Translations under genes and position numbers: made by a program
Shown: piece by piece, positions 1-64,000 of the stretch
How positions within the stretch are numbered: position 1 is the first letter of the stretch
Layout: every line of letters starts with the position of its first letter
The notes under the pieces: generated by a model
Seen by the model: the letters and a program-made list of their open reading frames with translations, nothing else
What the model was told of the DNA's origin: nothing
Database searches by the model: none
From: an uncultured bacterium
GTDB taxonomy: Bacteria > Bacillota_I > Bacilli_A > RFN20 > CAG-826
Direction of reading: 5' to 3'
DNA: 64,000 nucleotides
NCBI GenBank assembly: GCA_949297805.1
Contig: CASFTG010000001.1
Coordinates: 620,001 to 684,000 of the forward strand

Positions 1-849
1 CAAGGCCCCGTAATCGGCGCCCGAACTCGATTTCGCGTGGACTTCGAATACCACCTGGCCATAATAATCAAGCCCCCGGACCAAACCGGGATCGACCTCG
101 TATTCGATGCCGAGCTCATTAAGGAGGGAAAGGGTCTTGTAGAACCGCTTCTCGGCCTCATCGCTTAGGAAATCGCCAATCTTCGGCGCGCCTTGGCCTA
201 GTTCGATATCCGAGGGGACTTTGCAATCAAGCATCCGTAAAGGATTCAACTTGAACCGTTCCTGACAATCGGCGCACATGGCGTCGAGATGGGGCCGGAA
301 ATAATCCCGGAGGGCGTCCCGATAAGCGTCACGAGAGGCCTGATCGCCTAAGGAATTGACTTTGACCTTGAGGTTTTGGAAACCAAGGAAATCCAAGACC
401 CGCATGGCGATGACGATGGCCTCAGCGTCAAGGTAGGGGCTATCCTCCCCGACCGCCTCGATGCCCGCTTGCAGGAATTGACGGTAACGGCCTAATTGAG
501 GCCTTTCATAACGGAAGACCGGCCCGAAATAATAATATTTCAGCGGCAAGTCGTTGGTGGCGGTCAGCTTATGCTCAACCAAGCAGCGGATGGCCCCAGC
601 CGTCCCTTCTGGACGGAGGGTGAGGCTCCTGCCCCCTTTATCGAGGAAGGTGTACATCTCTTTCCGCACGACGTCGCTTGCTTCCCCAGTCGCCCGAGTG
701 AAGACTTCGGTATGCTCAAGAATCGGGGTGACTAATGGCTGGTAGCCATATAGCTCGCAGACCGCCTTGAAAACGTTCTCGATGTATTGATAGCCCATGG
801 CCTCGGTGCCGATGATGTCATGGGTGCCTTTGACGGAATTGATTGCCAT
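1..849 (-). CDS. hisS: Histidyl-tRNA synthetase, N-terminal part (cut by window edge)
   Basis: Charges tRNA-His with histidine in the cytoplasm. The reading frame is open from the ATG at 849 to position 1, giving about 283 residues; the C-terminal part lies outside the window. It begins MAINSVKGTHDI, then shows class II motif 2 (YYFGPVFRYERPQLGRYRQF) and the histidine-binding RGLDYY segment, which together are diagnostic of HisRS. The start is supported by an AAAGGA ribosome binding site 5-6 bases upstream. It lies 50 bases downstream of rel on the same strand and may be cotranscribed with it. Nothing looks broken in the visible part. Confidence 0.95.
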   Translation of the reverse strand, partial: MAINSVKGTHDIIGTEAMGYQYIENVFKAVCELYGYQPLVTPILEHTEVFTRATGEASDVVRKEMYTFLDKGGRSLTLRPEGTAGAIRCLVEHKLTATNDLPLKYYYFGPVFRYERPQLGRYRQFLQAGIEAVGEDSPYLDAEAIVIAMRVLDFLGFQNLKVKVNSLGDQASRDAYRDALRDYFRPHLDAMCADCQERFKLNPLRMLDCKVPSDIELGQGAPKIGDFLSDEAEKRFYKTLSLLNELGIEYEVDPGLVRGLDYYGQVVFEVHAKSSSGADYGAL

Positions 850-899
850 ATAAATCCTTTCGCGGTTTCGATTATAGCCTATCGGCTATGTCAATGTAA

Positions 900-3122
900 C
901 TAATGGGTGATGCGGCTCACCGAATAAATGCCCTTGGTCCCAAGCAAATCGGCGAAGCAATCCTGCAACGTCTTGCTATTGGGAACCAAGACGGTGAGCG
1001 AGACCACATCATTCATCGTCGCGGCAATGAGATGGGCCTTAAGGTCGCTGACCCCAACCCCTTTGGCGGCGAATACTTGAAGGATATCAGCCAATAGCCC
1101 CGGCCGGTCGTTGGCATAGACCTCGATATCGACCGGATAGGTCGAGATGCCGAGGTTATCCTTCCATTTGGCGTCGATGAGCCGCTTGGTCTCGTTGGCC
1201 ACGTTTGGGCAGCTTTTACGATGAATGGTGATTCCCTTGCCCCGGGTGATGTAGCCGACGATGTCATCGCCGGGAATGGGCGTGCAGCATTTGCCGAGGG
1301 TGATGGCAAGGCCCGAAGTGCCGCCGCTGATCTCGACCGGGTTGCCATCGTCCTCTTCCTTCTTCCCTGTCGGTTTCTTAAACTCGAAGCCGGCCTTTTT
1401 CTTGATCCGAAGGAAATCGAGGATCGCGGCGGCCGAGGGGTTTTTGACCGCGACCAAGACGAAAAGGTCATCGATGGTTTGGAAATGATACTCGTTCCGC
1501 ATCTTGTCGGAATCGATGAGTTTGAGAGCCTCCTCTTCCTCCATCCCGGCCTGCTTGAAGGCGTCGAGCAATTGGGCTTTGCCGGCTTTGATCCGTTCTT
1601 GGCGGACCTGCTCAGCGTCGCGTTTTTGGAGGGCCCGGCGGATATGGGCTTTGGCCGAGCTGGTTTTGGCGATGTCAAGCCAGGAGTCATTTGGACCAGC
1701 GCTGGTCTTCGAGGTCCTGATTTCGCAGACGTCTCCGGTCTTTAAAACGGTATTGAGGGGGACTAGGGAGCCATTGACCACCGCCCCGACCGCCTGATCG
1801 CCGACTTTGGTATGGATCTTATAGGCGAAGTCGAGGGTCGTGGCCCCGGTCGGGAGGTCGATTACCTTGCCAAGCGGAGTGAAGACGTAGACATTGGCCC
1901 CGAAGATGTCGTTGGAAAGCGATTCCATGTATTCGGAAGCGCTTTTGCCCTTCTGCTGGCCGGATAAGGAGACGAAGTCACGGAACCAGTGGAGCTGCTC
2001 CTCGATTTCCTTTTGCTCCTCTTTGGCGTTGTAATGCCCCCCTTCTTTGTATTTCCAGTGGGCGGCGACGCCGGATTCGGCGACTTGGTCCATCTCCTCG
2101 GTCCGGATTTGGACTTCGAAGATCGAGCCATCGCCAGAGACGATCGAGGTGTGGAGCGACTGATACATATTCGGCTTCGGCATGGCGATGTAGTCTTTGA
2201 AGCGCCCGGGGATCGGCTTGTAGGTTGAATGGATGATCCCTAATATCTCGTAGCAGTTTATAACCGTCTTAGTAATGACTCGAATCGCCAAAACGTCATA
2301 GATCTCATCGAAGTTATGGCCCTTCTGATACATTTTCCTATATATCGAGTAAATCGACTTGACTCTCGACTCAAGCCGACAGGGTATCTTATGTTCTAAT
2401 AGGATATCGGCGATTCGTTTCTTAAGGTTCTCAAGCGAGTGTTTCCGGTTTTCGTACTTCTCGTTGACCAAGGCCAAGATCGATTGGTATTTCTCCGGCT
2501 CAAGGTATTTAAGCGAGAGGTCCTCGAGCTCGCTTTGCATGGTATAGATACCGAGGCGGTGGGCGATCGGGGTGAACACCTCGATGGTCTCTTTCGCCAA
2601 GGCTTTCTGTCTTTCGGGGGAAAGGGAATCAAGGGTCCTTAGGTTATGGAGCCGATCGGCCAATTTGACGATGATGACCCGGACGTCGCGGGCCATGCCG
2701 AGGAAGATTTTCCGGTGGTCCTCCGCCTCGAAGTCGGCGGCGGTCATCCGCGAAAGCTTCATCCGTTGGATCTTGGTTAAAGAATCGACGATCTTGGCCA
2801 CGTCTTCCCCGAACATCCGCTCGATGTCCTCAATCGTGGCGTCGGTATCTTCGACTACGTCATGGAGGAGGCCGGAGGCGATGGTCGCCGGGCCCGATTG
2901 CAAGGAAGCGAGGATATAGGCCACCTCGATCGGGTGATGGATATAAGGCTCGCCTGACTTCCGGAATTGCCCTTCGTGCTTCTTGCAAGCATAAGCATAG
3001 GCATCCTCGATCATCTTCCGGTCATCGGGATTGGTGATGTAGGTGCAGTAAAGCCCCTTCACGTCATCGAAGGTATGCATCGGATAACCCCCATTGGGGA
3101 CGAGTTTCTTCTCTTCGGGCAT
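900..3122 (-). CDS. rel: Bifunctional (p)ppGpp synthetase/hydrolase, RelA/SpoT family
   Basis: Makes and degrades the alarmone (p)ppGpp in response to starvation at the ribosome. The 740 residues are the usual length for a long Rel protein. Domains in order: HD hydrolase (IHHPIEVAYIL and HDVVEDTD, so the hydrolase metal ligands are present), synthetase (GRFKDYIAMPKPNMYQSLHT and EVQIRTEEMD), TGS (DIFGANVYVFTPLGKVIDL), the zinc-finger/RIS-like segment with GKCCTPIPGDDIVGY and HRKSCPNV, and a C-terminal ACT domain. The RFKD form of the synthetase motif is that of bifunctional enzymes. The start has an AGGAGG site 8 bases upstream. It follows recJ by 3 bases, an arrangement common in Bacilli. Confidence 0.96.
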   Translation of the reverse strand: MPEEKKLVPNGGYPMHTFDDVKGLYCTYITNPDDRKMIEDAYAYACKKHEGQFRKSGEPYIHHPIEVAYILASLQSGPATIASGLLHDVVEDTDATIEDIERMFGEDVAKIVDSLTKIQRMKLSRMTAADFEAEDHRKIFLGMARDVRVIIVKLADRLHNLRTLDSLSPERQKALAKETIEVFTPIAHRLGIYTMQSELEDLSLKYLEPEKYQSILALVNEKYENRKHSLENLKKRIADILLEHKIPCRLESRVKSIYSIYRKMYQKGHNFDEIYDVLAIRVITKTVINCYEILGIIHSTYKPIPGRFKDYIAMPKPNMYQSLHTSIVSGDGSIFEVQIRTEEMDQVAESGVAAHWKYKEGGHYNAKEEQKEIEEQLHWFRDFVSLSGQQKGKSASEYMESLSNDIFGANVYVFTPLGKVIDLPTGATTLDFAYKIHTKVGDQAVGAVVNGSLVPLNTVLKTGDVCEIRTSKTSAGPNDSWLDIAKTSSAKAHIRRALQKRDAEQVRQERIKAGKAQLLDAFKQAGMEEEEALKLIDSDKMRNEYHFQTIDDLFVLVAVKNPSAAAILDFLRIKKKAGFEFKKPTGKKEEDDGNPVEISGGTSGLAITLGKCCTPIPGDDIVGYITRGKGITIHRKSCPNVANETKRLIDAKWKDNLGISTYPVDIEVYANDRPGLLADILQVFAAKGVGVSDLKAHLIAATMNDVVSLTVLVPNSKTLQDCFADLLGTKGIYSVSRITH

Positions 3123-3125
3123 AAC

Positions 3126-4673
3126 CTATTCCTCCTGGGTCTGGCTTTCGGCGATGAAATCAAGGCTGACGCGGCCTTGGAAACGGCTTAAGGAGAGCCG
3201 CCCCTTTATCTTAGCCTTTTTCCCTTTTTGCACCATCCCTTCTTTGATGGCGAAGGAGAAAATCCGCGTCGAATTGGCTAAGGGGGTCGACAAATAGCCT
3301 TTCGGTGAATAGACAAGGGAGGAGCCATCGACCGCGACTTCGAATTCCGGGGCCGCCCATTCGACCCCGAAAGGACCGAAGGAACGGATTATCCGGTAGT
3401 TATCGAGATTGATCTCCGATAAGGCTAAGGGGATGGCGGGAAGGGGAGCCTCTTTCCCGTTCAAGGTTCGGCAATAACCAAGGAAGGCATCCTTGACTAA
3501 CCCCAGATCATTTTCCTTAAAGGTGATCCCGGCGGCGTAACGGTGTCCCCCATAGGAGAGGAGCCGGTCTATCAAGGGGTCGATAACCGAATGGGAATCG
3601 AAATCGGCCTTCCCCCGGATCGAGGCGACGTAAGTGCCGGGTTTGGCATGGGAGGGGCAGGCGATGAGGGCCATCTTGCCCTCCTTTTCCATCACCCGGT
3701 TAGCCAATAAACCCGATAAGCCTTCAAGAATCGAGGAGACCCCGAAGGCCCCTTGGGCGTTGGCATCAAGCTTAAGCTTTTCCTCCCCTTCCTTAGTTAA
3801 GCTCTTGCGGGTCGCTTGGCATTCGTTCATAAGCCGTAAGGGTTTAACCTTATCCGGACTAGTTAAAGAGAAATAGCCGACTAACAATGAAGCGGCATGG
3901 TCAACCCGGACCCGCCCGACCGCGTTAATCTTCGAATTGGCTTTAAGCGACAAACTCCGTTCATCAAGGAAATCCCCTTCAAGCAAAGGCAGGAAAGCCT
4001 GACCATAGCCTTGACGGAATAGCCGCAAAGCCAAAGATAGAAGCGTCCGGTTGTTCCCTTTCATCGGCATTAAGTCGCTGAGGATGGAAATCGCCCCCAT
4101 AATGGCGTTTTCCTTATCGTCTAAGCCGAGCAAAAGGCGGGAGAAATAAAACGATAACGCCCCGGCCGAGCATTTCTCGGATAAGCCTAACAAACGGTCA
4201 TGGATGAGGGCTAAAGACGGGGGGAGGCTCGCTGGCAAATCATGGTGATCGATGATGATGGTCTTGACCCCTTGTTCCAATAAATAGGCGATCGGCTCAA
4301 GGCAAGAGACCCCGTTATCGACTAAGATGACGAGCCCATATCCTTTGCTAGCGATCTTCTTGGCGTTATCTAAGCTAAGCCCATAGCCGTCTTGATAACG
4401 GGAAGGGATGAAATAAGCCGGCTTGGCCCCGAGGGCAGTCAAGGTCCTCACCATGATGGAGGCAGCCATGATCCCATCGCAGTCATAATCGCCATAGACG
4501 AGGATTTTCTCTTTTGCAGCGATCGCGGCGGCGATGGCGGCTTTCGCCTCAAGGGCCGAAAGAGAATCGGTTAAATTCGGCAAGGAAGAAAAGGAGGGCT
4601 CAGCCTTTAAGGCCGCATAGCCCTCCTCAGTAAGCGAATAATGGTCCAGCAGCCGCGCTAGAAGCGGTTCCAT
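3126..4673 (-). CDS. recJ: Single-stranded-DNA exonuclease RecJ (DHH/DHHA1)
   Basis: A 5'-3' single-strand DNA exonuclease of recombination and mismatch repair. Motifs seen in order: YGDYDCDGI (motif I, about residue 60), VDNGVSC (motif II), IIIDHHDLP (the DHH motif), CSAGALSFYFSRLLL, and the DHHA1 motif GGHRYAAGITF. At 515 residues it is shorter than Bacillus RecJ (about 780) and closer to the core length, so the long C-terminal domain is missing. The start codon shares one base with the secDF stop (TGATG), so translation is probably coupled. A related oligoribonuclease is the main alternative, but the gene order next to secDF and rel favours RecJ. Confidence 0.88.
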   Translation of the reverse strand: MEPLLARLLDHYSLTEEGYAALKAEPSFSSLPNLTDSLSALEAKAAIAAAIAAKEKILVYGDYDCDGIMAASIMVRTLTALGAKPAYFIPSRYQDGYGLSLDNAKKIASKGYGLVILVDNGVSCLEPIAYLLEQGVKTIIIDHHDLPASLPPSLALIHDRLLGLSEKCSAGALSFYFSRLLLGLDDKENAIMGAISILSDLMPMKGNNRTLLSLALRLFRQGYGQAFLPLLEGDFLDERSLSLKANSKINAVGRVRVDHAASLLVGYFSLTSPDKVKPLRLMNECQATRKSLTKEGEEKLKLDANAQGAFGVSSILEGLSGLLANRVMEKEGKMALIACPSHAKPGTYVASIRGKADFDSHSVIDPLIDRLLSYGGHRYAAGITFKENDLGLVKDAFLGYCRTLNGKEAPLPAIPLALSEINLDNYRIIRSFGPFGVEWAAPEFEVAVDGSSLVYSPKGYLSTPLANSTRIFSFAIKEGMVQKGKKAKIKGRLSLSRFQGRVSLDFIAESQTQEE

Positions 4674-7492
4674 CAGTCATTGATGCCGATGAAGATCGCC
4701 TCTTCCGGCTCATTCCCTTTCTTCTTGAGCAATTGCCCGCCGACTTTCTTCTTTTTCTTCGCCCGCGGCTTGATCTTGATCTTGCTGAACAAGCTGACCA
4801 AGGCCATTTCCAGTAACGGATAGACGCAAAGGAGCAAAGCGATGGCGAAGAAGATGCCAAGCAAGAAGTTAAGGTAGGGATAAGCGAAGGCGGTCGGCCC
4901 GAAGGCGAAGAAGATAAGGACGACGTAGGCCAAGGATAAGGCGATCAAGAAGATCGAGCCGGCTTGTCGAGAAGCGGCTTTCGAAGCGGCATCCCGCCGA
5001 ATCTCGACGACAGTTAAGGTCTTATCGTGGCTCGCGGCGGTTAAATCCTTCTCGCTCTGCCCCAAGAAGAGGAAGAGGAGATAGACGATCAAGGCCGAGC
5101 CCAGCGACCCGAGGGCGACCAGCGGAGTGACGCTCATGCGGGTAAAGACGAAGAAGGCCAGGGAAATATAGGCGGTGACGGCCGAGAGAACCATGGCGGT
5201 CAAGCCGCGAGACGGCCGATAACGGAGGGCTAAATAGAGCCCAGTGACCAAGATCCCTAAGCCTAAGCCTAAGGAGAAGACGCCGATATCTGGTTGCGAG
5301 ACGGTCGGGATAGCGGTGGCGAAGGCGACTGAATAGAAGTCTTCTTCGGCCACCAGCTCAGAGGCGATGTAAGTGGAAACCGCGTCATCGAGGCTCAAGG
5401 TTTGCGGCTCGCCCCAGATGAGGTTGCCCTGCTCGTCTTGGCCCTCGGCGAAGGAAACCGCATAGGTCGCATCGGCCCCATTGTCTTCCAGTAAGGGGAA
5501 GTATTCGTCGAAGCGAATTTCGTAGTAATACCAATAATAGGTTCTTCCTTCCCCGGCATCGGCGGTTTCATAGACCGCTTTCGGGGTTTCGGAGAGGTAG
5601 GCGTCGGTGACGATGTCGTCTAAGACCTGATCGCCGACTTTGATGGCGGACAATAAGTTCGGGTTGCCGTTGGCGTCCTCACCCCGGATGGAATCCAAAC
5701 CGGATAAAGGCGAGACGGTGATCGAATCGGCTTCATCGCTTCTTACCTCGAGATGGAGGACGGTCGCTTCCTGCCGATAGGCGGCGTCATTGTAGATATT
5801 GCCGGAATTGGTGATCCCGAAGCCGAGCATCGTGCCGATGCCGGCTAGGACGAAGAGGATCGAAAGGCCGGTGACATACCATTTGCCTTTGGAGAAATCG
5901 TGATTGGCGAACGGCCCGAAGTAGGATTGTTTCTCCTCTTTCAAGACGTCGGGGATCTTGTTGGCGTCAACGTGCAACTGCTTGGCAAAGGCCCCTTGCA
6001 TGTAGGAGTCGGTGCTTAATAACCAAGCGGCGATCCGGGTATAGATGAGGTTGGCCAAGGCGGCGAAGAAGCCGCCGAAGACCAAGACGATGCCGGCTTT
6101 CGAAGCGAGGTCGCCAGCGAAGAAATAGACGAAGATGCCAAGGATGATCGAAACGATTCCGGCGTCGACGGTCGGCCAGAAGCTCTTCTTGCCCGCTTCC
6201 TGGTTGGCTTTCTTAAGCGTTCTTCCTTTATATAGCTCGTCTTTGATCTTGGCGGAATAGAACACCGAGCCGAACAAGGAGATGCCAGCGACTAGGGCTA
6301 AGCCAAGCAAAGCGGCGATGTTGAACTGGCTCCCGAAAGCCATGAAGGTGGCTAGCGTCGCGAAGACGGTCAAAGCCATGGTCGAGAGATGGGTCAAAGC
6401 GAAGATCCGGTCGAACAAAGCCAAGATGATGGCTAAGACGGCGAAGCTGACTAAGACGCAGATTAAGGTTCGGCCGAAAGCCGGGGTGATGGCGTAATCG
6501 CCAAGGGTGACAAGCGATTCGACGGTGGCCTTGATCGGTTCGGAATAAGTATAGGAGAGGCGGTAATCGCCATAGGAGGAAGCATTGACCATGTTCCGGA
6601 GGAAGACGGCGGCTTCATACGCCTCTTTGGTCATCTCCGGGTTATAGTTGCCATCGGTGATGGCGCTTGAAGCCGGGATCAATTGCAATTCCGGGTTTTC
6701 TTTGTCTTCGTCGGAATCGGCGTACCAGACGGCGTTATCGCCCACCGCCGACTCGACGGTAAGGATTCGGGAAGCGACGTTGGCGTCCGATTCAGAAAGC
6801 GAATATTCATCGCCTTCTTGCCGGTTGGCCCAGACGACTAACAAGGTCGTGGTCCCCGGGGTGGTCTCCCCGGTTTCCTCATCGGTCGTATCCTCGGTGG
6901 TGTTATCGACGCAGTAATCAATTAAGTTGAGGAAAGCCTCTTTGTATTCATCGCCTTCTTGAAGGGGAACGACGACGACCGGGACCTTGTATTCCCCCAT
7001 GTCGATGTTCTCGATCCGGGCTTCTTGCCCATCGATTAGATCATCGAGGACGTCAGCGTCCGGATAGTCGTCATGGGTGGTGTCAGAGGCGCCTAAGGCA
7101 TAGTCCCCGCCGGAGAAAGCGAGATATTGCTGTAAGTAGGTGTATTGGGTTTCCGAATCATCGGCGGCCCGCAAGGAAACGGCGATGGTGTCGTAGCCTT
7201 CGGACTTGACCTCGTATTCGCTCATGCCCCAGTTGTCGAGACGGGAAGCGACCTCATCGGCCAATTCTTCGATGACCGGGCGACCGGAAGCATCGAGGTC
7301 GGTCGAATCGAGGAAATCGGAATAGTTGCCGTTTAAGCTCCCTTCGACGTAATGGGAGGCCTTGAAGTAAAGCGTGCGTCCGTCGGCATAAGCCAAATCG
7401 GGGTTCAGGTTCTCAATTACCGGCGCGGTGGCGGCCCCGACGCCGATAAGGGCGGCGGCGCAGAGGATGATGTATGATATATATCGGCGCAT
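4673..7492 (-). CDS. secDF: SecDF-like fused membrane protein (divergent)
   Basis: A 939-residue membrane protein with the architecture of fused SecD-SecF, the proton-driven accessory to Sec protein export. One helix lies at the extreme N-terminus, followed by a large acidic external domain (about 25-340). A block of about five helices (about 350-500), a second single helix (about 550), a second external domain, a second helix block (about 755-915) and a basic C-terminal tail follow. Its position beside recJ and rel matches secDF in Bacilli. I do not see the usual SecD motifs (a GLDLxGG-type segment, VDANVxIFERI) or the SecF NDTVVVFDRI motif; the corresponding stretches read ISLFGSVFYSAKIKDEL and LGSLGSALIVYLLFLF. 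The conserved membrane aspartates may therefore be lost. The start has an AAAGGAA site. Confidence 0.75.
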   Translation of the reverse strand: MRRYISYIILCAAALIGVGAATAPVIENLNPDLAYADGRTLYFKASHYVEGSLNGNYSDFLDSTDLDASGRPVIEELADEVASRLDNWGMSEYEVKSEGYDTIAVSLRAADDSETQYTYLQQYLAFSGGDYALGASDTTHDDYPDADVLDDLIDGQEARIENIDMGEYKVPVVVVPLQEGDEYKEAFLNLIDYCVDNTTEDTTDEETGETTPGTTTLLVVWANRQEGDEYSLSESDANVASRILTVESAVGDNAVWYADSDEDKENPELQLIPASSAITDGNYNPEMTKEAYEAAVFLRNMVNASSYGDYRLSYTYSEPIKATVESLVTLGDYAITPAFGRTLICVLVSFAVLAIILALFDRIFALTHLSTMALTVFATLATFMAFGSQFNIAALLGLALVAGISLFGSVFYSAKIKDELYKGRTLKKANQEAGKKSFWPTVDAGIVSIILGIFVYFFAGDLASKAGIVLVFGGFFAALANLIYTRIAAWLLSTDSYMQGAFAKQLHVDANKIPDVLKEEKQSYFGPFANHDFSKGKWYVTGLSILFVLAGIGTMLGFGITNSGNIYNDAAYRQEATVLHLEVRSDEADSITVSPLSGLDSIRGEDANGNPNLLSAIKVGDQVLDDIVTDAYLSETPKAVYETADAGEGRTYYWYYYEIRFDEYFPLLEDNGADATYAVSFAEGQDEQGNLIWGEPQTLSLDDAVSTYIASELVAEEDFYSVAFATAIPTVSQPDIGVFSLGLGLGILVTGLYLALRYRPSRGLTAMVLSAVTAYISLAFFVFTRMSVTPLVALGSLGSALIVYLLFLFLGQSEKDLTAASHDKTLTVVEIRRDAASKAASRQAGSIFLIALSLAYVVLIFFAFGPTAFAYPYLNFLLGIFFAIALLLCVYPLLEMALVSLFSKIKIKPRAKKKKKVGGQLLKKKGNEPEEAIFIGIND

Positions 7493-7518
7493 GTTGTTTC
7501 CTTTCGATTCAGCGATGA

Positions 7519-7548
7519 ATTATAAATAATTCAATCTGACGAAGTAAA
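7519..7548 (-). promoter_or_regulatory. Predicted promoter of the secDF-recJ-rel unit
   Basis: On the minus strand a TATAAT box (7519-7524) is preceded, after 18 bases, by TTTACT (7543-7548), a 4-of-6 match to the -35 consensus. The predicted transcript would start about 20 bases before the secDF ATG and include its ribosome binding site. The -10 box lies inside an inverted repeat (GAATTAT and ATAATTC, 7517-7532) that could be an operator. Confidence 0.5.
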
Positions 7549-7771
7549 GCATACTATCGTCGCTTTGCCCCATCAAGGACATTTTGAAGCCGCCCAATAG
7601 AGGTAAAATAGCGGTCAAAACTGATTTTCTCGATGCTCGGAAGGGCGCAGGATGAGTGGCAAACCAAAACCCTGGTCCACCCTAGCGTTTCTCAAAGCCC
7701 TTTCTAACGCCCTTATATATTCGTTTTCAACCTAGTTCGAATGGCTCCATTCAAGAACAACAACAAACAAA
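7549..7771. other. Intergenic stretch without recognisable content
   Basis: Most of the roughly 350-base gap between the secDF start and the ruvB stop. Apart from the promoter near secDF and the terminator after ruvB I find no plausible ORF, RNA or repeat here. Confidence 0.5.
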
Positions 7772-7791
7772 AAACGGCGGTGTCGCCGTTT
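7772..7791 (-). terminator. Rho-independent terminator after ruvB
   Basis: A perfect 8-bp stem (AAACGGCG/CGCCGTTT) with a 4-base loop, followed on the minus strand by a T-rich tract. It lies about 50 bases after the ruvB stop and ends the obg/ruvAB direction of transcription. Confidence 0.85.
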
Positions 7792-7840
7792 ATCGCCAAA
7801 TAATCCAGTCAAAATCGACGAAGACCCGCATCGAACGCAA

Positions 7841-8845
7841 CTAAAAAAGAAGCACCTGATGGGTGATATGCAAATGGGCGTAGGCCTTTTCGGTTGCCAC
7901 TCTCCCCCGCGGGGTCCGATTGATAAGCCCCGACATCAAAAGGTAAGGCTCGCAGACATCCTCGAGATTCGCCACTTCCTCCCCGATTGAGGCGGCGATG
8001 GCTTCTAGCCCGACCGGGCCCCCTTTGAATCGCTCAATGATGGTCCGAAGATATTTGGTGTCGACCTCGTCTAAACCGATATCGTCGATATGGAGGGCGT
8101 CAAGGGCCTTCTTCGCGTCCTCGACCCCGATTTCGTCTTTCCCTTCAACCGTCGCATAGTCGCGGACTCGGCGGTAGAGTCGGTTGGCGATCCGAGGCGT
8201 TCCCCGGGATCTTGAGGCCAACAACTTCGTGGCCTTCGGATCAATCGGCATATTCAAGACCTTCGAGGTCCGCTTAATGATGTCACCTAGTTCTTCCGGG
8301 GTATAGAAATCGATCTTCTCGGCAATGCCGAACCGAGCCCGTAAAGGAGCCGAGAGGCCGCCGCTTCGGGTGGTGGCCCCGACTAAGGTAAAAGGCGGCA
8401 AAGGCATCGAGATGACCTTGCTTCCCCCAGCCTGCCCGACGACGATTGAAAGGTTGAAATCCTCCATCGCCCCGTAAAGCACTTCCTCGACCGCCCGGGG
8501 AAGACGGTGAATCTCATCGATAAACAAGACATCCCCGGCCTCGAGTTCGGAGAGGATGGCGGCTAGGTCACCGGGCCGCTCAATGGCCGGCCCGTTAACT
8601 AATTTGATCTTCCCGCCCATCTCATTGGCGATGACGTAGGCTAAGGTGGTTTTCCCTAAGCCCGGTGGGCCATAAAGCAAGGTATGGTCAAGCGTTTCCT
8701 TGCGGGCTTTAGCGGCTTTGATGAACACCGAAAGCCGCTGCTTCAGCTCGCTTTGGCCGACGTAATCTTTCAGCCATTGGGGGCGGAGGCTTAATTCCGA
8801 GGCGTCTTCGCCTTTTTCCTTGTGGGGGTCGTTGATCCGTCCCAT
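7841..8845 (-). CDS. ruvB: Holliday junction branch-migration ATPase RuvB
   Basis: The hexameric AAA+ motor that drives branch migration of Holliday junctions together with RuvA. The 334 residues are the normal length. Visible motifs are Walker [12 protein letters not shown], Walker B LFIDEIHR, sensor-type [18 protein letters not shown] and the C-terminal winged-helix end with RTPRGR. The start shares one base with the ruvA stop, so the two are translationally coupled. RuvC is not in the window; Bacilli usually use RecU as resolvase. Confidence 0.97.
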
Positions 8846-9405
8846 CAGTGTTTCCTCAGTTTCTGCAAGGCGAGCCGCAAAACCTCGCCCTGGTCCAGCC
8901 CGGGCTCATTGATCGAGGCTAAGGCCTCATCGATTTCTTTTGATTTGAATCCTAAACCTTTCAAGGCCAGTTTAACGTCGTCATAAAGGGCGGAGTCGGG
9001 CCCCGAGCCCCCGGTGACCAATTTCCCTTGGAGATCGAGGATGATCTGGGCGGCGGCTTTCGGGCCGATGCCCGGCAGTTTCTTTAGATAAGCGGTGTTG
9101 TTGGAGGAGATGGCTTTGAATAAGTCCTCGGCATTCGTCTGAGATAAGGCCGATAGCGCGGTCTTGGGTCCGATCCCTTTGACCGAAAGTAAGGACAAAA
9201 ACGCCTCTTTCTCCAATTTCGAGGCGAAGCCGGTCAGATAATGGTCATCCTGGGTGATGACTTCATGGACATAGAGGAAGGCCTCTTGCCCTAGTGAGTA
9301 TTCATTAGGACGAGCGACTAATAATTCAAAAGCGATGTCGCCTAAGCTTATAGCGAGGGAATTAGCTGAAACGTCGACTATTTTGCCGTTTAAGGAATAG
9401 ATCAT
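8845..9405 (-). CDS. ruvA: Holliday junction DNA-binding protein RuvA
   Basis: Binds the four-way junction and loads RuvB. The 186 residues show the N-terminal OB-fold ([12 protein letters not shown]), the two helix-hairpin-helix motifs ([16 protein letters not shown] and [19 protein letters not shown]) and a C-terminal RuvB-binding domain ([17 protein letters not shown]). It directly precedes ruvB. A 30-codon ORF ends 3 bases upstream of its start and may carry the promoter of the unit. Confidence 0.97.
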
Positions 9406-9408
9406 AGT

Positions 9409-9501
9409 TCAAAGCAAGAAAGCGAGGAGGACGAAGAGGAGACTTAGGGCCGCCCCGATTAGGGGCAAGGCCACGTCGACGAATCCGTTCTTACCGTCCA
9501 T
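9409..9501 (-). CDS. Candidate 30-residue membrane peptide ahead of ruvA
   Basis: A short frame reading MDGKNGFVDVALPLIGAALS followed by a run of Leu, Phe, Val and Ala to a TGA stop: a short polar N-terminus and one hydrophobic helix of about 20 residues. It sits in the 124-base gap between obg and ruvA and ends 3 bases before the ruvA start. There is no clear ribosome binding site, but a TAGAAT box (9508-9513) lies 6 bases before the ATG, as in other predicted leaderless starts here. It could be a real small membrane protein or merely a translated leader for ruvAB. I do not recognise the sequence. Confidence 0.4.
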   Translation of the reverse strand: MDGKNGFVDVALPLIGAALSLLFVLLAFLL

Positions 9502-9529
9502 ATAAATATTCTACCCTAAATAAACGAAC

Positions 9530-10798
9530 TCAGGATACGTATTCGAAGACGAATTCGCCGATCCGGACCTCATCCCCGTCGATCGCGCCCTTTTGCTTGA
9601 GCTCCTCGTCGACCCCGATCGAGGTTAAATAGGAAAGCAGCTGCGACACCCCTTGGTCGGTTGAGAGGTTAATGAGGTTATATCTTTCCATGACTTTCTC
9701 GCCTTCAATGATGAAAAGATGGGCGCTTGGATGGGTGATGATAAAGGGTTTTTGCTCGGTTTTGGTCGCATCGTAGACCACTTCGTCTTCTTTCGAATAA
9801 AGCGGGTATTGCGGGGTTTTGCTTAATAGATCGTAGGCTTTATAAAGCAATTCCTTGACCCCCTCCTCGGTATAGGCCGATAAGCCAATCGAGGTTATCC
9901 CGGTCTGCTCATCGAAATGCTTTTTCCGTTCCTCCGCCCCTTCTTCGTCCATCTTCGAGGCGACGATGAGCTCGGGCCGGTTCTCCAGCCCCGCCCCATA
10001 TTCGGCGAGCTCTTTCCGAATGGCCAAATAGGCTTGATAGGGATCGCGTTCTCCGTCCATCGCGACGAGGTGGACTAAAACCCGACAACGCTCGATATGG
10101 CGCAAGAAAGCGAAGCCGAGCCCTTTGCCCTGGCTCGCCCCCTCGATAAGCCCCGGCATATCGGCGACGACGAATTGGGCCGAACGGTCGGGCAAGGTCG
10201 CCACCCCCAAATTCGGGACTAAGGTGGTGAAAGGATAATCGGCGGTTTCGGCGTTGGCTCTGGATAACAAGTTAAGCAAAGTGCTCTTGCCAACCGAAGG
10301 GAAGCCGATTAAGCCGACATCGGCAAGCAACTTAAGTTCTAAGACCAGTCTTTTCCTTTCCCCTGGATGGCCGTTCTCGGCGATCCGGGGGATCCGAAGA
10401 CGGCTCGATTTGAAGCAGGCGTTGCCCCGCCCGCCTCTGCCGCCTTTGGCCGCTAAATACTCATCGCCATCGTTGACGAGGTCAGCCAAGACCTTGCCGG
10501 TCGCCTCATCCTCGACCATCGTCCCACAAGGGACGTAGGCATAGACGTCGGGCTGGCTGGCCCCAAACCGGAGCTTCTTGTCGCCCTTGCCCCCGTCTTT
10601 GGCTTCAATGACTTTCGAATGGCGGTAAGCCAAAAGGGTGTTGACGGTCGAATCGGCCTTGATGATGACCGAGCCGCCTCTGCCCCCATTGCCCCCATCA
10701 GGGCCGCCTTTGGGCATATTTTTCTCCTGCAAAAAGGAGATGGCCCCGTCCCCGCCTTTGCCGGACCTTACCTCAATGACCGCGCGATCGATCAGCAT
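9530..10798 (-). CDS. obgE: Ribosome-associated GTPase Obg
   Basis: An essential GTPase of large-subunit ribosome assembly and stress control. At 422 residues it has the glycine-rich Obg domain (EVRSGKGGDGAISFLQEKN, GGPDGGNGGRGGSV), then the G domain (G1 GFPSVGKSTLLN, G3 DMPGLIEGA, a G4-like ASKMDE) and a C-terminal OCT domain typical of Gram-positive Obg. Its first codons overlap the end of the glycosyltransferase gene by 7 bases, so the two are coupled. Confidence 0.97.
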   Translation of the reverse strand: MLIDRAVIEVRSGKGGDGAISFLQEKNMPKGGPDGGNGGRGGSVIIKADSTVNTLLAYRHSKVIEAKDGGKGDKKLRFGASQPDVYAYVPCGTMVEDEATGKVLADLVNDGDEYLAAKGGRGGRGNACFKSSRLRIPRIAENGHPGERKRLVLELKLLADVGLIGFPSVGKSTLLNLLSRANAETADYPFTTLVPNLGVATLPDRSAQFVVADMPGLIEGASQGKGLGFAFLRHIERCRVLVHLVAMDGERDPYQAYLAIRKELAEYGAGLENRPELIVASKMDEEGAEERKKHFDEQTGITSIGLSAYTEEGVKELLYKAYDLLSKTPQYPLYSKEDEVVYDATKTEQKPFIITHPSAHLFIIEGEKVMERYNLINLSTDQGVSQLLSYLTSIGVDEELKQKGAIDGDEVRIGEFVFEYVS

Positions 10799-11544
10799 AG
10801 CCCCTCCTTCTCTTCCGGGCTAAGGAAGTAATTCTTCTTGTTTTTCTTTATCCGCCCTAAGTCGGCGGAGAACTGCTTACTGGCCGAGGCGAAGGAAACC
10901 GAGGTCGCCTCCTCGTTATTGAACCAGCGGACCGGGATCCGCTTGATCTTGAAGCCATTGAGGGAAAGGAAATAACAATACTCGACGTCGAAGGCGAACC
11001 CGTCGATGATCTGATGCTTAGCCATCAGCTTGGCGACCTTGGTCTTAAAGCATTTGAATCCGCATTGGGTGTCATCGACCCCTTTGATATGGAAACGCAG
11101 TTTCACCAAAGTCTTCGAGCCGAAATGGCCGAGCCGGCGAATGAAGGGGCGTTTATTCTGAATCGAGCCTTTCATGTCGCGATCGCCGATGAAAGCATCA
11201 TACTCATTGATGATCGGATAAATCGTGGAAAAAGCGCTTAAATCGGTCGCGAGGTCGGCATCGAAGAAAAGGGCGTAATCGGAATCGCTATACTCGATGC
11301 CCCGCTTGACCGCCAGTCCTTTGGCTCCTTGCTTAGCAAAAGGGAGCATCTTGACTTGGGCCGGAAAGGCTTTGAGCCCCGCTTCCAAAGCCGCTTGCTC
11401 CGCTTCGCTCGAACCATTGGGGACGATTAAGACGTCATAGGTCAAGTTCGGCAAGGAATCGAAATAAGGGATGATCTTCTCTTGCAGGTTATCAAGCAGC
11501 AAGGAAGTTTGGTTTTTGATGGGGATAATGACGGAAAGCTTCAT
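10792..11544 (-). CDS. Family 2 glycosyltransferase, dolichyl/polyprenyl-phosphate glucose synthase type
   Basis: The 250 residues begin MKLSVIIPIKNQ, the nucleotide-sugar binding start of GT-A family 2 enzymes. They contain FFDADLATDLSAF (the metal-binding DxD region) and DDTQCGFKCFKT, a motif of dolichyl-phosphate glucosyl- and mannosyltransferases. No membrane helices are obvious, so it probably acts at the inner face of the membrane on a lipid phosphate acceptor. The donor and acceptor cannot be told. There is no ribosome binding site; a perfect TATAAT (11554-11559) ends 9 bases before the ATG, suggesting a leaderless transcript that also covers obg. Confidence 0.8.
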   Translation of the reverse strand: MKLSVIIPIKNQTSLLLDNLQEKIIPYFDSLPNLTYDVLIVPNGSSEAEQAALEAGLKAFPAQVKMLPFAKQGAKGLAVKRGIEYSDSDYALFFDADLATDLSAFSTIYPIINEYDAFIGDRDMKGSIQNKRPFIRRLGHFGSKTLVKLRFHIKGVDDTQCGFKCFKTKVAKLMAKHQIIDGFAFDVEYCYFLSLNGFKIKRIPVRWFNNEEATSVSFASASKQFSADLGRIKKNKKNYFLSPEEKEGLC

Positions 11545-11553
11545 AGCCCGGCC

Positions 11554-11559
11554 ATTATA
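11554..11559 (-). promoter_or_regulatory. -10 box for a predicted leaderless glycosyltransferase-obg transcript
   Basis: TATAAT on the minus strand, 9 bases before the ATG at 11544, with no purine-rich ribosome binding site between. The -35 region (TCTACT, 17 bases further) is a weak match. Confidence 0.5.
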
Positions 11560-11587
11560 TCGCCTAGGTTAGGAAAAGTAGAGAAAA

Positions 11588-11614
11588 AGCCCAAGGAAAC
11601 GGATTCCCTGGGCT
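11588..11614 (-). terminator. Terminator of the msmK-pullulanase-amylase unit
   Basis: A stem of AGCCCA/TGGGCT extended inward by GGGAA/TTTCC, followed on the minus strand by TTTTCTC. It begins 8 bases after the amylase stop codon. Confidence 0.8.
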
Positions 11615-11621
11615 TAGAGCC

Positions 11622-14411
11622 TTAAGCTTTGACGACGATGGCCGATAAGGCCGGCAAGGAGTTTTGGCTCGCCCAATTATAGGAAGCGAGGACCTCACCA
11701 TCCAGCCCTTTGGCCCCGACCCCGGCATCATTGAAGTTGATGGCGACTTTGATCGTGGTCTGGCCTAACGTCCGGGTGAAGGTCAATACGTTATCGGTTA
11801 AACCCGAGGCAACGAAGTCGGCGTAGGCCATCGACCCGGTCCGGAGAGCCGGTTCGCTAGTCTTCAGCCCGATAAATTTTTTCATCGCCGCGAAGGTCGA
11901 ATCGGGGTCAGTTTGCTGCGTGTCGGCCGCGACGACGGTAGTCGAAGCGTTGAACTCATCGAGCTTAACGGTCATGCCCGATCCAGTGACACCGTATTCG
12001 GTAGCAAGGCTCCCGTCGCCGACTTTTTGCCCTTGTGACCATTTCATCGGCTGGCGGTAGTAAAGGTCGCAGTAATCGGATCCGTCATGGACGCCATCGG
12101 GGAAGTTGCCAGCCATCCCAAGCTCATCGCCGTAATAGATCCAGGTCAAGCCCGGGAACATGAGTTCGGCGATCTTGACGAGGTTTGAGGAAGCGAGCAT
12201 CTTAGCGTAGTTAGTGGCATCGACGTTGCCCTGGGCTTGGATTCCGGAGCCATCGCCAGTCCCGGCGACCCGGTTGATGACCCGGGCGATGTCGTGGTTG
12301 GAGGTGAATAGCCCCGGCAAGGAGTTATCACCCCGGTAATCGTTATAAACGTTGTAGACGTCGACGAAGTTCCAATTATGGTTGTAGGCCTTGTTGAGGA
12401 GGCCGTCTTTCCCGTTTCGTGACCCGTTTTTGGTATTCGAGTCGGATCCGGCATTATATTGGGAACTATTGGTCAGGAACGCTTTGGCGGTCCCGAAGGC
12501 GTTGTTGGTGTTCTTCAGCCCAGTCGCGGCGGCCGAAGTCAAGTTGAAATAGGAATAGAAGTCGAACATCGAGTCGAACGACTGATAGTAAGGGGCGACG
12601 TGGTAGGCGTGGCCATCGAAGTTCTCCCCGACGAAGAAGGCATTGGGGTATTCCGACTTAATGGCCTCGTTGAGGTCATCGAAGAACTCGAGGTTTTTGG
12701 AGAGGTCGGAGGAATAGTTCTCTCCTTCGGCGGTGACGTCGTAAATCAAGGTGTCGCCCTCGGTCGAAGACACCTCATCGGTCATGTAGATGTGCTTGAC
12801 CGCGTCGAGGCGGAAGCCGTCGACACCGAGCTCGCACCACTTCTTGCTCATATCGATTACCGCGTCGCGGGTCGCTTGATAAGAGTAGTTGAGCTCCGGC
12901 ATCCCCGAGCCGAACTTGGCATAGAAGGAATAGGCATGGTCGCCATAGGGATACCAATAATTGTCCTGGTTGATATGATCGCTATCGGTCAAATGGTTGC
13001 CCCATTGGTAGAAACCGCGGTAATCGGGGTTGAGGTTAGCCGACTCGATGAACCAGTTGTTGGCGGTCGAGGTGTGGTTGAGGACTAAGTCCATCACCAC
13101 CTTCATCCCCTTTTCGTGGGCCTTTTCGATGAGTGAGAGATAATCAGCCATCGCCGTTTCCTCGCTGACGACTCCGTTATTGGCTTTAGCGGCCGGCGAC
13201 TCTTTCGAGCCGAACTTCGGGTCGACCTTCGAATAATCGGAGATATCGTAGCCATGGTAGGAGCCGCTTAATTGGATCGGGGTGAGCCATAAGGCCTTAA
13301 CCCCAAGGTCATTAAGGTAATCGAGTTTCTGCTCAATACCATAGATGTCGCCGAACCCGTCGCCATCGGAATCGGCGAAGGATGAGACCATGATCTGGTA
13401 GCCGACCCCGACGTCCTCGAATGCCGGCGCGGTCGCCATGTCCTTATGTTCGGCATCCCAATCGACATCATCATAACGGGAATCGCCGTAGGTTACGTTG
13501 GTCCCGTCATCATCGTCGAAAGGCGAGCCCTCGATCGTAACCGGCCGGTTGGACAAGGACCGCTGGACCTGGTCTTGGACGACGAAGGCGTGGTAGGCGG
13601 TGCCGCCATTTTCTAATGGCAAGGCATAATTGGCCAAGGTGATGAAGAAATCGCTCCCATCGTTAGTCCAGAACTCGCTATCGGGGGCATCGCGGGTACT
13701 GGTTTTGACGATCTGCAGCCCAATCGCGGTCGACCCGGCGAAACTCATCGGAATGGTATCGAATTCCTTGTTGGCATTGTCCCAGCCCGATTCGTAGGAA
13801 GCGCCTAAGTCGATGTCGATATAGGCCCCGCCGAAATCGTCGACCTCGGCCCGGCCCGATTCCTTCCCGACGAAATCGAACTTATGGCCTTCTCCGGCTT
13901 TGGGCTGGTAAGGCCAAACCCAGACGTCCCAATCGGCGTAATAGGTCGGCGAGTTGCCGTACCGATAATAATGGAGATAGAAATGGTTGTCCTCGCTGCT
14001 CTTCGCCAACTCGGCCATATAGGCGTTTTTCTCCTCCTCGGTATGGACCGGGGTGCTTTGGGTGGCATAACGGGCGTATAAGACAAGGTTATCGGTGATG
14101 GTCAAAGGGAAAGCCACCCCGGTTCCTTCCTTTCCCATCTTCTTGCTGGAATCGTATTCCGAGCACCACTCGACGAAGGAGTGGCCAGAAAGGGAAGGGT
14201 CAACGGTCGGGGCCGAAAGCTTATCGCCCCCTTTGACCTTAATTGTCTCAGTGGCGATATACCCTTCGCCGGGATTCAAATAGACCGTATAAGTCGCCCG
14301 GGTGTCGACGGTCGTCGGGTCATAAGTCCCTTCCGGGTTATGCTTGTCGCCGCAGGCGGTGGCCAGGGTCAAGACCGCCACCCCCGCTAAAGCCAAAGGG
14401 ATTTTTTTCAT
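11622..14411 (-). CDS. Lipoprotein alpha-amylase (GH13) with N-terminal beta-grasp repeat
   Basis: A 929-residue surface enzyme predicted to cleave alpha-1,4 links in starch or maltodextrin. A lipoprotein signal peptide ends in LATAC (Cys20). Next comes a module like the Listeria-Bacteroides/Flg_new beta-grasp repeat, then an extended region (about 130-370) resembling secreted-amylase surface modules. The GH13 barrel follows with VMDLVLNHTS, GFRLDAVKH (nucleophile Asp), FVGENFDG (acid/base Glu) and FTSNHDIAR. The start is the ATG at 14411, because it gives the signal peptide and overlaps the preceding stop as ATGA; an upstream ATG at 14594 would add 61 residues of arginine-rich junk. Last gene of its unit. 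Confidence 0.92.
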   Translation of the reverse strand: MKKIPLALAGVAVLTLATACGDKHNPEGTYDPTTVDTRATYTVYLNPGEGYIATETIKVKGGDKLSAPTVDPSLSGHSFVEWCSEYDSSKKMGKEGTGVAFPLTITDNLVLYARYATQSTPVHTEEEKNAYMAELAKSSEDNHFYLHYYRYGNSPTYYADWDVWVWPYQPKAGEGHKFDFVGKESGRAEVDDFGGAYIDIDLGASYESGWDNANKEFDTIPMSFAGSTAIGLQIVKTSTRDAPDSEFWTNDGSDFFITLANYALPLENGGTAYHAFVVQDQVQRSLSNRPVTIEGSPFDDDDGTNVTYGDSRYDDVDWDAEHKDMATAPAFEDVGVGYQIMVSSFADSDGDGFGDIYGIEQKLDYLNDLGVKALWLTPIQLSGSYHGYDISDYSKVDPKFGSKESPAAKANNGVVSEETAMADYLSLIEKAHEKGMKVVMDLVLNHTSTANNWFIESANLNPDYRGFYQWGNHLTDSDHINQDNYWYPYGDHAYSFYAKFGSGMPELNYSYQATRDAVIDMSKKWCELGVDGFRLDAVKHIYMTDEVSSTEGDTLIYDVTAEGENYSSDLSKNLEFFDDLNEAIKSEYPNAFFVGENFDGHAYHVAPYYQSFDSMFDFYSYFNLTSAAATGLKNTNNAFGTAKAFLTNSSQYNAGSDSNTKNGSRNGKDGLLNKAYNHNWNFVDVYNVYNDYRGDNSLPGLFTSNHDIARVINRVAGTGDGSGIQAQGNVDATNYAKMLASSNLVKIAELMFPGLTWIYYGDELGMAGNFPDGVHDGSDYCDLYYRQPMKWSQGQKVGDGSLATEYGVTGSGMTVKLDEFNASTTVVAADTQQTDPDSTFAAMKKFIGLKTSEPALRTGSMAYADFVASGLTDNVLTFTRTLGQTTIKVAINFNDAGVGAKGLDGEVLASYNWASQNSLPALSAIVVKA

Positions 14412-16537
14412 AAAACAGCCTCCGAAGCCGAAGCCGCGACCCAGATGGAATGGCCCTCGGTGCCAACGGCGGTGAAATCGAAGTAGAAATCGTAGGTTCC
14501 GGCGGTTTTGACGACGATATTGTCGTCTTCGCCCGCCTCGAAGCTGGCCTTGGCCGAGCCTTCCCCGTCCTTGAGTTCCGAATAGCCGGCCCAAACGTTA
14601 TTGGCCGGTTGATGGATCTTGAAGACGTCGCCTTCCGCTAACTCAACCCCAAGCAATTTGACCTCATAGTCGGTATGGGGATCGAAGGAAAGAGCGCTAT
14701 CGGTAGCCCAGGCCGCCTCTCCGGTTAAGAAGGAGCCTTCCCCGATCAGGTAGTAGGTATAGTCGGGGACCGGGTCCTCTCCGCCGTCATCCGGCTCTTC
14801 CGAAATCTCATCAAGGTTCGTCCAGACGCCAGCGGCGTAATTGCCGCTGCCGGCCCAGGCTTCGGCGGATTCGGAGATGTCATAGACGTTGTGCTCGCCC
14901 CGATCGGCCAAGGCGATCGGCTGGGTGGCGGCGCCCCAATCGGCGGTCCCATCGCCATTGACCCGGTGGAAGGTCACGGTGCTGACTTCGCTCGGATCGA
15001 CGATCTCGAATGACCAAAGATTGGTGACCCCGTCGTGATAATGCTTCTCCATCAATTGACCGAGCCCCGCTTCCTCGTCGAAGCTGATCGAGACGGCGGC
15101 CGTGTCCTTATTCCACCAAGTCGCATCGATGAAATAGATGGTAAGCGGCTCCTCTTCGTAATAGGTGAGGGAAAGTTTGCCGTTATTGACGATGACTTTG
15201 ACATAGCCAGCCCGATTAAGCTTAATGGAATTGTCGGCCCCTTCGCTCACGAAATCGTAGGTTGAAGCCAAATCAGAATAACCTAAGGCGGTATTGTCAT
15301 CGGCGTTCTTGACGACGAATTCGGCGTCGGCGGCTAGATTAATCACGGCTTCGGCCCCGTTTTTGGTATAGGTCATCTCAACCGATTGTTCGGCGCTAGA
15401 GAGGACGTAGGTCGGGAGTTCAGCCGGGACGAAAGTCGCGTCGATGGTCCCGTTGACCAAGGTGAAGGTATAGGTCCCGATGGCCTCGACGATGATGTTG
15501 CCATCGCCGATCCCGACCAGTTCCTTCCCTTTAAGGGCGCATTCGTCGCTTAGTTTGTCATAGCCAAGCCAAGTGTTGCCATCGCCCCGGGTATCGTGGA
15601 CCTTGAACTCATCGCCAATGTTCAGCTTGATGTTCGAAAGAGTATAGACCCCGTTATCCTCGGCGAATTTGTATCCTTTGGTCGGGACCCAATTGTTGAA
15701 CGAACCGACGAGGTAATTGCCGTAATCGAGTTCGGCCGGGGGCTCGGGGGCGTCCTCGTTCCCTTTATCGTTTGGATCATAGGTTCCCCAAGTGCCGGAG
15801 ACGGCCTGGCCCCAGCTTTCGGTAGAGGCTTTAATGTCGTAAAGATTGCTCTCGCCCCGCTCGGAGAGGTCGACGGCGACGGTATAGGCGTTCCAATAGG
15901 CGGTGATGCCGTTGTCTTGCCCCATCCGGAAGAAGGTGATGGTCTCGGCCGCATTGACGTCGGGGATATCGATCTTCCAATAGTTATAGCCGACTCCCTG
16001 GTATTGGTCGTTGCAGAAACGGACCTTCTCCATGGCCACCCCGTAATCGGATTCCTCGTCGTTGCCGAGTTTGGCATAGGTCAAGGCCGAAGAAGCGCTC
16101 CACCAAGAGGCGTCGCGGAAATAGATGGTCGCCGGCTCGGGGTCGGGGGCCACGTAATCCTCATCCACCCATTTAGCGAATAAAGTCCAATCGGAGGTGA
16201 TGGCCTTCGACCAATCGAATTCGGTCTTCAGTTCCTTCTCGGTGTACCAACCAGAAAAGGTGAAGCCCTCCTTCGTTGGGTCAGCCGGTTTGGTGGCGAC
16301 GGCCCCGGTTTCAACGATGAGGTCCGCCACTTCCGACCCCCCATCGGTCTCGAATTTGATGATTTGCTTTCCGGTCAAATCAATCGGGTCGCTGGTCGCG
16401 GGGATATCCGGCGGAGTCAAAGACTCTTCGGGGGTCGAGCCCCCGGTCTCGGACGAGGTGTCGGTGTCAACCGGGCCGCAGCCTAGCAATAAGAGACCGC
16501 CAGTTAAGCCCAATAATACAAACGATGTTTTCTTCAT
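14408..16537 (-). CDS. Modular lipoprotein with repeated starch-binding-like domains, no catalytic domain
   Basis: 709 residues. A lipobox LLGC (Cys20) is followed by a Ser/Thr/Glu-rich linker and a beta-grasp Flg_new-type repeat ending LFAKW. The rest is carbohydrate-binding-like modules. Two copies of a 100-110 residue unit begin YFRDASWW and YFIDATWW, each containing FxRMG/FHRVNGDG, W.A.T and LYDI/VYDI landmarks. These alternate with units beginning YLVGSFNNW and YYLIGEGSF that resemble starch-binding domains of amylases. I see no GH catalytic motif. By context it would hold starch at the cell surface for the neighbouring amylase and pullulanase. Assignment to CBM families 25/26 or 20/48 is by resemblance only. 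AAGGAG site before the ATG. Confidence 0.8.
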   Translation of the reverse strand: MKKTSFVLLGLTGGLLLLGCGPVDTDTSSETGGSTPEESLTPPDIPATSDPIDLTGKQIIKFETDGGSEVADLIVETGAVATKPADPTKEGFTFSGWYTEKELKTEFDWSKAITSDWTLFAKWVDEDYVAPDPEPATIYFRDASWWSASSALTYAKLGNDEESDYGVAMEKVRFCNDQYQGVGYNYWKIDIPDVNAAETITFFRMGQDNGITAYWNAYTVAVDLSERGESNLYDIKASTESWGQAVSGTWGTYDPNDKGNEDAPEPPAELDYGNYLVGSFNNWVPTKGYKFAEDNGVYTLSNIKLNIGDEFKVHDTRGDGNTWLGYDKLSDECALKGKELVGIGDGNIIVEAIGTYTFTLVNGTIDATFVPAELPTYVLSSAEQSVEMTYTKNGAEAVINLAADAEFVVKNADDNTALGYSDLASTYDFVSEGADNSIKLNRAGYVKVIVNNGKLSLTYYEEEPLTIYFIDATWWNKDTAAVSISFDEEAGLGQLMEKHYHDGVTNLWSFEIVDPSEVSTVTFHRVNGDGTADWGAATQPIALADRGEHNVYDISESAEAWAGSGNYAAGVWTNLDEISEEPDDGGEDPVPDYTYYLIGEGSFLTGEAAWATDSALSFDPHTDYEVKLLGVELAEGDVFKIHQPANNVWAGYSELKDGEGSAKASFEAGEDDNIVVKTAGTYDFYFDFTAVGTEGHSIWVAASASEAVL

Positions 16538-16546
16538 ACTCGCTCC

Positions 16547-17593
16547 TTAAATGCTGATCCAAAGGGTGTTGGATGGAACTTTGTAGTAAAAGTCGTAGGC
16601 TCCAGCGATCTTGACGACGATGTTCCCATCGGCATCGGCTTCGAAGTTGGTACCCTTGAGGGTACAGCCGGCCTCAATTCCCGAATAACCGCAATAGGTC
16701 TCCCCGTTTTTAATCTGAAGTTTGTCGCCGACCGCTAGGCTCACGTCGAGAGCCATGTACTCTTGATCGTTAGAAGGATTGACCGAGAGTTCGATACCAG
16801 AACTCTCTTGCCAAGCTTCGCCATCGACGAATGAGCCGGCGCCGACGATATAAGCTCCCGCCCCTTCTTGTTCTGGGGCCTCGGCGTCCGGATTGCCGAC
16901 GTCATCGGGGTCATAGACGCCCCAGGTGCCGCTGACGAAGTTGCCGCCGTCAGTCCAGGCTTCGGTGGTGTCTTTGATGTCATAAAGGTTGTTCGTCCCT
17001 TTGCTAGAGAAATCAATTTCCGCGGTAGCGGCGCCCCAATCTTGACTGGCGTCGCCGTTGACCCGATGGAAGGCAATCGTCTCGATTTGGCTGACGTCTT
17101 CGATTTCGTAAGACCAATAGTTATAGCCAACCGCGGTGTTCTCCGTCGGGCAGAAACGGAGATGCTCCATCCGTTCCCCAAGCCCTTCTTCCCCATTGAA
17201 GGAGATGGAAGTGGCCGCTTCGTCCTTGTTCCACCAAGAGGCGTCGCGGAAATAGATGGTGAAGGAGGCGTCTTCTTCAGTCGAAGAGGAAGAACCGTCG
17301 TCGGGGATATCCGCCTCGCTGTCCCAGCCGGCGTAAAGTTTCCAAGAGGCGGTGACCGGCTCATCCCAATCGAACTCGGTGGTCAAAGCCGAATCGACGT
17401 ACCAGGCATCAAAAGTGGCACCGTCTTTAGTCGGATCGGCAGGCTTGCTGGCTTTTTCGCCGTCATTGACTTTGATCGAGGCGACCGGGGAGCCCCCGTT
17501 GCTCTCAAATTCAATCCGCCAGACGGCCGGTTCATGGCTGCAGCTGGCTCCTAAAAGGGATAAAGGCAGCAATAAGGCAATGATTTTATTCAT
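16547..17593 (-). CDS. Second modular starch-binding-like lipoprotein
   Basis: 348 residues, a shorter version of the downstream protein. A lipobox ending GASC (Cys18) is followed by a beta-grasp repeat (GWD end near residue 100) and one YFRDASWW module with GEEGLGERMEHLRFCP and FHRVNGDASQDWGAAT. The C-terminal unit starts YIVGAGSFVDGEAW and ends VPSNTLWISI. The near-identical module landmarks show that this gene and its neighbour arose by duplication. No catalytic residues of glycoside hydrolases are seen. It lies between pullulanase and the larger lipoprotein with 6-10 base gaps, so the four genes are one transcript. Confidence 0.8.
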   Translation of the reverse strand: MNKIIALLLPLSLLGASCSHEPAVWRIEFESNGGSPVASIKVNDGEKASKPADPTKDGATFDAWYVDSALTTEFDWDEPVTASWKLYAGWDSEADIPDDGSSSSTEEDASFTIYFRDASWWNKDEAATSISFNGEEGLGERMEHLRFCPTENTAVGYNYWSYEIEDVSQIETIAFHRVNGDASQDWGAATAEIDFSSKGTNNLYDIKDTTEAWTDGGNFVSGTWGVYDPDDVGNPDAEAPEQEGAGAYIVGAGSFVDGEAWQESSGIELSVNPSNDQEYMALDVSLAVGDKLQIKNGETYCGYSGIEAGCTLKGTNFEADADGNIVVKIAGAYDFYYKVPSNTLWISI

Positions 17594-17599
17594 AGTTCC

Positions 17600-20500
17600 C
17601 TACTCCATATATTCGAGAATTAGGCATTCAAAGGGCTCAAGGGACAAATTGGTTTGGAAATTGACCGTCGCCCCGGTTCGTTCGGCGGCCGAGGAATAGA
17701 CGATCTTATAGGTCCCGGGGGTCGCCCCATTCGGGAGATTTACATTAACCATCCCTAAACTCCGACCGGCTTGCAAGGCCAATAACTTCTTGCCGGATGT
17801 AGACTTCATCTGAGCCCCGATATAGGCGGCGTTGGCGACATTTCCGATGAAAGGCGAGATGTCGCCAGCCTCGATGGCGGCATTTCCTTTCCCAAGGTAG
17901 CCGGAGTCGATGAGGTCGTTCCGCATCTTGATGGCGTCGACGTAACGGAGGTATTCGTCGTAGAACTTGGCTTTCCGGTCCCAATGGTAGGCGTTGACTT
18001 CATCGCCCCAAGTATAGGAGTTGCGGACGAGCCAGGTATCCTCATCGATCTCGACCCCATCGCCGGCGATCCAGGTGTCAGTCCCATTGGTCTGCTCGCC
18101 ATACGCGGCGACGAAATCCTCAAACTGCGGATCGTCGCTATGCATGAGTTTGGTCCGGAAGATCTCTTCCCCCCCATGGATGAAAGCGATACCTTCGCTG
18201 GCAAGCAAGGTCGCGGTCGAGCCGATGGTCGCCTCAATGGCGTCCATATGGTCTTTGCCGGCATTCATCTGGCCGTGGAGAAGATAGTTAAGTTGATCGT
18301 AAAGGGTGTAGTTATCGTGGCAGGAAAGGTAATTGACGCTCATCTCCGGCGGAGTTGAGAGGCCGCCGCTCTTGCGGGAACGATTCTCCCCGAGATACAT
18401 CGTGGCCGAATTCCAGAGTTTATCCTCGCTCGGAGTATAGGAATCAAGGAAGTTTCCGCCCTGCGGGGTGACGTTGGCGTAGGTGGTGTTGCCCTTCATC
18501 CCGTCGCGGACGCAGTCATTGAAGACCCCGACCGTGCCTTTGCCGTTATCCTGAAGTTTGGCATAGACGTTGCCGATATCGGCCGGCGAGGAAGAGGAGG
18601 AGGAACCACCGGTCCAGCCTTCGCCATAGACAACGATGTCGGGATCGATGTCATAAAGGCTGTCTTTGACATTACGCATGGTGCCAGTGTCAAGGACACC
18701 CATCAAGTCGAAGCGGAACCCCATCATCTTGTATTCCTTGGCCCACCAATCGACCGAGTCGATCGCGAAGCGGGAGGCCATGATCCGGTCGGTGTTGACG
18801 GTATTGTTGACCCCAGTGTCATTGACGAGGTACCCGTCATCGGTGTAACGGAAATAATAACGAGGGGCGAAGACCTGGAAGGGATGGGTCGCGACGGTCG
18901 AGACGTGGTTATAGACTACGTCCATGATGGTTCGGATGCCGACCTTCGAAAGTTCCATGATCAAATACTTCAGATCTTTGATCCGCGAGATCGGATCAGC
19001 CGGGTCGGAAGCGTATGACCCTTCGGGAACATTGTAGTTCTGCGGGTTATAGCCCCAGTTGTAATCGGGGGTATGGTATTCTAGGGTGTTGTCGCTCTTA
19101 AGTTCCCAATAGGACCGCTCATCGTTGTCTTGGTCGAAGATTGGGAGCAATTGGATGGCGTTGATGCCGAGTTCTTTAAGGTGGTCGAAACCGGTCGTGA
19201 CCCCGTTATAGGTGGTTCCGGGTTCGACGAAAGCCCGATAAGTGCCGTTTTTGACGCTCGGGTCATGGCTGATCCAGGTCTTATCGGCGGTCAAGTCCCG
19301 AACATGGGCTTCATAAACCGTCAGTTCAGTTGGGGAGGAAATATCCTCGAAACTAACCTCATCCCAACCTTCGGGATCGGTTTCGTCGAAATCGATGATG
19401 GCGCCCCTAATGCCGTTAATCCCGCTGGCCTTGGCATAGGGGTCGATCGACAGGTTATTGATGCCGTTGTAGTTGAGGGCGAACTGGTAGAACTTGCCCT
19501 TGAGGTCTTTGTCCTCGACGGTGACGCCCCACACCCCTTGGCCAAGGTTTTTCAACCGATAAAGGTCCCAGGCGTCATGGGCTGCTTCGTTCCCTTCGTC
19601 CTCTTTATAACCAAGCAAGCTCCGCGGGGTGCCATAGTCATAGATATAGACGCCAACTTCAGTCGAGGTCGGGGCCCAGACTTTGAAGGTGGTCTTCCCG
19701 TCTTCGTAGGTTACGCCCAAATCATGGCCATCGTAGGTATAGCCTTCGATGAATTCCGGTGTGTCATAGATTTTATAGCAATTGGCATACCCTCTTCTTA
19801 ACCTCTCGGTATTGGAATCGAAGTAGGCATTGATCTCATAAGTGGTTTGCGGATCAAACTTGTCTTTGCCGATTTTGATGTTGATAGTGGTTGAGGAATC
19901 GGCGATGCCTTCAGCCCCCAAAACCTCATCGGAATCGTAATAGATGCATTCATCGCGCCGTTGATACTGCTCGGGGACCGAAAGGGCCCGGTATTCTGGT
20001 GAATAGCCATAAACCACGATCCGATCGAAAGAGGCAGTGCCCGAAACATCGATCGATTCCCAATCGGGATTGAGGGAGACGGTGGTCAAATTGTCGCCCA
20101 AGGCCTCATTCTTCGAAGGGTAGCCTTCAATCGCATTGCCTTCCCCGTCGATCGCCCAGATATAAAGCCACCTCCGGCCGTCTTTGATCTCGCCGCCGCT
20201 GGCGATGGAGGACAAAGAGATGACGGTGTCTTGGCTTTGCCCGTCCCACGTCCCCGGGTTCTTAATGATGAATTTGAACTTGTCGGTGACGTCGCCTTTG
20301 AGGATCCCTTCGTTGCAATCGAAGTCCTTATAGGGGCCATAGCCTTCTTCGACGCCGTCAAAAGCATACTCGACGCCATCGCTGGTATCGCCCCAGACAT
20401 AAATGGCCTTGTCGGCTATGTCGCCATCGTATTTGTAGTAGACGCGGATGATGCCATCCCAATCCTTGACATCGACCCCCGTTGCCGATGAATCGGGGGA

Positions 20501-20638
20501 TTCGGTGCCGGTGGCATCGGGATCGGTGACGACCGGTGGTTCCTCAATCGAGGGGGAGGAAGACGCGCTTCCTTCGGGCGCGCAGCCGGCTAGAGTAGCC
20601 GAGAGCAGCGCCAATGCTAATAGTTTTCTCGCTTTCAT
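17600..20638 (-). CDS. pulA: Lipoprotein type I pullulanase (GH13)
   Basis: Cleaves alpha-1,6 branch points of pullulan, amylopectin and limit dextrins at the cell surface. 1,012 residues from the ATG at 20638, which has an AAAGG site and gives a lipoprotein signal ending LAGC (Cys19). Domains in order: a CBM41/PUD-like unit (IIRVYYKYDGD), a further beta-sandwich, CBM48 (KTTFKVWAPTSTEVGVYIYD), then the catalytic barrel. Signature motifs: YEAHVRDLT, YNWGYNP (specific to type I pullulanases), MDVVYNH, GFRFDLMGVLD (nucleophile), YGEGWTGG (acid/base) and LSCHDNYTLYDQ. The ORF extends 9 codons upstream, but that start has no signal-peptide logic. Confidence 0.94.
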   Translation of the reverse strand: MKARKLLALALLSATLAGCAPEGSASSSPSIEEPPVVTDPDATGTESPDSSATGVDVKDWDGIIRVYYKYDGDIADKAIYVWGDTSDGVEYAFDGVEEGYGPYKDFDCNEGILKGDVTDKFKFIIKNPGTWDGQSQDTVISLSSIASGGEIKDGRRWLYIWAIDGEGNAIEGYPSKNEALGDNLTTVSLNPDWESIDVSGTASFDRIVVYGYSPEYRALSVPEQYQRRDECIYYDSDEVLGAEGIADSSTTINIKIGKDKFDPQTTYEINAYFDSNTERLRRGYANCYKIYDTPEFIEGYTYDGHDLGVTYEDGKTTFKVWAPTSTEVGVYIYDYGTPRSLLGYKEDEGNEAAHDAWDLYRLKNLGQGVWGVTVEDKDLKGKFYQFALNYNGINNLSIDPYAKASGINGIRGAIIDFDETDPEGWDEVSFEDISSPTELTVYEAHVRDLTADKTWISHDPSVKNGTYRAFVEPGTTYNGVTTGFDHLKELGINAIQLLPIFDQDNDERSYWELKSDNTLEYHTPDYNWGYNPQNYNVPEGSYASDPADPISRIKDLKYLIMELSKVGIRTIMDVVYNHVSTVATHPFQVFAPRYYFRYTDDGYLVNDTGVNNTVNTDRIMASRFAIDSVDWWAKEYKMMGFRFDLMGVLDTGTMRNVKDSLYDIDPDIVVYGEGWTGGSSSSSSPADIGNVYAKLQDNGKGTVGVFNDCVRDGMKGNTTYANVTPQGGNFLDSYTPSEDKLWNSATMYLGENRSRKSGGLSTPPEMSVNYLSCHDNYTLYDQLNYLLHGQMNAGKDHMDAIEATIGSTATLLASEGIAFIHGGEEIFRTKLMHSDDPQFEDFVAAYGEQTNGTDTWIAGDGVEIDEDTWLVRNSYTWGDEVNAYHWDRKAKFYDEYLRYVDAIKMRNDLIDSGYLGKGNAAIEAGDISPFIGNVANAAYIGAQMKSTSGKKLLALQAGRSLGMVNVNLPNGATPGTYKIVYSSAAERTGATVNFQTNLSLEPFECLILEYME

Positions 20639-20725
20639 AAGCGCCTTTCTAACCATCTTCTGCATTGCAAGGAAGGACCGGACTATTTTCCGCCTCGATG
20701 GTTCGCCATTGCCCCTGTATACACT

Positions 20726-20752
20726 AAGGGGCCGTCACGAAGACGACCCCTT
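20726..20752 (-). other. Intercistronic hairpin between msmK and pulA
   Basis: An 11-bp stem (AAGGGGTCGTC against GACGGCCCCTT, one G-T wobble) with a 5-base loop, 13 bases after the msmK stop. No T tract follows, so it is more likely an RNA-stability or partial-termination element than a full terminator. No convincing separate promoter for pulA was seen in the 126-base gap. Confidence 0.55.
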
Positions 20753-20764
20753 GAGTTGCTTTGC

Positions 20765-21934
<1,170 letters not shown>

Positions 21935-22037
21935 TTTGGCTCTCCTTGTTTGTCGGCGCGCGATAAGACTTCCCCTCGGCAGAGATGATCACTTCATTCC
22001 GCTTCGGAGCAGGTTATCGCCCTGCCTATGCGTCGTA

Positions 22038-22066
22038 ATTATGGACCGGGCGGAAAGCGCTTTCAA
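22038..22066 (-). promoter_or_regulatory. Promoter of msmK-pulA-amylase unit
   Basis: Minus-strand -35 TTGAAA (22061-22066), 17-base spacer, -10 CATAAT (22038-22043). Both boxes are near consensus. The leader before the msmK ATG would be about 100 bases. The -35 box lies inside the operator at 22052-22065, which would let a bound repressor block RNA polymerase. Confidence 0.75.
22052..22065. promoter_or_regulatory. CcpA/LacI-type operator overlapping the msmK -35 box
   Basis: GGAAAGCGCTTTCA contains the perfect palindrome GAAAGCGCTTTC and matches the catabolite-response consensus TGWAANCGNTNWCA at all but the first base. It could bind CcpA or a LacI-family maltose regulator (MalR), whose sites look alike. 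Confidence 0.75.
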
Positions 22067-22074
22067 GACAAAAA

Positions 22075-22088
22075 TGAAATCGCTTACA
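22075..22088. promoter_or_regulatory. CcpA/LacI-type operator, second site upstream of msmK
   Basis: TGAAATCGCTTACA matches TGWAANCGNTNWCA at every position. Its centre is 23 bases from the centre of the neighbouring site, about two helical turns, so both could be occupied on one face of the DNA. Confidence 0.75.
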
Positions 22089-22114
22089 TCGTGTTTTGGT
22101 TTTTGCTTGAAACT

Positions 22115-22133
22115 ATCTTGCCCACAGCAAGAT
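22115..22133 (+). other. Perfect stem-loop followed by a T tract in the msmK/RDD divergent region
   Basis: ATCTTGC, a 5-base loop, GCAAGAT, then TTTTT on the plus strand. It has terminator shape but lies upstream of the predicted RDD promoter. It would stop any rightward transcript coming from the msmK side, or it may be a protein-binding palindrome. Confidence 0.5.
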
Positions 22134-22140
22134 TTTTCCC

Positions 22141-22169
22141 TTGATATATCGCGCACGTACGAGCATATT
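22141..22169 (+). promoter_or_regulatory. Promoter for a predicted leaderless RDD transcript
   Basis: TTGATA (22141-22146), 17-base spacer, CATATT (22164-22169); the ATG follows 9 bases after the -10 box and no ribosome binding site is present. Transcription would begin at or within 2-3 bases of the start codon. Confidence 0.6.
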
Positions 22170-22178
22170 TATCACGTT

Positions 22179-23258
22179 ATGGAAAACAGCCTTGCCGTCA
22201 AAACCCCCACCACCGCCAAAATCATCGTTTTGGCTGGCATGTGGCGAAGGGCCTTCGCTTTTTTGGTCGATATCCTTTGCGTCCTCGCCCTCTCGGCCCT
22301 CATTTACTTCCCTTGCGTCGTCCCCTTCGCGGTCGACATGGATCGTTACAACGCCAACCGCGATCAAATCAATTCCTTGGCGATTGAGTCAGGGCTATAT
22401 TTGGATTTCAACGACTCTCCAACGAGCCCTTTATCGATGACTAGCTTCGAAACGGTTGAAGACATAACCCACAAATTAATCGTCTATGGCGGTGAACGCT
22501 ATTCTTTTTCGATGATCGATGTTCTCCATCAATATTGGACCATAACCGTTGCCGATATGGAATTTGTCGACGGCAAAAACCACGTTTATAGCGATGAGAC
22601 ATTTAAGAAAACGGTGATGAAAGTCGGAGACGAGGACTCGAATATCGAGCGTCTCCGGGTTAATGAGGATGGTTATTTGACCGTTGATTTGATCGACGAA
22701 GAAAAAGATTGGGTCGCCATCGAATACGTTTGCGACCGTTACAATGAAGCCGTGCTTTCTCTCAATGATACCGTTTTGTTCACAGAACTAGATGCCGATA
22801 ACGCGAAGATTATGCAGTTCGCGATGCTGATGGCCGTTCCGGTCCTGATTGGGTCTTGCCTAGTGTTCATGGTAGTGTTGCCGATGTGTCTTGGTGAAGG
22901 TCAATCATTGGGCAAAAAGTCAATGAAGTTGGTCGTTCTCGACGACATGGGCTATACATATAATAAATGGAAACTTATTCCGCGAAATCTTTTCTGCTTC
23001 ATCGTTGAATTCATCGGAGGCATAGCTAGTTTCGGAGCTTTGTTGCTAATTACCTATACTATGAGCATGTTCACGAAGAAGCACCGTTCGATCCATGACT
23101 ACTTGTTTGGTTCGGTCGTCGCGGATTCTGAATCCTCGCTTTGGTTCGACAACCCAGTCGAGGAGGAATTGTATAATGCGAAGAAAGCAAGGGAAGCGGA
23201 AGCCAAGGAAAAGCGTGAACGGCTAAGCAACCAAGCCAACGAACATAGGGAAGGATAG
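22179..23258 (+). CDS. RDD-family multi-pass membrane protein (first of pair)
   Basis: 359 residues of unknown function. Near the N-terminus MWRRAFAFLVDILCVLALSALIYF carries the Arg...Asp pattern of the RDD family in the first membrane helix. A polar external domain (about residues 65-210) separates it from two or three further helices (AMLMAVPVLIGSCLVFMVV, FCFIVEFIGGIASFGALLLI). A highly charged cytoplasmic tail (KKAREAEAKEKRERL) ends the protein. The open frame extends upstream to 21819, but that would overlap msmK on the other strand; the ATG at 22179 sits right after a good promoter. It is followed after 5 bases by a second gene of the same kind. By eye the pair is more A+T-rich than its neighbours. 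Confidence 0.8.
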   Translation: MENSLAVKTPTTAKIIVLAGMWRRAFAFLVDILCVLALSALIYFPCVVPFAVDMDRYNANRDQINSLAIESGLYLDFNDSPTSPLSMTSFETVEDITHKLIVYGGERYSFSMIDVLHQYWTITVADMEFVDGKNHVYSDETFKKTVMKVGDEDSNIERLRVNEDGYLTVDLIDEEKDWVAIEYVCDRYNEAVLSLNDTVLFTELDADNAKIMQFAMLMAVPVLIGSCLVFMVVLPMCLGEGQSLGKKSMKLVVLDDMGYTYNKWKLIPRNLFCFIVEFIGGIASFGALLLITYTMSMFTKKHRSIHDYLFGSVVADSESSLWFDNPVEEELYNAKKAREAEAKEKRERLSNQANEHREG

Positions 23259-23263
23259 CGACA

Positions 23264-24361
23264 ATGTCAAAGCGAAATAAGGAAGAAGACGGCGAAATTA
23301 TCTATAACGGCGATGTTGAATACGCCCATTTAGGCCAAACCCTTCTCGCTCATCTAATTGACATCGGCCTTTTGTTCATAATTTGGATCGTTGCCTATTT
23401 CGCAGTCTGCTACCCGGTTACTATTAATAACCCCGGAATCAAGTCCGCTAACGCGTATATCGATGAAATCGAGAGGTCTTTAAGGCTTAAAACCAACGAT
23501 GACCTTAGCCGGGAAGAAAAAGAAACGATAGTCAAAGATTTCTATTTCGTTGAGTTCCCCGACGAAATCAAAGACATATATATTGATGAAACCATCTACG
23601 AAGGCATTTCTTTGACTTATTACTACAACGTCCGCGTCCTAGGTTTAGAATTCGATCCTTATCCGGAATATGAGGGAACATCGCTTTATAAATACGTCAA
23701 AAACGAAGACGGAAGCTTTAATTTTGATGTAATCGGCGTACGTTCCTTCCCCGACAGCGAATTAAGCGGCCGTGGCAAAAGGGATTTGGAGGCATTATAT
23801 GACGACGCGATCGAAGGTTGCTTATACATGCTGCAATCAATCGATCAGGAATACGCGGTTGCTTATTATCACGTAACCACTTCCACTTCCTACGGAATCG
23901 CCGCCAGTTTCTCTTTCGCCTATATCTGCCTCTTCGCTATCTTGCCGTTGCTATTGAAAAACAAGGCGACGGCTGGTGAAGCCATGCTCCGATTAGGGAC
24001 GTGTCAAAAAACTGGTTATGCTGCCAAATGGTATATCGTCGAATTGCGAGCCTTAATCGGGTTCGTTTTACCGTTTTTCGGAGCCTATCTCTTCGATTCC
24101 TATTCAATCGTCTGCCTACTGATATTGCCGATATTCCTTAATTTCCTCTATCCGTTGCTCACCGGCAAAAGACAAACTCTCCTTGACACGCTATTTAGAT
24201 TGCGAGTGGTGATTAACAAAGAATCAACGATATACAAAGACGAATTGGACAAGGAATTGGCCAATCGCAATTCCTTAGCGGCTTACAAAGACCCTGACTA
24301 CGTAACGACCCTCGCTTCGACTGAAGCGATGGAAACAAAAGAAGAGGATTTGGATAACTAA
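23264..24361 (+). CDS. RDD-like multi-pass membrane protein (second of pair)
   Basis: 365 residues with the same plan as the upstream protein. A charged N-terminus is followed by helix LLAHLIDIGLLFIIWIVAYF (with the conserved Asp) and an external domain of about 140 residues rich in acidic and tyrosine residues. Three helices follow (SFAYICLFAILPLLL, LIGFVLPFFGAYLF, CLLILPIFLNFLYPLL), then a cytoplasmic tail. The two proteins look like a diverged tandem duplication that could form a heteromer. No function can be assigned; proximity to the starch genes suggests but does not show a role in transport. Confidence 0.75.
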   Translation: MSKRNKEEDGEIIYNGDVEYAHLGQTLLAHLIDIGLLFIIWIVAYFAVCYPVTINNPGIKSANAYIDEIERSLRLKTNDDLSREEKETIVKDFYFVEFPDEIKDIYIDETIYEGISLTYYYNVRVLGLEFDPYPEYEGTSLYKYVKNEDGSFNFDVIGVRSFPDSELSGRGKRDLEALYDDAIEGCLYMLQSIDQEYAVAYYHVTTSTSYGIAASFSFAYICLFAILPLLLKNKATAGEAMLRLGTCQKTGYAAKWYIVELRALIGFVLPFFGAYLFDSYSIVCLLILPIFLNFLYPLLTGKRQTLLDTLFRLRVVINKESTIYKDELDKELANRNSLAAYKDPDYVTTLASTEAMETKEEDLDN

Positions 24362-24376
24362 ACGGCTAAGAACCGA

Positions 24377-24631
24377 TTAAATGTAAAACTCACCGTCGGT
24401 CCAAAGGTTGATAAGACCAATCAGCACCAACCCAATCCCGAACATAATTAATGCGCATACGATGTAAAGAATCGTCCATTTCCGATTGCTCTTTTCGATT
24501 TTGCGGACTTCCTCTTTCCTTTTTCGCTTCTCTTCCTCTTCGTAGGAAAGGCTATTGGCACGGGTGCCAACTCGTTCGATATCCTCGACTTGGTCGAGTA
24601 ATTCTTCGCTGCTTTTACGGGCTTTTGGCAT
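24377..24631 (-). CDS. Small membrane protein with charged coiled-coil N-terminus
   Basis: 84 residues: a hydrophilic, helix-forming N-terminal half rich in Glu, Lys and Arg (SSEELLDQVEDIERV, EEEEKRKRKEEVRKIEKS), one strong helix (WTILYIVCALIMFGIGLVLI) and a short acidic end. It is convergent with the RDD pair, 15 bases away. There is no ribosome binding site; TATACAAT ends 6 bases before the ATG, again suggesting a leaderless mRNA. I do not recognise a family. Confidence 0.65.
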   Translation of the reverse strand: MPKARKSSEELLDQVEDIERVGTRANSLSYEEEEKRKRKEEVRKIEKSNRKWTILYIVCALIMFGIGLVLIGLINLWTDGEFYI

Positions 24632-24673
24632 GCCTGTATTGTATACAAAGACGGCCGCTGATTCTATAAGAAA

Positions 24674-24691
24674 ACCCGGAATTAACCGGGT
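24674..24691 (-). terminator. Terminator of the malEFG-amylase operon
   Basis: A 6-bp stem ACCCGG/CCGGGT with a 6-base loop and a following TTTTC on the minus strand, 10 bases after the amylase stop. Confidence 0.75.
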
Positions 24692-24700
24692 AATCTATCC

Positions 24701-26314
24701 TTATTTGCCTTCGATGACTGCCAAAGAGCAAGGACCTAAGCCCAATACTCCGTTTTGCAATCGAGCTTTGAGGTTGCTGCCAGCGACCTCCTCGACGATC
24801 TGATCGCCGATTTTCCCGGAAAGATAGCATTCTGCCGATTCTTCGCCTAGATTGATGGCGACGACCAGATTCTCGTCCTCTTCCTCGCCTAACAGGCGAT
24901 AAACACAGAAATTGCTCTCGGTAACGGTTATGGCTTCCATCGTCGCATCCTTAATAAAGGGGATCGAGTTACGGACCTGCAAGAGCTTCCGATAATGATT
25001 TATAAGCGAGAAATCGCTTTTCAGCTGATCGTAAGCCCCTTTCTTCACCTGGCCGAGCGAATCGGCCAAATCGGCGTAAGCCGGTTCCGGACAGTCGCAT
25101 TCCTCGTCGTTATGCCCTTTCCCCCACACCATCGGTAAACGGCGCATCGAATCGGTCTCTTCATTGCCACGATAGCCGACCAATTCGATCTCCTCGCCAT
25201 AATAGATATAGGGGGTGCCTGGCAATAAATATATTAAATTGGCGGCGTTTTTCGAGGCATCGCCTTCAAAATAGGCACTGGCTCTATTCAAATCGTGGTT
25301 GGCAATAAAGAAAGATGGGATGGCATTGGGGTTACGCATTTTTATCTTACTGGTATAAGAAGCGCAACGCTTTGCGAAATCAGACCCAGAGTTGATGCCT
25401 TTTACCGTCTTAATGAGGGTGGTCGTTGCGGTGGAATCAACGGAATTGCCAAAAACGAAGAATGAATCGAAGTCCGATTCGTGGTATTTTAGAAAGTCGG
25501 CATCGTTATTGGTCCAGTTCTCCCCAATCAAATAGCAATCGGGGTCTTTGGCGCGGCAAACCGAGGCGATGTAATTGAGCACCTCGATATTATCTTCGGC
25601 GTTTTGCTCGCAGAAATGGCGGACGGCGTCGAAGCGGAAGCCGCTGACGCCTTTATCGATCCAAAACTCCAGGATGTTTTTCACTTCCTCCCTAAACCCC
25701 GCCGAATCCCAGTTGAATTCCGGCATATCGGGAGAGAACATGCCTAGACAATAGACCCCATCGTAAGAATGATAATTGCTCCCGCCGGAGCGAGAGAACA
25801 TATACCAATCGGCTTTGGAGTCCGCTGATTGATCGTTTTTCTTGTAATCTTCTAACGCCTCTAAGAAAAGAGGGTTATCGGGCGAAGAATGGTTGAGGAC
25901 CATATCGATGATGACCTCGATGCCATGGTCATTGAGGTTTTTGACCATGGCGGTGAATTGCTCCATCGTCCCGTAATCCGGATTGACGGCATAGTAATCA
26001 TCGACGTCATAACCATGATACGACCCGGATGGATGGAACGGCATCAGCCAAACATTAGAAACGCCGAGTTGCTGCAAATAATCGGCTTTGGCGCTGATGC
26101 CGGAAAAATCCCCGATCCCATCGCCATCGCTATCGGCAAAACTACGAACGAAAATCTCATAATACGCGGAACCGCCGACATTCGAGACGGAACCGTCGAT
26201 ATCATAATCGCCATCGCCTTTCTCCAGCCCGATCGGATTCGGAACCGATGAGCAAGAGAAAAGGCCGATGGCCAAGGGTAATAACCCCTTAAGCGGCATC
26301 AGCCTTTTTTTCAT
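24701..26314 (-). CDS. Lipoprotein alpha-amylase (GH13), operon partner of malEFG
   Basis: 537 residues from the ATG at 26314, which has an AGGAG site and gives a lipoprotein signal ending LFSC (Cys21). The open frame reaches 115 codons further upstream, but that part overlaps malG in another frame. The protein is essentially a single GH13 domain: YYEIFVRSFADSDGDGIGDF, VIIDMVLNHSS, GFRFDAVRHF (nucleophile), LIGENWTNND (acid/base) and FIANHDLNR, then a C-terminal beta domain ending SLAVIEGK. The DxDGDGIGD segment is a calcium-site pattern of amylases. Probably shortens dextrins at the membrane before uptake by the transporter encoded upstream. Confidence 0.92.
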   Translation of the reverse strand: MKKRLMPLKGLLPLAIGLFSCSSVPNPIGLEKGDGDYDIDGSVSNVGGSAYYEIFVRSFADSDGDGIGDFSGISAKADYLQQLGVSNVWLMPFHPSGSYHGYDVDDYYAVNPDYGTMEQFTAMVKNLNDHGIEVIIDMVLNHSSPDNPLFLEALEDYKKNDQSADSKADWYMFSRSGGSNYHSYDGVYCLGMFSPDMPEFNWDSAGFREEVKNILEFWIDKGVSGFRFDAVRHFCEQNAEDNIEVLNYIASVCRAKDPDCYLIGENWTNNDADFLKYHESDFDSFFVFGNSVDSTATTTLIKTVKGINSGSDFAKRCASYTSKIKMRNPNAIPSFFIANHDLNRASAYFEGDASKNAANLIYLLPGTPYIYYGEEIELVGYRGNEETDSMRRLPMVWGKGHNDEECDCPEPAYADLADSLGQVKKGAYDQLKSDFSLINHYRKLLQVRNSIPFIKDATMEAITVTESNFCVYRLLGEEEDENLVVAINLGEESAECYLSGKIGDQIVEEVAGSNLKARLQNGVLGLGPCSLAVIEGK

Positions 26315-26330
26315 GTTAATTCTCCTAAGA

Positions 26331-27260
26331 CTAGCCTTTGACCGCCCCACCGGTGACGCCAGCGACATAGTAACGCTGGGTCGCGATGAATAGAGCGGCG
26401 AGCGGAACGGAAATGAGGACCGATCCGGCAGCATAACAAGTATAGAAAGTGAGGTAGGTCGTATCGTTGGTTTTAGAATTGCCCCATTGATACAAGCCGA
26501 TCGCAACTGTCCAATTCTCCCGTTGGGGGCCGATAATATAACTCGAGGTAATATAATCCGACCACGGGCCCATGAAGGCAGTGAGAATCGTATAGACGAT
26601 GATTGGTTTAGACAAAGGAAGGATAATATCCCAGAAAATCCGAGCCCTTGAAGCGCCATCGATCATGGCTGCCTCGTCGATCGAGCGGGAGATCGTATCA
26701 AAGAAGCCTTTGGAAATGAAGAAGCCCATACCGGAGCCGGCGGAATAGATGAACACAAGCGCCCAGTAGGTACCGTCGAGATGGAAGATTTCCTTCATGA
26801 CGAGGTACATGATGATCATCGAGAGGAAGCCAGGGAACATCCCGAGAATGAGGTTAAGCTTCATAAGGATGGTCCGGCCTTTGAAACGGAACCGTGACAT
26901 CGAATAGGCAACCATCAAGACAAAGAGGGTGTTGATAATGCAGCAGATGGTAGCGACGATGAAAGTATTGAGGAACCAAGCGAGATACATCGGAATCCCC
27001 GAGGCCGTAACGCCCCACTCGGTCGAAGTCAACTCAGCATTTAGGCTGCTGCCAGGATATTCAATGCCAAATAAGAACGCGTAGTTTCGGAAAGACATCG
27101 TCTCCAATGTAGGAACGAAACGACCAGCGTCACCGGCGCTAGCACCGAACGATTGTAGGAAAAGCCAAACAAATGGAAGGATCCAGCAAACGCAGCAGAC
27201 GATGAGGATGACGTAGACGATGGTGAGGGAAAGAATCTTTGAAGCTTTTAACGATTTCAT
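26331..27260 (-). CDS. malG: Maltodextrin ABC transporter permease MalG
   Basis: One of the two membrane subunits of a maltose/maltodextrin importer. 309 residues with six predicted helices and the EAA loop DEAAMIDGASRARIFWDIILP, the contact site for the ATPase. The C-terminus, RYYVAGVTGGAVKG, is the classic MalG ending. Its start overlaps the malF stop by 4 bases (ATGA). Length is normal for MalG. Confidence 0.95.
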   Translation of the reverse strand: MKSLKASKILSLTIVYVILIVCCVCWILPFVWLFLQSFGASAGDAGRFVPTLETMSFRNYAFLFGIEYPGSSLNAELTSTEWGVTASGIPMYLAWFLNTFIVATICCIINTLFVLMVAYSMSRFRFKGRTILMKLNLILGMFPGFLSMIIMYLVMKEIFHLDGTYWALVFIYSAGSGMGFFISKGFFDTISRSIDEAAMIDGASRARIFWDIILPLSKPIIVYTILTAFMGPWSDYITSSYIIGPQRENWTVAIGLYQWGNSKTNDTTYLTFYTCYAAGSVLISVPLAALFIATQRYYVAGVTGGAVKG

Positions 27261-30199
27261 TGGAACTGATCCTCCCTAGAGATAGCGCTCGACCGGTTGT
27301 ACATGACAATCGAGACGAAGGCGCATATGACGAAGACGATAATGCCAATTACCGATGCTAAGCCATATTCGCGAGTTGAATTGGTAACTACCAACTTATA
27401 GATGTAAGTAACCAGCAAGTCCGTTTGACCTGGCGCATTAGCGACCGCGGTTTTCCCGGCCGGGCCACCACCAGTAAGGAAGTAGATAACACCGAAGTTA
27501 TTGATGTTGCCAATGAAGGTCTGAATAAGCGACGGCCCAGTAACGAAGAAGATGTAAGGTAAAGTGATCTTGGTGAATTGGGTAACAGTCCCGGCGCCAT
27601 CGATCTTTGATGATTCGTAGAGATCTCGAGGGATGTTCATCAATATACCCGAAGTCTGAAGAATCGTATATGGGACGCCGTGCCAGAGATTGATAAGAAT
27701 AATGAGGACTTTGGTCCGCAAGACATCAGAATCACTAGAACCAGTGGAAGCAGCGAAATTAAGTTTCGAACCGGTTATATCAAAGTATAGGTTGGCAACT
27801 GCACCGATATCGTTCTTGAGAAGTAAAGCTACAGCCATCAAGGTAACGAAGCTCGGGACAGCGATCGAAAGCATGAAGCAGAAACGGAAGACTTTCTTAA
27901 ACTTGATGCCTTCTTTATTGATCATCAAAGCAAAGATGATACCAAGGAAGTAGCAAGAGAAAGTCGCACAGATTGCCCATACAAAGGTCCAAATAATAGT
28001 TCCGGATAGCAAATCCATTAATGTGGATCCGCTTCCGCGGAACAAACGGGCCCAGTTCTCAAGACCAACCCAGTTAAACCCTTGAGCCATCAAGTTGTGG
28101 TCGGTGTCATAGTTGGTGAAAGCGACCAAGATGGAAAGAGCCAACGGCATAATAGTGAAGAAGAGTACGCCAAGGATTGGCAAGAAAAGAAGAGCCATGT
28201 GGAAATTCTCATCTAGCAGTGAAGAAATCTGTTCTTTGACAGTCCGCGGCGCGCCATCGAACTTTGTTGGTTTGCTGGCAACATAATCGCCGCGATATTT
28301 GGAAAGTTCTTCCACCTTAGCGGCAACCTCTTGTTCGGATAGCCGCTTTTCGGCAACATACTTTTTGACCATCGAATACGCAAATTTGAATTCAACGCCA
28401 TGATCGACGATCATTTTGTTGGCGGCGCAATACAAAGCGTATTCCTCGGCGGTGTAGTCGGTCTTAAGCCCCTTGAAGTCTCGCTTGTAAGCGCGAACTA
28501 CGTTGCTTAAGTCTTCTTTACGCGATTTTTTGACCTCTTTCTTAGAGGGAAGAGATAGCACTTTGCCTTTAACGGTTTTCAAATTATAGGCACAAACGGC
28601 TTTGGCTTCGGCAATTTTGGCTTTTTTCTCATCATCGGAAAGGGAACCGTCAGCGTTAACAGAGGCAATCGTTTCCTTAAGAATCCGTTTTTCGTTATCC
28701 CCTTCGCCAAGAATCGAAGCGCGGCGATTCTCGATGCCGTCAAACTGCTTATTGATCTCTTCGATTTTAGCCTTGGTTTGTTGAGTCAACTCATCTCGAG
28801 CCCGGAGGTTATCCTCGTTGGCTGATTGATAAGTCGCAAGACCTTGCTCATAGGCATCGACCAAATCCTTATAATTCCGGTAGAAAATTAAATCGGTATC
28901 GGTCTTAGCAAGAACTTTGTAATAAACGTTGAACTTGCCGTATTTCGATTGGTTGTCAACGGAATCGATAGTCGAGAAGGACAAGTTGTTTTTCAGCATG
29001 TCCTCAATGCTCGTATCGACTAAACGCAGTTTTTCCTCAAGCTTATCAATCTTATCTTGCTTCTTTTGCTTGGCAGCCACGTATTTGTTGGAAGCGACAA
29101 TCTTTTTAAATTGAGCTTTACTAAACAGTTTTTTGGCCGTTTTCAATTCTTCGGCACGAGTGTTGCGCGATTCGGCTGGCATCGCGGCGATTTCGTCAGA
29201 GACCTTGCTAAGCGATTCCCTGGCTTCAACAAAAGTAGTATAAGTCGAATCGTTGGCTTCTTTCAAAGCGGCGATTTTATCATTAGTGGTCGCGTCATTA
29301 ACAATTCGATCGATTTTCGCCTCGAGTTTAGATTTTTTGGCTTCGAGTTTTTGAAGCTTTAAATGGAAATCGCGACGATAGCTGATGGTCGAATCCAACA
29401 CATAATTGAAATACTTAAGATCAGTTTGATCTGGAAGCCCAGTTTTCTCGTCGGTTTTGGCCTTTTCGGAAAGCTTCGCATAGACATCCGCGTATCTTTC
29501 CTTCAACTCCTTGGTCGAATAATTGTACAAATTGTTTTTAGCGATATCGGAATCGATAAGGTCCGAATAAGGTTTAGAGACTTCGCTCCGACGATTGAAA
29601 TCATCGAAATGGTCAATGCGGTAATTTTTGTAACCGGAATCGATGGACTTTCGCCAAATAAAGAAGAAAAGGAAAATGGAAAGGAGCCACAAAACCGCAT
29701 AGATCATGATCAACAGGGAATTGTCCGGCGGTACCCGACCCAAAACGGGATCGTCATACGACGCATCAACTTCACCTAAAGATCCAAGATCGTAAATACA
29801 TCCTGTTCCAAAGACGAAGAAACAGACGACGTAAACGATTTCGAAAATCAAATAAAGAGCGCCGTTCAAATACCGCTTATGGGTAAAGCTGGAAGTCCCG
29901 AAAACAACGAAATTAAGGCGTCCGGCCCAATCGTTGAACCGGAATTTGTGCCCAATAGATTTCAAGGCTTTCCAAACGGCAATAAGTCCTTTAGTAAACA
30001 GCTTGTAAACGACAATGCAAGCGTTCCAAAGAGCCTTGAAGATATCCAAGATAAAACAAACTACCCAAAGAACGACGCCTTTTACCACCCGCCAAATCGC
30101 CCCGGAAATCCAAGCGTAAGCAGGCAGATAGTCGTCATTACGGGAAAGGGCTTTTAGTTCATCCTGGTTCAGCGACTGCTGAATGTCCTTTTCTTCCAT
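27257..30199 (-). CDS. malF: Maltodextrin ABC transporter permease MalF with large helical insertion
   Basis: 980 residues, about twice the size of E. coli MalF (514). The C-terminal third (about 665-970) is an ordinary MalF core with six helices and an EAA loop (YESSKIDGAGTVTQFTKITL). The N-terminus has hydrophobic helices at about 30-75, 111-133 and 161-182 around a segment reading SSFTHKRYLNGALYLIFEIV. Between about 215 and 645 lies a Lys/Glu/Asp-rich, mostly helical region with likely coiled coils (KLQKLEAKKSKLEAKIDRIV, KQDKIDKLEEKLRLVDTSIE) and no membrane helix. The ATG at 30199 has a GGAG site; an upstream in-frame start exists but is less well placed. Its side of the membrane is uncertain. 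Confidence 0.88.
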   Translation of the reverse strand: MEEKDIQQSLNQDELKALSRNDDYLPAYAWISGAIWRVVKGVVLWVVCFILDIFKALWNACIVVYKLFTKGLIAVWKALKSIGHKFRFNDWAGRLNFVVFGTSSFTHKRYLNGALYLIFEIVYVVCFFVFGTGCIYDLGSLGEVDASYDDPVLGRVPPDNSLLIMIYAVLWLLSIFLFFFIWRKSIDSGYKNYRIDHFDDFNRRSEVSKPYSDLIDSDIAKNNLYNYSTKELKERYADVYAKLSEKAKTDEKTGLPDQTDLKYFNYVLDSTISYRRDFHLKLQKLEAKKSKLEAKIDRIVNDATTNDKIAALKEANDSTYTTFVEARESLSKVSDEIAAMPAESRNTRAEELKTAKKLFSKAQFKKIVASNKYVAAKQKKQDKIDKLEEKLRLVDTSIEDMLKNNLSFSTIDSVDNQSKYGKFNVYYKVLAKTDTDLIFYRNYKDLVDAYEQGLATYQSANEDNLRARDELTQQTKAKIEEINKQFDGIENRRASILGEGDNEKRILKETIASVNADGSLSDDEKKAKIAEAKAVCAYNLKTVKGKVLSLPSKKEVKKSRKEDLSNVVRAYKRDFKGLKTDYTAEEYALYCAANKMIVDHGVEFKFAYSMVKKYVAEKRLSEQEVAAKVEELSKYRGDYVASKPTKFDGAPRTVKEQISSLLDENFHMALLFLPILGVLFFTIMPLALSILVAFTNYDTDHNLMAQGFNWVGLENWARLFRGSGSTLMDLLSGTIIWTFVWAICATFSCYFLGIIFALMINKEGIKFKKVFRFCFMLSIAVPSFVTLMAVALLLKNDIGAVANLYFDITGSKLNFAASTGSSDSDVLRTKVLIILINLWHGVPYTILQTSGILMNIPRDLYESSKIDGAGTVTQFTKITLPYIFFVTGPSLIQTFIGNINNFGVIYFLTGGGPAGKTAVANAPGQTDLLVTYIYKLVVTNSTREYGLASVIGIIVFVICAFVSIVMYNRSSAISREDQFQ

Positions 30200-30272
30200 A
30201 GTGATTTCTCCATTTATACAAACCACTTAGCGAAGGCCTTAGCAGCCTCCTTTAAGTGATACCCCTTGGAAA

Positions 30273-30298
30273 GGGGCCCCGCTGCAAAGCGAGGCCCC
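30273..30298 (-). other. Intercistronic hairpin between malE and malF
   Basis: An 11-bp GC-rich stem (GGGGCCTCGCT against AGCGGGGCCCC, one wobble) with a 4-base loop, 13 bases after the malE stop. Only TTTCC follows. Such hairpins are known to protect the 3' end of binding-protein mRNA so that it is made in excess over the permeases. Confidence 0.65.
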
Positions 30299-30311
30299 AA
30301 AGAAAATTATA

Positions 30312-31622
30312 TTAGACGCGCTTAGAAGGATCGGTGAGGGTCTCGGTAGCGGTCTTGAGGTAAGCTTGCCACTGTTCAAGAGTGGTGTATTTCTGAGTGT
30401 CGCTGACCCCGCCCTGCATGATGGTCCGGCCAATGGCTTCGCCAGGAGTCCAGTAAAGCCCCTCGACCAAGGTTTGGGCGGCCCCATACGGCTCTTGAGC
30501 CTGTAAACCAGCAACAGCCGGGGTGATATGCTCGGTGAAGCGAGGATCTTCAGCAGCTTCCTTGTTAGAAGGAGTGGAGGAACGCTTTTCATAACGGACG
30601 AGCTGAGCTTCTTTGGTGGTCAAAATCTGAGCGACCTTATGGGCAAGAGCCTGTTCTTCGGCTTTGGCGAAGGCATTGACGCAGTAGACTTTCGAGCCGA
30701 CGAAGGAAGCCATTTGGCAAGCGGTCGGTTCAGAGTCACCCTCAAAGGTAACATTGAAGGTGGGAAGTTTGGCCGTGCCGACATTCTCTTCGCCCCAGTC
30801 AGCCTTGAGTTCCTCGTAAACCCAGGTGCCGGAGATGCAGGAGATAAGTTTGCCAGCTTTCGCTTGGTTCGCGATAGCGGTGTTATCGCCTTCGATAAAA
30901 ATGCTCCTGTCCTTGGCCGCGTAAGGAGCTACTAAAGCGGAGAAATCCCTAGCGGCAGCGGCGCCAATTTCGCCATCCCACTCCATATCGTAGACAACGG
31001 TGCCGTCTGCCTCGGTGTGATAGGAAATGCCATCAGAAGTTCCGAGGACTTCCGGAGAAAGGAAAATGCCAGCGGAATAATAGCCATTGTCGAGGTCAAG
31101 AAGGAACTGCTTGCCCTTGGTTTCGCAGATATTGAGAATCGATTCGAAAGAACCGATTTCATTTTCCTTTAATTCTCTCTTGTCATAATAGAGGAAGTAG
31201 CCGTTATCGACGGAAATCGGATAAGCATACATTTTGCCATCGATGGTGGTGGTCAAAACGGCCGATTCAGAGTTTTCCGCGGTGACTTTCTTGGCGACAT
31301 CATCCGGAAGAGAGGCGACGACTTTGGTGGTGTGGACCATGTCCGGAAGAGACGAGTCAACAACCGCGTAAAGCGACGGATAGTTGGCTTGCTGCGGATC
31401 TTTTTCGAGTTCGCCAGAAGCAACCCCTTCCTCAATGGCGCGGAAGCCCCATTCGATTTGGTCATCGGGGTTGGCTTTGTTGTAATCGCCGAGAACTTGC
31501 TCGATGACCGCCTTTTCTTCAGACGGAGCCCAAATGATGAAACCCGGCTGCTTGTTGCAGGAAGCGAGCGAGCCAGTTCCAAGGACAGCGAGGGCCGCAA
31601 GGCCCAAGTAAGCTTTCTTCAT
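30312..31622 (-). CDS. malE: Maltodextrin-binding lipoprotein MalE
   Basis: The extracellular solute-binding protein that delivers maltodextrin to MalF-MalG. 436 residues; signal peptide ending SLASC (Cys22), so anchored as a lipoprotein. Features of the MalE family include FIIWAPSEEKAVIEQVLGDYNKANP near the mature N-terminus, a YAYPISVDNGYFLYYDK segment and GKLISCISGTWVYEEL (compare GKAAMxxxGPW). First gene of the malE-F-G-amylase operon. An AAGGAG site lies about 12 bases before the ATG. The long 5' leader and the operators upstream suggest tight control. Confidence 0.93.
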   Translation of the reverse strand: MKKAYLGLAALAVLGTGSLASCNKQPGFIIWAPSEEKAVIEQVLGDYNKANPDDQIEWGFRAIEEGVASGELEKDPQQANYPSLYAVVDSSLPDMVHTTKVVASLPDDVAKKVTAENSESAVLTTTIDGKMYAYPISVDNGYFLYYDKRELKENEIGSFESILNICETKGKQFLLDLDNGYYSAGIFLSPEVLGTSDGISYHTEADGTVVYDMEWDGEIGAAAARDFSALVAPYAAKDRSIFIEGDNTAIANQAKAGKLISCISGTWVYEELKADWGEENVGTAKLPTFNVTFEGDSEPTACQMASFVGSKVYCVNAFAKAEEQALAHKVAQILTTKEAQLVRYEKRSSTPSNKEAAEDPRFTEHITPAVAGLQAQEPYGAAQTLVEGLYWTPGEAIGRTIMQGGVSDTQKYTTLEQWQAYLKTATETLTDPSKRV

Positions 31623-31748
31623 GTGTTTGTTTTCTCCTTAGATAAGCTTATGCTGACCAACCATTGACGGTTAAGGGATCAAACTATCAACTTGCCCTGC
31701 CGTTAAGGCTGGGTTTGCTATTCGTCGATTTTCCCTCAAACCGATCCT

Positions 31749-31762
31749 TGGTAGCGCTTTCA
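31749..31762. promoter_or_regulatory. Weaker CcpA/LacI-type operator in the malE leader
   Basis: TGGTAGCGCTTTCA matches TGWAANCGNTNWCA except at two positions of the left half. It lies about 70 bases downstream of the predicted start of transcription, where a bound repressor could act as a roadblock. Confidence 0.5.
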
Positions 31763-31836
31763 AGAAACTCCGAAGCTAACGATTAGTCTTAGAGAGATGA
31801 ACGCGTGAACAAGCAATGGTTTAAATCAACGGCGTA

Positions 31837-31865
31837 ATTCTAGGAATTTATTAAAGGAATGTAAA
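31837..31865 (-). promoter_or_regulatory. Promoter of the malE operon
   Basis: Minus-strand TTTACA (31860-31865), 17-base spacer, TAGAAT (31837-31842); each hexamer is a 5-of-6 match. The leader to the malE ATG would be about 205 bases. Confidence 0.7.
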
Positions 31866-31873
31866 GTGAGTTT

Positions 31874-31887
31874 TGGAAACGCTTACA
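31874..31887. promoter_or_regulatory. CcpA/LacI-type operator just upstream of the malE -35 box
   Basis: TGGAAACGCTTACA differs from TGWAANCGNTNWCA only at the third base. It ends 8 bases upstream of the -35 box. Confidence 0.7.
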
Positions 31888-31929
31888 TTTCGATGCCATC
31901 GGCCTTTTAGGTGTCCCGCGCCTGTAAAT

Positions 31930-31943
31930 TGTAAGCGTTTTCA
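31930..31943. promoter_or_regulatory. CcpA/LacI-type operator, distal site upstream of malE
   Basis: TGTAAGCGTTTTCA fits TGWAANCGNTNWCA at every position. It is centred 56 bases from the proximal site, so looping or cooperative binding is possible. Confidence 0.7.
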
Positions 31944-31948
31944 CGAAA

Positions 31949-31962
31949 ATGTTACGTAACAT
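31949..31962. repeat. Perfect 14-base palindrome upstream of malE
   Basis: ATGTTACGTAACAT is self-complementary over its full length and lies 5 bases beyond the distal operator. It does not fit the CcpA-type consensus, so a different dimeric regulator is possible. Confidence 0.55.
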
Positions 31963-31980
31963 CGGGCAAAACCTGGCGAC

Positions 31981-32015
31981 AATTGTTGAATCCGGTAATC
32001 CGGTAATCAACAATT
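31981..32015. repeat. Inverted repeat enclosing a tandem 8-base repeat
   Basis: AATTGTTGA and TCAACAATT form perfect 9-base arms around two direct copies of TCCGGTAA. A GAATTCGAATTC palindrome (32020-32031) and CGCATAATGCG (32066-32076) follow. The stretch between malE and the rpmA terminator has no ORF of note and seems purely regulatory. Confidence 0.5.
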
Positions 32016-32109
32016 CGTTGAATTCGAATTCTTTCTAAATTCGGTCGCGCGCGCGTATACCCGATCGCATAATGCGCAAGCGAGACTTTTTTCCTCTTTG
32101 ATACAAAAA

Positions 32110-32130
32110 GCCCAGGCGCGATGCCTGGGC
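32110..32130 (-). terminator. Terminator of the rplU-prp-rpmA operon
   Basis: A perfect 8-bp stem GCCCAGGC/GCCTGGGC with a 5-base loop, then TTTTTG on the minus strand, 21 bases after the rpmA stop. Confidence 0.9.
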
Positions 32131-32151
32131 AATAGATTTAGTCCGGTAAGC

Positions 32152-32448
32152 TTACTTGGCTTCGACGGCGTAGACAGAGACTTGCTTGTTGCTCCGGCCG
32201 ACCCGTTCGAATTTGACGACGCCGGTGATGGTGGCGAAGAGGGTATCATCCCCACCCTTCTTGACGTTGTGCCCCGGGTAGACCTTGGTGCCGCGCTGCC
32301 GATAGAGGATCGAGCCGGCGGAGACGATCTCCCCGTCGCTGGCTTTGGCGCCTAACCGACGACCGGCCGAATCCCGGCCGTTCTTGGTGGAGCCGACGCC
32401 TTTCTTGGATGCGAAGAGCTGTAAGTCTAGAACGAATTTCATGTTCAT
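32152..32448 (-). CDS. rpmA: Ribosomal protein L27 with Prp-cleaved leader
   Basis: Large-subunit protein whose N-terminus reaches the peptidyl-transferase centre. 98 residues. It starts [19 protein letters not shown]; the LQLFA/S site before KKG is the leader known in Firmicutes to be removed by Prp, exposing the functional N-terminus. The body [15 protein letters not shown]-like segment (here [14 protein letters not shown]) and [15 protein letters not shown] are typical L27. The first of two nearby ATGs is better spaced from the AAGGAAG site. Its start overlaps the prp stop by 4 bases. Confidence 0.96.
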
Positions 32449-32756
32449 ATCTTCCTTTCTTTGATTTCGATGGCCTGCGGGTAGGAGGCCGCGATGGTCT
32501 TCAGTTGAATGAGCATCGTCTCAATGACGACCTCGTCATGGTCATTGGATCCAGCCTTGGCGACGCATTCGATGAGCCCCGACTCGATGTTGATGTCGTA
32601 ATCATCGGGATCCTTGAAGGCATTGAGGGCGCCGATGCTGACGGCGCTGACGCCAGCGCAGACTAGGTCTTTGCCATAGTCCCCGCTATTGGCGTGCCCC
32701 TTTATCTTCAGGGAATGGAATCCTTTGCCCTTGTATTCGACTTCGACCTTGATCAT
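32445..32756 (-). CDS. prp: Ribosomal-processing cysteine protease Prp
   Basis: Cleaves the N-terminal extension of L27. 103 residues with the conserved catalytic His in KIKGHANSG and Cys in [17 protein letters not shown], spaced as in the YsxB/Prp family. Located between rplU and rpmA as in Firmicutes. It overlaps the rplU stop by one base and the rpmA start by four, so the three are translated in step. Presence of both the protease and its cleavage site indicates an active processing pair. Confidence 0.95.
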
Positions 32757-33064
32757 TAGGCGTTGATGGATTTGACGACTAAGCAGGTATAGGGCTGACG
32801 GTGGCCGATGGTCTTCCGCTCATTGGCTTTGGCCTTATACTTGAAGACCTTGATCTTCTTGGCTAAGCCCTGCTTCTCGACCTTGCATTCGACCGAGGCG
32901 CCTTTGACGTAGGGATCGCCGACCTTGCTCTTCTCCCCGCCGACGAAGAGGACTTTTTCGATGGTGAGATCGGTTCCGACTTCCGCGTCGAGCTTCTCGA
33001 CGTAGATCTTGTCGCCGACGGCGACGGTGATCTGCTTGCCGCCGGTTTCGATGATAGCGTACAT
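32756..33064 (-). CDS. rplU: Ribosomal protein L21
   Basis: 102 residues, normal length. It starts [20 protein letters not shown] and has the C-terminal signature KRRKxYRKxxGHRQPYT in diverged form ([19 protein letters not shown]). An AAGGAGG site precedes the ATG. First gene of the L21-Prp-L27 operon. Confidence 0.97.
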
Positions 33065-33200
33065 TGTTTGGTGTTTCCTCCTTGTGTACTTTGGCTTGAT
33101 GACTCGCTCTAGAGGTGGCTAACGCGCTTAAGGACCTCTTTGATGCGGTTGCGCCCCAAAGCCGGAGGCGTCAACGGGCATACTATACAGCCCCTTTCCC
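33065..33200 (-). ncRNA. Candidate rplU leader RNA
   Basis: About 135 bases of non-coding sequence ahead of rplU, with a hairpin AGAGGT/ACCTCT at 33111-33139 and a GC-rich segment upstream. Firmicutes often carry an autoregulatory L21 leader here. I recognise position and structure potential only, not the conserved consensus. A TATAGT box near 33182-33187 could be the -10 of its promoter, with a poor -35. Confidence 0.35.
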
Positions 33201-33263
33201 TTATAGGGAAGAGAAATCGACATCAAAGACCCTGAATCAAGCCCAATTGAAGAAATTACAGCG

Positions 33264-33758
33264 TTAAAAATCCAAAGGGGCTACTTGGCCGATATAGTAA
33301 AGTTCGGAGAAAGAAAGCGACAAAGGGGCGATATAAGTCAGTTCGGATGAGCGTTTTCCGAGGAACACCGCCCCGTCTTCGTATTGGTCGAGGTTTATGG
33401 CCCCGCCATCGAAGCCCGTGAAGACGATATCCCCTTGAACCTCGGAATTCCCATCGATATGGCGGGTATAAGACCAATGGTTTTCGCCATCATCGTAAGT
33501 TAAATCGCCGAAGTAACCGTTCTCCCTTATGCTTGCCCGAACCGCCTCAAGATCGCCAAAATCCGAGGGCGGGTTATCGTAATTCCCGTAGAAAACCAGA
33601 TGGCCGTTGGCATCATGGTCGAGAATTACATTCGAATAATGGCGCCAATCGTCGTCGTTGGCCATCTGCACCAGTTCATCGATTGAAGTCGGGGTCTTGG
33701 GGCCACAGCCCAGCAAAAACAGAACTGACATAACAAGAGGCAATAAAGCCATTTTCAT
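33264..33758 (-). CDS. Small lipoprotein of unknown function
   Basis: 164 residues from the ATG at 33758, which has an AAAGGAG site and gives a lipoprotein signal ending FLLGC (Cys18). The open frame extends 34 codons upstream with an arginine-rich non-signal sequence. The mature part is acidic and aromatic (SIDELVQMANDDDWRHYSNV, GYFGDLTYDDGENHWSY, TGFDGGAINLDQYEDGAVF). I do not recognise a domain. It forms its own unit between radC and the rplU operon. Confidence 0.75.
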   Translation of the reverse strand: MKMALLPLVMSVLFLLGCGPKTPTSIDELVQMANDDDWRHYSNVILDHDANGHLVFYGNYDNPPSDFGDLEAVRASIRENGYFGDLTYDDGENHWSYTRHIDGNSEVQGDIVFTGFDGGAINLDQYEDGAVFLGKRSSELTYIAPLSLSFSELYYIGQVAPLDF

Positions 33759-33871
33759 TCGTGACAGCTCCTTTCTAATCCCATTGACAGCGAAATACGC
33801 CGTTGACGGCTTGGCCATCCTAGGCGAGCAAAGGGTGCGATATCTTGATCGGAAAGCCAATCCACATCGTC

Positions 33872-33900
33872 ATATTAGCAAGAGAGCAAAAAAAGCACAA
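33872..33900 (-). promoter_or_regulatory. Predicted promoter of the small lipoprotein gene
   Basis: Minus-strand TTGTGC (33895-33900), 17-base spacer containing a T run, TAATAT (33872-33877). The leader would be about 105 bases. Confidence 0.5.
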
Positions 33901-34007
33901 GCAGAATATAATGACGCCCAATCGCGCCGACTAGTCAAACTATTCAAAATAACGAAAATTCGTTGGGAAAGACACCTCATACCCATTTATTGACCCGTTG
34001 AAAATAG

Positions 34008-34637
34008 TTAAGTCAATAATCCATTGACCTTAAAAGAGTATCGGCCCATCGGCGAAAGAACCAGATGATCAATCAAGGTTATATCAAGCGGTTCCAGCAA
34101 GCCCAATAAAGCCGAGGTGAAACGAAGATCTTCCGGTGAAGGGAGGGGCGCCCCGCCTGGATGGGTATGGACGAAGAGGATCTTCCTCGCCCCAAAGGCG
34201 CAGGCTGAGCGGATCACTTCCTGCGGGCTTAGGGCGACCTTATTGCTCTTCCCCTTGGCCAACAGTTCCCGTCCTAAGGGCTTGCCAGTCGAGGAGAAAG
34301 CTAAGACCCAGGCCTCTTCCTGGCTTTTGTCGAAGACGACCCATTCTTTCCGCTTGCCGAGCTCAAAGGCCGCCAAAAGCCGCAAGGCCGTCGCTTGGCT
34401 TAACCCTTTTTGTGACAAAAGGAAGGGGAGCCCGATGTTAGATAGATACGCCGAGCCGCCACAGGCGTAAAGGAGGTCGCGGGCGATCTCGAGGGCGCTT
34501 TTCCCTTTAGTGCCCGAACCAATGAGCAAAGCCAAGAGCTCTTCGCTGCTAAGATGATTGATTCCTTCCTTTAAGGCTTTTTCCCGTGGTCGGCATTCTA
34601 AAGGTAAATCGGCGATTTTAGCCACTAGTCCCCCCAC
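34008..34637 (-). CDS. radC: RadC-family JAMM-domain protein
   Basis: 209 residues: N-terminal helix-hairpin-helix region (HLSSEELLALLIGSGTKGKSALEIARDLL) and a C-terminal MPN/JAMM metallo-domain with FVHTHPGGAPLPSPED and DHLVLSPMGRYSF. The family was once thought to act in repair, but its true role is not settled. The metal motif is HTHPGG in place of the more usual HNHPSG; the His, His and Asp ligands are kept. The start overlaps the preceding small ORF by 13 bases, so the two are coupled. Confidence 0.9.
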   Translation of the reverse strand: MGGLVAKIADLPLECRPREKALKEGINHLSSEELLALLIGSGTKGKSALEIARDLLYACGGSAYLSNIGLPFLLSQKGLSQATALRLLAAFELGKRKEWVVFDKSQEEAWVLAFSSTGKPLGRELLAKGKSNKVALSPQEVIRSACAFGARKILFVHTHPGGAPLPSPEDLRFTSALLGLLEPLDITLIDHLVLSPMGRYSFKVNGLLT

Positions 34638-34810
34638 TCGAATTTATAGCCACCCGGCAAGGTGATCTTCGAGTCGCCAGAAAGGAAGAGCCGGTAGGCG
34701 ACGATGGTCAAGATGACGACGGTGAAGATGACGAAGACGGTGGTAAGGGTCAAAGCCTCACCCGGGCGGACTGAGTTGAGCTCCGCTTCGCTCATAGGCG
34801 TTAGATACAT
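34625..34810 (-). CDS. 61-residue membrane peptide with very strong ribosome binding site
   Basis: Starts MYLTPMSEAELNSVRPGEAL, followed by one membrane helix (TTVFVIFTVVILTIVAYRLF) and a short tail SGDSKITLPGGYKFEWGD. The ATG at 34810 follows TAAGGAGGTGAT, almost the full anti-Shine-Dalgarno complement, at ideal spacing. An in-frame GTG three codons earlier lies inside that site and is not the start. It overlaps radC by 13 bases. The polar leader, single helix and amphipathic LPGG tail suggest a small membrane-acting or signalling peptide, but I recognise no family. Confidence 0.75.
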   Translation of the reverse strand: MYLTPMSEAELNSVRPGEALTLTTVFVIFTVVILTIVAYRLFLSGDSKITLPGGYKFEWGD

Positions 34811-34886
34811 GGATATCACCTCCTTACTGAATAAGTAGACGGCGAATCCATTTTTATCACCGGGAAATTATTGGACTTAATGAAAA

Positions 34887-34905
34887 AGGCCGAATTCATC
34901 GGCCT
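34887..34905 (-). terminator. Terminator after valS
   Basis: A 7-bp stem AGGCCGA/TCGGCCT with a 5-base loop, followed on the minus strand by TTTTC, 9 bases after the valS stop. Confidence 0.85.
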
Positions 34906-34914
34906 AATTTCTAT

Positions 34915-37479
34915 TTAACCAAGTTTCGCAAGTTGGGCTTTGGCTTCCGTTAGCTTCTGCTTATTGAGGGAAAGCTTATCCTGCTCGAGCTTGATCTTCT
35001 CCTTCGGGGCTTTGGCGAGGAAGCCGGGATTAGAAAGCATCTTCTCCCCCCGGGCCACTTCGGCTTCTAGATGGCTTATTTCCTCCTCTAGCCGGGCTTT
35101 GGCCGCTCCTTTGTCTTCTTCATGCTCAACAAAGAGGGAGACGTCGCCGTAATTGTAAATCCGGCCGCCTTCCGGGAGTTCAGCAGCTTCTTCGACCAAC
35201 TTGGCGAAGAGGAACCGAGTCAAGTAAGCCCCGATTCCCTCAAACGGGAGTTTCGGGGAAAGAATGAGCTTGACCGCCTCATTGGGGGCTAAGCCGGTTT
35301 CCGACTTATAGCTCCTAACATCCTTAATCATCTGTTTGAGGATATTCCCTTTCTTCTCGGAAGAAGGGAAGCGATACCCCTTCATCTCCTCGGGATAGCT
35401 TTCCTCCATGATCGAGTTCTGATGCTTGGGCAATGAAAGATACATCTCCTCGGCGATGAAGGGGCAATAAGGATAAATGAGGAGGATGATGCTCTTGATG
35501 ACGTGGAACAAGACATCTTTGGTCGCCCCGTCGCCGCTGACTTTGCTCATCTCCAGATAGAAAGAGCAGAAATCGTCATAGACGAAATCGTAGAGGATCG
35601 AGGAAGCAGCCCCGAATTGGTAGGCATCCATCTTCTTCTCGACCGAAGCGATGGTCTTGGAAAGCCTAGTCAAAATATATTGGTCAAGGGTATTAAGGGC
35701 CTTTTTGTCGATCGGGTTCGGCTGGTAATCCTCGCCTAAGGTCAACTCGACATAACGGCAGGCGTTCCAAATCTTGTTCAGGTAATTGGCGCTGGCGTTA
35801 AGCTTCTCGTCGCTATAACGCATATCCTGCCCCGGGGTCGAATTGGTGGTGATGAAATAACGGAGGGCGTCGACCCCGTATTTGGCGATGACGTCGATCG
35901 GATCGATCCCATTGCCAAGCGATTTGCTCATCTTCCACCCCTGCTCATCGCGGATGAGCCCGTGGATAACCACTTGCTTAAAAGGCGACTTACCGGTGAA
36001 ATGGAGCGACTGGAACACCATTCGCGACACCCAAAAGAAGATGATGTCATAACCGGTGACCAAGACGCTGGTCGGGAAATAACGCTCGAAGTCCGGGGTC
36101 TTATCGGGCCAACCTAAGGTCGCGAAAGGCCAAAGCCCCGAGGAGAACCAGGTATCGAGGACATCCTCATCCTGATCGTATAAGCCCGGGTCCAATGGGG
36201 TTTCGCTCACCACCACCGAGCCATCCTCTTTCGAATAATAGGCCGGGATCCGGTGGCCCCACCATAATTGCCTAGAGATGCACCAATCGTCGCAGCTCGC
36301 CATCCAACGAAGCAAGACTTTCTCAAACCGCTTCGGGATGAACTCAACTTTGCCCGCACTCTTTTGGGACGCGAGGACGGCTTCGGCTAAGGGGCGCATC
36401 TTGACGAACCATTGCTTGGAAAGCATCGGCTCGACGACCGCGCCGCTGCGCTCGGAATGGCCGACCGAGTGGACGATCTTCTCGATTTTCTGCAGGTGTC
36501 CCTCCGCCTTGATTTTCTCGACCAAGGCTTTCCGGCATTCATAACGGTCCATTCCCTTATATTCGCCAGCCAATTCGTTCATCTTGGCTGATTCGTCAAG
36601 CACTTTGATGAAAGGGAAGCCGTATTTCTTCGCTAAATTGAAGTCATTGGGGTCATGGGCCGGGGTGCATTTCATCGCCCCGGTGCCAAAGGAAATATCG
36701 ACATAGGGATCGGCCATCAAAGGCAATTCCTGGCCATTCGCCGGATTAATAACCTTCTTCCCGACTAAATCGGCGAACCGCTTGTCCTTCGGGTTGACGA
36801 AGACGGCGACGTCGCCAAACATCGTCTCCGGGCGGGTGGTGGCAACCACGATCTGGCGGTCCTCCCCCACCACATCATAAAGGAAATAGAAGAACTCCCC
36901 TTCGTCGTCGCTATGGACGACTTCGATATTCGAAAGGGCGGTCCGCAATTCCGGGTCCCAATTGATGATCCGCTCACCCCGATAGATAAGCCCTTCATCA
37001 TAAAGGGTCTTGAATACCCGCTTGACCGCTTTCTGGAGCCCTTCGTCGAGGGTGAACCGTTCCCGGGTATAGTCGACCGAGAGGCCGATGCTAGCCCATT
37101 GCTTATGGATGGTCGCGGAGTATTCCTCTTTCCATTCGAAGGCTTTCTCTAAAAACTTCTCCCGGCCGAGGTCATAACGGGAAACGCCCTGCTTACGCAA
37201 TCTTTCCTCGACTTTGGCCTGGGTGGCGATGCCGGCATGGTCGACGCCGGGGACCCAGAGGACGTCAAACCCCTTCATCCGTTTGTAACGGGCGATGATA
37301 TCGTCAGGGATGGTATCCATGACGTGGCCTAAATGGAGCTTGCCGGTGACGTTCGGGGGCGGGATGACCAAGGAGAAAGGCTGCTTGGACTTATCCCCGG
37401 CCGTGAAATAGCCGCCTTCCTTCCACTTCTCGTACTTCCCTTCCTCGACTTGCAGATGATCGTAACGTTTATCGAGCAT
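34915..37479 (-). CDS. valS: Valyl-tRNA synthetase
   Basis: Class I synthetase charging tRNA-Val and editing mischarged threonine. 854 residues from the ATG at 37479 (AGGAGG site); the longer frame to 37542 runs into the T-box terminator. Motifs: PPNVTGKLHLGHVM (HIGH), the CP1 editing domain (TTRPETMFGDVAVFV, GTGAMKCTPAHDPNDF), KMSKSLGNGIDP (KMSKS) and a C-terminal coiled-coil arm (EEISHLEAEVARGEKML). Expression is predicted to be set by the T-box leader. Confidence 0.97.
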   Translation of the reverse strand: MLDKRYDHLQVEEGKYEKWKEGGYFTAGDKSKQPFSLVIPPPNVTGKLHLGHVMDTIPDDIIARYKRMKGFDVLWVPGVDHAGIATQAKVEERLRKQGVSRYDLGREKFLEKAFEWKEEYSATIHKQWASIGLSVDYTRERFTLDEGLQKAVKRVFKTLYDEGLIYRGERIINWDPELRTALSNIEVVHSDDEGEFFYFLYDVVGEDRQIVVATTRPETMFGDVAVFVNPKDKRFADLVGKKVINPANGQELPLMADPYVDISFGTGAMKCTPAHDPNDFNLAKKYGFPFIKVLDESAKMNELAGEYKGMDRYECRKALVEKIKAEGHLQKIEKIVHSVGHSERSGAVVEPMLSKQWFVKMRPLAEAVLASQKSAGKVEFIPKRFEKVLLRWMASCDDWCISRQLWWGHRIPAYYSKEDGSVVVSETPLDPGLYDQDEDVLDTWFSSGLWPFATLGWPDKTPDFERYFPTSVLVTGYDIIFFWVSRMVFQSLHFTGKSPFKQVVIHGLIRDEQGWKMSKSLGNGIDPIDVIAKYGVDALRYFITTNSTPGQDMRYSDEKLNASANYLNKIWNACRYVELTLGEDYQPNPIDKKALNTLDQYILTRLSKTIASVEKKMDAYQFGAASSILYDFVYDDFCSFYLEMSKVSGDGATKDVLFHVIKSIILLIYPYCPFIAEEMYLSLPKHQNSIMEESYPEEMKGYRFPSSEKKGNILKQMIKDVRSYKSETGLAPNEAVKLILSPKLPFEGIGAYLTRFLFAKLVEEAAELPEGGRIYNYGDVSLFVEHEEDKGAAKARLEEEISHLEAEVARGEKMLSNPGFLAKAPKEKIKLEQDKLSLNKQKLTEAKAQLAKLG

Positions 37480-37494
37480 ATGCGCCCTCCTAAA

Positions 37495-37690
37495 AAACAA
37501 AACGCCGGCCCAGCTTGGGGCGCGGCGCGCGGTACCACCCAATTTCCCAAAGAGATATCTTTGGCTCTTTTCCCTTAACGCGGGGAACGATTCCCTCCCC
37601 GAGCGACTTGAAGGCTTACCGGCCGAGCTTCCACCATCCTCGGCTCTCTCTTCGGCTATCCCTTCTCCCTCTCGGTTCCTCGAGACGCCC
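37495..37690 (-). promoter_or_regulatory. T-box leader of valS (tRNA-Val sensing)
   Basis: Contains the near-invariant T-box TGGGTGGTACCGCG on the minus strand (37528-37541) followed by a GC-rich terminator (37502-37528) with a T-rich tail. Upstream are stem I landmarks including AGAGAG and GGTGGAAGC. A GTC valine codon at 37605-37607, in the context CAAGTCGCTC, is the likely specifier. Uncharged tRNA-Val would stabilise the antiterminator and allow valS transcription. Confidence 0.92.
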
Positions 37691-37691
37691 T

Positions 37692-37720
37692 ATTATGGAC
37701 TGCGGAAACAAAGATATCAA
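37692..37720 (-). promoter_or_regulatory. Promoter of the valS T-box transcript
   Basis: Minus-strand TTGATA (37715-37720), 17-base spacer, CATAAT (37692-37697). It begins directly at the end of ysxC and fits the position of the leader. Confidence 0.75.
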
Positions 37721-38287
37721 CTAAAGGATGCTGGCGATGGCGCCTCTTATCTGAAATAAGGATTTATCGCTTAAATCCGAGAAAAAAGGCTTTTCTAGAC
37801 CAAGGTCAGCCGCTCGAAGTTCCGCTTGATGACGCATCGCCTGATTATAGGTATCGGCTTTGGTCACCACCGGGACGATCGGTTTCCCAAACGTCTCTAA
37901 ATAACGGATGAACTTTTTGTCGTCTTCCCCTAGATCCCGCCGGAGATCGAGCAACAAGACGATTCCTTTTAATAAAGGGAAAGAAGCATAAGCCTCCATC
38001 GTGGTTGAGAACTGGATCGTCGACATGGTCGCGAAGCCAGTCGAGCCATAACCCGGGGAATCAACCAGATAAAACCGCGAATCGATCAGGAAATAGTTCA
38101 GAAGCTTCGTCTTGCCAGCCTTTTTGGACTTGAAAGCCAGTTTCTGCCCGGTCAAGGCATTGATCAGCGAGCTTTTGCCGACGTTGCTCCGCCCGACGAT
38201 CAAGACCTCGGGGATGGAATCCTTCGGCCGGGAAGACAAAGAAGGCGCGGAGATGACAAACCGCGCCTTCTTGAAATCGATTTTCAT
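37721..38287 (-). CDS. ysxC: Ribosome-assembly GTPase YsxC/EngB
   Basis: A small GTPase of 50S subunit assembly. 188 residues with G1 GRSNVGKSSLINALTG, G3 DSPGYGSTGF and G4 VVTKAD. It directly follows lon with a 4-base overlap, the same tig-lon-ysxC neighbourhood found in many Bacilli. No terminator follows; the valS promoter begins at its stop codon. Confidence 0.96.
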   Translation of the reverse strand: MKIDFKKARFVISAPSLSSRPKDSIPEVLIVGRSNVGKSSLINALTGQKLAFKSKKAGKTKLLNYFLIDSRFYLVDSPGYGSTGFATMSTIQFSTTMEAYASFPLLKGIVLLLDLRRDLGEDDKKFIRYLETFGKPIVPVVTKADTYNQAMRHQAELRAADLGLEKPFFSDLSDKSLFQIRGAIASIL

Positions 38288-40614
38288 GCCGCTTTGTGGA
38301 CCAACGCGATGGCTAAGGCGTCATCCACGCATTTCATGAAGGAGATCTTGAGGGTCTTCTTCACTTCTTCCGGCAATTCTTCGACGTCCTTCTTGTTATC
38401 GAGAGGGACGACGATCTGCTTGATGCCGCTTCGAAGGGCGGCTAAGGATTTCTCCCGCAGCCCGCCGATCGGCAAGGCCTTGCCCCGCAACGTCACTTCG
38501 CCAGTCATGGCGACATTAGCGTCGACCGGGGTATGGGTCAAGCTCGAGACGATGGCGGTGGTGATGGCGACGCCAGCGCTCGGCCCATCCTTCGGCACTG
38601 CCCCTTCCGGGACATGGACATGGATGTCGTTTTCCTGGAAGAGTTTGGAATCAATGCCGTATTTATCGGCGTTGGCCCGGACATAGTCAAGGGCGATGGT
38701 CGCCGATTCCTTCATGACGTCGCCCAGTTTCCCGGTTAAGACCAATCCGCCTTTCCCGGGGAAATAGGTGACCTCGATCGGGAGGATATCGCCGCCGAAA
38801 TCGGTATAGGCGAGGCCGGTGACGACCCCAATCTGGTTTTCCTTTTCCTTCTTGCTCCCCTCGAAGAGTTCGACCCCTTGGTACTTATGGACCTTGTCGA
38901 GGTCGACCTCGACCGGACGGGGGGTGTTCTCGTCGTTAAGGATCTCAACGACCGCCTTCCGGCAACAAGAAGCGATAAGCCGTTCGAGTTGCCGGACCCC
39001 GGCCTCCATCGTGTAATGCTCGATGAGGCACTTTAAGGCTGGTTCGGTGAAGTGGATGTCGCTATCCTTCAAGCCGGCGAGTTTCGTCTGCTTAGGGATA
39101 AGGAAGCCATCGGCGATCTTGAGCTTCTCGATCTCGGTATAGGAGGGGACCTCGATCAGTTCCAACCGATCCCGAAGGGGGCCGGGGATGTTATCAAGAT
39201 TATTGGCGGTGCAGATAAAGAGGACATTCGAGAGGTCATAAGGCTCCTCGACGTAGTTATCGTTGAAGGCGAAGTTCTGCTCCGGGTCGAGGACCTCGAG
39301 TAAGGCCGAGGCCGGGTCGCCCCGGTAGGACGAACCGCCGAGCTTATCGATTTCATCGAGCAAGAACACCGGATTGGTGGTCCCGGCTTTGATCATGCCA
39401 TGGATTATCCGGCCCGGGAGCGATCCGACATAGGTCCGGCGATGGCCACGGATTTCCGCTTCATCCGAGATGCCGCCTAAAGCAGTCTTGAAGAACTTCC
39501 GTCCTAAAGCTCGAGCGATCGAACGACCAAGGGAGGTCTTGCCGCAGCCAGGCGGGCCATAGAAACAGAGGATCGGGGCTTTGAGGTTCCCGGTCATCTT
39601 CTTGACCGCGAGGTATTCGATGATGCGTTTCTTAACCTTCTCAAGCCCGTAATGGTCCTCATCAAGGACGGCTTGGACGTGCTTAAGGTCCTCATCGTCC
39701 TCGGTCTTCTCGAACCAAGGAATGGAGAACATCGTATCGATGTAGTTCATGATGAGGGAAGCCTCGATCGAGGATTCCGGCATCATCTTGTACCGTTTGA
39801 GCTCGGATTTGATTTTTGCCTTGATTCCCTCAGGATAGGGGTTCTTTTCGAGCTTCTCGAGGATCGCGTCCTCGCTATGCTCGCCATCATCATCCTCCCC
39901 GAGTTCTTCCCGGATGGCCTTCATCTTTTCCCGAAGATAGTACTCCTTCTGGCTCCGTTGGGCGCTTTCTTGGACTTTCTTCGAGAGGTCATCCTCCACC
40001 GCCGCCATTTGCTTGGCCGAGGTGAGGAAAGTAAGCAATAGATTGAGCCGGGAATTGATGTCCCCGTCTTCGAGCAATTGCTCTTTCTGGGCGAGGGTCA
40101 ATGGCAGATAAGCGGCTAAGGTATCGGGGAGATCAGCGGCCGAGAGCCCTTTGGATAGGCTCGCGATATGGATCCGCGGCAGCCCGTTATTGGGGGTGGA
40201 AAGGAAGGTGGTGATCTCCTTCATGAGCCGCAGCTCTTCATTCTTATCCCCTTCTTGGGGAGTGATGATCTCGCCCACCGCCTCGAAGTAGCCGTCTTTC
40301 GAGGTGATGGAGGTGAAATGGACTCGCTTGGAGCCGACGACCCGGATCCTGACCCCCGAATCGAAGGGGGTGTAGGAAGTGACCCGGCACATCGTGCCAT
40401 AGCTAAATAAGTCATCCGGGGTCGGAAGATCGGTCGCCTCCCCTTTTTGGGAGACGACGAAGATAAGGTTATTGGTGGCTGAGCGGGCTTGCTCGACGGC
40501 GAGCCGGGAGAATTCGCGTCCGACCTCGACTTCCTCGGATGCCCCGGGGAAGACGACGAGGGAACGGGCCACCATCAATGGCAAGGTGATGGCTTGCTCT
40601 TTGTTATCGTTCAT
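38284..40614 (-). CDS. lon: ATP-dependent protease Lon
   Basis: Degrades misfolded and regulatory proteins. 776 residues: N-terminal LON substrate domain (PLMVARSLVVFPG), AAA+ module with Walker A GPPGCGKTSLGRS and Walker B FLLDEIDKL, and the protease domain. Catalytic Ser lies in PKDGPSAGVAITTAI and Lys in LPIGGLREKSLAALRSG. An AAGGAGG site precedes the ATG. It lies 39 bases downstream of tig and overlaps ysxC. Confidence 0.97.
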   Translation of the reverse strand: MNDNKEQAITLPLMVARSLVVFPGASEEVEVGREFSRLAVEQARSATNNLIFVVSQKGEATDLPTPDDLFSYGTMCRVTSYTPFDSGVRIRVVGSKRVHFTSITSKDGYFEAVGEIITPQEGDKNEELRLMKEITTFLSTPNNGLPRIHIASLSKGLSAADLPDTLAAYLPLTLAQKEQLLEDGDINSRLNLLLTFLTSAKQMAAVEDDLSKKVQESAQRSQKEYYLREKMKAIREELGEDDDGEHSEDAILEKLEKNPYPEGIKAKIKSELKRYKMMPESSIEASLIMNYIDTMFSIPWFEKTEDDEDLKHVQAVLDEDHYGLEKVKKRIIEYLAVKKMTGNLKAPILCFYGPPGCGKTSLGRSIARALGRKFFKTALGGISDEAEIRGHRRTYVGSLPGRIIHGMIKAGTTNPVFLLDEIDKLGGSSYRGDPASALLEVLDPEQNFAFNDNYVEEPYDLSNVLFICTANNLDNIPGPLRDRLELIEVPSYTEIEKLKIADGFLIPKQTKLAGLKDSDIHFTEPALKCLIEHYTMEAGVRQLERLIASCCRKAVVEILNDENTPRPVEVDLDKVHKYQGVELFEGSKKEKENQIGVVTGLAYTDFGGDILPIEVTYFPGKGGLVLTGKLGDVMKESATIALDYVRANADKYGIDSKLFQENDIHVHVPEGAVPKDGPSAGVAITTAIVSSLTHTPVDANVAMTGEVTLRGKALPIGGLREKSLAALRSGIKQIVVPLDNKKDVEELPEEVKKTLKISFMKCVDDALAIALVHKAA

Positions 40615-40653
40615 GGCAGTGCCTCCTTAATTTAGGATGCCGCCAATCGGTCT

Positions 40654-41928
40654 TTAATCGTTATTGGCGACGATGTAGTCGTGGATTTTCTTGTTGACGA
40701 GGTTGGTCCGGAAGGAGTTGAGGTTGTCGCCATAGGCTTTCTTCAAATCCTCGACCTTCATGGAGTAGCGCTCAGCGGTCTTGGCGAGCTCGTGATCGAG
40801 TTCGGCGTCATCGACGAGCAGGTGCTCCTTAGCGGCGAGGGTCTGGAGGACAAGGTAGCCTTTGACGTTCTTAGCCGCCTCTTCCTTCATCTTGACCTTT
40901 AGGTCCTCTTCCTTCTGGCCGGTGATCTCGAGGTATTGTTCGAAGGTCAGCCCATTGGATTCGATCTGTTTCTTGAGTTGGTCTTCATTAGCGGCCGCTT
41001 CGTTGGCGATGATGGTCGAGTTAATCTCGACTTTCGAACCATCGACGATCTGCTTGACCAAGGCGTCGTAATAGGCGTTTTCCGCCTGACGGGTCTTTTG
41101 CTCGAGGAGGTTCTTCTTCTCATATTCCTTGAGTTCATCAACGGTCTTGACGTCTTTGATGGCGAGGTCGGCGACGGTCTCATCGGAGAGGGTCGGGATC
41201 TGCTTGGCCTTGACCTCGTGGACGAGGCATTTGAAGGTGGCGGCTTTGCCGGCCAATTCCTTGACGTATTGTTCGGGGAATGTGACGTTGACGTCGCGCG
41301 ATTCACCCTTCTTGATCCCGATCAAGGCCTCTTCGAAGCCGGGGACGAAGGAATGGGAGCCCAGCGAGAGGGAGTAGTTATCGGCTTTCCCGCCTTCGAA
41401 CGGCTTCCCATCGATGAAGCCCTCGAAATCGAGGACGACGGTGTCGCCTTCTTTGGCCGGCTCTTCGCTTTCGACGAGTTCCGCGGCCCGATCGAGCCGG
41501 CGGGCGATGGCGTCCGCCACTTCCTTCTCATCGACCGAAGGGACACTCTTCTCAGCATGGAGCCCTATATAGTTCCCGAGTTCGACCTTCGGGGCGAGGG
41601 TGACGAGGAATTTGATCTCCAGGTCGGTGTCGCTTAATTTGGTGAGGGTGGTCTCGGGCCGGAAGAAGGGCTCGATCTTCCCTTCCTTCAAAGCATCGGC
41701 GAAGACGAGGGGGAGGAGGTCATTGATGGCGTTATCGATGGCCTTTTGCATATTGACGTGGCTCCGAGCCATGGCCTCGGGGGCGTGGCCTTTCCGGAAG
41801 CCGGGGATAACGACGTCGGCGCAGGCTTTCTTAATGGCCTTTTCCTGCGCGTCCTTCCACATATCGGAAGGGACGGTCGAGACGATCTCGACGCGGCAAT
41901 CGTCGAGATTAGTGAATTTGTGTTCCAT
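40654..41928 (-). CDS. tig: Trigger factor
   Basis: Ribosome-associated chaperone and peptidyl-prolyl isomerase that receives nascent chains. 424 residues: ribosome-binding N-terminal domain with GFRKGHAPE (GFRxGxxP motif), central FKBP-type domain (VLDFEGFIDGKPFEGG, LGSHSFVPGFEEALIG) and a long helical C-terminal domain. A GAGGAA site precedes the ATG. Confidence 0.96.
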   Translation of the reverse strand: MEHKFTNLDDCRVEIVSTVPSDMWKDAQEKAIKKACADVVIPGFRKGHAPEAMARSHVNMQKAIDNAINDLLPLVFADALKEGKIEPFFRPETTLTKLSDTDLEIKFLVTLAPKVELGNYIGLHAEKSVPSVDEKEVADAIARRLDRAAELVESEEPAKEGDTVVLDFEGFIDGKPFEGGKADNYSLSLGSHSFVPGFEEALIGIKKGESRDVNVTFPEQYVKELAGKAATFKCLVHEVKAKQIPTLSDETVADLAIKDVKTVDELKEYEKKNLLEQKTRQAENAYYDALVKQIVDGSKVEINSTIIANEAAANEDQLKKQIESNGLTFEQYLEITGQKEEDLKVKMKEEAAKNVKGYLVLQTLAAKEHLLVDDAELDHELAKTAERYSMKVEDLKKAYGDNLNSFRTNLVNKKIHDYIVANND

Positions 41929-41964
41929 TTTGCTGTTTCCTCATTTGCTAAAAACGCAACGCAT

Positions 41965-41992
41965 AATATACCCCAAAAAGCAGGCAAGCCAA
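41965..41992 (-). promoter_or_regulatory. Predicted promoter of tig-lon-ysxC
   Basis: Minus-strand TTGGCT (41987-41992), 16-base spacer, TATATT (41965-41970), placing transcription start about 30 bases before the tig ATG. A weak hairpin GCAAGC/GCTTGC (just upstream) may end the previous transcript. Confidence 0.5.
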
Positions 41993-42018
41993 ATATTTTG
42001 CTTGCGCGGGCGCGAAAA

Positions 42019-42855
42019 TCAAACCGGGCAACGGGATTTAAGGGCCGCGTCCAGCCGTTTGGCCAAAGAAGAAAGCTCGGACTTTTGCCCTAAATAGGCC
42101 TTGGTTAAGGAGGAGACGGCTTCGGCTAAATCCCCTTCAGGCAAGGGAAAAGGGTAATAAGCCGAGAGGCAAGAAAGGAGAATCTCCTTCCCCGTCTCGG
42201 CATCGCTACTTTCCTCTAAGGCATGCAAAGCCGAAACCGCCCGGTCGATGGTCGATTGCAGAGGCAATTGAGTGGGAGCGAAAGAGGCTTGCCGCTCCTC
42301 ATAGGCGAAAACGATCGGCTCTTCGTCATGATTGAGGGAAAGGATCTGCAAAGCCAATTGACGGTAGGGAAAATGGTCGGCTTTTTGACATAAAGCCCGC
42401 AAGGCTGTCCGCAGACTTGGGAAGGCTAACGGATGCTCTTTGGCGTAATGGAGCCCGTTCATGAGCTTCGCCGGCTCTTCGCTAGAAAGGGCTTCGGCCG
42501 CCTCCTCAAGCCCCATCCCTTTCTTCAGGTCGGGTTTATCGGCAAGCTTTTTCGGCAGTTCGCGGAATAGTTCCTCGGTCGCTTGGTCAACATAAGGGAG
42601 CTCGGCCAATTCGGCGATGGCCTGATTCCCTAACTCCGGCTCATTGACCGCCTTTGATAGTTCATAGACCAAGGTCAGGGTCCTTTTGGGATAATCGGCG
42701 AAAAGGGTTTCTTTCTTTTCTAAAAGCTGAGTCAAAGCCTCGGGGTATTTCCCCTGGTTAATTAATTCCAGCAGGCTTTTCAATAACGGGGCGCTCGGTT
42801 TGTCCATCAAGCGAATTTTGGGAGGGAAAGGCCGATAAATCAAGCGTTTTGCCAT
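42019..42855 (-). CDS. Uncharacterised helical protein, possibly DUF3196-like
   Basis: 278 residues, nearly all predicted helix, with TPR/HEAT-like character: LLKSLLELINQGKYPEALTQLLEKKET near the N-terminus, then repeated leucine- and alanine-rich helices. No enzyme motif, signal or membrane helix is seen. Size and repeat-like build recall the DUF3196 proteins of Mollicutes, but this is an impression only. No clear ribosome binding site precedes either the first ATG or an alternative ATG at 42807 (MDKPSAPL), so the start is uncertain. It is divergent from plsC with only 56 bases between starts. Confidence 0.7.
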   Translation of the reverse strand: MAKRLIYRPFPPKIRLMDKPSAPLLKSLLELINQGKYPEALTQLLEKKETLFADYPKRTLTLVYELSKAVNEPELGNQAIAELAELPYVDQATEELFRELPKKLADKPDLKKGMGLEEAAEALSSEEPAKLMNGLHYAKEHPLAFPSLRTALRALCQKADHFPYRQLALQILSLNHDEEPIVFAYEERQASFAPTQLPLQSTIDRAVSALHALEESSDAETGKEILLSCLSAYYPFPLPEGDLAEAVSSLTKAYLGQKSELSSLAKRLDAALKSRCPV

Positions 42856-42896
42856 CTAGTAATGCGTACAAGGTTTAATTTCCCCGTCCATTGGGG

Positions 42897-42902
42897 CATA
42901 GT
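42897..42902 (+). promoter_or_regulatory. -10 box for a predicted leaderless plsC transcript
   Basis: CATAGT 9 bases before the plsC ATG, with a weak TTTAAT 17 bases upstream and no ribosome binding site. The run from the box to the start codon closely resembles that of the first RDD gene (CATATT, 9 bases, ending CGTTATG in both). Confidence 0.4.
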
Positions 42903-42911
42903 TAGCCCGTT

Positions 42912-43775
42912 ATGACGCTAACTCTGTCTTTAGTCTTCAGCTCAATCGCCCTAAGCTTACTCACCTACTTCCTAGGCGGATATAACCTCAATTGGATCTA
43001 TTTCTATGTTCCTTTTCTTTTGGCCATCGCCTTTTTCTTTGCCCTTTTTGGCCTTTTTGTCTTAGGGCTTTATCTCTCGTCTTTCCTCATCAACGTCGAT
43101 AAGGACCATGCCCCGAACAAAACCGTCATCGGGCTCGTCAATGAAGTCGCTTTCTTAGTTTGCTTTTTGGGTCGGATCAAGATCCGCTTCACCGGGGCCA
43201 ATAAACTCAATTGGAACGAGCCGATGATGATCGCCACTAACCATCTTTCCAACATCGATTTCGTCGCCCTATTCGCCCGGACCAAAGGCCACCCCATCAT
43301 CTCGGTTGGGAAGAAAGAGATAATCAAGATGCCGATCGTTGGCCGCTATCTAGCCAAAGCTGGCTTCCTTTTCATCAAGCAGAATAGTTTGACTGAGGGG
43401 CCGGCCATCATCGAGAAAGGGGCCGACTATCTTAAAGAAGGGATCTGTTCAGTCACCATCGCCCCCGAAGGGACGCGGAACCGCCGTTACCCCGAGCCAT
43501 TGTTGCTCCCCTTCCACCCCGGTTCCTTTGCCTTGGCTAAGAACTCGAATCGCCCCATCGCCTTGTTGAGTTTCCAAAACACCAACGCCGTTAAAGCCCG
43601 CTTCCCCTTCCGGAGTACCCGGGTCTATATCGACGTGGTCGACGTCATTAAGCCCGAGCAATACAAAGACCAATCCTTGTCGGAGATTGCCGAAAGTTGC
43701 CACGCCAAGATGCTCTCCTTCCTAGAAGAGAAAAAAGCCCGTAATTACCACATCGGACAAGCGAAGGAAATCTAA
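42912..43775 (+). CDS. plsC: Lysophosphatidic-acid acyltransferase, PlsC family
   Basis: Adds the second acyl chain to 1-acyl-glycerol-3-phosphate in phospholipid synthesis. 287 residues: two N-terminal membrane helices (about 1-60), then the acyltransferase domain with ATNHLSNIDFVALF (the NHx4D catalytic motif), the KxEI-type segment VGKKEIIKMPIVGRYL and APEGTRNRR (the EGTR substrate-binding motif). One of only four rightward genes in the window. Ends at a bidirectional terminator facing tRNA-Arg. Confidence 0.9.
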   Translation: MTLTLSLVFSSIALSLLTYFLGGYNLNWIYFYVPFLLAIAFFFALFGLFVLGLYLSSFLINVDKDHAPNKTVIGLVNEVAFLVCFLGRIKIRFTGANKLNWNEPMMIATNHLSNIDFVALFARTKGHPIISVGKKEIIKMPIVGRYLAKAGFLFIKQNSLTEGPAIIEKGADYLKEGICSVTIAPEGTRNRRYPEPLLLPFHPGSFALAKNSNRPIALLSFQNTNAVKARFPFRSTRVYIDVVDVIKPEQYKDQSLSEIAESCHAKMLSFLEEKKARNYHIGQAKEI

Positions 43776-43798
43776 GCAAACTTCGCAAATTGAAAATG

Positions 43799-43822
43799 AA
43801 AAGCCGCAGAAAGCGGCTTTTT
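43799..43822 (+). terminator. Bidirectional terminator after plsC
   Basis: AAAAGCCGC, a 5-base loop, GCGGCTTTT; T tracts occur on both strands, so it can end plsC and act as a back-up for the leftward tRNA transcript. Confidence 0.85.
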
Positions 43823-43838
43823 GTCTCCTAAAGCAAAA

Positions 43839-43856
43839 CCCCGGGATTAACCGGGG
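43839..43856 (-). terminator. Terminator of the tRNA-Arg transcript
   Basis: A 6-bp stem CCCCGG/CCGGGG with a 6-base loop and TTTTG following on the minus strand, 11 bases from the tRNA 3' end. Confidence 0.75.
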
Positions 43857-43867
43857 CGATAAGCAAT

Positions 43868-43944
43868 TGGCCCGCCCGAGCCGACTCGAACGGCTGGCCC
43901 ACAGCTTAGAAGGCTGTTGCTCTATCCAGCTGAGCTACGGGCGG
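43868..43944 (-). tRNA. trnR: tRNA-Arg (anticodon UCU)
   Basis: A complete cloverleaf on the minus strand. Acceptor CCGCCCG/CGGGCGG, D arm GCTC/GAGC around AGCTGGATA, anticodon arm ACAGC/GCTGT with loop CTTCTAA (anticodon TCT), T arm AGCCG/CGGCT with loop TTCGAGT, discriminator G and an encoded CCA. It reads AGA/AGG codons as Arg. Confidence 0.96.
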
Positions 43945-44008
43945 AGCGAAGTTATCTTAGACTTCTATAGCCTTCGAGGCAATATTTATCCGCCCGCCGC
44001 GTTGTGGC

Positions 44009-45538
44009 TTAGTTGGACTTCGGATTGTAGTGTCCAGAATCACTGGCGAGCCCAACGATTTCCTTGAACTCCTCTTTGTACTTGTCTTTGGCTAAATAGG
44101 TTTCCAAATCTCTTAGCCGTGTTAAAACATTAGCCAGCGAGGCGTCGGCGGCGTATTTCGATTGGCGGAGAACCAAAGCGAACTCGGCGACGCAGGAAGC
44201 GAAAAGCGTGTCCTCGTTTTCCTTTTCGTCGCCATTTACCGATAAAGTCACCTCTTGATCGGCCTTTTCGGTGTCTTTATAACGGATGGTGACCTCAGCG
44301 AGCCCCGTCCCGTTTTCTTCCGCCGATTCAGCCGGGACCAATTCATACATCACCGTAACGCAGAGGTTGCTGCCGATCTCGCCGGCATCCTTATCGGAAT
44401 TATTGAAGTCGTCTTCCGAAATCCGCTTCATGTCATAGCCTAGTAAGCGATAGGAAGAAACCGTTTCCGGGTTAAAGGTCACCCCGGCCTTGGCGTCATT
44501 CGCTACGGTGTAAAGGGTGCCGGATAGTTCCTCGGTGAATACTTTCTCGGCTTCAAGCTGGGTGTCGATATAGGCATAGTTGCCGTTGCCATTCAAAGCC
44601 AAGGTTTGCATCAAATCGTCTCGGGTATTGCCTAGCCCCACCCCGACGACCGAAAGGGCGATACCCGACATCGCTTTCTCCTGGATGAATTCGGTCAGTT
44701 CCTCGGTGTCGGAGATTCCGACGTTGAAATCCCCGTCGGTCAGGATGATGACCCGGTTATTCCCGTTCTCTGCTTTATGGGCCCCGGCTTGTTCATAAGC
44801 AAGCTCCAATCCGCCGGACCCGCTGGTGGAGCCATAGGCAGTCAGTTTCGACAGGGCTTGCCTAATCTTCGTCTTCCCCTCGGTTGTGGCCGGGGTGCTT
44901 TCTAAGACGGTTTGGACGCCGCTCGCGTAAGTCACGATGGCAACCCGGTCGGTATCGGTCAGCCCATCGACGAGTTTGTTGGCCCCGTATTTGACTAGTT
45001 CTAATCGGCTCATCCCTTCATATCCCCCGACGGCGCTCCCCATCGAGCCGGAGACATCGACTAAGAGGACGTAATTGGCATCCCCCGAGACTTCCGCCTC
45101 CTCGGTTTTGATCCCGAGGGTCAAAAGCTCGTGCTCGCTATTCCAGGGACATTCGGACATATAAGCCGTAACTCCGAGCCCTTCGCCCTTTTCTGGCGCC
45201 GGGTAATCGTAATCGAAATAATTGACCAATTCCTCCAATCGGACCGAATCGGCGGCGACTTTTTGCCCTAACCGGATCTGAGCCCGGACGTAGGAATAGC
45301 CGGCGGTGTTCCGATCGAGGGAGAAATAAGAAGACGGCGTTTCCGCGGTTTCAATGAACCCTTGCTCGATAATGCTATCGTATTGATAGTTCGGGCCTTC
45401 ATCTTCCCAAGGCAAGCCGTCCCCGGAAGGGATGGCCATCCCCCCTTCGTAATAGTTGTCAAGCGGAGCCCCGTTACAACCGATAAGCAGCCCGAGGCTG
45501 ATGGCCCCGCTCGCGATGGCTAGATAACGTTTCTGCAT
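44009..45538 (-). CDS. VWA-domain lipoprotein, YfbK-like
   Basis: 509 residues from the ATG at 45538 (AGGAGG site), with a lipoprotein signal ending LLIGC (Cys21). The N-terminal part of the mature protein (SYFSLDRNTAGYSYVRAQIR, RLEELVNYFDYDYPAP, CPWNSEHELLTLGIKTEE) is the YfbK-type leader domain. It is followed by a von Willebrand A domain with a complete MIDAS motif (LLVDVSGSMGSA, ILTDGDFNVG) and a C-terminal domain. Members bind protein ligands through a metal ion; the ligand here is unknown. A stand-alone gene between uvrC and tRNA-Arg. Confidence 0.88.
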   Translation of the reverse strand: MQKRYLAIASGAISLGLLIGCNGAPLDNYYEGGMAIPSGDGLPWEDEGPNYQYDSIIEQGFIETAETPSSYFSLDRNTAGYSYVRAQIRLGQKVAADSVRLEELVNYFDYDYPAPEKGEGLGVTAYMSECPWNSEHELLTLGIKTEEAEVSGDANYVLLVDVSGSMGSAVGGYEGMSRLELVKYGANKLVDGLTDTDRVAIVTYASGVQTVLESTPATTEGKTKIRQALSKLTAYGSTSGSGGLELAYEQAGAHKAENGNNRVIILTDGDFNVGISDTEELTEFIQEKAMSGIALSVVGVGLGNTRDDLMQTLALNGNGNYAYIDTQLEAEKVFTEELSGTLYTVANDAKAGVTFNPETVSSYRLLGYDMKRISEDDFNNSDKDAGEIGSNLCVTVMYELVPAESAEENGTGLAEVTIRYKDTEKADQEVTLSVNGDEKENEDTLFASCVAEFALVLRQSKYAADASLANVLTRLRDLETYLAKDKYKEEFKEIVGLASDSGHYNPKSN

Positions 45539-45652
45539 TTTTCCGCCTCCTATGCCTATATCTATTATTCCGCTCTTTCTATCTTTGAGAAGGGTTTTCG
45601 CTCGGCTGACTAGACAGATGTGGCTTAATATCAGGCCTGAAAATACCAAAAA

Positions 45653-45683
45653 ATCCCCCATCATCACTAAGGAATTGGGGGAT
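45653..45683 (-). terminator. Terminator after uvrC
   Basis: ATCCCCC/GGGGGAT stem with a 17-base loop followed by TTTTTTGG on the minus strand, 9 bases after the uvrC stop. Confidence 0.8.
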
Positions 45684-45692
45684 AGTCGATAC

Positions 45693-47459
45693 TTAATCGG
45701 CTTCGTGAAGTTTTTGGTATAACTCGTGGGCGACGTCTTTCGGCAGCGATTGACTTAGCTCTAACTCCGAGGCGTTCAATAAAGCCTCTTTGCTTTTATA
45801 AACCGACCGGAGTTGCTCAGCCCGCTTGGCCCCCAGCCCCTTGATCCCGTCGAAGATCGAGGAAAGGAAGGAGGCGGACCGCTTCTGATGGTGATAGCCG
45901 ATGGCGAACCGGTGGACCTCATCCTGCATCCGCATCAGCAGGAAAAACAAAGGCGAGGCCGGATCTAACGGAAACTCATGGCCATCGATATCGACCAAAG
46001 CATCGGTTTGGTGGCGATCATTCTTCCTCAATCCATAAACCGGAATCTTGGCTTTGGCGATATCTAATCCTTCGGTCGCGGCTCGAACTTGGGTAAGGCC
46101 GCCATCGGTTAAGATCAAATCGGGCAGTTTCTCGTTTTCTTCGACCAGACGCTTGTAACGGCGCGACACCACCTCGATCATTGAATGGTAATCGTCGCCG
46201 GCGTTCTCTTCGGCTAGCCGGAACTTCCGATACATCTTCTTGTTCGGAGCCCCGTTGATGAAGCAGACCATCGCCCCGACTGGGCTATCGCCTTGAAGGT
46301 GGGAGTTATCGAAAAGCTCGATCCGCAAGGGGGTCTTGATATGAAGCAATTTCCCGAGTTCCTCCAATAAGGAGAGGTTATCGTCATCGATCCGCGAAGA
46401 GAGAAAGAACTCGTCGAGAGCGGCCTTGGCATTCAATTCGGCCATCACAATCAAATCGAGCAGTCTTCCTTCTTGGGGGATGGTGACTTTCAAATCCGGG
46501 GCGAAGGTGCTTTCTAAGTTCGCCGCTACTTCCTCAAGTCTAGTCAAGGCGAGTTTTGGCAATTCATGATTGGCGTAATATTGCTCGATCAGATCGGTCA
46601 ATTGCTCCCCCACCTCACCAAAACTCGAGACCACGTGGGTCTTTTTGCCCAATAGGCACCCACCCCGATAATTGAGGATGGCCAAGGAAAGATGAGACTC
46701 CCGTTCGGAATAGGCGAAGACATCGCAAGAGGGCAGGTCTTTGAACTCGACCCGCTGGGCCGAGAGGACATGGCCGATGGAATCAAGCGTTTTCTTGTAT
46801 TCTCCGGCCATCTCGAAATCCAATCGCGCGGCCGCTTCTTCCATTTTCTTACTCAGTTCCGCCTTCTCTTGGCTGGCATCCCCGCCTAAAAAGCGTTTGA
46901 TTGAATCGCTTAAAGCTTGGCTTTGCTCCGCGTTGACTTTATTGATACAAGGGGCTAAGCATTGGCCAAGCGAATAGTAAAGGCAGGGTCTTGTAGGGAT
47001 GTTCCGGCATTTCCTAGTCGGGAAAATCTTATTCAGCAGATCAAGGACCGCCGCCGCGGCATAGCCGGAGGGATAAGGGCCGAAATAATCGTAATGCTTA
47101 TCCTTTTTGTTCCGGGCGATCCGTAGCACCGGGTCATTCCCTTTCTTCAAAGCCAAATAAGGATAATGGGAATCATCCATCAACATGATGTTATAACGAG
47201 GATGATGGGTTTGGATGAGGTTCATCTCGAGGATGAAGGCCTCTTTGTCGCTATTGACGAGGATGGTCTCGAAATGGTGGACGTGGCTCACCATCGCCGC
47301 CACTTTCCCAACCTGGGGACGAAGGAAATACTGCGAGACCCGCTTCTGGAGCGATTTAGCCTTGCCAATATAGATGATCTCGTCATCCTCGTTCTTCATC
47401 AAATACACCCCGGGGGAATCAGGGAGCAAGGAGATGAGCCGGGATAAGAGTTCGCTCAT
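45693..47459 (-). CDS. uvrC: Excinuclease ABC subunit C
   Basis: Makes the dual incisions in nucleotide excision repair. 588 residues: GIY-YIG nuclease at the N-terminus (PGVYLMKNEDDEIIYIGKAK), a UVR region, the C-terminal RNase-H-like nuclease (IELFDNSHLQGDSPVGAMVC, DLILTDGGLTQV) and helix-hairpin-helix units at the end (IFDGIKGLGAKRAEQLRSVY). The start overlaps the mutS2 stop by 4 bases. Confidence 0.97.
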   Translation of the reverse strand: MSELLSRLISLLPDSPGVYLMKNEDDEIIYIGKAKSLQKRVSQYFLRPQVGKVAAMVSHVHHFETILVNSDKEAFILEMNLIQTHHPRYNIMLMDDSHYPYLALKKGNDPVLRIARNKKDKHYDYFGPYPSGYAAAAVLDLLNKIFPTRKCRNIPTRPCLYYSLGQCLAPCINKVNAEQSQALSDSIKRFLGGDASQEKAELSKKMEEAAARLDFEMAGEYKKTLDSIGHVLSAQRVEFKDLPSCDVFAYSERESHLSLAILNYRGGCLLGKKTHVVSSFGEVGEQLTDLIEQYYANHELPKLALTRLEEVAANLESTFAPDLKVTIPQEGRLLDLIVMAELNAKAALDEFFLSSRIDDDNLSLLEELGKLLHIKTPLRIELFDNSHLQGDSPVGAMVCFINGAPNKKMYRKFRLAEENAGDDYHSMIEVVSRRYKRLVEENEKLPDLILTDGGLTQVRAATEGLDIAKAKIPVYGLRKNDRHQTDALVDIDGHEFPLDPASPLFFLLMRMQDEVHRFAIGYHHQKRSASFLSSIFDGIKGLGAKRAEQLRSVYKSKEALLNASELELSQSLPKDVAHELYQKLHEAD

Positions 47460-49762
47460 TTGAGGTACACCATCGTCGCCCCGGCCCCGCCTTCGCCTTC
47501 GCCAGCCATCTCAAAACGATCGATGAAAGAATGGGTTTTGCAATACTCGGCCGTCATTCTTTTCAAAGCCCCCGAGCCAAGCCCATGGATGATTCGGACC
47601 CGCTTAAACCCTTTAACCCGGCAGGAATCAAGATACCGATCGAGTTCTTGCTTGGCTTCCTCATAACGCAATCCGATTAAGTTGCATTCCAGCGACAGGC
47701 TCTTGTCTTTGGCCAGTCCATCAAGCACCGCCCCTTTTAAAGATGGCTTAGCCGATTCGGGGGCCGCCACCCTCTTTAAAGAATCGATAGCCAAAGTAAA
47801 GCTCATCCCTTTGGAAGAGGAGACGACGGCTTTCTTCCCGCTTAGTTTGGTGATGGTTCCTTGTAAAGGATAATCAAGCGATTCGACGTAATCCCCTTCT
47901 TTTAAAGGTTCGGCCGACCGGGGGCTGAGCGCCCCATCGTCTTCTTTCATTAACTCATCGAGCTGGGCTTTGGCTTTGACCGCCTCATGGAGTTTGACCC
48001 CGGGCTGGGATAGGGATTTGATGGCTTCTTCCGCTTGCGATTTGGCCTTAGCCAGCACCGCTTCGGTCTTAGCCTCAAGGCTTTCGGCGAATTGTTTCTT
48101 TTCCTTTTCGAAAGACGCTTCTTTTTTGCTTAGTTCGGCTCTTTCGTCTTCGATTTGCCGTTGTTTTTCCTTCAAAGAAGCCCGTAAATCTTCATTTTCT
48201 TTGATCAAAGACGAGAGTTTCTTAATCGAGGCGGCGACCGAGACCTCCTCCCCGTCTTTGGCGATTTGCTTAGCCCGGCTGACGACATCATGATCAAGGC
48301 CGAACCGCTCGGACAAGACCAAGGCGAAGGATTCACCGGGGCTCCCGACATGAAGATGGTAAGTCGGCTCTAAGGTCGCCTCGTCGAACTCCATGCAGGC
48401 GTTGCTCGCCCCTTCCTCGCTTAAAGCGAATTCCTTGACCAATTCAAAATGGCTCGAGACCAAGGCGAAGCAGCCGATGGAAAGCACTTTCTCCAATAAG
48501 GCGACGGCGATGGCCTCCCCTTCGTGGGGAGAGGTGCCGGTTCCGACCTCATCAAGTAAAAGCAAGGAATGGGAATCGATGTTTTTTAAACAAGTCGCGA
48601 TCGAATGGATATGGCCGGAGAAAGTCGAAAGGTTGTCATCAAGCGATTGATGGTCCCCGATGTCGGCCTCAATGGAAGAGAAATACGGAATCTCCGCCCC
48701 TTGTCCGCATGGAAGGGGAAATCCCATCTTAAACAGAATCGCGATGATTCCGACCGTCTTCAAAGCCACCGTCTTGCCCCCGGCATTGGGGCCAGAGATG
48801 ACCAATAGGCGCCTTTTCTTCGATAAGGAGAAAGTATTGGGGATGGCTTTCTCCTTGCCAAGCAAAGGATGCCAGCCATCGGGGATATAGAGATTAGAGG
48901 AAATTTGCCCGACATGGCCTTCGTTTTCGCTCATCCATTTGGCTTTGGCCAAACGCAGGTCCTCATCGGATAAAGTGTCGTTGGTCAACTCGATATCCTC
49001 GGCCTGACTGCCGACTAAGGCAGAAAGACGGCGCAGCACTTTGGCGACCTCGTCTTTCTCCTCTTCCAATAAACCCGAAAGCTTGGCGTTAAGGGAAACG
49101 AGCCGTTCGGGCTCGATGAAAATCGAAGCCCCGGAGCCGGAATAGCCTAGGCTATTGCCAGGGACCTTGGATTTATAGGCGTTAAGGACCGGCAATACGT
49201 AATGCCCATCCCGCATGGTCAGGGTCGGGGCGCTTAAATAATCGCGATAGTCATTGACCAAGGAAGAGAGCTTATCCTGGATGGCCCGGGTGGTCGATTT
49301 GATGGAAGAACGGACGCTGCGCAGTTCCGGCGAGGCTTTGTCGACGACATAAAAAGACGAATCGATGCAGCGATCGATTTCCTCGACTAATGATGGAAAA
49401 CTCGGGATATAGGAGGCGATCCGAGTAAGGATCGGGGCATCCTCGACCCCGGCGGCGAATTGCTTATAGGCGGCGGCCGCCTTCCCTTCCTCGGCGATCT
49501 GCTTCAATTGATGCTCATCAAGGCCGGCCCCTTTGGAGGCTAAGTTCAATAACGGCCGCAGATCCTCACCCGTTTGGAGAGGAATCGCCCCGTAACGGGC
49601 GTAGACGAGTTCCATCTCGCGGATCCCATTTAAGGTCTCCTCTAAGTCCAGTTTCGACAAAAAGCCGACCTTTAGGGCCTTCTCTTTCCCCCTAACCGTC
49701 AGGCAACGGGCGGCGAATAATGCCTTTAAGCGATCGATCTGCAGTTCTTCGTAAGCTTCCAT
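47456..49762 (-). CDS. mutS2: Endonuclease MutS2
   Basis: A MutS homologue without mismatch-recognition domains; in Bacilli it acts on branched DNA and collided ribosomes. 768 residues: core and clamp helices, ATPase with Walker A ISGPNAGGKTVALKTVG and LLLLDEVGTGTSPHEG, a coiled-coil segment (about 500-610) and a C-terminal Smr nuclease domain (NLIGLRYEEAKQELDRYLD, IIHGLGSGALKRM). No ribosome binding site: TATAAT lies 10 bases before the ATG. Confidence 0.96.
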   Translation of the reverse strand: MEAYEELQIDRLKALFAARCLTVRGKEKALKVGFLSKLDLEETLNGIREMELVYARYGAIPLQTGEDLRPLLNLASKGAGLDEHQLKQIAEEGKAAAAYKQFAAGVEDAPILTRIASYIPSFPSLVEEIDRCIDSSFYVVDKASPELRSVRSSIKSTTRAIQDKLSSLVNDYRDYLSAPTLTMRDGHYVLPVLNAYKSKVPGNSLGYSGSGASIFIEPERLVSLNAKLSGLLEEEKDEVAKVLRRLSALVGSQAEDIELTNDTLSDEDLRLAKAKWMSENEGHVGQISSNLYIPDGWHPLLGKEKAIPNTFSLSKKRRLLVISGPNAGGKTVALKTVGIIAILFKMGFPLPCGQGAEIPYFSSIEADIGDHQSLDDNLSTFSGHIHSIATCLKNIDSHSLLLLDEVGTGTSPHEGEAIAVALLEKVLSIGCFALVSSHFELVKEFALSEEGASNACMEFDEATLEPTYHLHVGSPGESFALVLSERFGLDHDVVSRAKQIAKDGEEVSVAASIKKLSSLIKENEDLRASLKEKQRQIEDERAELSKKEASFEKEKKQFAESLEAKTEAVLAKAKSQAEEAIKSLSQPGVKLHEAVKAKAQLDELMKEDDGALSPRSAEPLKEGDYVESLDYPLQGTITKLSGKKAVVSSSKGMSFTLAIDSLKRVAAPESAKPSLKGAVLDGLAKDKSLSLECNLIGLRYEEAKQELDRYLDSCRVKGFKRVRIIHGLGSGALKRMTAEYCKTHSFIDRFEMAGEGEGGAGATMVYLK

Positions 49763-49772
49763 TTGCCCAAAG

Positions 49773-49805
49773 ATTATACGCGAATAGAGGAAGCGAAGGT
49801 ATAAT
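49773..49805. promoter_or_regulatory. Back-to-back -10 boxes in the 49-base mutS2/rnhC gap
   Basis: TATAAT on the minus strand (49773-49778) ends 10 bases before the mutS2 ATG, and TATAAT on the plus strand (49800-49805) ends 6 bases before the rnhC ATG. The gap is too short for two ordinary promoters with leaders. Neither gene has a ribosome binding site, so both mRNAs are predicted to be leaderless or nearly so. The -35 matches are poor. Confidence 0.6.
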
Positions 49806-49811
49806 CAGCCC

Positions 49812-50696
49812 ATGCCCACCGTCGCCATCGAGTTATCCTTGCCCCAATCCGAACGGATCAAACGCCGTTACCAGCCCTATAAGCAACCCTCCCCCACCCC
49901 TTATCACGATTTCTTTGCCCAAGGTGAGGGATTCACCTTATCGCTATATAAAGGGGAGGAGACCGAGAAACTGGTTATTCAAGGGAATAAGGCCGAGGAG
50001 ACCGAAGCGGATATCCGGCGGTTTTTGCTCGTCCCCAACCGCCCCCGAACTTGCCCGGTCCCGATTGATGAGTTAGGAAGCGACGAGGTCGGGACCGGCG
50101 ATTATTTCGGCCCCATCGTCGTGGTGGCGGCTTACCTCGATAACCGCGGCTACCGATTGGCGAAGAAAGAAGGGGCGACCGATTCGAAATTGCTTAGCGA
50201 CGAGCAGATCAAAAAGATCTACGATGAATTGAAGACCAAGATCGACTTCTCCGCCGTCATCTTAAGCCCGGCTAAATACAACGAAGCCCACGAAAAAGGC
50301 TATAACATGAACGCCATCAAGGCGAAGATGCATAATGCCGCCTTGCTAAAACTCCATTCCCGGCACCCGTCGGCTAGGATGTGCATCGACCAATTCGCAG
50401 AGCCCGGGGTCTATTTCAATTATCTCAAAGGCGAAAAGGAAATCGCCAAGCCCTTGCTTTTCTCAACCAAAGGCGAGTTGGCCTTCACCTGCGTCGCCCT
50501 CGCCTCGGTTTTCGCCCGGGCTATCTTCTTGGAGAAAATGGAGGAATACTCCAAAGAAATCGGGAAGGGTATCCCCTTTGGGGCGGGCAAAGACGTTGAT
50601 AAATTCGCCGCCTCTTTAGTTAAGGAAAAAGGCCAGGAAACCCTGGCCCATTACGCGAAGATATCGTTTAAGAACACCGCGAAAATCTTAGGCTAA
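49812..50696 (+). CDS. rnhC: Ribonuclease HIII
   Basis: Removes RNA from RNA-DNA hybrids. 294 residues: an N-terminal TBP-like substrate-binding domain (about 1-75), then the type 2 RNase H domain with GSDEVGTGDYFGPIVVVAA (the Asp-Glu pair), ATDSKLLSD, YNMNAIKAKMHN and CIDQFA. The GSDEVG form and the N-terminal domain identify RNase HIII as opposed to HII. Its last 9 bases overlap the convergent rluD gene. Confidence 0.95.
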   Translation: MPTVAIELSLPQSERIKRRYQPYKQPSPTPYHDFFAQGEGFTLSLYKGEETEKLVIQGNKAEETEADIRRFLLVPNRPRTCPVPIDELGSDEVGTGDYFGPIVVVAAYLDNRGYRLAKKEGATDSKLLSDEQIKKIYDELKTKIDFSAVILSPAKYNEAHEKGYNMNAIKAKMHNAALLKLHSRHPSARMCIDQFAEPGVYFNYLKGEKEIAKPLLFSTKGELAFTCVALASVFARAIFLEKMEEYSKEIGKGIPFGAGKDVDKFAASLVKEKGQETLAHYAKISFKNTAKILG

Positions 50697-51590
50697 ACTG
50701 TCTAATATCGTTTGGAAATCACTAGGCAATTCGCAGCTGAATTCCATTCTTTCCCCAGTCCGCGGATGGGTCAGGATCAGCTTTTGGGCATGAAGCAATT
50801 GATGGGTCGCCCCGAACCGCTTATTCCCTTTCCCATACAGTTCATCGCCGATGATCGGATGATGGATGTATTCGAGATGGGCTCTAATCTGATGGGTCCG
50901 CCCGGTTTCGAGGATGCAGCGGAGCAGACAGCAACGGTCTTTAAGGAATCGTTTCTCCACTTGAAAATGGGTGATAGCCATCTTGCCGTTTTCAACGTCC
51001 ACCGCCTGTTTAAGCCGGTTTTCCTTGCTCCGGGCTAGGGGAGCGATGATCTTGCCCCGCGCCTCCTCGATGATCCCATCGACTAGGGCTAAGTATTCCC
51101 GGTGCAAAGAATGGTCCTTCAGTTGGGCTTGCAGGTTCAATAAGGCGGCATCGTTTTTGGCGATGGCCAATAGCCCCGAGGTGTCTTTGTCGATCCGATG
51201 GGCCAATCCCGGCCGGGTCGGGTCATCGGCCAAGGCGAATTTGCCGAGCAGCCCATTGACCAAGGTGTGGTTGGGATTGCCAGCCCCGGGATGGACGACT
51301 AAGCCGGCCGGCTTATCGACGATCAGGATGTCCTCGTCTTCATAGACCACCTTAATCGGGATGTCCTCCGGCTCTAAGTCGGAAGAAGGCTCGACGTAGG
51401 GCTCATATTCGACCTCATCCCCTTCCGCGACCGGATAATGGGCGTTCTCGGCCTTTCCGTTGACCCACACCTTCCCCTCTTTGATGAGCTTCTGGCATTT
51501 GGAACGGGAAAGAGCGGCCCCGAAAGCGAAGAGAGCTTCGTCAAGACGCTTCCCCTCTAATTCGGGCGGAATGACCTTTTTATTGGTCAT
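50688..51590 (-). CDS. rluD: RluD-family 23S rRNA pseudouridine synthase
   Basis: 300 residues: S4 RNA-binding domain (RLDEALFAFGAALSRSKCQK, KEGKVWVNG) and the catalytic domain with HRIDKDTSGLLAIAKN (catalytic Asp), then the RTHQIRAHLEYI motif. The ATG at 51590 lies inside the end of lspA (11-base overlap). ileS-lspA-rluD is the classical Firmicutes order. Confidence 0.94.
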   Translation of the reverse strand: MTNKKVIPPELEGKRLDEALFAFGAALSRSKCQKLIKEGKVWVNGKAENAHYPVAEGDEVEYEPYVEPSSDLEPEDIPIKVVYEDEDILIVDKPAGLVVHPGAGNPNHTLVNGLLGKFALADDPTRPGLAHRIDKDTSGLLAIAKNDAALLNLQAQLKDHSLHREYLALVDGIIEEARGKIIAPLARSKENRLKQAVDVENGKMAITHFQVEKRFLKDRCCLLRCILETGRTHQIRAHLEYIHHPIIGDELYGKGNKRFGATHQLLHAQKLILTHPRTGERMEFSCELPSDFQTILDSLA

Positions 51591-52269
51591 CCTTCTCTCC
51601 CTTATCAATGTTATCTTGCTTTTCAATCGCCGAGACGATCTGCTCTTTCTCGGCTTCGGACGCTTCCGCTTGCTTCTTCTCCAACTCTTTTCCTTTCTCG
51701 ACCTCGCCTTTGATCAAATCGATGATGACGATGATGAGGAGGAAGATTATGCCAATCGTCAAATAGGCGTCGGCCGGATTGAAGGTAGCGAAGGGATTGA
51801 CGAAGGTGGTCTCCTTTCCCGGACCCCCGCCTAAGTAGAATTGGAAAAAGTCGATGACCCCGTCGAACCCGGTGGTCGCTTTCCAATAGAACACCCGGTC
51901 GATCATGTTGCCAACCGCCCCGGAAAGAAGCAATAAGCCCGTCAGCTTTTCGAACTTCTTGAGGCGGTGGTAACTATGGATTAGATAGACCAGGATGGCG
52001 ATCGATAAGACGATGGAGATGAGGATATTGACCACCCTTCCGGCCATCCCGTCGAATAATCCGAAGGCGATGCCGGTGTTGTAGGTAAGATAGATATAGA
52101 AGAAATTGGGAATGACCTCGATGGCCTGATGGGGGGTGCAGTAAGTCTGGACCAGCCATTTGGAAAGGAAGTCGAGGGCCACCAGAGCCAAAACAATGCC
52201 TAAGAAGATGAATAGTCCCTTCAAGGCTTTTTTATCGGGGCAGAAAAATGCCTTTAGCTTCTCTTTCAT
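51580..52269 (-). CDS. lspA: Lipoprotein signal peptidase LspA with long C-terminal tail
   Basis: The aspartyl protease that removes signal peptides from lipidated prolipoproteins. 229 residues against a usual 150-170. Four membrane helices, TYNTGIAFGLF, SGAVGNMIDR (first catalytic Asp) and TFNPADAYLTIG (second). The surplus is a charged C-terminal tail of about 45 residues (EVEKGKELEKKQAEASEAEK) and a longer loop before the second Asp. Its substrates in this window would be the eight predicted lipoproteins. The ATG at 52269 is 2 bases after the ileS stop; the upstream frame only repeats ileS codons. Confidence 0.94.
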   Translation of the reverse strand: MKEKLKAFFCPDKKALKGLFIFLGIVLALVALDFLSKWLVQTYCTPHQAIEVIPNFFYIYLTYNTGIAFGLFDGMAGRVVNILISIVLSIAILVYLIHSYHRLKKFEKLTGLLLLSGAVGNMIDRVFYWKATTGFDGVIDFFQFYLGGGPGKETTFVNPFATFNPADAYLTIGIIFLLIIVIIDLIKGEVEKGKELEKKQAEASEAEKEQIVSAIEKQDNIDKGEKDDQ

Positions 52270-52271
52270 AT

Positions 52272-54974
52272 TTATTTCCCGATGGCCTTGCGGCACCGCC
52301 CACATAAGGGCCCTTCTTCGGTCTCCACTAAATCGTCATGATGCTTCCGGCATCTCGCGCACACCGGCCGTTCATCCTTTTCGCAGCTGGCAGTAGCTTT
52401 CCCTTCCTGCAGTCGCGCTTTCCCGACGTTGAACATCAAAGCCAATTCCTCGGGATCGACCGAGGATAAGCCCTTATAAAGTTCGCCTTCGCAGCTCAGG
52501 CGAAGCGCGGCGTCGGTCGAAGAACCGAGCCGCCCCGAGGCACGTTGCTCCTCGATCGCCTTATTGGCTAAATCGCGGAGGGAGAGATAGGCGTCGTAAT
52601 CTTCGAGTAAGGAGGGGTCGTAATCATGGCTTAGCTTCGGCATATCCTCGAGCTGGACCGATTCCTTCTTATCCTCTTTCTCGATATAGGAATAGACCTC
52701 CTCCATGGTGAAGGGGAGGATCGGGTTAAGCAATAAGCACAGGGTAAAGAGGCAGCGCCGCACCACCTCGACCGCGGCGACCCGGCGGGAAGAATTAAGT
52801 GAATCGCAATAGAAGACGTCTTTATTCGCGTCTAAATAGAGTGAGGAAAGATCGACCGAGAGGAAATTGATAATCGGGTTCACGACCGAGGGGAAGTCGA
52901 AGGATTCATAGCTTTGGAGGGCTTTGTCCTTCACTTGCTCGAGTCGGGCTAAGATGAACTGATCGAAGAAAGAGAAATCGCAATCCTTCGCCTCTTGGGC
53001 ATTTCCCGCCACCCCGAGCATGAACTTGAAGGTGTTACGGATCTTCCGGTAGTTATCAACAGCCGAATTGATGATCCGTTCGCCGATTCTCGCGTCGGCA
53101 GTGAAATCGACGGTCGCGGCCCAAAGCCGAAGGATATCGGCCCCGAATTCGCTGGCGATCTTATTCGGATCGATGCCGTTTCCCTTTGATTTGCTCATTT
53201 TCTGCCAGTTTTCGTCCATGACGAAGCCATGGGTCAGGCAGGTTTTAAAGGAAGCCTCCCCCGTGCAGGCGAGCGAGAGGATAAGCGACGCATTGAACCA
53301 GCCCCGATATTGGTCATTGCCTTCCAGATAGAGGTCAGCCGGGTATTTGAAGCCGCGGGCTTTGACCGCCCCATTCCAGGAAGAGCCGGAATCGAACCAG
53401 ACATCCATGATGTCGGTCTCTTTGGTGAACTTCATGTTCGGGGAAGCCGGATTAGTATAGCCTTCGGGTAAAAGATCTTTCGGCTCTAGATCAAACCAGA
53501 TCGAGGAGCCATGCTCCTTGATGAGTTCCTTGATATGGTCGAAGACTTTTTCCTCGATGATCGGGGAGCCGTCCTCGTTATAGATGATGGGGATTGGAAC
53601 GCCCCAGGCCCGTTGTCTTGAGATGCACCAATCGGCCCGATCGGCGATCATGTTATGCATCTTCCCTTCGCCCCAACTGGGGAGCCATTTGATCTTTTTG
53701 ATGGCTTCCAATAGCTTGGTTCGGATTGGCTCAATCGAACAGAACCATTGGGGGGTAGCCCTAAAGATGACCGGCTTTTTGGTCCGCCAGTCATGGGGAT
53801 AACTATGGACGATGTCCTCCTCTTTGAGGATGGCGCCCTTCTCATTCAACAAATCGATGACTTTATCATTGGCCTCGGCATAGAAAAGCCCATCGCAAGG
53901 GTCAAATTCCCCTAGATGCATATAACCTTTCTCATCGACCGGGCAGAAGGGCTTGATCAGATAACGGGAGCAGACGTTGAAGTCATCAAGCCCGTGGTCG
54001 GGGGCGGTGTGGACGCAGCCGGTGCCGGTATCTTCGGTGACGAAGGAGGCATTAAGCAAGGGCGAAGGCCGCCCATAAAGCGGATGTTCGGCCACCACGC
54101 CTTCTAGTTGCTGCCCCCGGAAGGAAGAGAGCAACTCGCATTGGGAAAGCCCTAATTCCTCGCTCAGCCGTTCTTTAGCCGATAGCAAGAAAAGCAACTT
54201 ACCTTTATCGGTATCGAAAAGGCCGTATTCGAACTTCGGGTTTAAGGTGATGGCGAGGTTGGCGGGAATAGTCCACGGGGTGGTGGTCCAGATGACGACG
54301 TAAGCGTCTTCCGGCAACTTCCCCTTCCCGTCTTTCACTTTGAAACGGACGTATAAGGTTTTGCAGGGGACGTCATGGTATTCGATCTCGGCTTCAGCTA
54401 AAGCCGATTCGCTTGAAGGCGACCAATAAACCGGCTTCACCCCTTTGAATATCAGCCCTTGGAGAGCCATTTTGGCGAAGACCTCGATCTGCTCGGCCTC
54501 GTATTCGGGAAGCAAGGTCAAATAAGGATGGTCATAATCGCCTAGACAGCCTAAGCGCTGGATCTGGCCTTTTTGATGGGCGACTTGCTTAAGGGCGTAA
54601 TCTTTGCAATAGCCCCGGAATTCCGAGACCGACATCTTCTTCCGATCGACCCCGGATTTAGTGACGTTGACCTCGATCGGGAGACCATGCGTATCCCAGC
54701 CGAAGACGAAGGGGGTTTGATAACCGGCCATGTTCTTATAACGGACGACGAAATCCTTCAAGCAGCGGTTTAAAGCATGGCCGCAGTGGATGTCGCCATT
54801 CGCATAGGGCGGGCCATCGTGAAGAAGATATTCCTCGCATCCTTCGCGATTGGCGTTCATTTTTTCATAAAGCTTGATGTCGGCCCATTTCTTGACCAAC
54901 AACGGTTCTTTGTCCTTGAGCCCACCCCGCATCGGGAAGGGGGTGTTGGGCATCAATAAGGTGTCTTTGAGCAT
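52272..54974 (-). CDS. ileS: Isoleucyl-tRNA synthetase
   Basis: Class I synthetase with editing domain. 900 residues: HDGPPYANGDIHCGHALNR (HIGH), editing domain TTTPWTIPANLAI, KMSKSKGNGIDP (KMSKS) and a C-terminal zinc finger with two Cys pairs (CARCRK and CGRCRK). A GGGAGG site precedes the ATG. Preceded by its own T-box leader. Confidence 0.97.
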   Translation of the reverse strand: MLKDTLLMPNTPFPMRGGLKDKEPLLVKKWADIKLYEKMNANREGCEEYLLHDGPPYANGDIHCGHALNRCLKDFVVRYKNMAGYQTPFVFGWDTHGLPIEVNVTKSGVDRKKMSVSEFRGYCKDYALKQVAHQKGQIQRLGCLGDYDHPYLTLLPEYEAEQIEVFAKMALQGLIFKGVKPVYWSPSSESALAEAEIEYHDVPCKTLYVRFKVKDGKGKLPEDAYVVIWTTTPWTIPANLAITLNPKFEYGLFDTDKGKLLFLLSAKERLSEELGLSQCELLSSFRGQQLEGVVAEHPLYGRPSPLLNASFVTEDTGTGCVHTAPDHGLDDFNVCSRYLIKPFCPVDEKGYMHLGEFDPCDGLFYAEANDKVIDLLNEKGAILKEEDIVHSYPHDWRTKKPVIFRATPQWFCSIEPIRTKLLEAIKKIKWLPSWGEGKMHNMIADRADWCISRQRAWGVPIPIIYNEDGSPIIEEKVFDHIKELIKEHGSSIWFDLEPKDLLPEGYTNPASPNMKFTKETDIMDVWFDSGSSWNGAVKARGFKYPADLYLEGNDQYRGWFNASLILSLACTGEASFKTCLTHGFVMDENWQKMSKSKGNGIDPNKIASEFGADILRLWAATVDFTADARIGERIINSAVDNYRKIRNTFKFMLGVAGNAQEAKDCDFSFFDQFILARLEQVKDKALQSYESFDFPSVVNPIINFLSVDLSSLYLDANKDVFYCDSLNSSRRVAAVEVVRRCLFTLCLLLNPILPFTMEEVYSYIEKEDKKESVQLEDMPKLSHDYDPSLLEDYDAYLSLRDLANKAIEEQRASGRLGSSTDAALRLSCEGELYKGLSSVDPEELALMFNVGKARLQEGKATASCEKDERPVCARCRKHHDDLVETEEGPLCGRCRKAIGK

Positions 54975-54984
54975 AAATTTGCCT

Positions 54985-55200
54985 CCCTAGAAAATAAAAG
55001 CGCCCTTTTAAGGGCGCGTGTAGCGCGGTACCACCTTAATTCCCTATATTTGGATATAGGGCGCTTTGGATAAGCTTAACGGGCTTAGCGACCCCCCTAC
55101 TCCGTTCAGGGGATAGGCTCGGAAGTGATCTCTATTTCCCATACCCCTTCTCAGCTTCGGCGGGGCTCTCTGTCGTACGGGAAAGGCGCTGTCTTCGTCT
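54985..55200 (-). promoter_or_regulatory. T-box leader of ileS (tRNA-Ile sensing)
   Basis: Carries AAGGTGGTACCGCGC on the minus strand (55023-55037), then an 8-bp terminator GCGCCCTT/AAGGGCGC (55000-55017) with TTTTATTTT. An ATC isoleucine codon at 55127-55129 in the context GAGATCACTTCC is the likely specifier. Stem I landmarks such as AGAGAG and GCCGAAGC lie upstream. Confidence 0.92.
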
Positions 55201-55211
55201 TGGCCAAGAGA

Positions 55212-55240
55212 ATATTAGCTTAAGAATGAAAAATTGGGAA
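55212..55240 (-). promoter_or_regulatory. Predicted promoter of the ileS T-box transcript
   Basis: Minus-strand TTCCCA (55235-55240), 17-base spacer, TAATAT (55212-55217). The -35 match is only 4 of 6, but the position fits the leader. Confidence 0.4.
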
Positions 55241-55246
55241 GGGGTA

Positions 55247-56383
55247 TCAGCTCTTGAGGAAATCCGGCAAGATCGAGTCGAGGATCGAATCCTCTTCCTC
55301 GGCCGGGGTCTTGGGTTCGTTGGCGTCGTTTTGCTTGATCTCGGCGTCGCGGGCTTCCTCTAACCCAGCATAAGCCGTCTCCCGGGTCGGGCGGGTATAT
55401 TGGGGGACGGAGGTGAAGTCGAATTCCTCGGAGAAATCGGAAGCGATGATGGAAACGATCATCTCATCGCCGAGTCTTTCGTTGACCGAGACCCCGAGCT
55501 TGACGTCGATATCATGCCCCGCTTCCCGGGTGATCTCATCCATGCAATCCTGGAATTCGATGAGTTTGACGTCGCTGCCGATGGTGATGGAAAGGATCGC
55601 CCGTCTGGCCCCGGAGATCGAGGCTTCGAGTAAGGGGCAATTAATGGCGTTTTGGGCCGCTTCCACCGCCCGATTCGGCCCGGAAGCCGAGCCATAGCCG
55701 ATCAGTGCGATGCCGGAATTCTGCAAGGTCCGCTTCACGTCGGCGAAATCGAGGTTGATATACGAAGGCAATAAAATCAAATCGGTGACGGTATGGACCG
55801 AGGTCGATAAGACCCGGTCGGCTTCCGAGAAGGCTTTGCCCGCCGGGGCGTTGCCGCTGGTCTGCAGCAATTTGTCATTGGAGACGATGATGATCGAGTC
55901 GACCACGTCTTTCAGGGCATTGAGCCCTTTGACCGAATTGGAGTTTCTGGTCTTCCCTTCTAAGGCGAAAGGCCGGGTGACGATGGCGACGACTAGGCAT
56001 CCCGCTTCCTTGGCCACTTCGGCCACGATCGGGGCGGCCCCGGTCCCAGTGCCTCCGCCCATGCCGGCGGCGATGAACACCATATCGGCCCCCGAGACGA
56101 TGGCGGCGATCTTGTCCCGGCTCGCTTCGGCGGCCGCTTTCCCGACTTCCGGGTCGCCCCCGGCGCCGAGCCCTTTGGTCACTTCCTCGCCTAAAACGAT
56201 CCGATTGGGAGCCTTGGAGGTCGCCAAAGCCTGCTTATCGGTATTAAGGACGTAGAATTCGACGTTTCTTATCTCGTCGTCGATCATCCGGTTGACGGCG
56301 TTGTTGCCAGCCCCGCCGACCCCGATCACCACTATCCGGGCGACCGGCTCGAAGCCGTCGAGATCATCTGCGATGTTGTCCAT
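55247..56383 (-). CDS. ftsZ: Cell division protein FtsZ
   Basis: Tubulin-like GTPase that forms the division ring. 378 residues with VIGVGGAGNNAVNRMID, the tubulin signature GGGTGTGAAPIVA, and the T7 region SVNERLGDEMIVSIIASDF. A C-terminal conserved peptide (ILPDFLKS) for binding FtsA-type partners ends the protein. The third-codon ATG at 56383 is chosen because GAGGTG is then 7 bases away; the first ATG at 56389 is too close to it. Follows ftsA by 11 bases. Confidence 0.97.
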   Translation of the reverse strand: MDNIADDLDGFEPVARIVVIGVGGAGNNAVNRMIDDEIRNVEFYVLNTDKQALATSKAPNRIVLGEEVTKGLGAGGDPEVGKAAAEASRDKIAAIVSGADMVFIAAGMGGGTGTGAAPIVAEVAKEAGCLVVAIVTRPFALEGKTRNSNSVKGLNALKDVVDSIIIVSNDKLLQTSGNAPAGKAFSEADRVLSTSVHTVTDLILLPSYINLDFADVKRTLQNSGIALIGYGSASGPNRAVEAAQNAINCPLLEASISGARRAILSITIGSDVKLIEFQDCMDEITREAGHDIDVKLGVSVNERLGDEMIVSIIASDFSEEFDFTSVPQYTRPTRETAYAGLEEARDAEIKQNDANEPKTPAEEEDSILDSILPDFLKS

Positions 56384-56394
56384 GGTCATTCACC

Positions 56395-57636
56395 TCATAA
56401 CGCGTCGTCTTCGGGAGAGGGGCGGCGCTTCCCCTTGTCTTTCTTCGCGCTGGTCCGCGATAAGGGCGCGACCCCCCGTTGGTTGTCGGCTAAAGAGCCA
56501 GAGTATTTGCAGCAGAGCAATAAGCCCAGCAAATTGGCGTATTTGGGATCCCTCGCCCCGATTGAGCGAGGCACCACTTCTTTGATCTCCCGTCCCGGCA
56601 AAGCCTGAGAAAGGAAGAATTGGAGGCCAGCGAGCTTACTGGCTCCCCCGACCAACAAAACCGGGAGGCCCGCGTATTCAGACCCCGGATAATCCTTCAT
56701 CAAGGTGGCCAGGCAATTGCTTAAGGTCACATTATAGCCGTGGAAGTATTCCTCAATGACTTTATTGAGGTCGGCTTGCTTAACGTGGGTGATCGTCCCA
56801 TCATCCTTCGTCCCGGTCGCGAGGTCGGGATTATAGGAGATGAGCTTCGGGTCATAGCCGTATTTCTGCTTTATTTTCTCCGCCGTCTGGAAATCTAAGC
56901 CGAAAGTCGAGGCGATCTTTTCGCTCAGATCGGCACCGCCTTGATAGAAATAGAGGGAAGAATAAGGCGAGCCTTCACCGATAAAGGAAAGGGTCGAGAC
57001 CCGAGAGCCCATATCCAGCAGGATATAAGTGGCGGGCAGATCTTTATAGGAAGCGATGAGCTTGGCGGCGCAATAAGCCGAGACCGCCTGCTTATTGACC
57101 CGGTAGCCGGCGAGGCTGACCGCTTTGTTGTAGACATCCTTTATTTCGGTCGGAAGGCAATGGATTTTGGCCTTGACCTCTAAGGAAGTGGTCTTCTTCC
57201 CAAGCGGCGGATTCCCGTAGACCGACCCATCGGCGAGGATGAACTTATCGGGGATGACGTCGACTAAGGATAGGCCGGCGGGCAATGATTGCTGATTGAC
57301 CAAGGAGATGACGTTGGTGACGTCGATTTTCTCGACCCCGGCTTCAGGATTCACGATGGCGGTCGACTTCTCGTTGGCGTACACTTTAAAGCCAGCCGAG
57401 GGAAGAACCAAATTGACGTTGGTGAGGTTGACGGTGACCTTCCGGGCCGGATCGGTGATGGAATGGAAACTAGCCAAGGCGGCCGAGACCTCGTTGAGGT
57501 TGATTTGGTCTTCCTTAACCAATCCTGGATAAGGGGATTCATGGGCAAAGACCACGACCGGCTCGCCCCCTAATTCATATCCTAAGACCACCCGTAAGGC
57601 GTCCGATCCTATCTCCAAACACCCGATCATGCTCAT
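56395..57636 (-). CDS. ftsA: Cell division protein FtsA
   Basis: Actin-like protein linking FtsZ to the membrane. 413 residues: an N-terminal MIGCLEIGSDALRVVLGY (phosphate 1), an inserted domain, YILLDMGSRVSTLSFIGEG (phosphate 2) and VLLVGGASKLAGLQFFL (adenosine). The tail is basic (SAKKDKGKRRPSPEDD); a C-terminal amphipathic membrane helix like that of E. coli FtsA is not obvious. A stem-loop terminator separates it from the rsmH end of the cluster. Confidence 0.92.
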   Translation of the reverse strand: MSMIGCLEIGSDALRVVLGYELGGEPVVVFAHESPYPGLVKEDQINLNEVSAALASFHSITDPARKVTVNLTNVNLVLPSAGFKVYANEKSTAIVNPEAGVEKIDVTNVISLVNQQSLPAGLSLVDVIPDKFILADGSVYGNPPLGKKTTSLEVKAKIHCLPTEIKDVYNKAVSLAGYRVNKQAVSAYCAAKLIASYKDLPATYILLDMGSRVSTLSFIGEGSPYSSLYFYQGGADLSEKIASTFGLDFQTAEKIKQKYGYDPKLISYNPDLATGTKDDGTITHVKQADLNKVIEEYFHGYNVTLSNCLATLMKDYPGSEYAGLPVLLVGGASKLAGLQFFLSQALPGREIKEVVPRSIGARDPKYANLLGLLLCCKYSGSLADNQRGVAPLSRTSAKKDKGKRRPSPEDDAL

Positions 57637-57652
57637 CTCTTTCTCCAGACCG

Positions 57653-57668
57653 CCATATTGTAATATGG
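57653..57668. repeat. Inverted repeat upstream of ftsA
   Basis: CCATATT and AATATGG separated by 2 bases, about 20 bases before the ftsA start. It overlaps a TACAAT box and could be an operator for ftsAZ. Confidence 0.4.
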
Positions 57669-57740
57669 GGACGAAGGTTTTAGAAGGGGGAGCGATAAGA
57701 AATTAGTAGTTTTTCGATAAAAGTTTAGGGGATAAGAAAA

Positions 57741-57761
57741 CCGGGCGGAGGGAACGCCCGG
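57741..57761 (-). terminator. Terminator inside the division cluster, before ftsA
   Basis: A perfect 7-bp stem CCGGGCG/CGCCCGG with a 7-base loop, then TTTTC on the minus strand. It would uncouple mraZ-rsmH from ftsA-ftsZ. Confidence 0.85.
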
Positions 57762-57783
57762 CTTGGAAGGAAAGGAGGCTAAT

Positions 57784-58017
57784 TTATTCTTGCGGATAGG
57801 AAAGGGTATCGGAGTCTTCCGACTCGGTTTCCTCGACCTGGGAGGTCTCCCCTTCCTTAGCTTCCGCCTCCCCTTGTTTGACGGTCGCGGCATAGGTGAT
57901 GACGACCGGGGTGGCGGAGACGGCGAAGACAGCTAGGAGGAAAAGGAAGCCGACGAAAATCGACTTGATTTTGTAATAGCCTTGACGATGGCCGGTCTGC
58001 ACGAGTTTGTCTTTCAT
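57784..58017 (-). CDS. Small membrane protein in the FtsL position
   Basis: 77 residues: a basic N-terminus (MKDKLVQTGHRQGYYKIKS), one membrane helix (IFVGFLFLLAVFAVSATPVV) and a 35-residue acidic tail (EAEAKEGETSQVEETESEDS). It overlaps rsmH by 4 bases, exactly where ftsL sits in walled Bacilli. Unlike FtsL, the external part is too short and has no leucine-zipper coiled coil. It may be a remnant or an unrelated division-linked protein. Confidence 0.75.
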   Translation of the reverse strand: MKDKLVQTGHRQGYYKIKSIFVGFLFLLAVFAVSATPVVITYAATVKQGEAEAKEGETSQVEETESEDSDTLSYPQE

Positions 58018-58949
58018 TTTGTTTCCTCCTTCTTTCTAATGGCCCGGAGCTTGGCGGGCAAACTTCTTCGGTTAAGGGCGAGTTCTTCTTCGCTGGCGGT
58101 GATGGGCTTGCGGGTCAAGAGCTCGAATTGTTTCTTTTCCAATAATGAGGGCAGGTGGCGGGACCCTTCCTCGACGCAGAGTTCCTTGAAGCGGTTCTTC
58201 ACCAGCCGGTCATCTAACGACATGAAGCTGATGATGGATAGCACCCCGCCGGGGTTGAGCAACGATGGCCCCACTTCCAGTAGTTTTTCCAAGGCTTCTT
58301 CCTCGTGGTTGACCGCGATCCGTAAGGCTTGGAAGGCTTGCTTAGCCGGGTGGCCTTTCTTCGACAGTTCCTTAGGCGATTTCACCGACTTGATGATCTC
58401 GACTAATTGGAAGGTGGTCTGGACCGGGGCTTTCCCCCGAGCCTTGACGATGGCTTTGGCGATCGAATAGGCGTCTTTTTCCTCCCCGTAATCGCGGAAG
58501 ATCTTGGTTAAATCAGCAAGTGACGCCTCATTGACCAGTTTGGCGGCCGTTAGGCTTTGACTTTGGTCCATCCGCATGTCCAGCGGCGCATCCTCCCGGT
58601 AGGAGAATCCTCTCGCCGGATCATCGAATTGCGGGGAAGAGACCCCAAGGTCGGCGAAGATGCCGTCGACTTTGTTGATCCCCCGGCTAGCGAGCTCCCC
58701 CGCTAAATAAGCGAAGTTACTGTGGATGAGGGTGAAGTTGCCGCCGATTTGCTCCAGCTTCGGCCTCGACTCGTTAATGGCCTCGATATCGGAATCGAAG
58801 GCGATGAGCCGGCCATGAGGGATGAGGCGGAGGATAGCCGAGCTATGGCCCGCTCTCCCCAAGGTGCAGTCGACGTAGGTTTTGCCATCCCGGACATCGA
58901 GGAGAGCGATACTCTCCTTCAGCATGACCGGGAAATGAGTGAAGCTCAT
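58014..58949 (-). CDS. rsmH: 16S rRNA (cytosine-1402 N4) methyltransferase RsmH
   Basis: Methylates C1402 of 16S rRNA using SAM. 311 residues with HFPVMLKESIALLDV, the SAM-binding DCTLGRAGHSSAIL, ADLGVSSPQFDDPARGFSYR and ISFMSLDDRLVKNRF. Overlaps mraZ by 4 bases upstream and the small membrane protein by 4 downstream. Confidence 0.97.
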   Translation of the reverse strand: MSFTHFPVMLKESIALLDVRDGKTYVDCTLGRAGHSSAILRLIPHGRLIAFDSDIEAINESRPKLEQIGGNFTLIHSNFAYLAGELASRGINKVDGIFADLGVSSPQFDDPARGFSYREDAPLDMRMDQSQSLTAAKLVNEASLADLTKIFRDYGEEKDAYSIAKAIVKARGKAPVQTTFQLVEIIKSVKSPKELSKKGHPAKQAFQALRIAVNHEEEALEKLLEVGPSLLNPGGVLSIISFMSLDDRLVKNRFKELCVEEGSRHLPSLLEKKQFELLTRKPITASEEELALNRRSLPAKLRAIRKKEETK

Positions 58950-59368
58950 TTGGCTTCCCCGGCGAGCTTCTCGAACTCGCCGCTAGCCTTGGTGAAGTAT
59001 TCTTGCTGGAGTTTCGGTTCCCAGATCTCGAAGTGGTCGATGACCCCGACTAGGGTCACCTCCCCTTTGATCTTGTAACTTTCCAGCAATTCTTTGCCGA
59101 GGGAGATCCGCCCATGGGCATCGATGGTCATCTCGACAATCGAGGCGCTGGCGACGCGGATGTAGGCTCTCGAGGCTTCGTCGGTATAGGAAAGCGATTG
59201 CAATTTGGCTACCAACGCGTCGAAGGCTTCCGGCGGATAGACGGAGAGGCACCCTTCGAATCCTTTGAGGACGTAAAGGGTTTTCTCGTTCTTGTCGGAG
59301 AGGAGCTTCGGCGGGATCTGCAGCCTTCCTTTCTCGTCGACGGTCCGACGATACGTTCCGAAGTACAT
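58946..59368 (-). CDS. mraZ: Transcriptional regulator MraZ
   Basis: DNA-binding AbrB-fold protein that heads and regulates the division cluster. 140 residues from the ATG at 59368 (MYFGTYRRTVDEKGRLQIP), the usual MraZ start. The frame continues upstream to a TTG at 59425, which would add 19 residues unlike the family. The second half repeats the fold (ASIVEMTIDAHGRISLGKEL). The leader contains AAAAAGTGGGC, similar to the GTG-containing repeats that MraZ binds in other species, so self-regulation is likely. Confidence 0.95.
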   Translation of the reverse strand: MYFGTYRRTVDEKGRLQIPPKLLSDKNEKTLYVLKGFEGCLSVYPPEAFDALVAKLQSLSYTDEASRAYIRVASASIVEMTIDAHGRISLGKELLESYKIKGEVTLVGVIDHFEIWEPKLQQEYFTKASGEFEKLAGEAK

Positions 59369-59396
59369 TTTGCCCACTTTTTCCCCCTGCGGAGTA

Positions 59397-59425
59397 ACTT
59401 TAGCACCGTAAGAAGGTTCTAGCAA
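59397..59425 (-). promoter_or_regulatory. Predicted mraZ promoter
   Basis: Minus-strand TTGCTA (59420-59425), 17-base spacer, TAAAGT (59397-59402), giving a leader of about 22 bases. A GTG-type MraZ-box-like element lies just downstream. Confidence 0.5.
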
Positions 59426-59469
59426 GGCGAAAATTGGCTTTTTGCATAAATTTTAAAGGGGTAAGAAAA

Positions 59470-59486
59470 ACCGCCCTGATGGCGGT
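59470..59486 (-). terminator. Terminator of the ABC exporter operon
   Basis: A 6-bp stem ACCGCC/GGCGGT with a 5-base loop and TTTTTC after it on the minus strand, 31 bases past the last stop. Confidence 0.8.
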
Positions 59487-59517
59487 AAGTCGATGGAAAT
59501 TGGACTTATGTCCAGCC

Positions 59518-61080
59518 TTAATCGGCGCAATAACGGGTGTATCGCCCGACGTCGGCTAAAACCATCTTCCCTTCGGAGACGACATAGACCCGGTCGAAAC
59601 GGGTCGCCACCTCCTTCGGCGGCTTATGAGCGGTGCAGATGACCGCCCCAGGATAGGCGAGGACGGCCTCATATATCCGAGCTTCTTCTGTCTTTCCCAA
59701 AGAGGAGGCCGGCTCATCGAGGAGCAATAAGCCCGATTGGGGATAGAAGGAACGGGCTAAACCAATCAGTTTTTTCTCTCCCCCCGACGCCTGCCGGGGA
59801 TCACCGATATCTTCCTTGACCCCAAGCTGCTTGGAGACGGCGGTCAGTTTCTCCGAATTGTCATCGTCAAAGGCGATATTCTCCTCGACGCTTCCTTTAA
59901 AGCAATACGGGAACTGGGGGCAATATGACAAGGAGGCCGGGAGGCCATTACGGAAATTGACCTCGCCTTCTTTGGTTTCGACCTCACCCGATAGGAAGCG
60001 GAGCAACGTGGTTTTGCCGGCCCCGGAATCGCCGAGGACTAAGGCCTTTTCTTGCGGTTTAAGCACGAAATCCGCCGTCAAGCGGAGGCCTTTTTCCTCC
60101 TGACGGTTAAGTTTAACTTTGACGCCTTGGAATTCCCTGATTGGGCGATCAGCGTCGTCCTCGACAGCGAGATCAGCCTTCATGGCCAGAATCTTTTCGC
60201 TGGCGAAAATCGTCGCCAAATCCGAGGCGATATTGGTCACCGGATCGGATATTAAGGGCAGGATGAATATCGCGGCCGCCAAAGAGCCGAGATCGGCTTG
60301 TCCGCGCAAAACCAAATAGCCGACCAAGGCTAAGCAAAGCAATTCCCCTAAGGTCGAAAGCAAAGTCGAGACGACGCGTCGGCTAACCGCGCACCGATGA
60401 TAGGATAAAGCCACGTCTTTCGCTTGGTTGGCTTGAGAAAGAAATCGCTTTTGGGCAAAGTCGGTCGCCCGGTTCGCCTGCAATTCGGCTTTGGAAGAGA
60501 GCAGGCGCTCGCTTTCATCGCGCAAATCGGCATCGGCTTGATTGTACTTTTCCCCCATTTTCCCGAGTTGGCTTTGGAAAAGGAAAGTCGAGAGCAGCTG
60601 CAAGCCCCCAATGCCAAGCCCAATGAGCGTCAGCCCATAATGAATCAGGCCTCCATAGATGGCGGCGGCCAATAGACCCAGTATCTCCGAGAGAAGATTG
60701 ATTGGCTTAAGTAAGTAGGCGGTTACGGCCTTCCCCGAATTGTCAAGAACGTCATTGAGCTGGTGACCGATATTCCCATTTATCAAGCGATTGGGCTGGA
60801 GTAAATAATCCAAATATTTCCGGCGGACATAGTCCCCGGCTTTCGCCTGAATGAAGGGTTCCATCGCCCGCGAAGCCCAAAAGACGAGAAAGAAAAACAA
60901 GATATAACCGAGCAAAAGCAAGAAAACAGCCCAGTCCCAACCATTAACGAAAGTCGAAACGGCATAATCCAAAACCACCGCCAAGAGGAAAAAGGCCCCC
61001 GACGATCCCAACGATACCAATAGGGTCAACAAGACCATCCAAGGATGAGACTTAAGGAAACCGAGAACGATCCGTTTCAT
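59518..61080 (-). CDS. ABC exporter half-transporter (second gene of pair)
   Basis: 520 residues from the ATG at 61080, which overlaps the upstream stop as ATGA. Six predicted helices in the N-terminal membrane domain, then an ATPase with Walker A LGDSGAGKTTLLRFLSG, Q-loop CPQFPYCFKGSVEENI, signature ASGGEKKLIGLARSFY, Walker B LLLLDEPASSLGK and H-loop CTAHKP. The ATPase domain is compact. With its neighbour it would form a heterodimeric exporter; the order and size recall CydDC-like and peptide or lipid exporters, but the substrate is unknown. Confidence 0.88.
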   Translation of the reverse strand: MKRIVLGFLKSHPWMVLLTLLVSLGSSGAFFLLAVVLDYAVSTFVNGWDWAVFLLLLGYILFFFLVFWASRAMEPFIQAKAGDYVRRKYLDYLLQPNRLINGNIGHQLNDVLDNSGKAVTAYLLKPINLLSEILGLLAAAIYGGLIHYGLTLIGLGIGGLQLLSTFLFQSQLGKMGEKYNQADADLRDESERLLSSKAELQANRATDFAQKRFLSQANQAKDVALSYHRCAVSRRVVSTLLSTLGELLCLALVGYLVLRGQADLGSLAAAIFILPLISDPVTNIASDLATIFASEKILAMKADLAVEDDADRPIREFQGVKVKLNRQEEKGLRLTADFVLKPQEKALVLGDSGAGKTTLLRFLSGEVETKEGEVNFRNGLPASLSYCPQFPYCFKGSVEENIAFDDDNSEKLTAVSKQLGVKEDIGDPRQASGGEKKLIGLARSFYPQSGLLLLDEPASSLGKTEEARIYEAVLAYPGAVICTAHKPPKEVATRFDRVYVVSEGKMVLADVGRYTRYCAD

Positions 61081-62657
61081 TGTTTTCCCTCCAAGCAATA
61101 ATGCCGCAGGGTCTTATCGTCCGGGCTAACCTTTCGTAAAACCTGATCAGCGCAGATATAGATCTGGTCAAATTGCCCGACAATCGATAAAGGAACTCGA
61201 TGGGCCGAGGCCAGCACGGTCCCTGGATAGGAAAGGATCGACTGATAAATGGCTTTCTCCCCATCTTTTCCAATCGAAGTCGTCGGCTCATCAAGCAATA
61301 AGCAGCCCTCGCCATGGTAATAGGCCCGGGCTAGCCCCACCCGTTTTTGTTCCCCGCCCGAAAGGGTTGAGCAGTCCTCGCGGTCGAAGGCAATCCCAGC
61401 GAATGCCTTCGCCCGGCCCAGCTTATTAACATCCAGGTTATCGCTAAGCCCGATATTTTCATCGAGACTTAGAGGATAGACGGTTGGGGTTTGAGGGCAA
61501 TAACCAGCCCGATCTGGTCTTTTGATTTCGCCATCGCTAGCTTCCAATAAGCCGGAAAGCATCTTGATCGCGGTCGATTTCCCGGATCCCGGGTCGCCAA
61601 GTAGCAGCACCTTTTCACCCGGCTCGACTGATAAATCCGCTTTTAAGGGAACACCGTTGGCCGGAGAGGCTGAGAGCAAGGCCAAGCCGGCGAAATCGTC
61701 GTTTGGAAGAGGTTTACGAGGCGCGGAATTCCAATTCAGGTTGTTCATTAGGCTCTTTCCGGATAAATAATCGGATAAACCCGTGGCGAACATTGCAAGC
61801 GATTCCACTAAGGTAGAAGAAAGGAAAAGGCAGGCTGGCAAAGACGATTCTGCCCCCAAACCGAGCCCTACCAACAAAGACGAGGCCGCCACCGCCGCCA
61901 AACGAATTCCAAACGATAAGGCGTTATGGGAAGCCTCAAAAGGCGCATCGGCTTTGCCGACCGCCCATTCGGCCGAGAGCAAAGCCGAAGAATCCTTCTT
62001 CGCCCGCTCGCGAAAAAAGCCATCCCGATGATAACCAAAGGCGATTTTCTGAGAATTAAGCAAATCCAAGGTCTGATCTTGGTACTCTCGGAAGACCCCA
62101 ACATAGGAATTAACCCGTTTCTTGATGATCGGTAAGAACAGGAAGACAGTCAAAAACAACAATGGGGAGGCGGATATCATCAGTAAGCCAAAAGCCCAAT
62201 TGATGAGGAAGCCGACCGTCAAGGAAGCGAAAACGGCAAAAACCTGGGTTGGGAAATTAAGCAAAGGGTTCAGGACTTTTCGGGAAATCAATTCCATTTC
62301 ATCAATTATTTTGGCAAGCCCTCGCCCCACCTCATCGGGATTATCATCGCAAATGGCGAGGTTTTCCTTCCAAAGCTCGTTCCGCCAATAAAGCAAAACC
62401 CTCTCCTGAAAGGAACGCGTCCCATACCCATGAAGGAAAATAAGCAGGCATTGGATCAGGATATAGCCAACCCCGGCTCCAAGCAGAAGAAAGAAGCCTG
62501 GGATGTTGTCGCCAAACGGGAAATCGACTAACCAGGAAAGGAAAAGAGCAAAGCCAACGTCAAGCAGGCTAACAATGATTCCCAAGACAACCAAATAGGC
62601 ATAATTCCCCTTATAAGGTGACAAGCAATGCTTAATCGAGGCGGAGGAGGAAGACAT
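61077..62657 (-). CDS. ABC exporter half-transporter (first gene of pair)
   Basis: 526 residues with the same plan: membrane domain with about six helices (first at about 15-35), ATPase with Walker A LGDPGSGKSTAIKMLSG, Q-loop CPQTPTVYPLSLDENI, signature LSGGEQKRVGLARAYY, Walker B LLLDEPTTSIGKDG and H-loop SAHRVP. All catalytic residues are present in both partners. No accessory gene, precursor peptide or regulator lies beside the pair. Confidence 0.88.
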   Translation of the reverse strand: MSSSSASIKHCLSPYKGNYAYLVVLGIIVSLLDVGFALFLSWLVDFPFGDNIPGFFLLLGAGVGYILIQCLLIFLHGYGTRSFQERVLLYWRNELWKENLAICDDNPDEVGRGLAKIIDEMELISRKVLNPLLNFPTQVFAVFASLTVGFLINWAFGLLMISASPLLFLTVFLFLPIIKKRVNSYVGVFREYQDQTLDLLNSQKIAFGYHRDGFFRERAKKDSSALLSAEWAVGKADAPFEASHNALSFGIRLAAVAASSLLVGLGLGAESSLPACLFLSSTLVESLAMFATGLSDYLSGKSLMNNLNWNSAPRKPLPNDDFAGLALLSASPANGVPLKADLSVEPGEKVLLLGDPGSGKSTAIKMLSGLLEASDGEIKRPDRAGYCPQTPTVYPLSLDENIGLSDNLDVNKLGRAKAFAGIAFDREDCSTLSGGEQKRVGLARAYYHGEGCLLLDEPTTSIGKDGEKAIYQSILSYPGTVLASAHRVPLSIVGQFDQIYICADQVLRKVSPDDKTLRHYCLEGKQ

Positions 62658-62677
62658 AGAGGAAACCTATGGCCAAA

Positions 62678-62705
62678 ATAATCGGCTTTGACGGCGAATT
62701 GTCAA
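62678..62705 (-). promoter_or_regulatory. Predicted promoter of the ABC exporter operon
   Basis: A consensus TTGACA (62700-62705), 16-base spacer, GATTAT (62678-62683) on the minus strand, about 20 bases before the ATG. Confidence 0.55.
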
Positions 62706-62720
62706 GAATCGACGCAAAAA

Positions 62721-62748
62721 AGCCGTCCCAGCTTTAACCAGGACGGCT
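62721..62748 (-). terminator. Terminator after the SPFH gene
   Basis: An 8-bp stem AGCCGTCC/GGACGGCT with a 12-base loop, then TTTTTTG on the minus strand, 5 bases after the stop. Confidence 0.88.
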
Positions 62749-62753
62749 GATGT

Positions 62754-63710
62754 TTATTTTTCCTTGATGGCTTCGGCGATGGCGGTCGCGGCCCCGGCAA
62801 GCGGCTCAAGGTTGCTTGGCAGGAAGATCTTCGTCGCCTGTCCGTCGGCCACCTTCTGCAAGGCTTCATAGCCCCGGATGGTCAAGACCGCTTTGTCGGC
62901 TTCGGCGGCTTTCAAGGCCTTGATACCCTCGGCCTCGGCATCCCGGACCATCTTGATGCCGGCCGCTTCGGCTTCTTTGAGGTTTTTCATCCTTTGGGCT
63001 TCGCCCTCGGCTTTCTTGATGGTCGCTTCCTTCTCGGCCTCGGCGTTAAGGATCATCGATTCCTTGTTGCCCTCGGCGATTAAGATGGCGCTTTGCTTTT
63101 GCCCTTCAGCGAGGAGGATCTTTTCCCTTTTCTCCCGCTCAGCCCGCATCTGGCGTTCCATCGCCTCTTGGATATCCCGGGGCGGAAGGATGTTCTTTAC
63201 CTCAACCCGGGTGACCTTAATACCCCAGGGGTCGGTCGCCCCATCGAGGATCTCCCGCATCTTCTCATTGATGATGTCACGGGAAGTGAGGGTCGAGTCG
63301 AGGTCGAGCTCGCCGATGATGTTTCGAAGGGTGGTCGAAGAGAGGAGCTCAATGGCCTGGACCGGGTTCGAGACCCCGTAGGCATAGAGCTTGGAATCGG
63401 AGACGTAATAGAAGACGACGGTGTCGATCTGGATGGTGACGTTATCAGAGGTGATGACGTTTTGGGGCGGGAAGTCCTTGACCTGTTCCCGCATGTCGAT
63501 CCGATGGGCCAGCCGGTCGAAGAAAGGTATCTTCATATGGATCCCGGTACCCCAGGTGCATTTATACGACCCGAGCCGTTCGATGATCCCTTTCTCGGTC
63601 TGACCGATGATCTTGACGTTGCAAAGGATCAACACCAGCAACAAGACGAAGAGGATGAGCCCGACGATCAGGCCGATGGCCCAGCCGGGGAAAGAATCGA
63701 GCATGTTCAT
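62754..63710 (-). CDS. SPFH/Band 7 membrane protein, stomatin/QmcA type
   Basis: 318 residues: N-terminal membrane helix (WAIGLIVGLILFVLLLVLIL), SPFH domain (TEKGIIERLGSYKCTWGTGI, DNVTIQIDTVVFYYV, PPRDIQEAMERQMRAEREKR) and a long alanine/glutamate-rich helix (about 185-270). Such proteins form ring assemblies that organise membrane microdomains and modulate membrane proteases. Its start overlaps the stop of the NfeD gene, the standard partner of stomatin-like proteins. Confidence 0.92.
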   Translation of the reverse strand: MNMLDSFPGWAIGLIVGLILFVLLLVLILCNVKIIGQTEKGIIERLGSYKCTWGTGIHMKIPFFDRLAHRIDMREQVKDFPPQNVITSDNVTIQIDTVVFYYVSDSKLYAYGVSNPVQAIELLSSTTLRNIIGELDLDSTLTSRDIINEKMREILDGATDPWGIKVTRVEVKNILPPRDIQEAMERQMRAEREKREKILLAEGQKQSAILIAEGNKESMILNAEAEKEATIKKAEGEAQRMKNLKEAEAAGIKMVRDAEAEGIKALKAAEADKAVLTIRGYEALQKVADGQATKIFLPSNLEPLAGAATAIAEAIKEK

Positions 63711-64000
63711 TGTTTAAGCCCTCCTTGTTCATTGGCTTTATCGATGATGAGTTTATTGCCGGCGATGGCGACGATCAGGGCCACCTCGCTCGGTTCAAAG
63801 CTAAGGCCTTCCTCCCGGACCTCGGCGGTCCAGGTCAGCCCGTCAATCATTATCTCCCCTTTATGTAGGTAGGAGCAAGGGCTCAAGACGATGCCTTTCT
63901 TCCCAAGTAGCCCCTCGACGTTGCTTCGGGTCTGCTCCTTCTTGCTCATGACCTTCTTGATCAGAGGGCGCAAGGCGAAGAAGGCGATGATCGAGACCCC
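63707..64000 (-). CDS. NfeD-family protein, C-terminal part (cut by window edge)
   Basis: The reading frame is open to the end of the window; 97 residues are visible. It begins inside a membrane helix (GVSIIAFFALRPLIKK) and continues with the OB-fold domain of NfeD (GLLGKKGIVLSPCSYLHKGE, GLTWTAEVREEGLSFEP, VAIAGNKLIIDK). NfeD proteins pair with SPFH proteins in membrane organisation. An apparent internal start at 63973 is a TTG within the helix and is not the real start. Confidence 0.85.
   Translation of the reverse strand, partial: GVSIIAFFALRPLIKKVMSKKEQTRSNVEGLLGKKGIVLSPCSYLHKGEIMIDGLTWTAEVREEGLSFEPSEVALIVAIAGNKLIIDKANEQGGLKQ

Follow-up and report, generated by a model that had tools for sequence, protein, structure and literature searches.

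ABC import has its reference system in MalFGK2 of Escherichia coli, whose known extra parts are understood as either the outer-face P2 domain or separate cytosolic regulators. P2, according to the titles cited in PMC3328499, is periplasmic and binds MalE. Two further arrangements come from work cited in PMC7756565: the MalE-MalF fusion transporter (Licht et al. 2019), as described there, in which the extra domain is the binding protein and lies at the outer face, and EIIAGlc-bound MalFGK2 (PDB 4JBW), in which a cytoplasmic protein element sits beside the maltose transporter. Ordinary Firmicutes permeases of the MalF/MdxF type (about 440-585 aa) consist of an N-terminal helix, a transmembrane (TM) hairpin and the permease core, are encoded in the gene order malE-malF-malG-GH13, and connect hairpin and core by only 15-17 residues.

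Here, we examined a MalF encoded in a 64,000-nucleotide stretch of DNA from an uncultured bacterium (the window). It shares permease core, EAA loop and fold with E. coli MalF (PDB 2R6G, 3PUZ, 9BCR), and domain order and gene order with the ordinary Firmicutes permeases. The N-terminal TM hairpin is common to this MalF and ordinary Gram-positive MalF/MdxF-type permeases. In contrast to E. coli MalF, where the extra domain P2 comes after TM3 and lies in the periplasm, the window protein has no P2 and carries an extra domain before TM3, on the cytoplasmic side; and in contrast to the ordinary Firmicutes proteins, its hairpin-core connection spans 465 residues. Like the MalE-MalF fusion, as far as that is described in PMC7756565, it is a maltose permease with an additional domain in its chain, but here this is an orphan helical domain at the inner face. 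Like EIIAGlc in the complex cited in the same paper, the domain is a cytoplasmic element beside the transporter, but EIIAGlc is a separate PTS protein that is not in the window genome, and our searches found no sequence or fold likeness between it and the insert. The genes concerned are the following:

30312..31622, minus strand: malE-type lipoprotein binding protein (profile matches)
27257..30199, minus strand: malF, 980 codons plus stop, the whole permease including the insert (open reading frame, profiles, homologues)
26331..27260, minus strand: malG, its start overlapping the malF stop (ATGA; profile matches)
within 24701..26659, minus strand: GH13 amylase lipoprotein, its true start probably at an internal MKKRLMPLKGLLPLAIGLFSC lipoprotein signal
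20765..21934, minus strand: MalK/MsmK-type ATPase with OB_MalK and TOBE_2 domains

The malF reading frame, opened by the ATG at 30199 and closed by the stop at 27257-27259, has no interruption and encodes 980 aa. Two observations back its start: homologues open with the same MEEKD residues, and a GGAG precedes the ATG. The NCBIfam PRK10999 (MalF) profile matches residues 704-965 (E 3e-45); at 154.8 bits the match is below the curated cut-off of 392 bits for this equivalog of the enterobacterial-type MalF, as expected for a distant Gram-positive MalF. BPD_transp_1 (PF00528) scores 74.7 bits against a gathering score of 26.4, phmmer relates the core to E. coli MalF at E about 2e-38, and the core fold matches 9bcr_H (E. 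coli MalF) with a VIA-align Z of 20.4 over 210 residues. An earlier note on this DNA had read the permease core and the ATPase-contact loop at the C-terminus as intact, and the PRK10999 match together with the EAA loop bears this out. The protein is divided as follows:

29936..30199, minus strand: residues 1-88, N-terminal helical stretch, amphipathic/hydrophobic, of which ordinary homologues have a shorter version
29645..29872, minus strand: residues 110-185, N-terminal TM hairpin (TM1 about 117-135, TM2 about 163-181)
28256..29611, minus strand: residues 197-648, the insert, a cytoplasmic all-helical domain in place of a 15-17-residue loop
28991..29428, minus strand: residues 258-403, arm 1, long helices
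28805..28990, minus strand: residues 404-465, hub part a, conserved, with 0 indels across 32 inserts
28922..28942, minus strand: residues 420-426, motif YGKFNVY with invariant N424, inside hub part a
28553..28804, minus strand: residues 466-549, arm 2, variable, with length differences near 505-525 and near 535
28265..28552, minus strand: residues 550-645, hub part b (LPSKKEVKKSRKEDLSNVVRAYKRDFKGLKTDYT...)
28196..28264, minus strand: residues 646-668, linker or elbow into the core, with invariant G649 and P651
27260..28195, minus strand: residues 669-980, MalF permease core, its first helix equivalent to E. coli TM3, without a P2 loop
27557..27616, minus strand: residues 862-881, intact EAA (MalK-contact) loop, ESSKIDGAGTVTQFTKITLP (alignment to E. 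coli MalF)

Loop length was taken as the distance between a hairpin profile and a core profile, both built from ordinary MalFs, which were drawn from a public genome set and from whole genomes of the genus, family, order and class. By this measure the loop of the window MalF has 465 residues, against 15-17 in more than 80 ordinary homologues from Bacilli and Clostridia, and across MalFs the lengths are bimodal (15-17 in ordinary proteins versus 203-983 in the insert clade). The extra helical region noticed previously is therefore real, amounting to some 450 residues with no membrane segment: residues 197-650 contain no 19-residue window with a Kyte-Doolittle mean above 0.51. Its borders, given as 215-645, needed correction to about 197-648, the insert running from directly after hairpin TM2 to the conserved Gly in the linker that leads to the core. 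Its 449 residues include 86 K+R, 76 D+E, 5 Pro and 11 Gly, and its GC content is 0.43 versus 0.45-0.46 in the rest of malF. Repeat expansion or slippage was rejected as its source, with a single 20-base two-copy repeat found in malF and a composition near that of the rest of the gene. The description as coiled-coil-like holds only in part: long helices are indeed present, but their heptad enrichment does not clearly exceed that of shuffles, with values of 0.055 (the best) to 0.13 against shuffles for the arm 1 helices and no such signal for the others. In 32 sequences the arms are rich in indels, whereas hub part a has none. The tip of arm 1 (about 303-341) is the most variable part of the insert, and the relatives L142/L143 have more than 100 additional residues there.

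In the established topology of MalF, TM3 begins in the cytoplasm and runs outward. The first core helix of the window protein (query 675-706) is aligned by phmmer with E. coli TM3 (GLFVLFPLVCTIAIAFTNYSS), while the E. coli P2 loop, which is roughly 150 residues long and follows TM3, has no counterpart in the window MalF, in which this region is short. Because the insert precedes the helix equivalent to TM3, which starts in the cytoplasm, the insert is cytoplasmic, and this does not depend on the number of N-terminal membrane crossings. The view that either side of the membrane was open to it was thus wrong, as counting back from the EAA loop gives the topology, and an external stalk reaching surface starch is excluded. 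The charge distribution agrees with the positive-inside rule: there is 1 K+R among the 27 residues of the outer hairpin loop, and there are more than 90 in the insert with its flanks. We have very little doubt about the anatomy: a helical domain, cytoplasmic and specific to this lineage, is set between N-terminal hairpin and permease core at the position of the E. coli TM2-TM3 loop.

Searches for relatives of this domain returned no convincing match. Against Pfam and NCBIfam models the insert gave only sub-threshold matches (Takusan 14 bits, DUF7609 11.9 bits), and no model in either collection covers it, which disposes of the idea that it is a domain already described there. A sequence search of the PDB with insert profiles yielded only the Ndc80 coiled coil (E 0.013) and RNase A (0.5), and a PDB fold search with the window insert yielded only generic long-helix matches; those to F-BAR/BAR domains had Foldseek E values of 0.3-1 (probability up to 0.69) and a VIA Z of about 10 over parts of arm 1, the latter in the chance range for long helices. 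For the clade-2 insert, no Foldseek match fell below E 0.97, and the VIA Z of up to 7.0 with a 77-residue GyrA piece is within chance. Literature and full-text searches, from whose coverage most subscription papers are absent, found no description of such a MalF insert.

Intact long-insert MalFs were found in about 40 species and in two public genome sets; among the organism names of the matched public records are Candidatus Alloenteromonas and gut-derived uncultured Bacilli or Erysipelotrichaceae. When the insert alone was searched among related Bacilli, as the earlier note had proposed, profiles of its two groups matched malF frames only, and in this order only (395 and 296 genomes of the class). 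In a core-only tree (58 rows, careful search, insert left out, unrooted), all carriers of inserts of at least 200 residues fall into a single clade (support 98/98, recovered in 100% of the 200 bootstrap trees), and in a quick core tree of 121 rows the insert-carrier branch has a support of 99. As ordinary MalFs outside the order are all short-looped, gain of the insert is the simpler reading of the unrooted tree. The long insert was thus very probably gained once, at the base of one maltodextrin-importer clade in an order of uncultured gut Bacilli, and no member of the clade is seen to have gone back to a short loop. Four relatives have another, smaller insert (55-189 residues) in that position, which is of separate origin (99/96). 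The second MalF of the window genome (505 aa, L172) is without an insert.

What unites the inserts is a short motif, [YF][DGAE][KR][YF]N.[YF], which is present in 38 of 40 distinct inserts (YGKFNVY in the window) and in 0 of 83 ordinary MalFs, and is also absent from the independent small inserts. In 2000 shuffled insert sets it occurred 0.05 times on average and twice at most, a figure that overstates the surprise since the motif was spotted by eye before counting; the comparison of 38/40 with 0/83 is unaffected. The two exceptions (L144/L145 or L118/L119) read YGSFNKFY instead, and the smallest inserts (L154 and L163, about 200 aa) retain the motif, whose surrounding residues are variable. 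Profile-profile comparison of the two main insert groups (hhalign) gave a probability of 2% and no confident alignment, so that their homology is drawn from the shared motif, the core tree and bridging members, which match the clade-2 profile at E 5e-30 (L163), 4e-4 (L057) and 0.05 (L154). Compared with a relative 72% identical in the insert (L041), pN is 0.19 versus a pS of 0.82, the latter being saturated, hence no dN/dS is given; the insert changes at about twice the rate of the core and near that of the hairpin. Amino-acid change well below synonymous change argues strongly that the insert is kept by purifying selection.

Structure prediction with AlphaFold for the full window MalF (32 sequences) gave an almost entirely helical insert (pLDDT about 72-92, mostly above 80), with a core pLDDT of 38-78; for the clade-2 insert alone (L173; 13 sequences), mean pLDDT was 90.7 and pTM 0.74. 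Both models place the motif at the junction of two helices, where a single-residue break falls on its Asn and is labelled a bridge by DSSP, and each model has just one further late bridge mark, on the linker Gly (N424/G649 in the window MalF; N142/G343 in L173). Judging from these DSSP letters, the motif Asn probably pairs with the invariant linker Gly.

The best overall explanation, to which we give about an even chance, is a lineage-specific hub-and-arms domain that acts as a docking or regulatory platform. The insert has a conserved hub (residues 404-465 and 550-668) and helical arms whose length differs between species, and the hub Asn (YGKFN) would clasp the invariant Gly of the linker entering the first core helix. 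This clasp would hold the hub at the inner face of the membrane beside the transporter, where, near MalK and the TM3 elbow, the hub may stabilise the transporter or gate its cycle, while the arms may self-associate or recruit a cytosolic partner. The functional step, a docking or regulatory platform on a starch-sugar importer, is a tentative best guess. A cytoplasmic scaffold, among the roles suggested previously, is possible, and the hub could also be purely structural and have no partner. That the insert represents a new domain of novel fold, which evolved once and equips an ABC importer with its own cytoplasmic module for control or docking in starch uptake, is a doubtful proposition. A cytoplasmic domain of 200 to 980 residues built into MalF would put part of the transport cycle or its regulation outside the E. 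coli model in an abundant gut group.

Regulation could also reside in the insert itself, as an autoregulatory sensor of a cytosolic sugar or metabolite that inhibits or permits the MalK cycle in place of EIIA/HPr. The window genome (94% complete) has no match to EIIA_1 (PF00358; 5 of 14 controls positive) or to HPr, the insert lies on the MalK side and adjoins the TM3 elbow, and the EIIAGlc-bound E. coli MalFGK2 (4JBW), as cited in PMC7756565, indicates that this face can carry regulation. However, a hand tally places HPr in 12 of about 40 insert carriers, most members of the order without HPr are also without the insert, and no ligand-binding fold was recognised in the fold searches, which together leave such a sensor unlikely. 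The insert as a replacement of PTS control was rejected, as HPr presence across 279 genomes does not track it. For the window genome, PTS-type regulation in its known form is ruled out, and it does not hold generally among the carriers; the EIIA-like regulatory arm that had been suggested is unsupported, with EIIA_1 and HPr absent from the genome and the insert not tracking HPr.

Self-association or localisation, in which the insert forms transporter clusters or anchors the transporter to the pole or cytoskeleton with its arms as spacers, is to our mind improbable to the same degree. The long charged helices fit such a device, as do the arms with their differing lengths and poorly conserved sequence. 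Other MalFs of these and related Bacilli have, in addition, separately gained charged helical N-terminal extensions or the smaller same-site insert, repeated gains that look as if a helical cytoplasmic appendage is repeatedly useful. Against this, the arms show no significant heptad periodicity relative to shuffles, conservation is higher in the hub than in them, and the smallest members (L154, L163) bear the motif with little room for arms. Near-neutral accretion, with a loop that tolerates helices and a hub that merely keeps the added segment folded clear of transport, is less probable still. Several unrelated accretions on MalF exist in the class, the insert diverges fast, and the motif seems to fasten the added segment to the very linker through which it leaves; but the insert has been kept in about 40 species without short-loop reversion inside the clade and under strong purifying selection, and about 450 residues are costly in genomes of 1.0-1.7 Mb. 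Finally, a frameshift or assembly fusion of two neighbouring genes, which the earlier note had allowed for, has nothing in its favour in the window and only a split frame inside the insert of one relative (L068/L022), and is refuted to practical certainty by long frames intact in about 40 species and in two genome sets, with the insert never found outside a malF frame.

Among carriers, the insert-bearing malF always lies in a malE-malF-malG-amylase (GH13) operon, often followed by a larger GH13 gene of about 900-1050 aa. Apart from local, lineage-bound neighbours, the carrier neighbourhoods hold no partner gene that is absent from ordinary loci. Tethering of amylase by the insert, also proposed earlier, is unlikely because the GH13 enzymes of the operon are lipoproteins on the outer face and the insert is cytoplasmic. 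A link of the insert to surface amylase was likewise rejected: the GH13 enzyme encoded after malG is predicted to be a lipoprotein in insert loci and ordinary loci alike and does not separate the two. Inside this one order, the transporter occurs naturally with and without the insert domain.

A second MalF insert, of 55-189 residues, lies at the position of the window insert, between the N-terminal transmembrane hairpin and the permease core, in four proteins (L166, L167, L169 and L170, from genomes G173, G174, G169 and G122). Its carriers form another clade of the same family, and its sizes make up a graded series of charged, probably helical segments; it is independent of the window MalF insert. 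Additions are also found elsewhere in the protein. In MalF-like permeases of 786-827 aa (L181-L184, class family f16), about 350 additional residues are placed between the two hairpin helices and therefore lie on the outer face. The window-insert motif, [YF][DGAE][KR][YF]N.[YF], was not found in this segment, which is unrelated to the window insert. Other MalFs (L185, L164, L165, L168 and L162/L092) have long charged N-terminal extensions, up to about 220-300 residues, preceding the hairpin.

The largest long-insert MalF, L141 (G031), has 1514 aa and a 983-residue insert that retains the motif as EYDKYNIY. In genome G021, malF is split within the insert into overlapping frames (L068/L022), a frameshift or assembly error.

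Facing the mal operon in the window are the following genes:

21819-24361, + strand, two adjacent RDD-family membrane protein genes

Of 34 loci with a long-insert malF, about 10 have relatives of these genes next to the operon, compared with none of 72 ordinary loci, a difference that may reflect no more than shared ancestry. In several insert carriers (L045, L142, L150 and others), a small lipoprotein is encoded upstream of malE, between the ATPase gene and malE. It is roughly 165-196 aa long, begins with a sequence like GSHWNDWTPD and looks like a surface sugar-binding protein.

Beyond the operon, a search of the window genome (G000, 94% complete) for HPr and EIIA_1 matched neither, and the genome probably lacks a sugar phosphotransferase system. 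It also carries a different ABC permease frame (L002, C1:101747-102304) of 732 aa, which is exceptionally long for its family.
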